From positions 1-34,522 of the IMG/VR virus record IMGVR_UViG_3300005833_000009: a stretch of 34,522 nucleotides of DNA, one strand, 5' to 3'. Shown here piece after piece: positions 1-34,522 of this stretch. The translations under genes were made by a program, and so were the position numbers. The notes beneath the pieces are model-generated. The model was not told where the DNA came from. It made no database searches and worked only from the letters and a program-made list of their open reading frames with translations. The stretch comes from a virus. Position 1 is the stretch's first letter; each line of letters opens with the position of its first letter.

Positions 1-9
1 CATGCCACC

Positions 10-303
10 GTGGAACCCATGCGCGCAGGCAGAGACGGCCGACCCTGGCACCGCATCGCCGCCCAGGTACGCGCCCAGGGTCAGCCCTGCTGGATCTGCG
101 GCCAACCCATCGACCCGACCCTGCCCGCCCGACACCCCCGAGCCTTCACCGTCGACCACGTCATCCCACTCGCACTCGGTGGATCACCAACCGACCGAGA
201 CAACCTGCGAGCAGCCCACATGAACTGCAACACAGCCCGATCCAACCGACTGCGCGCCGAGCAGACCAGAGCATCGAACCTGAACCAATCGAGATCATGG
301 TGA
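10..303 (+). CDS. HNH endonuclease, probably packaging-associated
   Basis: A 97-residue protein with a complete HNH core. It has a Cys pair (CWIC, near residue 28), the metal-binding DH in FTVDHVIPLALGG, an Asn in DNLRAAH, and a terminal HMNCN with further basic residues. Small HNH proteins next to the terminase genes are known to assist terminase cleavage in many cos-type siphoviruses such as HK97, and the terminase genes follow here after one small gene. A GTG at 10 opens the frame; an ATG at 19 is an alternative, and neither has a clear Shine-Dalgarno sequence because the window starts just upstream. The role in packaging is inferred from family and position; a homing-endonuclease role is less likely given the short length. 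Confidence 0.85.
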   Translation: MEPMRAGRDGRPWHRIAAQVRAQGQPCWICGQPIDPTLPARHPRAFTVDHVIPLALGGSPTDRDNLRAAHMNCNTARSNRLRAEQTRASNLNQSRSW

Positions 304-403
304 GAAGGGGGACAGTGGGGGGGCCGGGTCACAACGGGCCCGAGCACGCGGGTCACGTCCCGCCACGTGACCCTGTCTCTCTCTCCGATGATCTTGGGGC
401 AAG
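304..403. other. Intergenic region with 9-bp inverted repeat; candidate cos or terminase-binding region
   Basis: No gene is seen here. Positions 350-358 (GGGTCACGT) and 365-373 (ACGTGACCC) form a perfect 9-bp inverted repeat around a 6-nt centre. A further GGGTCAC lies at 326-332, and G-runs occur at 306-325. It sits between the HNH and terminase genes, where cos-type phages often keep their packaging site. No cohesive-end cut can be recognised by eye, so an operator or promoter region is equally possible. Confidence 0.35.
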
Positions 404-697
404 ATGGGGGGCATGGGGCCTGATCCGTGCTCGATGTGTCGGCGGCCGGCGACGGCTGATCCGAGCTTGACCCGTCAGGGCGACGGGACGGTCACGGTGA
501 ACTGGCCCGAGGACGAGCCCGACGTGGCGCTGATAACCCGCGAGGCGATGCTGAACCTGGTCGAGGACTACAACCGGGTGAGGCGGGTCGCGAGGGCACT
601 CGACGGGTCGGCGCCGATGATCGAGCTGGCGCAGGAACTGGCCCGCCGACCTGGGGGCATGATCGCTGACCTATCACCGCAGGTCAGCGACGTGTGA
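404..697 (+). CDS. Hypothetical protein with N-terminal Cys pair
   Basis: A 97-residue protein of unknown function between the HNH and small terminase genes. The N-terminus has a CSMC pair that could be half of a zinc site. The middle is acidic (WPEDEPD), and the C-terminal half looks helical (REAMLNLVEDYNRVRRVARAL). Both ATG 404 and ATG 413 are possible starts, because the region between them is a run of G that could serve as a ribosome binding site for 413. The stop overlaps a GTG at 694 in GTGA style, but the next gene more likely starts at 724. The length and ordinary codon use support a real gene; no function is proposed. Confidence 0.6.
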   Translation: MGGMGPDPCSMCRRPATADPSLTRQGDGTVTVNWPEDEPDVALITREAMLNLVEDYNRVRRVARALDGSAPMIELAQELARRPGGMIADLSPQVSDV

Positions 698-723
698 CCC
701 TTACATGTTTCTCGGGAGGTGCC

Positions 724-1095
724 ATGGGACGGACCGCGGCGAGCCGGGGTGAGGTGGCGTCGGCGCTGAATGTGGCCCTGAAGGCGATCAAGGTGGCGCC
801 GGCCGATGGCGCGTCGGTGGCGTTGGCCGTCCGCCTGGCGCAGAAGATCGACGAGACGACCGACCCGGGTGAGCTGGGTACTCTCAGTGCACGCCTGCTG
901 GCCGCGCTGGCAGCCCTGCGGATGACGCCGGCCAGCCGCGACAGCATCGTCAGGGAGGTCGCGAGTGGTCCGGCATCCGGCGGCCGCAGCGGCAGCAGTG
1001 CCGGCGGCAGAAGCATCGACGAGCTTCGTTCCCGCCGTGTTCGGATGCACCCAGCCGCGGCTGTGGACACCCCCACTTCGGGAGCTGACGCCTGA
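724..1095 (+). CDS. Terminase small subunit (putative)
   Basis: A 123-residue protein directly before the large terminase. Small subunits bind the packaging site and load the large subunit. The sequence is mostly helical and Ala/Leu-rich, with LSARLLAALAALRMTP followed by an Arg/Gly/Ser-rich tail, resembling short actinophage small-terminase proteins. ATG 724 is chosen because GGGAGG stands at 714-719. The frame stays open to a GTG at 694 that overlaps the previous stop, giving ten more residues. Its last 131 bp overlap the start of the large subunit in another frame, much longer than the 1-8-bp overlaps elsewhere here. Assignment rests mainly on position and size. Confidence 0.6.
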   Translation: MGRTAASRGEVASALNVALKAIKVAPADGASVALAVRLAQKIDETTDPGELGTLSARLLAALAALRMTPASRDSIVREVASGPASGGRSGSSAGGRSIDELRSRRVRMHPAAAVDTPTSGADA

Positions 1096-2557
1096 GACGT
1101 CGGTCGGTTTCGATGTCATCGACTTCGCCCGGTACCAGCTGGCGTTCCCGCTGGACCCGTGGGAGGAGTGGGCCGTCATTCATGGCGGTGAGCTGTTGCC
1201 GGATGGGCGGCCGCGGTTCCGGGTGGTGCACGTTGTCGTGGCCCGCCAGAACGGGAAGACCACGATCCCGGTCGTCCTGTCGCTGTACTGGCAGGTGATC
1301 GAACAGGTCGCGATGATCCTGGGCACCAGCACGAAGATCGACTATGCGAAGGAGTCGTGGTTTAAGGCGGTGACCCTGGCCGAGAAGGCGCCAGGGTTGG
1401 CTGATCTGGTGCCCAGTCACCTGTCGCTGGGCCCGGACGGGAACCGGGCGCGCCGGCTATGGCTGCGGCAGGCCAACGGCGAGCAGGAGAGCACGCTGTG
1501 CGGGTCCCGGTACAAGATCGCTGCCGCGAACGAGGAGGGTGGCCGGTCGCTGACGGTGCACCGCCTGGTCCTGGACGAGCTGCGCCAGCACCACGACTAC
1601 TCGGCGTGGGACGCCGCGGTGCCCGCGGGGAACGCGGTCGCCGACTTCCAGGCGTGGTGCCTGTCGAACGCCGGCACCAGCCGCAGCGTGGTGTTCAACG
1701 ACGAACGCGAGACGGCCCTGAAGTTCATCGAGACCGGCGAGGGCGATCCGCGGACCGGATGGTTCGAGTGGTCCTCCGAGCCCGGCGCCGACCCGATGTC
1801 GTTGGCTGCGCTGGCCCAGGCGAACCCGAACCTCGGCCGGCGGATCGACGTCGACACCCTGCTCGGTCAGGCCCGCAAGGCGGTCGAGAAGGGCGGGGAG
1901 AAGCTGGCCGGGTTCCGCACCGAGTGCATGTGTATCTCGGTCGGCACGCTCACCCCGGTGATCGACCCGGAGGTGTGGGCGAGCCGGGCGGATCCGGGGT
2001 CCCAGGTCGTCGGCCGGTTGGCCCTGGGGTTCGAGGTCGCCCTGGACCGTTCGGCTGCCTCGATCTCGGTTTCTGGGCGCCGCGAGGACGGCCGGGTGCA
2101 CTGCGAGGTCATCGATCGGCGCGGCGGGATGGGGTGGGTGATCCCGCGCCTGGTCGAGCTGTGCGTACGCTGGGGACCGGTGATGATCGGACTGGATCCG
2201 TCGAGCCCGGCCGGGGCCCTGGTCCCCGATCTCAGTCGGGCGATCGACGATGCCGTGAAGGCCCGTCGTCTGCAGGATCCGGTGGCAACGTTCGAGCTGA
2301 CGAACCGGGACATGGCGACGGCGTTCTCTGGGTTCGTCGCCGATGTCGTCGAGGACCGGTTGCGGCACCGGGGAGAGCAGATACTGGTCGATGAGCTGGG
2401 TACAGCGGTGGCGCGGCCGGTCGGCGACGGCGGGACGGCGTGGGGTCGGCGGCGCAGTGGTGGCGATATCTCGGCGCTGGTCGCCGTGACTGTGGCCCGG
2501 TGGACGTTCCTGCAGCAGGTGCCGGAACCCGACGAGGTCTGGGGATTCAGCGAATGA
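965..2557 (+). CDS. terL: Terminase large subunit
   Basis: The packaging motor ATPase and nuclease, 530 residues, a normal family length. The ATPase domain shows a deviant Walker A, ARQNGKT (residues 93-99), and a Walker B, LVLDE (201-205), followed by the coupling region. The C-terminal half has the RNase H-like nuclease pattern, with Asp residues in LGFEVALDRSAAS and VMIGLDPSSPAG. The N-terminal TPPLRELTPETSVGFDVIDFA is typical of actinophage large terminases. GTG 965 is preceded by AGGGAGG at 952-958 with good spacing, so it is preferred even though it overlaps the small subunit by 131 bp. The stop overlaps the portal start as ATGA. Confidence 0.95.
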   Translation: MVRHPAAAAAAVPAAEASTSFVPAVFGCTQPRLWTPPLRELTPETSVGFDVIDFARYQLAFPLDPWEEWAVIHGGELLPDGRPRFRVVHVVVARQNGKTTIPVVLSLYWQVIEQVAMILGTSTKIDYAKESWFKAVTLAEKAPGLADLVPSHLSLGPDGNRARRLWLRQANGEQESTLCGSRYKIAAANEEGGRSLTVHRLVLDELRQHHDYSAWDAAVPAGNAVADFQAWCLSNAGTSRSVVFNDERETALKFIETGEGDPRTGWFEWSSEPGADPMSLAALAQANPNLGRRIDVDTLLGQARKAVEKGGEKLAGFRTECMCISVGTLTPVIDPEVWASRADPGSQVVGRLALGFEVALDRSAASISVSGRREDGRVHCEVIDRRGGMGWVIPRLVELCVRWGPVMIGLDPSSPAGALVPDLSRAIDDAVKARRLQDPVATFELTNRDMATAFSGFVADVVEDRLRHRGEQILVDELGTAVARPVGDGGTAWGRRRSGGDISALVAVTVARWTFLQQVPEPDEVWGFSE

Positions 2558-4035
2558 AGTGGCCCTGGTCGCGTGACTCGACGCCGCAGCAGAAACCGAC
2601 CGAGCGGCTGAGCCTGGACGACTATCTAGGGATCATCAACTCGTTCTCCTACCTGGGGTTGTCCTACGGCGGCGAGAGCGGGATCCAGCGGACCCTGACC
2701 GGTGACCGCGAGCCCGCACCGCGCGGTTTCCGGTCCGGCGCCGAGATCGGCTACGGATCCAATGCGATCATCTACGCGTGCATGGCGGTCCGTCAGCACG
2801 TGTTCAATCAGCCGAGGTTCGCATGGCAGCAGATGGCCAGCAGCCGGCCGTCGCAGATGTTCGGCACCCCGGCGCTGACCCTGCTAGAGCGGCCCTGGGC
2901 CGGTGGCACTACCCAGGATCTGCTCTCGCGGATGATCCAGGACGCAGACCTTGCGGGGAACTGGTACGGGATCATCGACACGCCGCTGCCACGGATCGGT
3001 GGCGACGGCGGGCAGGAGCTGGTCCGGTTGCGCCCGGACTGGGTCGAGCACGCACTGGAACCGCGGATCATCAAGGGCGGGCAGGTCGGCTGGCGCCGGC
3101 TGGGGATCTTCTACAGCGAGGGCGGTCCGCGCGGGAAGGGCGAGACGACAGGCGTGCCCATCCCGGTCGGTGAGTACGCCCACTTCGCCCCGAACCCGGA
3201 CCCGTTGGCCCAGTGGCGCGGCATGTCCTGGCTGACGCCGGTGGCCCGCGAGGTGCAGTCGGACCTGCAGATGACCCAGCACAAGCAGATGTACTTCGAG
3301 CAGGGCGCGACACCGAACCTGGTCGTGTCCTATCCGGCCGGCACGAAGATGGACGACATCCTCAAGCTGCGGAAGATCATCGCCGAGGACCACGAGGGCA
3401 CCGCGAACGCGTACAAGACCCTGCACCTGGGTGGCGGCGCAGATCCGACGATCATCGGCGCGAACCTCGACCAGATCGACTTCAAGAGCGTGCAGGGGGC
3501 CGGGGAGACGAGGATCGCCGCGGCTGCCGGCACACCGCCGGTGATCGTCGGTCTGAGTGAGGGTCTGGCCGGGTCGAGCCTGAACACCGGCAACTACGGC
3601 GCGGCGCGCCGCCGGATGGCTGATGCCACGATTCATCCGCTGTGGCAGAACGCCGCCGGGTCCCTGGCGCAGCTGTTCCTCGGTTCATCGCAGGCACCGC
3701 CCGGGCTGCGCAACGGTTCGGTGCGGCTGTGGTACGACGCCCGCGACGTCCCGTTCCTACGCGAGGACGAGAAGGACGCCGCCGAGATCGGCATGGCCAG
3801 GGCATCGACGATCCGGACCTACATCGACGCCGGGTTCGACCCGATGTCCGCGGTTCGGGCCGTTACCGCCGAGGACGAATCGCAGCTGGTGCATTCTGGC
3901 CTCTACAGCGTGCAGCTGCAGTCCCCAGGCCAGCAGAACGGCACCGGCCAGCAGAACGGCACCGGCCAGCAGAACGGCCAGAATGGCCAGCAGAACGGCG
4001 GAAGATCCGCCCTGGAAGGAGCATCGACGACATGA
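2554..4035 (+). CDS. Portal protein (HK97-type)
   Basis: A 493-residue portal, forming the dodecameric DNA gate at one capsid vertex. Family features include an N-terminal MKWPWSR, the IIYACMAVRQHVFNQPRFAWQQ stretch split by ordinary portal spacing, the PNLVVSYPAG region, and the conserved GTPPVIVGLSEGLAGSSLNTGNY block (discussed as a family signature, positions about 3526-3600). It starts at ATG 2554, overlapping the terminase stop by 4 bp, and its own stop overlaps the protease ATG in the same way. The last 40 residues are low complexity: GQQNGT repeated, then QNGQQNGG, encoded by an 18-bp tandem repeat. This tail probably varies in length by slippage and is unlikely to be part of the portal core. 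Confidence 0.93.
   Translation: MKWPWSRDSTPQQKPTERLSLDDYLGIINSFSYLGLSYGGESGIQRTLTGDREPAPRGFRSGAEIGYGSNAIIYACMAVRQHVFNQPRFAWQQMASSRPSQMFGTPALTLLERPWAGGTTQDLLSRMIQDADLAGNWYGIIDTPLPRIGGDGGQELVRLRPDWVEHALEPRIIKGGQVGWRRLGIFYSEGGPRGKGETTGVPIPVGEYAHFAPNPDPLAQWRGMSWLTPVAREVQSDLQMTQHKQMYFEQGATPNLVVSYPAGTKMDDILKLRKIIAEDHEGTANAYKTLHLGGGADPTIIGANLDQIDFKSVQGAGETRIAAAAGTPPVIVGLSEGLAGSSLNTGNYGAARRRMADATIHPLWQNAAGSLAQLFLGSSQAPPGLRNGSVRLWYDARDVPFLREDEKDAAEIGMARASTIRTYIDAGFDPMSAVRAVTAEDESQLVHSGLYSVQLQSPGQQNGTGQQNGTGQQNGQNGQQNGGRSALEGASTT
3928..4001 (+). repeat. 18-bp tandem repeat in the portal C-terminus
   Basis: The 18-bp unit GGCCAGCAGAACGGCACC occurs at 3928-3945 and 3946-3963 and continues as degenerate copies to about 4001. 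It encodes Gln/Asn/Gly-rich GQQNGT repeats. The unit is a multiple of three, so the frame survives copy-number change. Confidence 0.9.
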
Positions 4036-4889
4036 GAGGCCTTCCGAGGCACAACCTCGTGCGTGCCCTGTACCCCGGTGCCTTCCTGAACCCGGAAGGT
4101 GCCCCAGGTGACCCAGAGGACCGGGATACCGATACCGCGATGCGGGCGCCGGCCGAACGCGGCAAGAAGAAGAAGAAGGGCGACGGATCCCTGGGGACGA
4201 TGTACGGGCACTTCGCCGTATTCGGCCGGTGGACCGAGATCGATTCCATCTTCGAGGGCAATTTCATGGAACAGGTCGCGCCGGGCACATTCCGGAAGAC
4301 CTTCCGGGAACAGCGCGACACCATGCGGGCCCTGTTCCAACACGGGCGAGACACCCAGATCGGCAGCAAGCCTCTCGGCCCCATCGATGATCTGCGCGAG
4401 GACGGGGAGGGCGCCTACTACGAGGTGCCGCTACTGGACACCGGGTATAACCGCGACCTGGAACCCGGGCTGCGCGCTGGCCTGTACGGGGCATCGTTCC
4501 GGTTCCACGTGATCCGTGAGGACCTGAACCGTGACCCCGGTTCCAGCACCTACAACCCCAAGGGCCTGCCCGAGCGCACCATCCGTGAGGCCCAGGTACT
4601 GGAGTTCGGCCCGGTCACCTTCCCCGCATATGCCGAGGCCACGGCAGGGGTACGCTCGCTGACCGACGAGGATCTGATCCAGCGGATGCTGGAAACGGAC
4701 CCGGGTCGCCTGCACCAGCTGGCGCAGAGCCTGGGTTACCAACTGGTGGTGTCCCGTACGGACGCCACATCACCAGAAGCACTTCCCGCTGACGCCGCCC
4801 CCGGGGGCACTTCGGAGGGACGCCGCGAGAGCCCAACGGGCTCGCTGGTCGTCACACTCAATCCGAACCGGAGGAGGGCAACAGCATGA
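4032..4889 (+). CDS. Prohead maturation protease (HK97 family, peptidase U35)
   Basis: A 285-residue serine protease that trims scaffold and delta domains in the assembling head. The U35 signature is visible: His104 in LFQHGRDTQIG and Ser155 in LYGASFRFHV, followed by EAQVLEFGPVTFPAYAEATAGVRS, the usual end of the catalytic domain. A Lys-rich stretch (KKKKK, residues 45-49) and acidic patches sit in the N-terminal 55 residues, which are longer than in minimal family members. The roughly 60 C-terminal residues are probably disposable. ATG 4032 overlaps the portal stop, and the stop overlaps the capsid start (4886), so portal, protease and capsid are translationally coupled. Confidence 0.93.
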   Translation: MRGLPRHNLVRALYPGAFLNPEGAPGDPEDRDTDTAMRAPAERGKKKKKGDGSLGTMYGHFAVFGRWTEIDSIFEGNFMEQVAPGTFRKTFREQRDTMRALFQHGRDTQIGSKPLGPIDDLREDGEGAYYEVPLLDTGYNRDLEPGLRAGLYGASFRFHVIREDLNRDPGSSTYNPKGLPERTIREAQVLEFGPVTFPAYAEATAGVRSLTDEDLIQRMLETDPGRLHQLAQSLGYQLVVSRTDATSPEALPADAAPGGTSEGRRESPTGSLVVTLNPNRRRATA

Positions 4890-6403
4890 ACCGAGCCGAA
4901 CGCCAGGCCCGCTTGCAGGAACTGCGGGAATGGATCCAGGCCCAGCACGACGAGTTCCGCGACGACGCGTTCCCGTCCGACGTGCAGGCCCAGTGGGAGA
5001 CCAACAACATCGAGTTGCGCGAGCACGAGCGGGTCCTGGCCGAGCTGGAGGCCCGCGACGCCCGGATCGTCGAGGTCGCGCAGAGCGGGGAAGCGGGCAG
5101 CCGCGAGGCGGGCGCCGACCCCGGCAACCGACTCGCGCAGCGGGGCACCCCCGCGCTTATCTCGCGGATGGCCGAGCACGAGGTCTACGACCTGCGCGAG
5201 ATCCGGCACAATCCGTTCGCACCCGAACGGGCCGCCACCGAGGTCCGCGAGCGTGCACTGCGGGCCGTCGAGCTGGGCTACTTCCCCCAGGCCGGCCACG
5301 ACCAGGACATGGTCCGCAACCACGTGTCCAACCTGATCCGGCGCAGCGATTCCGAGGACTACTCCTCGGGTGAGGTGGCGCGCCGGATCCTGGCCACCGG
5401 GTCACCGGCCTACCGGCGAGCGTTCGCCAAGATCCTGTCGGCGGCGCTTCGTGGGATGCCTGGCGCGACCCAGCTGACCGCCGAGGAGTCACGGGCCGTC
5501 GAGGCGGCCCGTGCCCTCGTGGTCGGCACCGGTGCATCCGGTGGGTTCGCTGTGCCCTACCAGCTGGACTCGACGCTGATCCCGACCAGCAACCTGTCCG
5601 TGAACCCGTTCCGGGCGATCGCCAACGTCGAGTCGATCTCCGGCACGAACGAGTGGCGTGGCCTCACCTCGGCCGGCGTGACCGCTGGGTATGCGACGGA
5701 AGCGCTGGAGGCCAGTGACAACGCCCCAACCCTGGCGCAGCCCACGCTGACCACGGTCCGGGCGCAGTGCTTCGTCCCGGTCTCGATCGAGCTGACCCAG
5801 GACTGGGGCGCGATCGAGAGCGAGCTGGGCACCCTGATCCAGGACGCCAAGGACGACCTGGAGGCCACGAAGTTCTCGGTCGGGTCGGGCACCAACGAAC
5901 CGCAGGGCATCATCACCGGCGCGACCACCACGGTCGCGACGGCCGGTGTCGGCGCGTTCGCTGCCGGCGACCTGTACCTGACGGAGAACGCTCTCGGTCC
6001 GAGGTTCCGGCCGCGGGCGCAGTGGATCGGCAACCGGACCACCTACAACCGGGTGCGCCAGTTCGACACCGCTGGCGGCGCGCAGCTGTGGATGTACATC
6101 GCTGCGGGTCTGGCAAACAACGTCCCGACGCCGGGCAACATGGGCGCCGAGCTGCTGGGCTACCCCGCGAACGAGGACTCGGCGCTGGTCGGCACGGTCA
6201 CCACCGGATCCAAGATCCTGGTCCTGGGTGACTGGCGCTATTACAAGATCGTCGACCGGATCGGGATGGACATCGAGGTGATCCCGCACCTGTTCGGTGC
6301 GACGAACCGGTTCCCGACCGGTCAGCGCGGGTTCTACGCCTTCTGGCGGAACACGGCCCGCGTGCTCGACGTGAACGCGTTCCGGGTCCTGACGGTCGCC
6401 TGA
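4886..6403 (+). CDS. Major capsid protein (HK97 fold)
   Basis: A 505-residue capsid protein. Residues 1-65 are a charged coiled coil (RQARLQELREWIQAQ and following), the delta/scaffold domain that the preceding protease would remove. The folded part begins around residue 213 with GTGASGGFAVPYQLDST, the usual start of the mature HK97 domain. Later landmarks are FVPVSIELTQDWG and the C-terminal GFYAFWRNTARVLDVNAFRVLTVA. ATG 4886 overlaps the protease stop and has GGAGGAGGG upstream. With about 210 residues before the mature domain, the propeptide is long for the family, so residues 66-212 may be an extra region. The exact cleavage point cannot be set from sequence alone. Confidence 0.95.
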   Translation: MNRAERQARLQELREWIQAQHDEFRDDAFPSDVQAQWETNNIELREHERVLAELEARDARIVEVAQSGEAGSREAGADPGNRLAQRGTPALISRMAEHEVYDLREIRHNPFAPERAATEVRERALRAVELGYFPQAGHDQDMVRNHVSNLIRRSDSEDYSSGEVARRILATGSPAYRRAFAKILSAALRGMPGATQLTAEESRAVEAARALVVGTGASGGFAVPYQLDSTLIPTSNLSVNPFRAIANVESISGTNEWRGLTSAGVTAGYATEALEASDNAPTLAQPTLTTVRAQCFVPVSIELTQDWGAIESELGTLIQDAKDDLEATKFSVGSGTNEPQGIITGATTTVATAGVGAFAAGDLYLTENALGPRFRPRAQWIGNRTTYNRVRQFDTAGGAQLWMYIAAGLANNVPTPGNMGAELLGYPANEDSALVGTVTTGSKILVLGDWRYYKIVDRIGMDIEVIPHLFGATNRFPTGQRGFYAFWRNTARVLDVNAFRVLTVA

Positions 6404-6413
6404 TCTACCCCAA

Positions 6414-6448
6414 GGGTGGGGGCCGTCCGGCCAGGACGACCCCCACCC
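6414..6448 (+). terminator. Strong hairpin after the major capsid gene
   Basis: Positions 6414-6428 pair with 6434-6448, 14 of 15 base pairs (one C-A mismatch) around the 5-nt loop GGCCA. No T-run follows, so it is not a classic intrinsic terminator. In high-GC phages such hairpins behind the capsid gene may partially terminate or stabilise the capsid transcript. Confidence 0.7.
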
Positions 6449-6485
6449 ATCCGGGGAGCAGTACCCCGAGATGAGAGGCCTGACG

Positions 6486-6701
6486 ATGGCAGCAGTACGC
6501 AAGGCACCGGGTGAGCTGTACGTCGCCACCGAGTCGTTCTCGACCGAGCTGGACGGGATCACCGTCGCGGTCGTCAAGGGAGTGACCCGGGTCCGTGAGG
6601 GACACCCGCTGATGGTCGGCCGCGAGATGTACTTCAAGCCGATCACGGCGCACTTCGAGGTCAACTCGCCGGCTGACCCCGGCGGCGAGACCAGGGGCTG
6701 A
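6486..6701 (+). CDS. Small conserved actinophage head-region protein
   Basis: A 71-residue protein following the capsid gene. Its core, SFSTELDGITVAVVKGVTRV then REGHPLMVGREMYFKPI, resembles a small protein often found just after the major capsid in actinophages, of unknown or head-accessory role. ATG 6486 is preferred because GAGAGG lies at 6473-6478. An in-frame ATG at 6471 would add five residues. The C-terminus is short and charged. Position argues for a virion or head-assembly role, but none can be shown. Confidence 0.75.
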   Translation: MAAVRKAPGELYVATESFSTELDGITVAVVKGVTRVREGHPLMVGREMYFKPITAHFEVNSPADPGGETRG

Positions 6702-6704
6702 GCG

Positions 6705-7052
6705 ATGGCCTACGGGGAGCCGACCCAGTTCGTCGCATCCGCGGCCCGGACGACGAGCGGGAACAGCGGCGCGCAGCCGGCCGAGAAGGCCCTGAACCTC
6801 GCCCTGGTGGTCGAGGTGACCGCATCGAGCGGCACCACCCCGACCCTGGACCTGACCGTCGAATGGTCGATGGACGGGACCAACTTCGCCGTCGCCGATC
6901 CGGCCGACTCGTTCACCCAGATCACGACCAGCCCGACCCGCCGGGCGAAGACCTTCACCGTGAAGGGAACCTCCTACCGGCTGGTGTGGACCATCGCCGG
7001 GACGACCCCGAGCTTCACCTTCAGCGCGACCCGGTACGCGGTCGGTCAGTGA
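6705..7052 (+). CDS. Putative head accessory protein, beta-sandwich-like
   Basis: A 115-residue protein with alternating hydrophobic residues and many Thr/Ser (LALVVEVTASSG, LDLTVEWSMDGTNF, FTVKGTSYRLVWTIAG), the look of a single Ig-like or jelly-roll beta domain. It starts three bases after the previous stop. In siphoviruses, small beta proteins between the capsid and connector genes are often capsid decoration proteins, and that is the leading inference here. No Cys, signal peptide or membrane segment is present. Confidence 0.7.
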   Translation: MAYGEPTQFVASAARTTSGNSGAQPAEKALNLALVVEVTASSGTTPTLDLTVEWSMDGTNFAVADPADSFTQITTSPTRRAKTFTVKGTSYRLVWTIAGTTPSFTFSATRYAVGQ

Positions 7053-7086
7053 CCGTGCCGCTGCAGCACACAGAAGGGACGACGAC

Positions 7087-7740
7087 ATGCCGTTGAACGC
7101 GGTCGGCCAGAACGAGGCCCTCAAGTCCGGGACCGGCGGCGGTGTCTCGGGGGCCGTGACCCATATCTGCGTGTTCACCGCGGCCGACCCGGGAACCGGG
7201 ACCAACTTCACGGGCACCGAGGCCACCGGCGGGGCACCCGCCTACGCCCGGCAGGCCGTCACGTGGGGCACAGCGGCGTCGGGGCAGCTATCCAACACCA
7301 ACGCCATGACGTTCGACGTCCCCGCGGGCACCTACGGGTTCTTCGGGCTCATGACCGCGGTGACGGGGAACACCAACAACTACCGGGGACACCTGCCGTT
7401 CGGGGGGACCGCGAAGGGGTTCGGGACCGTCGACACCGCCGACGTGACCGCGAATACGATCACTTCGGCCGGGCACGGCTACGCCAACGCTGACCGGGTG
7501 ATGGTGTTCAACGTGTTCGCCGAGACCCTGCCCGCTGGCCTGACCGAGGGCACCCTGTACTTCGTGGTCGGCGCCGCGACCGACACGTTCCAGGTGTCGC
7601 TGACTTCCGGTGGCGCGGCCGTGGACATCACCGGCGTCGGGGACCTGTTCCACCAGAAGGTCGTCCCGGAAGTGTTCGGCGCGCAGGGTCAGATCACCGT
7701 CGCGGCCGGCCAGCTGCTCCTCGACGCAACCGCGATGTGA
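7087..7740 (+). CDS. Putative virion fibre or appendage protein
   Basis: A 217-residue protein in two parts. Residues 1-115 (VTHICVFTAADPGTGTNF, GGAPAYARQAVTWG, FGLMTAVTGN) match a small beta domain seen in phage tail-fibre and minor virion proteins. Residues 120-190 contain a repeat type common in fibres: ITSAGHGYANADRVMVFNV, LPAGLTEGTLYFVVGAATD, FQVSLTSGGAAVDIT. ATG 7087 has AGAAGGGA upstream. It is placed between capsid and connector genes rather than with the tail genes, so it could be a head fibre. The functional label is inferred from domain style. Confidence 0.65.
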   Translation: MPLNAVGQNEALKSGTGGGVSGAVTHICVFTAADPGTGTNFTGTEATGGAPAYARQAVTWGTAASGQLSNTNAMTFDVPAGTYGFFGLMTAVTGNTNNYRGHLPFGGTAKGFGTVDTADVTANTITSAGHGYANADRVMVFNVFAETLPAGLTEGTLYFVVGAATDTFQVSLTSGGAAVDITGVGDLFHQKVVPEVFGAQGQITVAAGQLLLDATAM

Positions 7741-7743
7741 CCC

Positions 7744-8577
7744 GTGGGCCACTGGCCGCTAGACATGGCCGGCGGTGGTGTCATCGCTGCGGCCGGTCAA
7801 CTCACTGCCTCATCGAACGGGACTCTCGTCACGGCCGCCGCGACGGCTCATGTGAAGGGCGCGTGGTCGCAGCTAGTTGCGGCCACGGGCGCCGAGGCGT
7901 CGTGGATCGAGGTCTACATCGGGTCAGTGGCCACCGCGGTCGACTACCTGATCGACATCGGGATCGGTGCCGCAGCATCCGAACAGGTCATCATCCCGAA
8001 CCTCGTGGCCGGATCCGGGACCGGCGCGGCAGGCCGATCTTCCCGGTTCCTGCTCCCGCTGAACATCCCGGCCGGGGTCCGGGTCGCGGCACGATGCCAG
8101 GCCACCACGATTAGCTCGACGTGCAGGGTCAGTGCCCAACTCGGCTCGGGTGGGTGGCCGCTGGAGTCCGGTCTGCAGCGGGTGACCGACTACGGGACCA
8201 CGACGGCGACCACCCAAGGGACGACGGTCGACCCAGGCGCCGTCGCGAACACGAAGGGGTCGTGGGTGCAGCTTGCGGCATCGACGACGAACCCGATCCG
8301 GGCGCTGCTGTTCGGGCAGTCGAACCTCGTGCAGACCGCTCGGACGTCCTGCCAGTGGCTGTTCGACCTGGGCGTGGGGGCGGCCGCATCCGAGGTGGTC
8401 GTGATCCCTAATCGCACGGTGGAGTGCGTCTCGACCGAGGACACGATCCATCCGCAAGGGTCGGGCCCGTTCCCGGTGAACATCCCGGCGGGGTCACGGT
8501 TGGCGGTCCGCGCGCAGTGCTCGATCACCACCGTGACCGTGCGGAACCTCTGCCCCATCGTCTACGGGATCGGGTGA
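7744..8577 (+). CDS. Putative virion protein with an internal domain duplication
   Basis: A 277-residue protein with two homologous halves. Copy 1 (about residues 35-130) has VKGAWSQLVAAT, DIGIGAAASEQVIIPN and PLNIPAGVRVAARCQ. Copy 2 (about 165-277) has TKGSWVQLAAST, DLGVGAAASEVVVIPN and PVNIPAGSRLAVRAQC. The shared pattern is beta-rich and would suit a trimeric or decorating virion protein. GTG 7744 lies four bases after the previous stop without a strong ribosome binding site; ATG 7765 is an alternative. No function is recognised, and virion location is inferred from neighbours. Confidence 0.65.
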   Translation: MGHWPLDMAGGGVIAAAGQLTASSNGTLVTAAATAHVKGAWSQLVAATGAEASWIEVYIGSVATAVDYLIDIGIGAAASEQVIIPNLVAGSGTGAAGRSSRFLLPLNIPAGVRVAARCQATTISSTCRVSAQLGSGGWPLESGLQRVTDYGTTTATTQGTTVDPGAVANTKGSWVQLAASTTNPIRALLFGQSNLVQTARTSCQWLFDLGVGAAASEVVVIPNRTVECVSTEDTIHPQGSGPFPVNIPAGSRLAVRAQCSITTVTVRNLCPIVYGIG

Positions 8578-8581
8578 TCTA

Positions 8582-8905
8582 GTGCCTACCGTCATCGCGT
8601 CAGGAACACAGGCCGCGACAATCACCACCGAGCACACCCTGGGCACCGACACCACGAACAAGACCTACGTCCTGGTGGTCGACACCGGGGCGATGGTCAA
8701 CGGCGACGTCCTGGAGTTGCGCCTCTACACCATCGTGTTGTCGGCCGGTACCGAACGGCTGGCCTACTTCGCCACGTTCCAGCACGCGCAGACGAGCCCG
8801 CAGGTCTACTCGGTACCTGTGCCCGCGAACATCAGCTGCAAGGCGACCCTGAAGCAGACGGCGGGCACGGGTCGGTCGTTCCCGTGGGCCCTGCTGAGCC
8901 TGTAA
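8582..8905 (+). CDS. Hypothetical small virion-type protein
   Basis: A 107-residue protein beginning with GTG 8582, just after the preceding gene. It is Thr/Ser/Val-rich with alternating hydrophobic positions (TYVLVVDTGAMVNGDVLELRLYTIVLS, spanning about residues 28-54) and no charged coiled coil, suggesting one beta-sandwich. It lies in the run of beta-rich genes between capsid and connector. I do not recognise the family. Confidence 0.65.
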   Translation: MPTVIASGTQAATITTEHTLGTDTTNKTYVLVVDTGAMVNGDVLELRLYTIVLSAGTERLAYFATFQHAQTSPQVYSVPVPANISCKATLKQTAGTGRSFPWALLSL

Positions 8906-8918
8906 CGGCGGTGTCCCC

Positions 8919-9995
8919 GTGAGCGGCATCCGGCACCTCCCCGAGTACCTGAGCCCGGCCGCCGACATCCGGGCTGTGTCGGCGCGGGTCACGCTCGGGG
9001 TCGCCACCTCCGGGGCACCCCGGAAGGTGCGGGCGGTCACCGCGGCCGCGGTGGTCGGGGTCGCCACCTCGGGGGCCGAGCGGAAGGTCGCGCCGGCCGG
9101 CGGCAGGAGCACGCTCGGGGTCGCGTCGTGGGCGGAACGCGTGGTGCCGCGGGCTGTGTCGGCGCGGGTCACGCTCGGGGTCGCGGCGGCCGGGACGGCC
9201 CGGAAGGTGCGGGCCCTGGGGACCGCCACCCAGGTCGGGATCCGTACCGCTGGTACGGCCCGCAGGGTCGCCATCACCGCGGGGGCCGTCCCGCTGGGGG
9301 CCGCGCCCGCTGGCACGGCCCGCAAGGTCGCGGTCGCTGCGGGCGCGACCCAGCTGGGTGTCGCATCGTGGGCTGAACGGGTCCTCACCCGAGCGGTCAC
9401 CGGCAGAGTCACGGTCGGGGTCGCCACCTCGGGGACGCCCCGTAAGGTCGCCGTGGGCGCCGGCAGAGTCACGGTCGGGGCAGCCACCTCGGGGACGGCC
9501 CGCAAGGTTGCGGCCGCTGCTGCAGCGGTCTGCCTGGGTGTCGCATCGTGGGCCGAACGGACCCTGGGCCGGGCGGTGTCGGCTCGGGTGACCGCCGGGT
9601 TCGCCGGGTCCGGGGTCGCCGCTGGGCGCCGCCCTGGCGGCGGGCAGGTCACGCTCGGAGTCAGGACTACGGGCACGGCCCGCAAGGTCGGCCCAGCCGG
9701 CGCCAGGACCACGGTGGGCATCGCCCCGGCAGCTGAGGCCCGCAAGCGGGTCGCCCTGGTCGGGGCAGCGTTCATCGGGACTGCGGCCGGCGCGAAGCCA
9801 CCGGGCGCCAAGATCGTGCGGGCGGTCACGCTCGCCCAGATCATCGCGAGGCGGGCCGGGACGGCCGATGTCCCGCAGCGGGACGGCCAGGCTGATGTCC
9901 TTGCCCGCCGCGACGGTGACATCCTGGTGAACGCCGGCCGGGTCACCCTGGCCGATGTGCAGACCAGACGCACCGGATCGGGAGGAGTGACGTGA
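8919..9995 (+). CDS. Repeat protein of fourteen 20-residue units, putative virion protein
   Basis: A 358-residue protein of which residues 18-297 are fourteen consecutive units of exactly 20 residues with no gaps. A typical unit reads RVTVGVATSGTPRKV plus a linker such as AVGAG. Conserved points are a small-hydrophobic-Gly strand (TLGVA, TVGVA), a Gly-containing turn, and a basic ARKV end. Units 3, 7 and 10 share a variant (LGVASWAER), giving a higher-order pattern. Strict periodicity suggests a solenoid or a rigid fibre shaft, but this is inference; the protein is also very Ala/Arg-rich. GTG 8919 lacks a strong ribosome binding site. The stop overlaps the connector gene as GTGA. No family is recognised. 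Confidence 0.7.
   Translation: MSGIRHLPEYLSPAADIRAVSARVTLGVATSGAPRKVRAVTAAAVVGVATSGAERKVAPAGGRSTLGVASWAERVVPRAVSARVTLGVAAAGTARKVRALGTATQVGIRTAGTARRVAITAGAVPLGAAPAGTARKVAVAAGATQLGVASWAERVLTRAVTGRVTVGVATSGTPRKVAVGAGRVTVGAATSGTARKVAAAAAAVCLGVASWAERTLGRAVSARVTAGFAGSGVAAGRRPGGGQVTLGVRTTGTARKVGPAGARTTVGIAPAAEARKRVALVGAAFIGTAAGAKPPGAKIVRAVTLAQIIARRAGTADVPQRDGQADVLARRDGDILVNAGRVTLADVQTRRTGSGGVT
8970..9809 (+). repeat. 60-bp tandem repeat array, 14 in-frame units
   Basis: Fourteen consecutive 60-bp units run from 8970 to 9809. Recurring words such as CACGCTCGGGGTCGC, TCGCATCGTGGGC and GCCCGCAAGGTCG reappear at the same phase. Divergence between units is mixed, with nearly identical units (1 and 4; 8 and 9) beside degenerate ones, implying repeated duplication over time. 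Confidence 0.9.
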
Positions 9996-10891
9996 GCGCC
10001 ACGGTTCTCTACGCCAGCGCGAACGAGCTGGCGACCCTCGACGCCACGTTCCTGGTCGATGGGGTCCTGACCGACCCGACCGCGGTTTCGGTGGCGGTGA
10101 CCGACCCGACCGGGGCCGTCGTCACCTACACCGGCGGGCAGATCACGAAGCTGGCCACCGGCCGCTACCGCATCGACGTCACGTGCTCGATGGCCGGGGA
10201 ATGGCAGTACGTGTGGGTGGGCACCGGGGTGGCTACCGACACCATCGCCGGGACCTGGACCGTGCAGGAGACCACCCTGGGCCGGCTGTACGTCACCCCA
10301 CAGATCCTGCGGAGCCGGTTCGGGATCAACGACTCGATCGACGACTACGAAGTGCACGCCGCGTGTTTCGCCGCGTCCCGATCGCTCGAGGAGTACTGCG
10401 AGCGCGTGTTCTGGCGGACCCTGCCCGAGGCCCGCGTGTTCGACGCCGAGAAGGTCTTCCGGCTGGACCTGCCGATCTGGTCCGAGCTGGTCTCGGTCAC
10501 CGCGATCGCCACCGACGCCAACAGCGACGGAACCTGGGAGACCACCTGGACCGCAGCCGATTACCAGCTGCTGCCGCTGAACCCGGGGGCCGCGCCCGAG
10601 CCCAGGTCGTACGACACGATCGAGGCCATCGGGACGAAGCAGTTCCCGGTCCTCACCCAGGTCGGGCAGCGGCATGGCCGGACCCAGGTCACCGGGGTCT
10701 GGGGTTGGGCGGCGGTGCCCTACGGGATCCGGATGGCCGCGGCGGTCCTGGCGTCGGAAGCGTTCCGGCTGCGCGACGCACCGTTCGGGATCGCCAGTTT
10801 CGGCGAGTGGGGCGCGATCCGGGTCCGCGCCAACCCCGCGGTCGCCCAGTACGCCAACCCTTACGTGCGTTACCCGATCCCGGCGGCGTGA
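9992..10891 (+). CDS. Head-tail connector (gp6-like) with N-terminal Ig-like domain
   Basis: A 299-residue protein. Residues 1-95 form a beta domain (DATFLVDGVLTDPTAVSVAV, GRYRIDVTCSMAGEWQYVW) like the Ig-type domain found on some phage structural proteins. From about residue 100 (YVTPQILRSRFGI onward), the mainly helical part resembles the HK97 gp6 family of connectors that bind the portal: AACFAASRSLEEYCERVFW and a C-terminal RMAAAVLASEAFRLRDAP. GTG 9992 has GGAGG at 9981-9985 and overlaps the preceding stop. The fusion is longer than usual for the connector family (about 100-200 residues). Confidence 0.75.
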   Translation: MSATVLYASANELATLDATFLVDGVLTDPTAVSVAVTDPTGAVVTYTGGQITKLATGRYRIDVTCSMAGEWQYVWVGTGVATDTIAGTWTVQETTLGRLYVTPQILRSRFGINDSIDDYEVHAACFAASRSLEEYCERVFWRTLPEARVFDAEKVFRLDLPIWSELVSVTAIATDANSDGTWETTWTAADYQLLPLNPGAAPEPRSYDTIEAIGTKQFPVLTQVGQRHGRTQVTGVWGWAAVPYGIRMAAAVLASEAFRLRDAPFGIASFGEWGAIRVRANPAVAQYANPYVRYPIPAA

Positions 10892-10892
10892 C

Positions 10893-11309
10893 ATGACCAT
10901 CGCGACCATCGCCCAGGTACGTGAGGCGATCGCTGCGGCCCTGGCGTCGCTGAGTGAGCAGGCCGGCGTCCGGGTGCATGCCACCTATCCGGGGCAGGTC
11001 ATCCCGCCTGCGGTGGTGGTGCGCCGGGTCAGGACGTCGTTCGCCAGTCAGTTCGACGGCGGGGACACGCACCAGATGGCTGTGTCTGTCTATGTGCCCA
11101 CCAGCGATACGGTGACCGCGCAGGAGCTACTCGATGACCTGGTGTCGCCCACCGGGCCACGTTCGATCATTGCGCTGCTCGATCGTGACCAGAGCCTGGG
11201 CGGTGTGGTCCGTTCGACGAACCCCACCTCGGTCGACGAGGAGGGTCTGGTGGACCTGTCGGGGATTGCCACACTGAGCGCGTCGGTATTCGTTACCGTG
11301 ATCGTCTAG
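10893..11309 (+). CDS. Tail terminator / head-tail joining protein (putative)
   Basis: A 138-residue protein. It has an N-terminal helix (IATIAQVREAIAAALASL), then a beta-rich section (VVVRRVRTSFASQF, HQMAVSVYVPTSD), a helix (TAQELLDDLVSP) and a C-terminal strand (ATLSASVFVTVIV). This order and size match the tail-terminator and minor joining proteins that sit two to four genes upstream of the major tail gene in siphoviruses. ATG 10893 is one base after the preceding stop codon. Assignment relies on fold pattern and gene order. Confidence 0.6.
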   Translation: MTIATIAQVREAIAAALASLSEQAGVRVHATYPGQVIPPAVVVRRVRTSFASQFDGGDTHQMAVSVYVPTSDTVTAQELLDDLVSPTGPRSIIALLDRDQSLGGVVRSTNPTSVDEEGLVDLSGIATLSASVFVTVIV

Positions 11310-11323
11310 GAGAGGAACCAACC

Positions 11324-11653
11324 GTGGCCCTGCTCACCACCCAACAGATCGCAAAGGCTGGCCTGGCGCCGGCCTACACCGCGGTGAACGCCAGCGACAC
11401 CGTCACCCCGCAGGCGAATCTGTTCCTGCACGTCAAGAACGGCAACGCCTCACCGTGCACCGTGACCCTGGTCGACAACTCCAAGACCCCGGCAGGGTCG
11501 AGTGCCACCAACCCCACGGTGTCGGTTCCGGCGACCACCGGCGATCGGATGATCGGCCCGCTGCCCGAGTCGCTGGCCGATGTCTCGACCGGTCTGATAA
11601 CGGTGCAGTACTCGGTCACCGCGACGGTGACCGCGGCCCTGCTGAGGCTCTGA
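11324..11653 (+). CDS. Hypothetical tail-region protein, beta-rich
   Basis: A 109-residue protein with GTG 11324 preceded by AGGAGAGG. The sequence is a probable single beta domain (ANLFLHVKNGNASPCTVTLV, PTVSVPATTGDRMIGPLPES, GLITVQYSVTATVTAALL). It resembles small proteins found between connector and major tail genes in actinophages. Its stop shares one base with the next start (TGATG), so the two are probably coupled. The exact role is unknown. Confidence 0.65.
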   Translation: MALLTTQQIAKAGLAPAYTAVNASDTVTPQANLFLHVKNGNASPCTVTLVDNSKTPAGSSATNPTVSVPATTGDRMIGPLPESLADVSTGLITVQYSVTATVTAALLRL

Positions 11654-11988
11654 TGATCTACCTGGTGCATCCTGAGACCCACGGCACCACGCGGGTCCCA
11701 GACGAGCCCGACGTGATCGCCTGGCACGAGGCCCGCGGCTGGTGCATCGCCGAGGAGCCCGCGCCGGCACCGTTCGTCCCGGTGCCGGACGGCGGCCAGG
11801 GCGAGGAGCAGGGTTGGGTCGAGCTGGTGCATCCGCTGTCGGGTGGGCGCGCCACGTGGCCGGCCAACGCCGAGGCCCTGCAGGGCGCCTACGATTCGGG
11901 CTGGGTGCACGAGTCGTCACCAGCAGCCGCGACCAGGGCGACCAGGGCGACCAGGGCGACCACGACAACGAGGAGTGACAGTGCCTGA
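11653..11988 (+). CDS. Hypothetical protein with duplicated short motif and Thr/Arg repeat tail
   Basis: A 111-residue protein with two related segments: YLVHPETHGTTRVP followed by HEARGW (residues 3-30), and ELVHPLSGGRATWP followed by YDSGWV (residues 57-85). Each looks like a small unit of about 28 residues repeated with a Pro/Glu linker. The C-terminus is TRATRATRATTTTR, encoded by a 9-bp tandem repeat at about 11931-11957. ATG 11653 overlaps the previous stop by one base. The last 8 bp overlap the major tail gene. Function unknown. Confidence 0.65.
   Translation: MIYLVHPETHGTTRVPDEPDVIAWHEARGWCIAEEPAPAPFVPVPDGGQGEEQGWVELVHPLSGGRATWPANAEALQGAYDSGWVHESSPAAATRATRATRATTTTRSDSA
11931..11957 (+). 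repeat. 9-bp tandem repeat, three copies
   Basis: GACCAGGGC occurs three times in a row, followed by a degenerate GACCACGAC. It encodes the TRA repeats at the end of the preceding protein. In an overlapping frame it would read DQG repeats (collagen-like), but that frame has no start or homolog visible here. Confidence 0.85.
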
Positions 11989-12460
11989 CATCATCACTGA
12001 CGGCAGGACCAAGGTCTGGTCGGTGCCATCGATCGCCAACATCGCCGCGCCCACTACGGCCGAGCTGAACGCGGGGACTGCGTTCGAGGCCCTGCTGACC
12101 CCCGACGGTGTGGTGGGTTTCGAGCCCGACACCGCCGACGTCGACAATGCAGCCCTCAACTCGACGTTCGACACGAAGCTGCCCGGGCGAGCCGGGTTCT
12201 CCGGGACCGCGCTACGGATGAAGAAGCAATCGGGCACGGACACCGTCTACAACACCCTGATCCGTGACTACGTGACCAACATCGTGATCCGGCGGGGCAC
12301 CCTGGCCAGCACGGCGTGGACCGCGGCGGACAAGGTCGAGGTGTACCCCGTGCAGTGCGGCGAGGTCCGGAACATGCCACCGGAAGCGAACAGCGTCCAG
12401 AAGTACGAAGTCCCGGTGAAGATCACCACACAGCCGAACCTACGGGCGACGGTTGTCTGA
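11981..12460 (+). CDS. Major tail protein (putative)
   Basis: A 159-residue protein in the usual slot before the tail assembly chaperones. Major tail proteins polymerise to form the tail tube. Features: a start DGRTKVWSVPSIANIAAPTTAELNAG resembling actinophage tube proteins, a central GTDTVYNTLIRDYVTNIVIRRG, and VYPVQCGEVRNMPPEANSVQ near the end, with a final strand KYEVPVKITTQP. GTG 11981 is preferred because AGGAG is at 11971-11975; another GTG at 11975 would leave no space. The start overlaps the previous gene by 8 bp. It is shorter than many tube proteins (about 180-250 residues) but complete. Confidence 0.78.
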   Translation: MPDIITDGRTKVWSVPSIANIAAPTTAELNAGTAFEALLTPDGVVGFEPDTADVDNAALNSTFDTKLPGRAGFSGTALRMKKQSGTDTVYNTLIRDYVTNIVIRRGTLASTAWTAADKVEVYPVQCGEVRNMPPEANSVQKYEVPVKITTQPNLRATVV

Positions 12461-12899
12461 CGCGTCAGACCGTCTGCTCGCCGAACCGCACCTCGTGGCA
12501 GCGCTGCGGGCTGCCCGCGCCTGGGGAGTCAGTCCGCAGCGTTTCCTCGGCTGGGAACCGGAAACGGTCACCGTCGTCGAGCGCGACTCGGCCGGCCGTG
12601 TGGTCCGCACGATCTCGCGGGCCGAGCCCGAGTGGGGCGACGAGGACCGCGACCTGGCCGTTGCCCTGCTCGACTTCGAGGCGGGCCTGTGTTCGAGCTG
12701 CCGGACCCCCCTGGTCGAGACCACCGACGCCCAGCACGAGGACGCCTACCGGGCCGACCCAGCCATACGCTGTCACCGTTGCACGGCGATCATTCGTGGA
12801 TCGGAGATGTACCGCGACGCACCCCAGCCCGGTGCGCTGCTGATCCCGGTTCACCTGCGCGAGAGGGAAGCACATGCGTCTGATCTGGACACCGCCTAG
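12453..12899 (+). CDS. Actinophage tail-region protein with C-terminal zinc ribbon
   Basis: A 148-residue protein starting at TTG 12453, the only TTG start assigned here. The N-terminal EPHLVAALRAARAWGVSPQRFLGWEPE and central DEDRDLAVALLDFEAGLCSSC are characteristic of a conserved actinophage protein found near the tail chaperone. Two Cys pairs (CSSC near residue 76, CHRC near residue 108) form a likely zinc ribbon. It overlaps the major tail gene by 8 bp and the next gene by 26 bp. A role in tail assembly is inferred from conserved neighbourhood only; the start has a weak ribosome binding site and may rely on coupling. Confidence 0.7.
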   Translation: MSDASDRLLAEPHLVAALRAARAWGVSPQRFLGWEPETVTVVERDSAGRVVRTISRAEPEWGDEDRDLAVALLDFEAGLCSSCRTPLVETTDAQHEDAYRADPAIRCHRCTAIIRGSEMYRDAPQPGALLIPVHLREREAHASDLDTA

Positions 12900-13299
12900 C
12901 GGTGAACCCCGCGAGTGGATCTTCCGGACGGAGGAGCTGCTGCCACACGAGTACGAGCCGATCGAGGAATGCGGCGGCGGGGCCTGGGACAACCTGGAGG
13001 ACTTCGACCTGGCGATGCGCCGCAGTATGCGCAAGGCGTGGCGGGTGGCGTTGTGGATCTGCCTACGCCGCGACCGGCCGGATCTGCGCCTCGCCGAGGT
13101 GGTGATCCGGGCCGACGAGCTGGCCATGCGATACGAGCCGTTCGAGGAGCTGGCGATCGCCGAGCTGGCCCTGGCCGACCCGGACCTGAGCGAGGAGGCC
13201 CGCGACTTCTGGGCGCGTGAGCTGCCCACGCTGCAGGCCGCCGCGGGAAAAGCACCAGTGCCCTCGGGTGGCGCCGACGAGCAGCCCGCTGGGACCTAG
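12874..13299 (+). CDS. Tail assembly chaperone, short form (gpG-like)
   Basis: A 141-residue acidic protein located between the major tail and tape measure genes, as for lambda gpG. It contains MRLIWTPPSGEPREWIF, then EECGGGAWDNLEDFDLAMRR, and a Glu-rich helical middle (PFEELAIAELALADPDLSEE). GAGAGGG at 12861-12867 precedes ATG 12874. The GGGAAAA slippery heptamer at 13245-13251 lies 16 codons before the stop, allowing a longer product. Short and long forms normally coat the tape measure protein during tail assembly. Confidence 0.8.
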   Translation: MRLIWTPPSGEPREWIFRTEELLPHEYEPIEECGGGAWDNLEDFDLAMRRSMRKAWRVALWICLRRDRPDLRLAEVVIRADELAMRYEPFEELAIAELALADPDLSEEARDFWARELPTLQAAAGKAPVPSGGADEQPAGT

Positions 13300-13397
13300 C
13301 GCACTACCTGCACCTGTCGCCGGCCGAGCAGGACAGACTGAGTGCCGGGGACCTGACGACGGCGCTTGCCTGGCTGGAACGCCACCTCGCGCGATGA
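12874..13397 (+). CDS. Tail assembly chaperone, frameshifted long form (gpGT-like)
   Basis: A predicted fusion formed by -1 ribosomal slippage on GGGAAAA (13245-13251; zero-frame codons GGA AAA). Codons 1-126 come from the short-form frame, then translation resumes at 13251 in the -1 frame and continues to the TGA at 13395-13397, for about 174 residues. The extension ends DLAHYLHLSPAEQDRLSAG and ALAWLERHLAR, which has the acidic/helical character of gpT extensions. The downstream frame has no start codon or ribosome binding site of its own, and without slippage it would be unexplained coding sequence. This arrangement is conserved in most siphoviruses. The join is read directly from the sequence; slippage efficiency is unknown. 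Confidence 0.8.
13245..13251 (+). promoter_or_regulatory. -1 programmed frameshift slippery site (GGGAAAA)
   Basis: The heptamer G GGA AAA is in the correct phase of the chaperone frame, fitting the X XXY YYZ rule. The -1 frame downstream remains open for 48 codons while the zero frame stops at 13297-13299. Confidence 0.8.
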
Positions 13398-13419
13398 TGA
13401 CCGCAGGGAGGTCTGGCGG

Positions 13420-13893
13420 ATGACCATCGATATCACCGGCGGGGAGCAGCTGGCCGCCCTGGACATCGCCCTGCGTCGAGCTGGGGAACGTGAGCTGCTG
13501 GAACAGCTGCGCGAGGGCACGTCGGCGCCGCTGCGGGCGATCATCCCCAGCCTGCGTGCATCGGCCAGGGCGACGCTGCCGCAGCGGGGGGGCCTGGCCG
13601 GCGTCGTGGCCACGTCCCGGTTCGATGTCCGCATCCGGTACGGCGGGCGCAGCCCGGGCGTGCAGCTGGTCGGGACGAACGCGATCCAGATCCGGCGCCT
13701 AGATCGTGGGCTGCTGCGCCACCCCGTCTACGCGCGGGGGCCGCGTCAGGACTGGCGGTGGGTGCGCCAGCGTGTGCCCAGTGGATGGTTCACCAACCCC
13801 ACCGACGACGCCCGACCCCGGATCGCCCGAGCGGTCGGGGACGCGCTGCAGGCCGTCGCCGAACAGGTCGAGATCGACATGAGGAGACGCTGA
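13420..13893 (+). CDS. HK97 gp10-like tail/connector component (putative)
   Basis: A 157-residue basic protein. It has an N-terminal strand and helix (DITGGEQLAALDIALRRAGERELLE), a middle section LRASARATLPQRGGLAGVVATS reminiscent of the HK97 gp10 family (tail completion), a Trp-containing loop (RQDWRWVRQRVPSGWF), and a helical C-terminus (AVGDALQAVAEQVEIDMR). AGGGAGG stands at 13405-13411, eight bases before ATG 13420. It lies after the chaperones and directly before the tape measure, whereas gp10-like genes are usually upstream of the major tail gene. The family call is moderate. Confidence 0.6.
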   Translation: MTIDITGGEQLAALDIALRRAGERELLEQLREGTSAPLRAIIPSLRASARATLPQRGGLAGVVATSRFDVRIRYGGRSPGVQLVGTNAIQIRRLDRGLLRHPVYARGPRQDWRWVRQRVPSGWFTNPTDDARPRIARAVGDALQAVAEQVEIDMRRR

Positions 13894-13894
13894 C

Positions 13895-16423
13895 ATGGCC
13901 CGGCTGACCTTCGATGTGTTCTGGCGGGACCATGGCGCGAAGGCTGGCCTGAAAGGCCTGTCGGCCGAGGCGAAGGACGCCGCCCGGAAGCAGGCCGAGT
14001 TCCGGCGCACGGCGTCGGTGGCCGGCGCGGTTGTCGGGGCGGCGCTGTTCAAGCTGGGCAAGGACTCCCTGGCCGTGGCGTCGAACATGACCGAGGCCCA
14101 GAGCAAGGTGCAGGTCGTGTTCGGCCAGTCGGCGGCCGTAATCAACGATCTGGCCAAGAACTCGGCCAAGAGCATGGGAATCAGCAAGCGGGCCACCCTG
14201 GAGGCCGCCGGGGTCTTCGGGAACCTGTTCGTCAGCCTCAAGCTGCCCCAGGCCGAATCGGCCCGGATGTCCGCCCGCATGATTCAGCTGGCATCGGACA
14301 TGGCCTCGTTCAACGACGCCAGCCCGGAGGAGGCTCTCGCTGCGCTGCGCTCGGGGCTGGTCGGGGAGGCCGAACCGTTGCGCCGGTTCGGGGTGAACCT
14401 GACCGACGCCACCCTGCGGCAGAAGGCCCTGGAGATGGGCCTTATCAGCACCACGAAGGACGCCCTGACCCCGGCCGTCAAGGCCCAGGCGTCGTACGCG
14501 CTGATCCTGGACCAGACGAAGACCGCCCAGGGCGACTTCGCTCGCACATCGGAGAACAACGCCAACATGCAGCGCAAGCTGCGGGCCCAGTACGAAGACA
14601 TGAGCGCCCAGGTCGGCGAGAAGCTGCTCCCCGCACTGGTGAAGATCACGGGGACGATGTCGGATCTGCTGACCTTCGTGGACAAGAACGCTCGCGCGTT
14701 CCTGCCGCTGGCCACCGGCATCGGGGCCGCCGCGGCCGCAATCTTCACGATCAACAAGGCCGCGGCCGGGTTGAGCGCCACCAGGGCAGCGTTCACTCAC
14801 CTCAACGACGCATTCAGTGGCCTGAACAAGAATCAGACCGACGCGAAGGGATCGGCGGGCCGGTTCTCCTCGTTCATGGGTGCCGGGGGGCCCTGGAGTC
14901 TGGCCCTGATCGCCGGTGGAATCGCTCTCGGCGCGTGGGTGAAGTCGCAGCAGGACGCCAAACGGCGGGTCGAGGAAACCACCGACAGCCTGGACGAGCA
15001 GACCGGCGCCATCACCCTGAACACCCGCAAGGTCGCATACTCGGCGCTGGTCAACTCTGGCGCGGTCGATGCGGCCAAGCGGCTCGGGGTCAGCCTCGCC
15101 GATCTGACCGACGCCGCCCTGGGTGATGCCCAGGCGACCGAGCGGGTGAACGCGGCCCTGGAACGGGCCCGGCCGAGGCTGGACGGCGCCCAGGCCGCAG
15201 CCTCGCGTGGCGGGGCCGCGCTGGACAAGTACCAGACTTCGTCGCTGCGGGTGAAAGAGGCGATCGGCGCCCAGAACGACGCCCTGCGTACGGCCCGCCA
15301 GCGGCTCGCTGACGCCGCGGCCGCAGGCCTGGGTACCACCAGCCGCACCGATGACCTGAACGCCAGCCTGCGCACCACGGCGGGCCGCCTGGGTGCTGCT
15401 TCGTCGGCAGCGAAGGGGTTCGAGGTCAGGCTGGCGAACCTGCCCAGCCCTCGGGTCACCGTCAGCGCCAGCGTCCTGCTGTTCGGGCAGAACTCCTTCG
15501 AGTCGCGCCTGGCGAAGCTGGGCCGAGCCCAAGGTGGCCCGATCTCGGGTCCTGGCACGGGGACCAGTGACAGCATCCCCGCGATGCTCTCGGCCGGCGA
15601 GCATGTATGGACGGCCCGCGAGGTCGCCGCGGCCGGCGGGCACGGCGCGGTGGTCGGGCTGCGGCGTGCAGTCATGGGTGGCCGATTCGCTGGAGGTGGC
15701 CCGGTCGACAGTGGGCCGCTGAACATGCGCACCGTCGGGCGGATCTCGGGTCGGATCGAGTCGCTGATGGAGGACGTAGCCCAGGGCGCGTCGGTGCTGC
15801 TGATGTCCTCGGTCCGTCGGGCCGTGAACCGGGCCACCGCACTCGGTGGTGGTTCTCTCGGTGGTGGCGGGTGGCGCACCCAGTGGGCCGTCCTGCGGTC
15901 GGCGTTCCCGGGCGCCCAGCTGTTCTCGGCCTACCGTCCGGGTGCCCGGACCACATCGGGTGCAGCGTCCTATCACTCGGCGGGACGGGCGATCGACGTG
16001 ACCCCGAGTATGGGGATCTTCGAGTGGATCCGGCGCAACTACGGCGGGTCGACCCGGGAGCTGATCTACTCACCGGCGGGTGCCCGGCAGATCAAGAACG
16101 GGCGGCCCTACCTGTACAGCGGCGCGGTCCGCGCCGGCCACTACTCGCACGTGCACTGGGCCTATGACCAGGGCGGCGTCGCCACCGGCGCGGGATGGCT
16201 GGCGAAGATGGCCTCGGCGCCCGAGCGGATCCTGTCACCAGGCCAAACCGTCGCGTTCGATCGGCTGGTCCGGGTCGCCGAGCGTGGTGGCGGGGTCGGC
16301 GCGCGAGTCGACCAGCACTTCCACTTCGACCGGTACATCGGATCCCGTGACGACCTGGTGCGCTCGATCAACGAGGCCGCGGCGCAGGGACGCCTCGACT
16401 ACGCGCTGCGGCGGGCCGGCTGA
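13895..16423 (+). CDS. Tape measure protein with C-terminal M15-like peptidase domain
   Basis: An 842-residue protein, the longest gene here. The N-terminal 260 residues match actinophage tape measures (AGAVVGAALFKLGKDSLAVAS, MTEAQSKVQVVFGQSAAVI, DASPEEALAALRSGLVGE). Hydrophobic segments follow (LPLATGIGAAAAAIFTI; PWSLALIAGGIALGAWV), then helical Ala-rich parts. Near residues 690-755 it has SYHSAGRAIDV and GHYSHVHWAYD, the zinc-ligand pattern of M15/D-Ala-D-Ala-type cell-wall peptidases, so the tip probably cuts peptidoglycan during DNA entry. The C-terminal 80 residues are unassigned. If tail length follows the usual scaling of about 1.5 angstrom per residue, the tail would be roughly 125 nm. 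GAGGAG precedes ATG 13895. Confidence 0.92.
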   Translation: MARLTFDVFWRDHGAKAGLKGLSAEAKDAARKQAEFRRTASVAGAVVGAALFKLGKDSLAVASNMTEAQSKVQVVFGQSAAVINDLAKNSAKSMGISKRATLEAAGVFGNLFVSLKLPQAESARMSARMIQLASDMASFNDASPEEALAALRSGLVGEAEPLRRFGVNLTDATLRQKALEMGLISTTKDALTPAVKAQASYALILDQTKTAQGDFARTSENNANMQRKLRAQYEDMSAQVGEKLLPALVKITGTMSDLLTFVDKNARAFLPLATGIGAAAAAIFTINKAAAGLSATRAAFTHLNDAFSGLNKNQTDAKGSAGRFSSFMGAGGPWSLALIAGGIALGAWVKSQQDAKRRVEETTDSLDEQTGAITLNTRKVAYSALVNSGAVDAAKRLGVSLADLTDAALGDAQATERVNAALERARPRLDGAQAAASRGGAALDKYQTSSLRVKEAIGAQNDALRTARQRLADAAAAGLGTTSRTDDLNASLRTTAGRLGAASSAAKGFEVRLANLPSPRVTVSASVLLFGQNSFESRLAKLGRAQGGPISGPGTGTSDSIPAMLSAGEHVWTAREVAAAGGHGAVVGLRRAVMGGRFAGGGPVDSGPLNMRTVGRISGRIESLMEDVAQGASVLLMSSVRRAVNRATALGGGSLGGGGWRTQWAVLRSAFPGAQLFSAYRPGARTTSGAASYHSAGRAIDVTPSMGIFEWIRRNYGGSTRELIYSPAGARQIKNGRPYLYSGAVRAGHYSHVHWAYDQGGVATGAGWLAKMASAPERILSPGQTVAFDRLVRVAERGGGVGARVDQHFHFDRYIGSRDDLVRSINEAAAQGRLDYALRRAG

Positions 16424-18543
16424 TGGCCGCCCCGACCTTCGTCTCGTTCGCCTCCACGACGCCGATCTCTCTGACGACGTCGCCGCTGACCCTGAGTATC
16501 ACCACCCTGGCCGGCGACTACGTGGTGGCGTACGCGTTCATGGACGGGGGGCAGGCATCGTTCACGATCTCCGGTAACTCCCTGGACTGGAACAGCATCG
16601 GTACCAACCGGGAATGGTGGACATCCTCGGGGGAGGCCTGGTGGGCGAAGGACCCAGCCGGCGGGACCGCGTGGACCCTGTCGATAGGCAGCGTCCCGTC
16701 GGGACTGAAATGGACCATCGGTGCGTGGGTCTGGCGTGGTGTGTCGGTGGTCGGTTCCACCGTCTACAGCTACGACGGCGACGGCGTGTTCCCCCAGAAG
16801 ACCCTGAGCGTGCCCCAGGTCGACTCGGCGATCCTGTTCGCTGCGGCGGACTTCAACGCCATCGACGGCACCGGGCGGACCTTTCTGCAGATCAACGGGG
16901 CGAGCCCGACGGAAGACAAGTACGAACGGCTCGTCAACTCTCAGACGATCTACGCAGCCCGGTACGCCAATGCGGGCCCGGCCGGGGCGAAGGTCGCCGG
17001 CTTATCCGCACCCCAGTACCAGTCGCCGACGTCGTTCGCCGTCGAGCTGCGCGGGGTCCTGGCCGCCGACGTCGGTGCCCCAGTGAGCAAGCCGCTGGCG
17101 GTCGAGGTCGACTGGAACCGGGACGGGGACTACAGCGACGCCGGGGAGGACGTCACGGGCCGGGTCCGGGGGACGGTCGAATGCACGTTCGGCCGTGACC
17201 AGGTGACCGCGCTGTCCCCGATCGTCGCCGGCCGCGGCTCATTCGAGCTGGACAACCGCAGCCGCGACTACTCGCCGCTGAACACCGGGTCGCCGTTGTT
17301 CGGGAAGGTGAAACCTGCTCGCCCGGTGTTGATCCGGCGGACCGTCGGATCGAACGTGTACACGATCTTCAGGTCGCACACCGACGACTCGGCGATCTCA
17401 CCGGACGTCGAGGCCAAGCGGGTCCGGCTGGGCCTGGTCGACTTCCTCGCCGACTTCCGCGGGCAGCGGATCACAACCCAGCTGTATCAGGGGATCCGCA
17501 CCGGTGAGGCGATCGGGGAGGTCCTCAACGCCATCGGATGGACCGGTGCCCGAGACATCGACCCCGGCGCGACGTTCATCCCGTTCTGGTGGGAGGAGGG
17601 CGCCGACGCGTTCGATGCGCTGCAGCGGATCCTGGCCAGCGAAGGGCCACCATCGCTGCTGTCGGTCGGCACGACCGGTGAGCTGATCTTCAGGGACCGG
17701 CATCACCGGTTCACGCGGGCGGCGTCTACCGCGGTGCAGTCGACGTGGCGCGGGTCCGGCGCCGAACCGGTCATGAATCGTGGTTACAGCTACTCAGACA
17801 ACTGGGAGAACATCGTCAATGCGGTGTCGTTCACCGTGTCTGAACGCCAGCCACGCGACGAGGCCCGCGTCTGGGAAACCGAGGAGATCATTAGCCTGGC
17901 GGCGTCCGAGGCCCGCGTGATCGTCATGGAGACGTCGGATCCGTTCTACGGCGCCCAGACCCCCATCGCTGGGCTCGACTTCGCTGTGCTGAGCGGTTCG
18001 ATCACGAACGTGTTCCTGTCGCGGACGTCGGGCCAGTCCACCAGCGTCACGCTGCTCGCCGGTGGATCCGGCGCAGTGGTGGGGGGCCTGGCCGTCCGGG
18101 CGACGTCGGTCCCGGTGGCACGGACCGCGCAGATCACCGCGACCAACTCGGCGAGCATCGCCGAGTACGGGCGCCGGTCGCTGCCCGGTGGCCTTGAGCC
18201 GGTCTGGGCGAGCCGGTACGACGCCCGCAGCATCGCCGACCTACTGATGGCCCAGCGCGCGCAGCCGCTGCCCCAGCTGCAGGTCAGGTTCGTGTGCGGG
18301 CGCACCCAGAACGCCCGACTCGACGCCCTGCTCTCACTGGACCTGTCCGACCGGGTCCGGGTGGTCGAACCCGAGACCGCTGTCTCGGGGGACTACTTCG
18401 TCGAATCGATCGGCCACGCCATCGAGGGAGTCACCAGCCACGAGATCACCTTCGGGCTGGAGGCGGTCCCCGCGGCACCGGCCGGGACCCAGTTCATCAT
18501 CGGCACTTCGACCCTGAACGGAACCCATGTACTCGCCTACTGA
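16423..18543 (+). CDS. Minor tail protein / tail hub
   Basis: A 706-residue protein immediately downstream of the tape measure (one-base overlap). Residues 1-215 are a beta-rich N-terminal domain (FVSFASTTPISLTTS, GLKWTIGAWVWRGVSVVGST). From about residue 225, VEVDWNRDGDYSDAGEDVTGRVRG and FELDNRSRDYSPLNTGSPL match the conserved core of actinophage minor tail proteins at the baseplate, and LFAAADFNA and FWWEEGADAFDALQRILASEG lie nearby. The C-terminal part (DRVRVVEPETAVSGDYFVESIGH and following) resembles tail-hub proteins. It probably combines hub and adsorption functions that other phages split over two genes, because no separate distal tail protein is visible. Receptor specificity cannot be deduced. 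Confidence 0.85.
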   Translation: MAAPTFVSFASTTPISLTTSPLTLSITTLAGDYVVAYAFMDGGQASFTISGNSLDWNSIGTNREWWTSSGEAWWAKDPAGGTAWTLSIGSVPSGLKWTIGAWVWRGVSVVGSTVYSYDGDGVFPQKTLSVPQVDSAILFAAADFNAIDGTGRTFLQINGASPTEDKYERLVNSQTIYAARYANAGPAGAKVAGLSAPQYQSPTSFAVELRGVLAADVGAPVSKPLAVEVDWNRDGDYSDAGEDVTGRVRGTVECTFGRDQVTALSPIVAGRGSFELDNRSRDYSPLNTGSPLFGKVKPARPVLIRRTVGSNVYTIFRSHTDDSAISPDVEAKRVRLGLVDFLADFRGQRITTQLYQGIRTGEAIGEVLNAIGWTGARDIDPGATFIPFWWEEGADAFDALQRILASEGPPSLLSVGTTGELIFRDRHHRFTRAASTAVQSTWRGSGAEPVMNRGYSYSDNWENIVNAVSFTVSERQPRDEARVWETEEIISLAASEARVIVMETSDPFYGAQTPIAGLDFAVLSGSITNVFLSRTSGQSTSVTLLAGGSGAVVGGLAVRATSVPVARTAQITATNSASIAEYGRRSLPGGLEPVWASRYDARSIADLLMAQRAQPLPQLQVRFVCGRTQNARLDALLSLDLSDRVRVVEPETAVSGDYFVESIGHAIEGVTSHEITFGLEAVPAAPAGTQFIIGTSTLNGTHVLAY

Positions 18544-18868
18544 CGATGCCCTGATCGCTGCGGCCGAGGTCTACCACGGCCAGTGGATCGCACGGTGCCC
18601 CCGGGACGGCTGCTACACGATCGAGCTGGCGGGCCGCTGTGACGACGGCAGCACCGGGGGCCTGTCCGAGGATGCCTTCGAGTGCCGCAAGTCGCACGGC
18701 GGGTGCGGGTTGCGGTGCCGGCCGGTCTGGCCCGACCCCGAGACCCGGGCCGCGATCGTGGCTGCGCTGGAGGCCCGGCCGGCGCCGATGACCCGGAACT
18801 GGTCGCCCGGTGAGACGATCGAGCAGCTGCTGGCAGAGAACATCGAGCACGGCGTGAGGACTGACTGA
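18527..18868 (+). CDS. Conserved Cys-rich protein of the tail region
   Basis: A 113-residue protein that overlaps the tail hub gene by 17 bp. It has Cys residues in RCPRDGCY, GRCDD and CRKSHGGCGLRC, likely one or two zinc sites, followed by a helical C-terminus (TIEQLLAENIEHG). Proteins of this type with GxWIARCPRxxC are common next to minor tail genes in actinophages but have no assigned function. It has no signal peptide or membrane segment, so a cytoplasmic role such as assembly or regulation is as likely as virion location. Confidence 0.7.
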   Translation: MYSPTDDALIAAAEVYHGQWIARCPRDGCYTIELAGRCDDGSTGGLSEDAFECRKSHGGCGLRCRPVWPDPETRAAIVAALEARPAPMTRNWSPGETIEQLLAENIEHGVRTD

Positions 18869-19407
18869 TGGCATGGGTTGCCCCCCCGACGTTCGTCTCG
18901 GGAAACGTGCTGACCGCGGCGCAGCTGAACATCCTGTCGGGCAATCTCGCCGAGACCGCGGCCGCGAAGGCCACCGCGGCGGGGCAGATGTTCCTGGCGA
19001 CCGGCACGAACACGCTGGTCGCCCGGACCCCCGCGAGCGCGATCGTCACAGCCACCGAGAGCACGACGTCGAGCGTCTACACCGACCTGGCCACCGTGGG
19101 CCCGTCGGTCACCGTCGCGACCGGCACGAAGGCCCTCATCATCGTTAGTGGGGTCGTCTCGAACAACACCGTCGGCGCGTACTCCAACATGGGCGTCGAC
19201 ATCACCGGGGCGAGCGCTATCAGCCCAGCGAACCCGCTGCTGCAGCTGCGGGCCGCGGCCGTGAACCAACAGATCACCGCGTCGATGGCCCACATCGAGA
19301 CCGGGCTGACCGCGGGGAACAACACCTTCACCTGCAAGTACCAGATCGTCACCGCGAGCACGGGTGCCTGGGCCCTTCGCCAGATCATCGTGATACCGCT
19401 GTCATGA
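18868..19407 (+). CDS. Minor virion / tail-tip protein
   Basis: A 179-residue protein starting MAWVAPPTFVSGNVLTAAQLNILSGNL, a widespread start of actinophage minor tail and fibre proteins. The rest is a beta-rich domain (LIIVSGVVSNNTVGAYSNMGV, NTFTCKYQIVTASTGAWALRQ) resembling a fibre head. ATG 18868 shares one base with the preceding stop, and the stop overlaps the endolysin start. Its position, after the hub and before lysis genes, is typical of receptor-binding or fibre proteins. It is the best visible candidate for a host-contact protein in the tail block. Confidence 0.75.
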   Translation: MAWVAPPTFVSGNVLTAAQLNILSGNLAETAAAKATAAGQMFLATGTNTLVARTPASAIVTATESTTSSVYTDLATVGPSVTVATGTKALIIVSGVVSNNTVGAYSNMGVDITGASAISPANPLLQLRAAAVNQQITASMAHIETGLTAGNNTFTCKYQIVTASTGAWALRQIIVIPLS

Positions 19408-20255
19408 CCGCCGGCCGTTACCCCGCTGCCGCATGGCGGCCGCTGGGCACCCAGAGCGAACCGCTGATAACCCCCCGGATCCTGGTGTTCCACACCATGG
19501 TCGGAACCCTGCGCAGCAGCGAGGCCCTGTTCCGCCAGGACGGGTACACCGGGGTCGAGGCCCACTTCGGGGTCGGTGGCCCGTGGGACGGCGCGGCCCT
19601 GGACGGCGCGGTCTGGCAATGGCAGAGCATCGACCGGCAGGCCGACGCCCAGGCCGGCGGGAACCCTTACTGTGTCTCGATCGAGACCAGCGACGGCGGT
19701 GACCCGGACCGGGCGTGGTCGGCCCGCCAGATCGAGGCCCTGATCGAGCTGGCCGTATGGTTCTGCCAGCAGACCGGCGCACCCGCCCGGCTGGTCAGCG
19801 GGACCGGCGACCACGGGTTCGGCTACCACCGACAGTTCGCCACCTGGAACCCCCAGGGGCATACCTGCCCGAACCCCACCCGGCAGCGGCAGCTGCAGGC
19901 GATCGTGATCCCGCGCGTAGCCCAACGACTGAGCGGAGACGACATGCCCATCACCACCGAGGACGCGAAGCTGATCGCGCGGACCCTGCTCTCGACCCAG
20001 CCGACCGGGACGCCCGGGATCACCGTCGGGATCGCCGCGGAGCGCGCCGCGACCGGCATCCCAGCGATCATGCACGTCCTGTCCCACCTGAACGAACGCC
20101 TCGACGCCCTGCCCACGGTCGAGCAGATCGTCGCCGCGGTGGTGCCGGCGGTCGTCGCGGCCCTGCCGGCCGGGTCCGGGGTCAGCGTCGAGCAGCTGCG
20201 AGTCGCCGTCGAGGCTGGTGTCCGGTCGGCGCTGCGCTCGATCCCCGCGGCGTGA
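19404..20255 (+). CDS. Endolysin, N-acetylmuramoyl-L-alanine amidase
   Basis: A 283-residue lysin. Residues 20-175 match the amidase_2/PGRP fold with zinc ligands His30 (LVFHTMV), His153 and Cys155 (QGHTCPNP); a conserved Tyr/His stretch is at GFGYHRQF. It would hydrolyse the bond between N-acetylmuramic acid and L-alanine. The remaining 100 residues (from about residue 180) are helical and Ala/Val-rich (TVEQIVAAVVPAVVAALPAG, VEQLRVAVEAGVRSALR) and may be a wall-binding or oligomerisation region rather than a classic repeat binding domain. No signal peptide is visible, so export depends on a holin, and two holin-like genes follow. Start and stop both overlap neighbours by 4 bp. Confidence 0.92.
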   Translation: MTAGRYPAAAWRPLGTQSEPLITPRILVFHTMVGTLRSSEALFRQDGYTGVEAHFGVGGPWDGAALDGAVWQWQSIDRQADAQAGGNPYCVSIETSDGGDPDRAWSARQIEALIELAVWFCQQTGAPARLVSGTGDHGFGYHRQFATWNPQGHTCPNPTRQRQLQAIVIPRVAQRLSGDDMPITTEDAKLIARTLLSTQPTGTPGITVGIAAERAATGIPAIMHVLSHLNERLDALPTVEQIVAAVVPAVVAALPAGSGVSVEQLRVAVEAGVRSALRSIPAA

Positions 20256-20518
20256 CCGCGGGCCAGCTGGCCGAGATCCGGGGACTGCTGGAGGACCTGC
20301 AGCGTGACGTGAAGGGCCTGGCCCAGACCGTCGAGGACACCCGCGAGCAGCTGGACGAGCTGCGGCAGCTGCACGTCGCCGACAACAGCCGCACGGTGGC
20401 CCGGTTGGGCACCGTCGAGGTGTGGCAGGCCCGAGCGGTGGGGTTCGCTGCAGGGATCGGCGGTGTGATCGGGGCCGCTGGTGGTGTGATCCTGGATCGT
20501 GTCATCGGGAGAGGATGA
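20252..20518 (+). CDS. Putative holin with N-terminal coiled coil (XhlA-like layout)
   Basis: An 88-residue protein. Residues 5-50 form an amphipathic coiled coil (LAEIRGLLEDLQRDVKGLAQ, VEDTREQLDELRQL). A single hydrophobic segment (AVGFAAGIGGVIGAAGGVIL) follows, ending in a short basic tail DRVIGRG. This layout resembles haemolysin XhlA-type accessory holins. It is directly coupled to the endolysin (GTGA) and to the next membrane protein (ATGA). Holin function is an inference from architecture and place. Confidence 0.7.
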   Translation: MTAGQLAEIRGLLEDLQRDVKGLAQTVEDTREQLDELRQLHVADNSRTVARLGTVEVWQARAVGFAAGIGGVIGAAGGVILDRVIGRG

Positions 20519-20754
20519 TCGCTGTGCACATCAACCTGAACCCCTACCGCAAGGCCGCTGTCGCCGTACTGGGTGCCCTGGCCCAGCTGCTGGTCGTGCT
20601 CGACGAGGCCCTGTCGGTCGGTGTCCTTCCCGAGGCGTGGGTTCCGTGGGTCCGGGTCGCGCTGGCCCTGGGGACGGCCCTGGGCGTGTACGGGGTCCGG
20701 AACAGCCGCGGCCCGGGTCAGCATGTGGCGGGCGAGCTGCAGCGGGATCCCTGA
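20515..20754 (+). CDS. Putative holin, two membrane segments
   Basis: A 79-residue membrane protein. Two hydrophobic segments are visible: AAVAVLGALAQLLVVLDEAL (about residues 14-33) and WVRVALALGTALGVYGV (about 45-61), with basic residues before the first (NPYRK) and a hydrophilic C-terminus. The MIAVHINLNPYRKAAVAVLGAL start is like small actinophage holins. ATG 20515 overlaps the previous stop. With the upstream coiled-coil protein it forms a two-holin lysis cassette. A strong hairpin and regulatory region follow. Confidence 0.75.
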   Translation: MIAVHINLNPYRKAAVAVLGALAQLLVVLDEALSVGVLPEAWVPWVRVALALGTALGVYGVRNSRGPGQHVAGELQRDP

Positions 20755-20758
20755 GACG

Positions 20759-20804
20759 CGCGCCGCGACGGAGCTGGGCACTCCGACTGGTGATCCGCGG
20801 CGCG
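20759..20804 (+). terminator. Nested hairpin after the lysis genes
   Basis: CGCGCCGCG (20759-20767) pairs with CGCGGCGCG (20796-20804), and inside this CGGAG (20769-20773) pairs with CTCCG (20781-20785). The structure follows the last holin gene and precedes a new promoter, so it probably ends the late operon. No T-run follows. Confidence 0.55.
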
Positions 20805-20884
20805 ATGGCGAGGCCCTCCGCTGCCCGGGTCGTAACTCTCGGCGACCTGGGCGGGCGGGGGGCCTTGCGTCGTCCCGGTGCTCA

Positions 20885-20921
20885 CTGATGCGTCAGCCAC
20901 CACCGTCCCTGATGCGTCAGC
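20885..20921 (+). promoter_or_regulatory. Candidate operators: two copies of CTGATGCGTCAGC
   Basis: The 13-bp word CTGATGCGTCAGC occurs at 20885-20897 and 20909-20921, spaced 24 bp start to start (about two helical turns). Each has CTGA/TCAG inverted ends. They sit immediately upstream of the promoter for a DNA-binding protein, so autoregulation by that protein is plausible. No other copy was noticed in the window. Confidence 0.65.
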
Positions 20922-20932
20922 GTTTCGCGCAC

Positions 20933-20961
20933 TTGACCCCACACGCGCCATGCTGTAGACA
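20933..20961 (+). promoter_or_regulatory. Sigma70-type promoter for the regulator, probably leaderless
   Basis: TTGACC (20933-20938), a 17-bp spacer and TAGACA (20956-20961) form a near-consensus promoter. The expected +1 falls about 7 bases later, at or next to the ATG at 20969, and no Shine-Dalgarno sequence precedes that ATG. A leaderless mRNA, common in actinobacteria, is the simplest reading. Confidence 0.7.
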
Positions 20962-20968
20962 TGCGCTC

Positions 20969-21292
20969 ATGACAGACGCACCAGCGCAGGAACTGCTCAC
21001 CAGCGGTGAGGTCGCCAAGCGATTCAGGGTCAGCGTGTCCAGCGTGCGCCGGTGGGCCGCAGCCGGCCGCATCCCGTCGTTCCGGACCCCGACCGGCCAG
21101 CACCGCTACCGCGCCGCCGACGTCGCCCGGATCATCGGCCAGACCGAGCTCGAGCCCGAGGCCTACGCCCACAAGATTGTCACGTGGGAGAGCGCCGACG
21201 GTCAGCCGACCGAGGTCCAGCCCACCGAGGTCCAGCCCACCCAGACCGAGGCCGAAGCTGCCCTGACCTACGCCCTGCTCGCCGCCCCCTGA
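20969..21292 (+). CDS. BldC/MerR-like helix-turn-helix regulator
   Basis: A 107-residue DNA-binding protein. Residues 9-57 form a winged HTH: LLTSGEVAKRFRVSVSSVRRWAA, then IPSFRTPTGQHRYRAADVARI, matching BldC/MerR-like and excisionase-type folds. The rest is acidic with a PTEVQ tandem repeat (15-bp unit in the DNA), probably flexible. The gene stands alone between a strong upstream promoter with two operators and a double hairpin. In phages such proteins act as transcription switches or excisionases, but with no integrase nearby a regulator is preferred. ATG 20969 is chosen from the promoter geometry and the absence of a better ribosome binding site. Confidence 0.85.
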   Translation: MTDAPAQELLTSGEVAKRFRVSVSSVRRWAAAGRIPSFRTPTGQHRYRAADVARIIGQTELEPEAYAHKIVTWESADGQPTEVQPTEVQPTQTEAEAALTYALLAAP

Positions 21293-21296
21293 GACC

Positions 21297-21370
21297 CCCC
21301 GGGAACGGGGCCTAACCGGGCGGGGCACCCCCGATGTCCGTCCCGGATTCCCCCAGCCCCGTTCCCGGGG
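21297..21370 (+). repeat. 15-bp perfect inverted repeat, 44-bp spacing
   Basis: CCCCGGGAACGGGGC (21297-21311) is exactly complementary to GCCCCGTTCCCGGGG (21356-21370). It may form a large stem after the regulator gene or be a protein-binding or recombination site. Each arm is itself close to a palindrome (CCCCG/CGGGG). Confidence 0.7.
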
Positions 21371-21380
21371 CCCTGAACCG

Positions 21381-21421
21381 CTGCTGCCGCGCCGGATGAC
21401 CGAGGCCCGGCGCGGCAGCAG
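21381..21421 (+). terminator. 15-bp perfect hairpin, likely terminator of the regulator transcript
   Basis: CTGCTGCCGCGCCGG (21381-21395) pairs perfectly with CCGGCGCGGCAGCAG (21407-21421) around an 11-nt loop. The stem is very stable, but the following bases TACCAACC contain no T-run, so termination efficiency is uncertain. Confidence 0.7.
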
Positions 21422-21451
21422 TACCAACCTTCCCGCGAGAGGAACCCCCCC

Positions 21452-21727
21452 ATGGTCAAGCTGCTGGTCACGGTGATGCTGGCCGTGGGCTGCTACGCCG
21501 CCCTGCTGGCTGTTGTCTGCGTCGTCGGTGGCGGGGGAACCCCGGACGACGACGAGGCCGGATCGGGGCCCAGCGACTTCTACGACTGGTGCCCGACCTG
21601 CGGGCGGATCACTGGTCAGGTCAGCGCCACGTTCCGCCTGCTCGGTCCGGACGGCGGGCAACGCGAGGGTCAGCTGTGCCTGGGCCACGGCTGGTACGCC
21701 TACGACCCCCACGAGATCCCGGTATGA
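21452..21727 (+). CDS. Small membrane protein with zinc-ribbon-like domain
   Basis: A 91-residue protein. It begins with a hydrophobic segment (VTVMLAVGCYAALLAVVCVV, residues 7-26) that could be a membrane anchor or uncleaved signal. An acidic linker follows (DDDEAGSG), then Cys residues in WCPTCGR and LCLGHGW that may bind zinc. GAGAGG upstream of ATG 21452 fits the ribosome-binding style of this region. It opens the early-type gene block. The function is unknown. Confidence 0.7.
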   Translation: MVKLLVTVMLAVGCYAALLAVVCVVGGGGTPDDDEAGSGPSDFYDWCPTCGRITGQVSATFRLLGPDGGQREGQLCLGHGWYAYDPHEIPV

Positions 21728-21781
21728 GCCGGTAGCACCAGAACACTCTGCACGACCACCTTCCCGAAAGGACACACCCCC

Positions 21782-22981
21782 ATGATCGCCACCGACACCA
21801 GGAACGCGACCCTCGCCCAGCTGGCCGAGCTGCTCAAGGACCAGCAGGCCGCGAAAGTCGACTTCGTCGCCCCCTCGACCGCGCTCCGCATGACCGACGG
21901 TCTGCTCCACGTCCGCGGCGTCGAGCCCGAGATCACCGATGACGGCGTGACCCTCGCCGACGGCGTCTACCGCCCGTCGGCTGTGATGGATGCCGGGATC
22001 GCTGCGGCCCTGGACGTCCCCGTGACCTACCTGCGGCGGCTGCGGGCCACCCGGATCGACGTCTACGACCTGACCGTGAACCGGCTCCTCGCGGGCCTGA
22101 CCCGCCGCGCCGCGGACGGCACGAGCGCAGTGGTCTACCCCGCGGACCCGCGGTCGTTCCTGATCCGCGCGTTCCGCGACACCGACGGTGGGCACGGGTA
22201 CGGCCGGGCGTGGCTGTCGTCAAAGTTCTGGATGATCGACAACCTCGATGTGCTCACCGCTGCGCTGACCGGGATCCGGGCGGCCGGCGTCGAGGCCCAG
22301 GTGACCGGGTGCGACCTGACCGACTCGACGATGCACGTCCGGGTCGCGTGCCCGTCCGTGCAGGCTCTGGCCCCGACGCTGCTCAAGGGCTACCGGTCGC
22401 CGTTCGGGCAGGGCGCGGTCCGTGCAGGGGGCACCGAGCCGGGCAGCGAGTACGACGGCCCGCCGATCGTGTTCGCCGGATTCAGCCTGCGTAACTCCGA
22501 GGTCGGCCGCGGCCGGTTCACGATCACCCCCGTGATTACCGTCCTGGCGTGCACCAACGGGATGACCTTCACGTCCGACCAGCTGGGCCGGACCCACCTC
22601 GGGGGACGCCTCGACGACGGGATCGTGACGTGGGGCGCCGACACCCAGGCGAAGGCGACCGAGCTGGTCACGCTGCAGGCCCGCGACGCGGTGCAGTCGT
22701 TCGTGAACCCCGACTACCTGGCCGCGAAGGTCGCCGAGCTGGAGGCCCTGGCCGGCGCACCAGTCACCGACCCGAACGCCACGGTCAAGCGCCTGGGGTC
22801 CCAGCTGAAACTGCCGGCCGAGACCACCGACGCGATCCTGGCCCACTTCGTCATGGGTGGTCAGATGACCGCGGCCGGGATCGGGAACGCGATCACGTCG
22901 GTCGCGCAGACCCTGCCCGATGCCGACGCCGCCTGGGACCTTGAGGCCCTGGCCGTCCGGGCGATGTCCCTGGCCGCCTGA
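21782..22981 (+). CDS. DUF932-family protein
   Basis: A 399-residue protein with the DUF932 pattern in its middle: GFSLRNSEVGRGRFTITP, followed by VLACTNGMTF and a helical C-terminal half (ATELVTLQARDAVQSFVNP). DUF932 proteins are common in phages and plasmids, often beside recombination genes, with no proven biochemical role. Here it lies just before RecE- and RecT-like genes. GAAAGGA precedes ATG 21782. The length agrees with the family. Cytoplasmic location is likely because there is no signal or membrane segment. Confidence 0.8.
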   Translation: MIATDTRNATLAQLAELLKDQQAAKVDFVAPSTALRMTDGLLHVRGVEPEITDDGVTLADGVYRPSAVMDAGIAAALDVPVTYLRRLRATRIDVYDLTVNRLLAGLTRRAADGTSAVVYPADPRSFLIRAFRDTDGGHGYGRAWLSSKFWMIDNLDVLTAALTGIRAAGVEAQVTGCDLTDSTMHVRVACPSVQALAPTLLKGYRSPFGQGAVRAGGTEPGSEYDGPPIVFAGFSLRNSEVGRGRFTITPVITVLACTNGMTFTSDQLGRTHLGGRLDDGIVTWGADTQAKATELVTLQARDAVQSFVNPDYLAAKVAELEALAGAPVTDPNATVKRLGSQLKLPAETTDAILAHFVMGGQMTAAGIGNAITSVAQTLPDADAAWDLEALAVRAMSLAA

Positions 22982-23012
22982 ACCCACGCTGCCCGGAAAG
23001 AGGATCACTGCG

Positions 23013-23846
23013 ATGACGAGCAGCCTGCTCGCGCTGGACGGGTCGGTGCTGTGCAGTGACCTGCCCGAGGAGGACTACCACGCCGATCCGGCGCTGTCCT
23101 CCTCGGGTGCCCGGCGGCTGGCCCGGGCCACCCCGGCGCGGTTCCGGTGGGAGCGGGACCACCCGAACCCGCCGACGGACGCCATGGTGCTCGGGTCGGC
23201 CGTGCACACGCTGGTGCTGGAGTCGGGCCCGTGCGTGGTCGAGATCGAGCACGACTCGTGGCGGACCAACGCCGCGAAGGACGCCGGGGCGCAGGCCCGC
23301 GCCGCCGGCCAGATCCCGCTGCTCACGAAGGACTACCGGCGGGCGCAGGCGATGGCCCAGGCCGTGCTGGTGCATCCGCTGGCGGGCGCCCTGCTCGCCG
23401 CGGCCGAGCACCGGGAGCTGTCCGGGTTCTGGACCGACGAGACCACCGGCGTGCCCTCGCGGGTCCGCTTCGATGCGGTGTCGGTGATCGGGTCGACACC
23501 AGTGCTGGTCGATCTCAAGAGCAGCCGCAGCATCGAGGCGGTGGGCGAGTTCGCCCGGGCGGTCGACCGGTACGGATACGACCAGCAGCACGCCTGGTAC
23601 TGCCAGGCCGCGGCCGAGCTGGGCCTGGTCGATGGGTGGCCCGACTTCGTGTTCGTCCTGCAGGAGAAGGACCCGCCGTACTTCACCGCGGTGCGGCGCC
23701 TAGATCCGGCGTGGGTCGAGCGCGGTTACCTGCGCAACGCCCGGGCCCGTGAGGTCTTCGCCCGGTGCACCGAGGCCGGCGACTGGCCTGCCTACCCGAT
23801 CGAGATCGAGAACGTGCCGATGTCCCGCTGGGCGTCGGCTGAATGA
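23013..23846 (+). CDS. RecE-like 5'-3' exonuclease (PD-(D/E)XK, exonuclease VIII family)
   Basis: A 277-residue nuclease. It has the family pattern DYHADPALSSSGARRL near residue 21, GSAVHTLVLE (residues 61-70), Asp154 in RFDAVSV, the catalytic core VLVDLKSS (164-171, with Asp167 and Lys169) and YDQQHAWYCQAAAELG near residue 190. It would resect double-stranded ends to leave 3' single strands for the RecT-like annealing protein encoded next. AAAGAGG upstream supports ATG 23013. Two further products, DUF932 and RecT, flank it with little spacing, so the three probably form one operon. Confidence 0.88.
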   Translation: MTSSLLALDGSVLCSDLPEEDYHADPALSSSGARRLARATPARFRWERDHPNPPTDAMVLGSAVHTLVLESGPCVVEIEHDSWRTNAAKDAGAQARAAGQIPLLTKDYRRAQAMAQAVLVHPLAGALLAAAEHRELSGFWTDETTGVPSRVRFDAVSVIGSTPVLVDLKSSRSIEAVGEFARAVDRYGYDQQHAWYCQAAAELGLVDGWPDFVFVLQEKDPPYFTAVRRLDPAWVERGYLRNARAREVFARCTEAGDWPAYPIEIENVPMSRWASAE

Positions 23847-23878
23847 ACCGTCAACTACCACCGAGAGGGACCCACCCC

Positions 23879-25171
23879 ATGACCGTCGCCCAGATCGAGG
23901 ACCCACCAGGCGGTGCCCTGGCGGCACTACCCGAGAGCGTGTCCGTCGTGGTCGAGCGCTACGCCGCCGATCTCGCACACTGCAAGTCGTTCGCCGAAGC
24001 GATCGTCGAGACCCCGTTCGTGCCCGCAGCGTTCTGGCCGGCGCCGGTGATCGAGCAGGGGAACAGCGTCGTCACGCTCAAGGCCAGCGGCCGCGACGGC
24101 TGGGACTTCCGGCGCCGCCACCCCCGCGAGGACGACCAGCAGTGGGGATGGCGCCGCGCGAACGCGGTCGCGACCACGGCGGCCGTCATCTACTCCGGTG
24201 CAGTGCTGGGCCTGAACTGGCAGGCCGCGGTGTCGGGGATCTACGTCGCGAACGGTCGGGCGTCGCTGTACGCCGAACAGATGCGGGCCCTGATCCTGGC
24301 CGCCGGGCACCGGCTGGACATCGAGGAAATGTCCGATGAGCGGTGCGCCCTGCTCGTGCAGCGGGTCGGGGAGAGCGTCCCGACGCCGATCGTGTTCACG
24401 ATGGACCAGGCGGTCCGGGCCGGCTACGTCCAGGGCAAGGGCCCGAACACCGGCAGCGACTCGTGGAAGGGCAACGCCCGGTACAACACCAACTCGGCCG
24501 AGATGCTGCTGGCCCGGGCGACCACGCTGGCCGGTAAGGCGAAGTTCGCCGACGTGGTCCGGGGGATGGTCGCACGCGAGGTGATCTTCGATGAGCCGGT
24601 GGACATCACCGCGACCACGGAGGTCACCCAGCCGGCGCAGGCCCAGCTGGCGCAGGTGAGCACGGCCGAGATCCTGGCCGGGCGCCCGGCGCCCGAACCC
24701 GAGCCCGAGGCCGTCCAGCCGGCGATGATTACCGACCTGCAGTGGCGCGCGATCAACGCCCTGTTCGTGGATCTCGGGGTCACCGGGATCGGGCAGGCCG
24801 CGGCCCGCCTGCACGTAATCAGTGCCCTGGTCGAGCGGACGATCGCCAAGGGGTCTGAGCTGACCAACGCCGAGGCCCGCCTGGTCCGCGACAACCTGTC
24901 CCACGAGGTCCTACGCCAGCACCTGGCGGGCACTGAGTGGGCCGCCCTACTCAGGGCACCCGAGGCCCCAGCAGATGCCCCAGCAGAGGCCCCAGACGCC
25001 GAGGAGGCGGCCGCGCAGGCCGCGGCCGAGCAGGCGGCCGAGCAGGCGGCCGGGGACACGCTCGCCGAGCTGGCGCAGGCCGCGGCCGAGCAGGCCCAGG
25101 CCGACTCGATCGACCCGACCGTGGGCCCAGACCCGTGGGCCCACATCCCAGAAGGAGACACGAGAGAATGA
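23879..25171 (+). CDS. recT: RecT-like single-strand annealing protein
   Basis: A 430-residue protein matching RecT-family annealing proteins of actinophages: YAEQMRALILAAGHRLD near residue 125, then NARYNTNSAEMLLARATTLAG and AKFADVVRGMVARE around residues 190-220. It would pair with the upstream exonuclease. The C-terminal 170 residues are unusual: an Ala/Glu/Gln-rich low-complexity tail with APAEAPDAEEAAAQAAAEQ at the end. ATG 23879, preceded by GAGAGGGA, is preferred over ATG 23843, which overlaps the exonuclease stop; the neighbouring genes share this ribosome-binding style. Annealing function is inferred from family. Confidence 0.85.
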   Translation: MTVAQIEDPPGGALAALPESVSVVVERYAADLAHCKSFAEAIVETPFVPAAFWPAPVIEQGNSVVTLKASGRDGWDFRRRHPREDDQQWGWRRANAVATTAAVIYSGAVLGLNWQAAVSGIYVANGRASLYAEQMRALILAAGHRLDIEEMSDERCALLVQRVGESVPTPIVFTMDQAVRAGYVQGKGPNTGSDSWKGNARYNTNSAEMLLARATTLAGKAKFADVVRGMVAREVIFDEPVDITATTEVTQPAQAQLAQVSTAEILAGRPAPEPEPEAVQPAMITDLQWRAINALFVDLGVTGIGQAAARLHVISALVERTIAKGSELTNAEARLVRDNLSHEVLRQHLAGTEWAALLRAPEAPADAPAEAPDAEEAAAQAAAEQAAEQAAGDTLAELAQAAAEQAQADSIDPTVGPDPWAHIPEGDTRE

Positions 25172-25740
25172 CCACCACCAACGACGGCCCGATCATCTAC
25201 CCGATGGCCGCCACCGACGATGCCCTGGCCATCCTGGTCCGCATCGAGGACTACGCCAACCGTGCGGGCTGGGACCAGCCCGCCCAGCTGCACTACGTCC
25301 ACCGCAACCCCGAGGGGGGCCTGTGGTCGGTGCAGTCCAGGTACTTCGGGCGGGCGATCGGTATCACCCAGGACACCCTGCAGGCCCTGCAGCTGTCTCA
25401 CATTGCCTACGACCTGGAGGTCCTGGGTGGTGAGGTCACCACCCGCGAAGGTGTCGTGGGCCTGGTCCTGGTCGATGAGGCCTGGTCGATCCTGCCCGGG
25501 CCGGACGATGCCCCCGACGTCGCGGTGTTCGCCCATCACCCGAACACCGGCGCCAGCGACTGCCGGCTGGTCTACTTCCTCGCCCAGGACCGGTCACACA
25601 GGATCCTGGCCCGCAGGCGGGGCGCCGATCAACCCATGGCGGTCGGCAGCCTGGGCCGCTTCGACTACCGCGGCGGCGGCCGGCTGTTCGGTGAGCTGGC
25701 GAAGATGCTGGCCGGGATGGCCGAGGAGTGGGAAGGGTGA
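25168..25740 (+). CDS. Hypothetical protein coupled to recT
   Basis: A 190-residue protein whose ATG overlaps the recT stop by 4 bp. It has a mixed helix/strand pattern (DDALAILVRIEDYANRAGWD, AVFAHHPNTGASDCRLVYFLAQ) and a Gly-rich stretch (YRGGGRLFGELAKMLAGM). I do not recognise the family. No signal peptide, membrane segment or Cys cluster is present. Its tight coupling to recT suggests a function in the same process, but that is inference. Confidence 0.7.
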   Translation: MTTTNDGPIIYPMAATDDALAILVRIEDYANRAGWDQPAQLHYVHRNPEGGLWSVQSRYFGRAIGITQDTLQALQLSHIAYDLEVLGGEVTTREGVVGLVLVDEAWSILPGPDDAPDVAVFAHHPNTGASDCRLVYFLAQDRSHRILARRRGADQPMAVGSLGRFDYRGGGRLFGELAKMLAGMAEEWEG

Positions 25741-25928
25741 CCCACGTGGCTCACACCGAGGCGAAGGACGTCCAGGACTGCCCGTGTGGCTGCGGGCAGT
25801 GCCCGGCGTGCTGCCCGAACGACTGGCCGACCGACGATCACCCCACGGGGGATGCCCTGGACGTCGTCGAGCGGTTCATCGCGGCCCGGCGTCTGGTGAC
25901 GCTGGACCCCACTCGACCGGCCGACTGA
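25737..25928 (+). CDS. Small Cys-rich protein
   Basis: A 63-residue protein starting at GTG 25737, which overlaps the previous stop. A dense Cys cluster CPCGCGQCPACC (residues about 15-26) could bind one or two zinc ions or an iron-sulphur cluster. The rest is acidic then helical (LDVVERFIAARRLV). GAGGAG lies eight bases upstream of the start. Function unknown. Confidence 0.6.
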   Translation: MTHVAHTEAKDVQDCPCGCGQCPACCPNDWPTDDHPTGDALDVVERFIAARRLVTLDPTRPAD

Positions 25929-25978
25929 GGCCGGGGCACCACCCCAAGTAGCACCACAACCGGAAGGGAACACTCAAG

Positions 25979-26722
25979 GTGAAACTCCGAACGAAGATCA
26001 TGGCGATGATGGCCGCTGTCGCGGCCGGGGTCGTCCCGTTGGCTCTGACACCCGCCGCGCAGGCGTCGGGCACGTTCAACTTCGGCAAGTCCTACAAGAC
26101 CGGCGGTGTCATCAAGTGGTACACGCCGCAATGTGCGAGAGCGTGGTACCTGGCTGCCGGTGTCGGCGGATCGAATATCTGCACCGAGGCTGGTCTGAAC
26201 AACGCCTACATCACGCTGATCGATAAGACCACGGGCGGCTACCCCGTGCAGGAGGCTGCCAACGTCATCAATCAATACCTGCTCGCCAACAAGAACAAGA
26301 TCCGGCTGAACTACTTCGTATACAACGGAACCAACTTCTGCGGCAACCGTCCCGATCCGTGCATCGAAATCAGGGACCGCGATCTCACCTCGGCGACCGG
26401 TACCACCGACCTGGGACGGACCACCACCACGGGCGGATTCTGTTCGATGGGCACGAGGCCTCTGGTCGAGATCAACAGTCGCCGATTCTTCGAGTATGCG
26501 GCAACCCCGCGCCGCTCGATCATCATGCACGAGCTGTACCACGCGATCGGGCTGCCTCACTACAACGACCCGAACGCGATCATGTACTCGGGTGCGGGGA
26601 CACCGACCAACCCAACCGCTGCGATGCTGCGGGGCAGCCCAAGCGCCGATGACTCGATCACCGTGACCGCTCTGTATGGCCGGTGGGGCACCAGCGCCGG
26701 CTACTGGGCCGACTGCCTGTAG
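25979..26722 (+). CDS. Secreted metzincin-type zinc metalloprotease
   Basis: A 247-residue protein with a clear Sec signal peptide: basic start MKLRTK, hydrophobic core AMMAAVAAGVVPLALTP, and a likely cut after AQA near residue 29. The mature part has the full metzincin zinc motif HELYHAIGLPH (residues 184-194; ligands His184, His188, His194; catalytic Glu185) followed by a Met-turn, AIMYSG (Met202). Five Cys residues (in NIC, FCG, DPC, GFC and DCL) may form disulphides in the mature enzyme. A secreted protease is unusual among phage core genes. GTG 25979 has GGAAGGGA upstream. It is flanked by gaps and looks less GC-rich than its neighbours, suggesting acquisition. Substrate unknown; matrixin/M10-like is the closest match. 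Confidence 0.88.
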   Translation: MKLRTKIMAMMAAVAAGVVPLALTPAAQASGTFNFGKSYKTGGVIKWYTPQCARAWYLAAGVGGSNICTEAGLNNAYITLIDKTTGGYPVQEAANVINQYLLANKNKIRLNYFVYNGTNFCGNRPDPCIEIRDRDLTSATGTTDLGRTTTTGGFCSMGTRPLVEINSRRFFEYAATPRRSIIMHELYHAIGLPHYNDPNAIMYSGAGTPTNPTAAMLRGSPSADDSITVTALYGRWGTSAGYWADCL

Positions 26723-26739
26723 GTACCCAACCCCCAACC

Positions 26740-26753
26740 CCCGGGAGGGATCT
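26740..26753 (+). repeat. 14-bp element repeated after both secreted genes, copy 1
   Basis: CCCGGGAGGGATCT lies 18 bp after the metalloprotease stop. An identical copy lies 12 bp after the collagen-like gene (27497-27510). It may be a processing or termination element or a trace of how the two genes arrived. Confidence 0.6.
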
Positions 26754-26759
26754 CGGGGT

Positions 26760-26810
26760 GGCTGGCCTCTGAACGCGGGGAGCCTGATGGGTCCGAATCC
26801 CATGCCAGCT
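26760..26810 (+). other. tRNA-like or three-way-junction RNA fold between the secreted genes
   Basis: GGCTGGC (26760-26766) pairs with GCCAGCT (26804-26810), seven pairs with one G-U. Inside, ATGGG pairs with CCCAT around a 7-nt loop TCCGAAT, exactly the geometry of a tRNA T-arm next to an acceptor stem. Only about 20 nt replace the D and anticodon arms; CTC and GAG within them could form a short third helix. It is not a functional tRNA. It may be a leader for the downstream gene, a tRNA fragment, or part of an attachment site. Confidence 0.5.
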
Positions 26811-26849
26811 GCGCAAGTACGAAAGACAACCCAAACCGGAAGGAATGCA

Positions 26850-27485
26850 ATGCGTACCAATCGCAACGCGCGCAACAGCATCGTCGCCATCGTGGTGACC
26901 ATGTTGGCCGCGGTCGGCGTGATGCTCGCAGTCACCCAGGCCGACGCTGCCGAACCGCTGAGCCCGACCCTGCGCGGCTACTGCGTGAAGTCCGGTACCG
27001 GCGAGATCCGGTCGCTGGCCCTGACTGTGTCCGGCAAGTGCCAGACCAACTACTGGGGACCGGTCAACCTGGGGGGCACCGGTGCCCAGGGACCCAAGGG
27101 CGACGTCGGCCCCAAGGGCGACCAGGGCGAGCAGGGTCCCAAGGGTGACCCCGGACAGTCCGGGACCGTGTGCCTCGCGGGCCACACTTCCCAGCAGATC
27201 ATCGTCCCGAACGCCACCAAGGCAGCGACCACCGCGGAGGATCTCAAGAAGGACCTGGCCGCGCTGGCGACCGCGAAGGCTGCCACGTTGACCGCGGAGG
27301 CCGCGCTGGCTACCGAGCTGGCCAAGCCCACCCCCGATGCGGCCAAGGTCGTCGAGCTCAAGGCCGCACTCAAGGCCGCCCAGGTGGCCGAGGCCGGCGC
27401 CCAGAAGCTGGTCGACCAGGATCTGCTGGACATCGCCAACCCGGCCACGTACACCATCCGGGCGTGCGTGAAGAACGCCGCGTAA
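26850..27485 (+). CDS. Secreted collagen-like protein
   Basis: A 211-residue protein with a signal peptide (NSIVAIVVTMLAAVGVMLAV; likely cut after ADA, near residue 33). A small Cys-containing domain follows (YCVKSGTGEIRSLALTVSG, residues 44-62, then KCQTNYWGPVN), of a kind often seen before bacterial collagen repeats. Residues 75-107 are about eleven Gly-X-Y triplets (GPKGDVGPKGDQGEQGPK and similar). After a Cys at 108, a mostly helical Ala/Lys-rich segment (DLKKDLAALATAKAATLTAE) is a likely coiled coil. It would be exported and might form trimers on or outside the cell. GGAAGGA precedes ATG 26850. Function unknown; the pairing with a secreted protease is striking. Confidence 0.82.
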   Translation: MRTNRNARNSIVAIVVTMLAAVGVMLAVTQADAAEPLSPTLRGYCVKSGTGEIRSLALTVSGKCQTNYWGPVNLGGTGAQGPKGDVGPKGDQGEQGPKGDPGQSGTVCLAGHTSQQIIVPNATKAATTAEDLKKDLAALATAKAATLTAEAALATELAKPTPDAAKVVELKAALKAAQVAEAGAQKLVDQDLLDIANPATYTIRACVKNAA

Positions 27486-27496
27486 CCCAAGCCGAT

Positions 27497-27510
27497 CCCG
27501 GGAGGGATCT
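27497..27510 (+). repeat. 14-bp element repeated after both secreted genes, copy 2
   Basis: This is the second exact copy of CCCGGGAGGGATCT; the first is at 26740-26753. It lies 12 bp after the collagen-like gene stop and just before a terminator-like hairpin. Confidence 0.6.
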
Positions 27511-27512
27511 GA

Positions 27513-27551
27513 GGCTGCGGGTGCCTGCCTGCACGGTGGGCACCCGCAGCC
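27513..27551 (+). terminator. 13-bp perfect hairpin after the collagen-like gene
   Basis: GGCTGCGGGTGCC (27513-27525) pairs perfectly with GGCACCCGCAGCC (27539-27551) around a 13-nt loop. It separates the secreted gene pair from the following operon. No T-run is present. Confidence 0.65.
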
Positions 27552-27582
27552 ACCCGCCCAAACGAGAGAAGGAACCCGCGCC

Positions 27583-27861
27583 ATGCCAGACCAATCGATG
27601 AACGGGCTGGGACCGACCCCCCCGACCCCCCCGCAGGCCCTGCTGGACCCCGGGAACACGCTGCTCGCCGGTGAGGTGTACGCCCTGAACCTGGGCCGGG
27701 CGCAGAACGAGCAGGGGTGGCGGCTGGTCCTGACCATCCGGACCCCCTCGACGACGCTGACCTGTTTCCTGGAACGCGAAGCGGGTCTGCAGTGGGCCCG
27801 GGCGATCCGCGCGGCGGCCCAGGAGATCACCCCGCTGATCCTTCCGCCCGGGGTTGGCTGA
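27583..27861 (+). CDS. Hypothetical protein
   Basis: A 92-residue protein with a Pro-rich start (PTPPTPPQALL) and a small beta/helix domain (TLLAGEVYALNLGR, WRLVLTIRTPSTTLTCFLE, AIRAAAQEITPLIL). GAGAGAAGGAA upstream of ATG 27583 is a good ribosome binding site. It is the first gene after the terminator-like hairpin and is separated from the next start by two bases. The family is not recognised. Confidence 0.65.
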   Translation: MPDQSMNGLGPTPPTPPQALLDPGNTLLAGEVYALNLGRAQNEQGWRLVLTIRTPSTTLTCFLEREAGLQWARAIRAAAQEITPLILPPGVG

Positions 27862-27863
27862 CC

Positions 27864-28075
27864 ATGACGTGCATCGTTGGTGTCCAGCACGGGGGCCGGG
27901 TCACGATCGCTGGTGACTCGGCCGGGTCGGACGGCTGGCACGTCTCGGCGCCCTGCACGCCACCGGCGGGGTCGCCCTGGTCGCCGATCGGGTCGAGGCG
28001 GCCCTGTCCGCGGCCGCGCACATGACCGGCGCGGTCCGCCCACCCTTCGTCAGCGTCACGGGAGGCAGCTGGTGA
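27864..28075 (+). pseudogene. Apparent remnant of an Ntn-hydrolase (proteasome-beta-like) phage gene
   Basis: The start MTCIVGVQHGGRVTIAGDSAG (read as an N-terminal block of about 21 residues, positions 27864-27926) resembles phage Ntn-hydrolase-like proteins of about 200 residues. After GDSAGSDGWHVS the zero frame gives unrelated Pro/Arg-rich residues and stops at 28025. The +2 frame from about 27935 reads ALHATGGVALVADRVEAAL and VRPPFVSVTGGSW, like the C-terminus of the same family, and ends at 28073-28075, exactly where the next gene starts by GTGA overlap. The middle of the gene therefore appears deleted with a frame change. Homology is recalled rather than searched, so a short functional 53-residue protein (27864-28025) remains possible. 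Confidence 0.55.
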
Positions 28076-28431
28076 ACACCACCACGACGATCGAGCTGTG
28101 GGCGCCGACCCTCACGTTCAACGGGCGCCCGGCACCGTTCCCAATCCGCTACCGGGCGCCCAGGGACACCACGGACCCCCGGTGGCAGGCCTGCCACGAG
28201 CACCGCACCGCGTGCGACTGCAGGGAGGCCGAGTGGGCCGAGCAGCTGGCCGAGCTGCGCAGCGAGGCCCACCTGGTCCGCCTGATGGAGGAGGCCATCG
28301 ATGCTGTCCTGGCCATTCACCGCAAGGGCGACCACGGCGGGTGCCGGGGCTGTCTGCACCGCTACCCGTGCCCGACCCGGAACCTGGTCGCGCACCTGTC
28401 GTGGCTTGAGACCTGGGAGGCCAAGCGATGA
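28072..28431 (+). CDS. Cys-rich hypothetical protein
   Basis: A 119-residue protein. The first 35 residues are strand-like (TIELWAPTLTFNGRPAPF). A Cys/His cluster follows (ACHEHRTACDC), then a helical middle (EQLAELRSEAHLVRLMEEAI), and a second cluster (HGGCRGCLHRYPC), consistent with zinc binding. GTG 28072 has GGAGG at 28061-28065. It overlaps the remnant reading frame upstream by GTGA and the resolvase by ATGA. Function not recognised. Confidence 0.7.
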   Translation: MNTTTTIELWAPTLTFNGRPAPFPIRYRAPRDTTDPRWQACHEHRTACDCREAEWAEQLAELRSEAHLVRLMEEAIDAVLAIHRKGDHGGCRGCLHRYPCPTRNLVAHLSWLETWEAKR

Positions 28432-29021
28432 CCGGGCGCCAGATCAAGGTGGTCGGGGTCGACCTGTCGTTGCGGTCCACCGGGATCGCACGGCTCACCG
28501 TCAGCCCGGACGGCGTGCCCTCGACGTACACGACCACCGTCGGCCGTGTCGGCGAGGACGCCGAGACGTTGCGGCAGAGGTGGTTACGGCTCAACTGGCT
28601 GGTCGAGGCGATCGCCGAGGAGGTGGCCTGGCCCGACCTGGTGCTGATCGAGGGACCCGCCTATTCGGCGAAGTACGGTCACCCCCACGACCGGTCGGGG
28701 GCCTGGTGGCAGCTGGTCGACATCCTGATGAGCCGGGGCCGCTGCCTGGTCGAGGTCCCACCGAACGTGCTGAAAGTGTGGGCGACCGGCCGCGGGAACA
28801 CCGCGAAACCCGCTGTCACACAACGGGTCGCCGCGCACTGGGGGCACCTGTTCGACATCCCGTCCGGCGCGGGCCGCAGCGACGTCGCCGACGCCATCGC
28901 CGCTGTGACCCTGGGCGCCGCCCACCTCGGGGCACCCCTGATCGACCTGCCCCCGATCCATACCCGTGCCCTGGCATCCGTCCAGTGGCCGACCAACCTC
29001 ACCGAGGGAGCACTGCTGTGA
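28428..29021 (+). CDS. RuvC-like Holliday junction resolvase
   Basis: A 197-residue RNase H-fold nuclease with RuvC-type catalytic acidic residues: Asp12 in VVGVDLSLRSTGIA, Glu75 in LVLIEGPAYS, and Asp152/Asp155 in SDVADAIAAV near the C-terminus. The helix between (RWLRLNWLVEAIAEE) and KVWATGRGNTAKPAV match phage RuvC-like resolvases. It would cut branched DNA from replication or recombination before packaging. Both ends overlap neighbours by 4 bp. The C-terminal EGALL is encoded by a sequence repeated at the end of the next gene. Confidence 0.85.
   Translation: MTGRQIKVVGVDLSLRSTGIARLTVSPDGVPSTYTTTVGRVGEDAETLRQRWLRLNWLVEAIAEEVAWPDLVLIEGPAYSAKYGHPHDRSGAWWQLVDILMSRGRCLVEVPPNVLKVWATGRGNTAKPAVTQRVAAHWGHLFDIPSGAGRSDVADAIAAVTLGAAHLGAPLIDLPPIHTRALASVQWPTNLTEGALL
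29000..29021 (+). repeat. 22-bp direct repeat, left copy (bounds the Acb2-like gene)
   Basis: A 22-bp sequence ending GAGGGAGCACTGCTGTGA spans the resolvase stop and the start of the Acb2-like gene. An exact copy is at 29245-29266, spanning that gene's stop and the next start. Confidence 0.85.
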
Positions 29022-29266
29022 CCGACACCACGACGAACCCCGTACTACCGGAGATCATCCGGAACCGCTTCGTGTTCCACCCCGCCACCGAGACGACCGG
29101 ACCCCTGCACCACGAGATCCGCCGAGCGCACCTGAGACTGGCCGCCCTGATCGCCGAGCTGACGCCGCCGGGACGCCACCAGTCCCTGGCGTTCACCGCG
29201 CTACAGGAATCGATGATGTGGGCCAACGCCGCCATCGCGTGCGACACCGAGGGAGCACTGCTGTGA
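29018..29266 (+). CDS. Acb2-family cyclic-nucleotide sponge, anti-CBASS (putative)
   Basis: An 82-residue protein carrying the signature of the Acb2/Tad1 hairpin domain: NRFVFHPATETTG (residues 16-28), IRRAHLRLAALIAELTPPGRH (two-helix region, roughly residues 34-54), QSLAFTALQESMMWANAAIA (residues 55-74). Known members form small hexamers that trap cyclic di- and trinucleotides and so block CBASS and related abortive defence. The canonical Tyr-His start of the motif is Phe-His here, which may affect ligand choice. GTG 29018 overlaps the resolvase stop, and 22-bp direct repeats bound the gene. Function is inferred from motif; ligand unknown. Confidence 0.78.
   Translation: MTDTTTNPVLPEIIRNRFVFHPATETTGPLHHEIRRAHLRLAALIAELTPPGRHQSLAFTALQESMMWANAAIACDTEGALL
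29245..29266 (+). repeat. 22-bp direct repeat, right copy (bounds the Acb2-like gene)
   Basis: This copy is identical to 29000-29021 and spaced 245 bp from it. Recombination between copies would remove the Acb2-like gene and fuse the resolvase directly to the clamp-like gene with the same GTGA overlap. Confidence 0.85.
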
Positions 29267-30036
29267 TCGAACCGACCGAACAGCCCAGATGTGTCCTCGA
29301 GGTCGCCCTGACGCCGCTGCGTCAGGCCCTGGCCGCGGTGGTCGTGCACGCCGAACCGAGCAAGACCGGCGAGGACGTGTCCGAGATGAGCCGGGTCCGG
29401 TTGTGGGCCGGCAAGGACGAGCTGTGTGTCCTGGCGTGCAGTGAGGCCGGGACCGCTGCCATGGGCAGCGTGAAGATCGACACCGACTCGCGGACCGAAC
29501 GGTTCGACTCTGACCAGACCCCGCTGTGTGTCGACATCACCCCCGGCGCAGCCCGGATCCTGCTCCGCGACTTCAAGGCCAGCGGCCCGGGGATCACCGC
29601 CGACCAGGACATGGTCGCGCTGACGATCACCGAGACCCGGATCACGGTGGCCGACGCCAGCGGCCTACTGAAGGACTCGTGGGGGCTGGAGGTGTCGCAG
29701 CGGCTGCTGGCCTATTCGTCGGACTACCCCGACGTACAGAAGACCCTGAGCGATGCCCTGGCCCGGGCCGGTGAGGCCCAGGCCGCGAAGCCTCTGGTCA
29801 CCTCCGGGCGGCTGTGGGCCCTGTTCCGGCACGCCGCGACTGCCTACGACCGGCCGCTGCGGGCCGAGGGATCCGGCGGTTCGGACATGCGTGGGTTCGT
29901 CGTGATCTGCGGGCCATCGTTCATCGGGGCGGTGTCCAGCCGGCACAACGACGACGACTCGCTGGCGAAGGCCCAGAGCGAGCGCCGCGCCCACCTGGAA
30001 CGGCTGGGCCTGGCCAAGGTCCTCGCGGAGCTGTGA
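29263..30036 (+). CDS. Sliding-clamp-like protein (DNA polymerase III beta-like, putative)
   Basis: A 257-residue protein with the pattern of short actinophage beta-clamp-like proteins: TPLRQALAAVVVHAEPS near the start, SRVRLWAGKDELCVLACSEAG, and repeated strand patterns to the C-terminus (MVALTITETRITVADAS, RGFVVICGPSFIGAVSS). It is shorter than bacterial clamps (about 370 residues), as usual for this phage type. It would tether the host polymerase, since no polymerase is visible here. GTG 29263 overlaps the preceding stop. The assignment is moderate because clamp similarity is weak by eye. Confidence 0.55.
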   Translation: MIEPTEQPRCVLEVALTPLRQALAAVVVHAEPSKTGEDVSEMSRVRLWAGKDELCVLACSEAGTAAMGSVKIDTDSRTERFDSDQTPLCVDITPGAARILLRDFKASGPGITADQDMVALTITETRITVADASGLLKDSWGLEVSQRLLAYSSDYPDVQKTLSDALARAGEAQAAKPLVTSGRLWALFRHAATAYDRPLRAEGSGGSDMRGFVVICGPSFIGAVSSRHNDDDSLAKAQSERRAHLERLGLAKVLAEL

Positions 30037-30296
30037 TGGCGATCAACGCGGAAACGAAGGAGGCCCTACGGGCCGCCGGTGGCCTGTTGGCGGCCGTGCA
30101 CCAGCGCCGCAAGGGCGACGCGCACGAGCTGGTGGCGTCCCTGGACGACACCGAGCGGGCCAAGGTGATCGAGATCCTCGCGACGATGGTCACGCGGTCG
30201 ATGGTCGTGCTCGGGGCCGACCCGTGCCTGGCGCCGGTGACCATCGAGGCGATGTTCGCCGACTACGACGGCGATGGCGGTGGTCGGTGGTGGTAA
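30036..30296 (+). CDS. Hypothetical helical protein
   Basis: An 86-residue protein, one base overlapping the previous stop (TGATG). Two predicted helices (ETKEALRAAGGLLAAVHQRR, TERAKVIEILATMVTRSMVVL) are followed by an acidic Gly-rich end (YDGDGGGRWW). No known motif. It probably belongs to the same operon as the resolvase and clamp genes. Confidence 0.65.
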   Translation: MAINAETKEALRAAGGLLAAVHQRRKGDAHELVASLDDTERAKVIEILATMVTRSMVVLGADPCLAPVTIEAMFADYDGDGGGRWW

Positions 30297-30544
30297 GGAC
30301 ACCCTGGCAAGAGGCCATCGAGCTGCGCCAACGGTGGGCCGAGGAGGACCGCCAGCTGGGCCGGCGGGGCCTGCACGAGCGCCGCGCCGACGAGGTCGAG
30401 GGATGGTTCGCCGACATCACCGGCGAGGCAGATCGGTACTTCGAGCGGTCCGCCGGTGGCGACCCTGGTGACCCACGCGAGGCCCTGATCCGGGTCCTCG
30501 CGGTCACTGGCGCAGCGATCGACGCGATGGGTCCGGAGGCCTGA
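30287..30544 (+). CDS. Hypothetical protein
   Basis: An 85-residue protein. Consecutive GTG codons at 30287 and 30290 precede RTPWQEAIELRQRWAEEDR, and the overlap with the upstream gene is only 7-10 bases. The sequence is helical and charged (LHERRADEVEGWFADITGEA, EALIRVLAVTGAAIDAMG). No strong ribosome binding site, so translation probably depends on coupling. Function not recognised. Confidence 0.6.
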   Translation: MVVRTPWQEAIELRQRWAEEDRQLGRRGLHERRADEVEGWFADITGEADRYFERSAGGDPGDPREALIRVLAVTGAAIDAMGPEA

Positions 30545-30545
30545 C

Positions 30546-31136
30546 GTGGCCGGCGTTGTCGTCACCTCGTGCGTGCGCTGCGGCGCGCCGATGTGGTGGG
30601 CCACCACGGTCGGGAACAAGCGGATCCCGCTGGACGTGGATCCCCACCCCGACGGCAACGTCGTCCCGGTCCTGGTCGATGGCCGCAAGCGGGTCAAGGT
30701 CCTCACCGGGCCCGAGATGCCTGCGCAGCAGAGGGCGTGGCGCAGCCACTTCGCCACCTGCCCGTACGCCAGCGAGCTGCGGAAGACCCCGACCAGGCCC
30801 AAGAAACCGACCTGTCTGGCCTGCCATGGGGTCCTGGACCCCTGGCTGGTCGAGCAGGGCGAGGCCTACCACGTGAACTGTCGGCCGCTGTCTCGCGCCG
30901 AGATCCGCGCGGTGCGTGACGCGGTCGCCCAGAGTTCACCGGCGGGCGGTGGTGACTGGGAAGGCACCCCGTCCGCCGGTGAGCACCAGCTGACCCTGAT
31001 GGCCTCGTGCGCCGGCTGCGGTGCCCGCTGCTGTGACGAGCACGGCACCGAACGGGAGATGACCTGTCCGGCGTGTGGGGTGATCCGGCACCGAGACGAC
31101 TGCCCGGTGATCGGCGACGCCAGGGGGGCACCATGA
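30546..31136 (+). CDS. Multi-zinc-finger protein
   Basis: A 196-residue protein with at least three Cys-based modules: SCVRCGAPMWW near the start with HFATCPY downstream, TCLACHGVL with NCRPL, and SCAGCGARCC followed by MTCPACGV near the C-terminus. A basic stretch (RKTPTRPKKPT) separates the first two. Proteins of this build may bind DNA or proteins. GTG 30546 is one base after the previous stop, and its own stop overlaps the next ATG. Exact role unknown. Confidence 0.7.
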   Translation: MAGVVVTSCVRCGAPMWWATTVGNKRIPLDVDPHPDGNVVPVLVDGRKRVKVLTGPEMPAQQRAWRSHFATCPYASELRKTPTRPKKPTCLACHGVLDPWLVEQGEAYHVNCRPLSRAEIRAVRDAVAQSSPAGGGDWEGTPSAGEHQLTLMASCAGCGARCCDEHGTEREMTCPACGVIRHRDDCPVIGDARGAP

Positions 31137-31522
31137 CGGTCCTGGCCGAAGGGCCGGCCGACCAGTGCGCTCCGCGCGAGTGCGCGATCGATGGCTGCGG
31201 GCAGCCGGCATCATGCCGCGGCTGGTGCATCGGCCACTACGACCGGTGGAAGCGTGGCGACATCGACAACCCCAACCCCCTCGGGTGGCGGCCGGCGCTG
31301 CCCGCCCTATTGGAGAACGTGATCTACCTGGTGGGGATGGGAGAGTCACCAGAGCAGATCGTCGCCCGACTCGACACGACCGCGGCCGCGATCGCCAGAG
31401 CCGCGTACCGGGCCCACGCCGCGGGCAAGCCGCACCCTGCCGGCGGGGACTGGTCCGAGCTGGCGAAACCGTTCGGCCGGATCCAGAGAGCCGAGCGTCG
31501 AGCTGGAGGAGGTGCGACGTGA
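31133..31522 (+). CDS. Zinc-finger protein with probable DNA-binding helices
   Basis: A 129-residue protein. Residues 13-44 carry the motif CAIDGCGQPASCRGWCIGHY followed by DRWKRGD, a zinc finger often seen in phage HNH-type or DNA-binding proteins. A helical part follows (SPEQIVARLDTTAAAIARAA) that could be a helix-turn-helix. No HNH catalytic set is visible, so it may be a regulator rather than a nuclease. ATG 31133 overlaps the preceding stop and its stop overlaps the next GTG. Confidence 0.65.
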   Translation: MTVLAEGPADQCAPRECAIDGCGQPASCRGWCIGHYDRWKRGDIDNPNPLGWRPALPALLENVIYLVGMGESPEQIVARLDTTAAAIARAAYRAHAAGKPHPAGGDWSELAKPFGRIQRAERRAGGGAT

Positions 31523-31713
31523 GGATGCTTCGATGCCCGGATTGCCGTGGCACCTCAACGGTGACCATGACGAAGGACCACGACGGCCGCGAGGTGTTCC
31601 GCTGCGTGGCCTGCCCGTTCCACGCGACCCTGGGCACCCCGTGGAACCCGGCGGCGACCACCCAGGTCGGGCGCCTGTTCGAGGCCAACACGATCCCGTT
31701 GGGCCAGCCATGA
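31519..31713 (+). CDS. Small zinc-ribbon protein
   Basis: A 64-residue protein with two Cys pairs, CPDC (residues 6-9) and CVAC (residues 29-32), spaced as in a zinc ribbon, and a hydrophilic C-terminus. GTG 31519 has GGAGGAGG upstream and overlaps the previous gene. It lies inside a run of four Cys-rich small genes and probably shares their transcript. No function recognised. Confidence 0.65.
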   Translation: MRMLRCPDCRGTSTVTMTKDHDGREVFRCVACPFHATLGTPWNPAATTQVGRLFEANTIPLGQP

Positions 31714-31925
31714 GCGGCCGGCGGCGACCACCAGCACCCCAGCGGGAACGCCGCCAGCTGACGCCGGCCGAGCGGCGCTGCCGCGACCACGGGACGGGAC
31801 AGCCACCCCGCGACACCCCGTGCCTGACATGCACCACCTGCGGGGCAGCGTTCCTGGATTACGGGCCAGGCCGGGAAGCACACGCCATGGTGTTCGACCA
31901 CCAACCAACCGGAGGTCCCAGATGA
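31710..31925 (+). CDS. Small basic Cys/His-rich protein
   Basis: A 71-residue protein. A very basic N-terminus (RRRPPAPQRERRQL) precedes C-H-C-C-C residues in RRCRDHG and CLTCTTCGAAF and two His residues near the end. This is likely a zinc-binding fold. ATG 31710 overlaps the previous stop, and its stop overlaps the start of the replication initiator. Function unknown. Confidence 0.65.
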   Translation: MSGRRRPPAPQRERRQLTPAERRCRDHGTGQPPRDTPCLTCTTCGAAFLDYGPGREAHAMVFDHQPTGGPR

Positions 31926-32764
31926 GCAATACCGACCACCCAGACGACATCGAGGGCGGGGAGGTCACCTCCGAATACGGTCCCTTCGCAATGGTCCCGA
32001 TCTGGGTCCTGAATGTGGGCCTGAAAGGCGCCGAGCTGGCCGTCTATGTGGCTCTGCGCAGTTTCGCCGACCGCGGCCGCAGAGCCCATCCCAGGGTCCG
32101 GACTATCGCCCAGCGCGCTGGGGTCAATCAACGAACCGCGGAGCGGGCTATTGATCGGATGCGCGATCTGGGACTCATCACCACCGAGCGCATCTACCGC
32201 GAGGATGGCGGCGTGGCCGGGTGCAATTACAGCCTGCGGGACGCGCCGATCACCGCTGATCCACCCCCTGATCCTGACACCCCCCTCCGGTCCACAGACC
32301 GGACCCCCTCCGGTCCACAGACCGGACCCCCTCCGGTCCACAGACCGGAGCAAGAACAGACCAGAGGAACAGACCAGAGGAACAGAGAGACTCCTCCGGA
32401 GTCTCTTCCGCGCAGCAAGCGAGGCACCCGCCTCCCGGCCGACTGGCAACCGAGCCCAGCGCTACGTGAATGGACCCGCCAGAAGACACCCCACATCGAC
32501 GGCCCGCTAGAAGTCGAGAAGTTCCGCGACTACTGGACCGCCCAACCCGGCGCCCGAGGGGTGAAGACCGACTGGGACGCCACATGGCGGAACTGGGCAA
32601 GGAATGCAATGCGCGACACCCCACAACGCAATGGCCAGAAGAAGACCGCCTCGACCACAAGCGAACGAGTCGCCGCTGGGCTCGCACTCGCCGACAAGTA
32701 CCGCGCACTGGAAAACGCCCAATCCGAACCCGAATCACTATTCGCAATCGAGGCAGCCCAATGA
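31922..32764 (+). CDS. Replication initiator with winged-helix domain and internal iterons
   Basis: A 280-residue protein. Residues 20-105 form a winged helix similar to phage replication initiators (GPFAMVPIWVLNVGLKGAEL, RTIAQRAGVNQRTAERAIDR, LGLITTERIY). A Pro/Arg/Gln-rich linker (about residues 118-160) is encoded by the iterons and other DNA repeats. The C-terminal domain (residues 160-260) has WTRQKTPHIDGPLEVEKFRD and TDWDATWRNWARNAMRD, typical of phage initiators that recruit a helicase loader. The arrangement recalls lambda O, which binds iterons within its own gene. ATG 31922 overlaps the previous stop; the stop overlaps the helicase-loader-like gene. Confidence 0.82.
   Translation: MSNTDHPDDIEGGEVTSEYGPFAMVPIWVLNVGLKGAELAVYVALRSFADRGRRAHPRVRTIAQRAGVNQRTAERAIDRMRDLGLITTERIYREDGGVAGCNYSLRDAPITADPPPDPDTPLRSTDRTPSGPQTGPPPVHRPEQEQTRGTDQRNRETPPESLPRSKRGTRLPADWQPSPALREWTRQKTPHIDGPLEVEKFRDYWTAQPGARGVKTDWDATWRNWARNAMRDTPQRNGQKKTASTTSERVAAGLALADKYRALENAQSEPESLFAIEAAQ
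32281..32349 (+). repeat. Three perfect 23-bp iterons inside the initiator gene; candidate replication origin
   Basis: Three exact 23-bp copies lie head to tail at 32281-32303, 32304-32326 and 32327-32349. Each is CCCCC plus the 18-bp palindrome TCCGGTCCACAGACCGGA (7-bp arms around a 4-bp centre). As 23 is not divisible by three, each copy is read in a different frame (LRSTDRT, SGPQTG, PVHRPE), so the DNA rather than the protein is conserved. Binding sites for the initiator encoded around them are the simplest reading. Confidence 0.85.
32355..32387 (+). repeat. 13-bp tandem repeat next to the iterons
   Basis: AACAGACCAGAGG occurs at 32355-32367 and 32368-32380, with a third partial copy (AACAGAG) to 32387. 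It also contains the ACAGACC core of the iterons, but without the palindrome. The 13-bp period changes the reading frame, as for the iterons. Confidence 0.75.
32386..32406 (+). repeat. 9-bp perfect inverted repeat downstream of the iterons
   Basis: AGAGACTCC (32386-32394) pairs with GGAGTCTCT (32398-32406) around the 3-nt centre TCC. It lies right after the tandem repeats inside the initiator gene and may help origin unwinding or be a protein site. Being intragenic, a terminator role is unlikely. Confidence 0.65.
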
Positions 32765-33342
32765 CCCCCACCGAGACCGCCCTGCTGCTGACGCTGATCG
32801 CTTCCTACGACCGGCGCACCCTGGGCGATGAGGATGTGCTCGCCTGGCACGCCGCCCTGGCCCAGGTCGCCTACGCCGATGCCCGGACCGTCGTCACCGA
32901 CCACTACCGCACCGAGACCGCCTGGATCATGCCGGCGCACATCACCGCAGGCGTCCGACGGATCCGCAGCGAACGCCTCACCGGGCTGGACGCCCTGCTG
33001 CCCGACGCCGATCCCGACGACGTCCAGGCCTGGCTGGACGCCTACCGGGCCCAGATCGCCGACGTCGCCGACGGCCGGACGTTGTCATCGATCCGTGCCA
33101 TCGATGCCGGGGACGTCGCTGGCGTCGCGATCGTCGTGGCCGCACTGGCCGAGGCCAAGGAGATCACCGCCCAGGCCGCGGCCCGCGAGCACGACGCCGA
33201 GCAGGCCGCGGAGGCCGAGCGGGCCCGGCAGCTGGCCGCAGTCGCTGCCTTCGTCGATGCCGAGCGGGCCGCCGCGGCTGAGCAGAAGTCCGGCGCGGCG
33301 GCTGCCTTCCGGGCCAGGATCATCGAGCAGGCGACACCATGA
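32761..33342 (+). CDS. Helicase-loader-like replication protein
   Basis: A 193-residue protein. Residues 1-70 (TPTETALLLTLIASYDRRTLG, VLAWHAALAQVAYADARTVV, WIMPAHITAGVRRIR) match the N-terminal domain found in phage replicative-helicase loader or inhibitor proteins such as the G39P type. The C-terminal 60 residues form an Ala/Glu-rich coiled coil (AAREHDAEQAAEAERARQL). It is coupled by ATGA to the initiator, the same order as lambda O and P. It would deliver the host DnaB helicase to the iteron origin. Similarity is recognised by pattern only. Confidence 0.72.
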   Translation: MTPTETALLLTLIASYDRRTLGDEDVLAWHAALAQVAYADARTVVTDHYRTETAWIMPAHITAGVRRIRSERLTGLDALLPDADPDDVQAWLDAYRAQIADVADGRTLSSIRAIDAGDVAGVAIVVAALAEAKEITAQAAAREHDAEQAAEAERARQLAAVAAFVDAERAAAAEQKSGAAAAFRARIIEQATP

Positions 33343-33623
33343 CGCTGGATCTGCCCTACGAGGACCAGGAGCCCAGCTGGCTGCCACCGGCGGACTACCT
33401 GGTTGCGAGCGGTGTCCTCGTGGCCGGCGTGATGATCCCGACCCCGTTCGGTGTGCGGCCCGGGCTGATGCTGCGGTTCGCCAAGCCCGACGGGTCCGGG
33501 TTCCACGACCCGATGCTGCTGCTGATCGACGAGGAGACCCACGCCGAGGCCCTGGGCGCCCTGGTCGCCCAGGCCGCGGCCGGCGCGATCGCTGCCTGGA
33601 GGCGAGGCGGGACATCGCCGTGA
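33339..33623 (+). CDS. Hypothetical protein
   Basis: A 94-residue protein whose ATG overlaps the loader gene stop. It has a hydrophobic middle (YLVASGVLVAGVMIPTPF) too interrupted for a clear membrane segment, and a helical Ala-rich C-terminus (AEALGALVAQAAAGAIAAW). It is probably cytoplasmic and transcribed with the replication genes. No family recognised. Confidence 0.65.
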   Translation: MTLDLPYEDQEPSWLPPADYLVASGVLVAGVMIPTPFGVRPGLMLRFAKPDGSGFHDPMLLLIDEETHAEALGALVAQAAAGAIAAWRRGGTSP

Positions 33624-33790
33624 ATCGGATACCGGACCCCAGGACCGGAACCGTTGCGCAGCGGTCACCACGCCACGCCTGGCGCGACGGCACCCCGTTC
33701 CCGGTACGCGCCCACACCCCCCACCTGCCCAAGCCCGCAGAACGGCCTACAGCGCTTCACCAGATCCCCGAGAGGAACATCCCGTCATGA
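33620..33790 (+). CDS. Very small hypothetical protein
   Basis: A 56-residue Pro/Arg/His-rich protein starting at GTG 33620. Both its start (GTGA with the previous stop) and its stop (ATGA with the next start) use the 4-bp overlaps typical of this genome, which is the main evidence that it is real. No motif is visible. Confidence 0.5.
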   Translation: MNRIPDPRTGTVAQRSPRHAWRDGTPFPVRAHTPHLPKPAERPTALHQIPERNIPS

Positions 33791-34215
33791 CCACCACCGT
33801 CAGCACCACCACCAGCCACCCCCAGCCCACCCCACCGCGGCGCCGCGCCATCGTGGTCGCCGCGGCCCTGGCCTGCCTGCTGGGGTTCCTGTTCGGCTAC
33901 GCCACCGGACCCAGCCGGCTGGCCACACCCCAGATCGAGACCACCCAGGCCGAGGCCGCGCCCGCACCAGCGCCGGCCGCGCCCATCGCCGACACCTTCG
34001 GTGATGGGACCTATGTCGTCGGGGAGGACATCGCCCCCGGCCGCTACCGGGCCCCAGGCAGCGATCTCGGCTGCTACTGGGCGCGGCTGTCCAGCCTCGA
34101 CGGCGCCCACTCGATCATCGCCAACGACGCCGGGTCCGGGCCCAGGGTCGTCACCATCCTCGCCACCGATGCGGCCTTCGAGACCACCGGATGCGGGACA
34201 TGGGTCAAGTCCTGA
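33787..34215 (+). CDS. Membrane-anchored or secreted protein
   Basis: A 142-residue protein. A Thr/Pro-rich start and basic PPRRR precede a membrane segment (AIVVAAALACLLGFLFGYAT, residues 21-40). A Pro/Ala-rich linker follows, then an extracellular-type domain with GDGTYVVGEDIAPGRYRAPG and GCYWARLSS, ending TGCGTWVKS; two Cys residues may form a disulphide. This domain is found in secreted actinobacterial proteins, so the gene could have been acquired from a host. GAGAGGAA precedes ATG 33787. It might alter the host surface, but no role is known. Confidence 0.75.
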   Translation: MTTTVSTTTSHPQPTPPRRRAIVVAAALACLLGFLFGYATGPSRLATPQIETTQAEAAPAPAPAAPIADTFGDGTYVVGEDIAPGRYRAPGSDLGCYWARLSSLDGAHSIIANDAGSGPRVVTILATDAAFETTGCGTWVKS

Positions 34216-34220
34216 CCACG

Positions 34221-34430
34221 ATGGGGGGGCACTACCCCGGAGGGTGGCAGCGTGACATCCGGGTGCAGACCACCAACCACATGGGCCGGGTGTTCGCCGC
34301 CTACGGCACCCCACCCGGATCACACATCGGGGTCTGGCGCACCCGTGCCGGCGCGGTGCGCGGGGTCAACCTGCGGGTAGGGCGGCGCATGGTCGGGCCC
34401 TGCCTGACCCTGCTCGTTCACTGGCGCTGA
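34221..34430 (+). CDS. Hypothetical basic protein
   Basis: A 69-residue basic protein with a pattern of strands (RDIRVQTTNHMGRVFAAYG, GAVRGVNLRVGRRMVGP). The start is unclear: ATG 34221 lies five bases after the previous stop, while in-frame ATGs at 34200 and 34191 would overlap the upstream gene. None has a good ribosome binding site. Family not recognised. Confidence 0.5.
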   Translation: MGGHYPGGWQRDIRVQTTNHMGRVFAAYGTPPGSHIGVWRTRAGAVRGVNLRVGRRMVGPCLTLLVHWR

Positions 34431-34522
34431 CCCGAGGGGCAACAGCACCGAGCTGGGGGCACCACAACACTGGGGGGCATCACCACCGGGGACACCTACA
34501 ACCCCCACCCCAACCCCAGCCC
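34431..34522. other. Terminal stretch without a recognised gene
   Basis: The last 92 bases contain G-runs (GGGGG, GGGGGG, GGGG) separated by ACC-rich words, then C-runs. No complete gene, hairpin terminator or promoter is evident. The sequence may continue into a gene outside the window. Confidence 0.5.

Follow-up and report, generated by a model that had tools for sequence, protein, structure and literature searches.

Results and discussion

The locus and the initiator gene

The window, that is the whole stretch of DNA analysed in this work, is an IMG/VR virus record in its entirety (34,522 bp). It has genes for terminase, portal, head and tape-measure proteins and an endolysin, along with exonuclease VIII-like, RecT and RuvC/RusA-like genes; the phage stems from a GC-rich host. 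Its replication initiator gene, assigned with the use of Pfam, PHROG and AlphaFold2, occupies positions 31922–32764 on the plus strand and encodes 280 amino acids. According to the AlphaFold2 model the product is built of a winged helix (residues ~24–105), a disordered linker (109–163) and a DnaT-like helical domain (~168–233), with pLDDT of ~90 in the winged-helix and helical domains and below 50 across residues 109–163. Pfam family HTH_36 matched residues 33–86 (E 1e-10), and the match to Pfam DnaT was weak (E 0.018), its 15.2 bits lying below the cut-off of 25 bits. The best of the matches to PHROG primosomal and replication-initiation families reached E 2e-19, and the protein combines an HTH N-domain with a C-domain of the phrog_3992/phrog_1408 type. 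Judged by these matches and by the predicted fold, it is a phage primosomal/replication initiation protein with a DnaT-like C-domain.

The gene directly downstream (32761–33342, plus strand, 193 aa) is a candidate helicase loader, since its residues 1–71 are 34% identical to gp45 of Microbacterium phage Lesiram, annotated as 'helicase loader' (pairwise E 2e-13); its other matches were PHROG families of unknown function. Among the recombination genes, a collagen-like repeat protein is encoded at 26676–27485.

No relative was found by sequence search of solved structures, a DNA-level search of annotated phages with the initiator gene gave no match, and bait searches for close relatives, with the N-domain alone and also with RecT, returned none. 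A close sequenced relative of the phage was thus not found in the searches made.

Repeats in the linker codons

Module A (32281–32349, plus strand), detected by repeat search, consists of three exact copies of the 23-bp iteron CCCCCTCCGGTCCACAGACCGGA, located at 32281–32303, 32304–32326 and 32327–32349, just as the preliminary description of this DNA had reported. Each copy is composed of CCCCC followed by TCCGGTC-CACA-GACCGGA; of the 18-bp palindrome formerly ascribed to it the 7-bp arms stand, but the 4-bp spacer CACA is not symmetric itself. Even with up to 3 mismatches allowed, the window holds no further occurrence of the 18-mer (0.11 expected), and its exact form had no match in the IMG/VR contigs searched. 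A looser double-palindrome pattern was met at two unrelated loci, of which one is a non-initiator context and the other a GC-rich repeat.

Module B (32350–32386, plus strand), delimited by a scan of stability and purine bias, is free of T, 78% purine and 51% GC, against near 69% GC for the genome in the window. It holds the 13-mer tandem GAACAGACCAGAG in 2.5 copies; a tandem had been described at 32355–32387, and it is indeed present, one base away, at 32354–32386. The instability of the 40-mer at position 32352 is equalled by 0.12% of window positions only, and the purine bias of the module is reached by 0.06% of the window. An unstable, strand-asymmetric region hence adjoins the iterons, yet with a base composition that is not AT-rich, and we propose it as the strand-opening element.

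Module C (32386–32406, plus strand), identified by inverted-repeat score, is the inverted repeat AGAGACTCC-TCC-GGAGTCTCT with a 9-bp stem and a 3-nt loop, lying exactly where the 9-bp inverted repeat had been placed before. As such a hairpin would form in RNA too, and the DNA and RNA levels are not separable here, the hairpin and the repeats might act in mRNA, through pausing, processing or translation control; this would leave the iterons unexplained, the hairpin has no T-run and no terminator-like character was found in it, and we hold such a role to be extremely improbable.

All the repeats (32281–32406) fall inside the single gene at 31922–32764, as claimed earlier, where they correspond to residues 120–162 and coincide with the predicted disordered linker. 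That the copies encode different residues is also borne out: successive iterons are read in phases 2, 1 and 0 (TPLRSTDRT, TPSGPQTGP and PPPVHRPEQ), and the 13-mer copies in phases 0, 1 and 2. The repeat score was 46, whereas none of 50 codon shuffles keeping the protein scored above 12. Elsewhere in the window the periods of tandem arrays are mostly divisible by three, the main exception being the imperfect 10-bp tandem CAGCCCACCCC at 33801–33833, out of codon phase and downstream of the replication genes. At 8970–9331 (77% GC), imperfect tandem repeats of 60 bp and 30 bp probably encode a repetitive protein because their periods are divisible by three; an 18/39-bp tandem repeat containing GGCCAGCAGAACGGC is located at 3928–3999, close to where the portal gene region ends.

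Palindromic sites for a winged helix could also be operators, through which the protein represses or autoregulates transcription of the early operon instead of starting replication. In a structure search with the N-domain model the nearest folds were transcription regulators, all at E > 0.001 and of a generic winged-helix kind, which speaks for such a function; the array lies mid-gene, though, with no promoter-like site found nearby (sigma-70 consensus only), and an operator explains neither modules B and C nor their lambda-like order, described below. We consider it very unlikely.

Comparison with known origins

Lambda gene O served as a positive control and was put through the same code as the window. 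In the lambda record, gene O bears four annotated iterons at spacings of 20, 24 and 23; the code returned these iterons, followed by 43 nt of purine-rich sequence and a 28-nt inverted repeat. The single repeat and hairpin scores of lambda were not clear of codon shuffles because its iterons are imperfect, and the comparison is therefore a control of layout, confirmed by the annotation of the lambda record. In the opening (AT-rich) region of lambda, one strand consists almost wholly of purines (PMC5043065).

The window shares the order of the lambda origin: palindromic iterons, a purine-biased unstable stretch and an inverted repeat, all in the middle of an initiator gene, as in lambda-type in-gene origins. 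The spacing is also similar, with an iteron spacing of 23 and then 36 nt to the hairpin in the window versus an iteron spacing of 20–24 and then 43 nt in lambda, and the 9-bp stem beyond the opening region has its counterpart in lambda's own inverted repeat at the same relative place. The two differ in that the window has three identical iterons and lambda four similar ones, and in the opening stretch, which is a 13-mer tandem in the window but an AT-rich tract in lambda. The initiator gave E 0.41 in BLASTP against lambda O and no match to PF04492 (Phage_rep_O), though lambda O does match PF04492; the only family common to both was the weak, O-like phrog_391 (E 1e-7). By these comparisons the element appears lambda-ori-like in layout, with an initiator not detectably of the lambda O family.

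That phages can have origins inside genes has long been known, from lambda and from SPP1. The SPP1 initiator, encoded by gene 38, binds direct repeats lying within that gene, at oriL, beside an unwinding element (PMC6316719). The SPP1 unwinding element is AT-rich, unlike the one proposed in the window, and the likeness is one of published description.

Neither oriV of plasmid RK2 nor oriC of E. coli is known to lie inside the initiator gene. Both are AT-rich, and their initiator proteins are unrelated to that of the window. They share with it tandem 13-mers that adjoin the initiator sites and lie within the opening region, a proposed one in the window, and in RK2 the TrfA protein binds one strand of these 13-mers (PMC4081077).

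Proposed function of the element

The observations comprise the DNA elements, the order in which they follow one another, their independence of the reading frame, the local instability and the recurrence in relatives (see below), and the domain layout comes from the predicted structure. The element is very probably the replication origin of the phage, lying in the part of the initiator gene that encodes the linker, with binding by the winged helix, melting and helicase loading as proposed steps. An in-gene origin bound by the upstream winged helix was put forward already in the preliminary description and is supported by the initiator-family match, HTH_36, the lambda-like layout and the combined instability and purine skew beside the iterons. 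A GC skew check across the window gave no useful signal and no turning point at the element.

We suggest that dimers of the winged helix bind the three palindromic iterons and that the resulting protein–DNA array strains the adjacent T-free, purine-biased stretch of low stability, which would open as in lambda. The DnaT-like C-domain may then hold the single-stranded DNA and, together with the loader-like product of the downstream gene, bring in the replicative helicase, and the hairpin would close the element on its far side. The element offers a directly testable candidate origin for a phage for which no close sequenced relative was found.

Survey of related initiator genes

Relatives of the initiator gene were gathered from IMG/VR, bacterial genomes, and annotated phages and plasmids. 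In 63 of 129 distinct genes, repeats whose period is not a multiple of three exceeded 20 codon shuffles. After thinning to 64 genes at <70% identity, with representatives that are not fully independent, 33 held out-of-codon-phase repeats beyond all 20 shuffles (about 3 expected), in 32 of the 33 within the same linker, no more than 260 nt upstream of the C-domain; the shuffle test gave no significant repeat in about half of the relatives. Among control windows, which were drawn from other genes and are ordinary gene segments rather than disordered linkers, 4 of 107 exceeded the shuffles. Tandem scores of at least 12, a statistic defined, like that for hairpins, after the sequences were inspected, were reached by 32/63 relatives and 0/107 controls; repeats at iteron spacing (17–30) were found in 33/63 versus 0/107, a count that includes multiples of short periods.

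On the coding strand the short repeats are T-poor (38/43) and A-rich (34/43), and 33/43 are less stable than their own gene. Directly 3' of them, hairpins scoring at least 8 occur in 11 of 43 cases versus 0.72 expected from codon shuffles; none was found in a control stretch of the C-domain. The repeat units are unrelated across relatives (GGAACAG, GGAACAAG, CCCGA, AACCANA, ACAGAG); some have periods divisible by three, and some module B repeats, such as CCCGA, are GC-rich. Short tandem repeats in the initiator linker, often followed by hairpins, thus recur family-wide with unrelated letters. Repeats persist while linker residues change, which is the outcome that the preliminary description had looked for in relatives. 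Its view that the repeats look specific to this phage type appears to hold for the letters of the 23-mer, whose 18-mer occurs in no IMG/VR contig searched, but not to the short tandem repeats. No description of this layout in the DnaT-type initiator family was found in the literature searched, in which coverage of most subscription journals was missing.

The 3' hairpins of several relatives (L091, L126, L134, L136, L138, L152 and Jace, L172) often have four-base loops TRAM, namely TGAC, TAAA, TAAC and TGAA, closed by C-G. In the region 1392–3952 of Corynebacterium glutamicum plasmid pCGR1 (L177), a gene of the family has an exact 23-bp double repeat within its linker, and an annotated replicative DNA helicase lies two genes downstream of it.

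These data bear on two further explanations. The repeats might be functionless low-complexity DNA generated by slippage in a tolerant linker, given that this linker is disordered, that linkers generally accept repeats and that our controls were of another kind of sequence. Slippage, however, accounts neither for arms that are palindromic nor for the succession of iterons, short repeats and hairpin, and the excess of 3' hairpins over codon-shuffle expectation also argues against it, so that we find this explanation highly improbable. Alternatively, the array could be a partition or incompatibility site, in the manner of the direct-repeat parS of mycobacteriophage RedRock, where an 8-bp motif is present eight times in direct orientation (PMC7157519), and 8-bp tandem repeats do occur in some relatives. 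As no partition gene was matched among the window ORFs scanned, the gene carrying the array is that of the initiator and the iterons are palindromic, we give this possibility hardly any credence.

Domain exchange in mycobacteriophages and a possible wider class

The initiators of mycobacteriophages Brujita, Babsiella, Fishburne and Sbash resemble that of the window in a homologous C-domain (about 41–52% identity) and in linker layout, but differ from it in N-domains, iterons and short repeats. Across 14 mycobacteriophage initiators the C-domains are 76–100% identical, and the N-domains fall into three types, 13–22% identical between types, each with iterons and short repeats peculiar to it. 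In Fishburne, QueenHazel and Sbash the C-domains are 97–100% identical and the N-domains 14–20%, and the iterons are replaced alongside the N-domain; the short repeats of Sbash differ again, and the DNA that it has in common with Fishburne starts only just past the short repeats. Related N-domains (48–53% identical) in turn keep TCGCG sites at a spacing of 10–11 bp and differ in linker residues, as exemplified by Brujita and Fishburne, which belong to one type with N-domains 48% identical. On sequence grounds these exchanges fit a reading of the iterons by the N-domain, although co-inheritance of the two also follows from linkage alone, as they are neighbours.

We would give about an even chance to a broader proposal, that in-gene origins of DnaT-type initiators form a widespread class. 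What marks their opening element would be simple tandem repeats rather than a high AT content; these repeats, often out of codon phase, would be T-depleted on the coding strand and followed by a hairpin, and the N-domain, iterons and opening repeats would be swapped as one cassette before a constant helicase-loading domain. The wider interest lies in this recurrent layout, in opening repeats that need not be AT-rich and in the modular exchange. As a general rule, origins might be located in many phages by seeking out-of-codon-phase repeats in the initiator linker; GC-rich opening elements bear on what, besides AT content, lets an origin melt, and the mycobacteriophage exchanges serve as natural experiments on which part of the initiator reads which DNA.

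A narrower idea was that the C-domain reads module B in a sequence-specific manner, the 7–8 nt repeat period corresponding to the about 8.7 nt per DnaT protomer, DnaT covering 26 nt per trimer (PMC4129139). It was weakened by Fishburne and QueenHazel, which have identical C-domains and different short repeats, GGAACAGG and ACCATTACCAAC, respectively; this argues against a strict reading of the short repeats by the C-domain.

In the Brujita gene (L173) clusters of TCGCG at 10–11 bp spacing are located both at offsets 158–200, within the N-domain codons, and at 371–408, in the linker.
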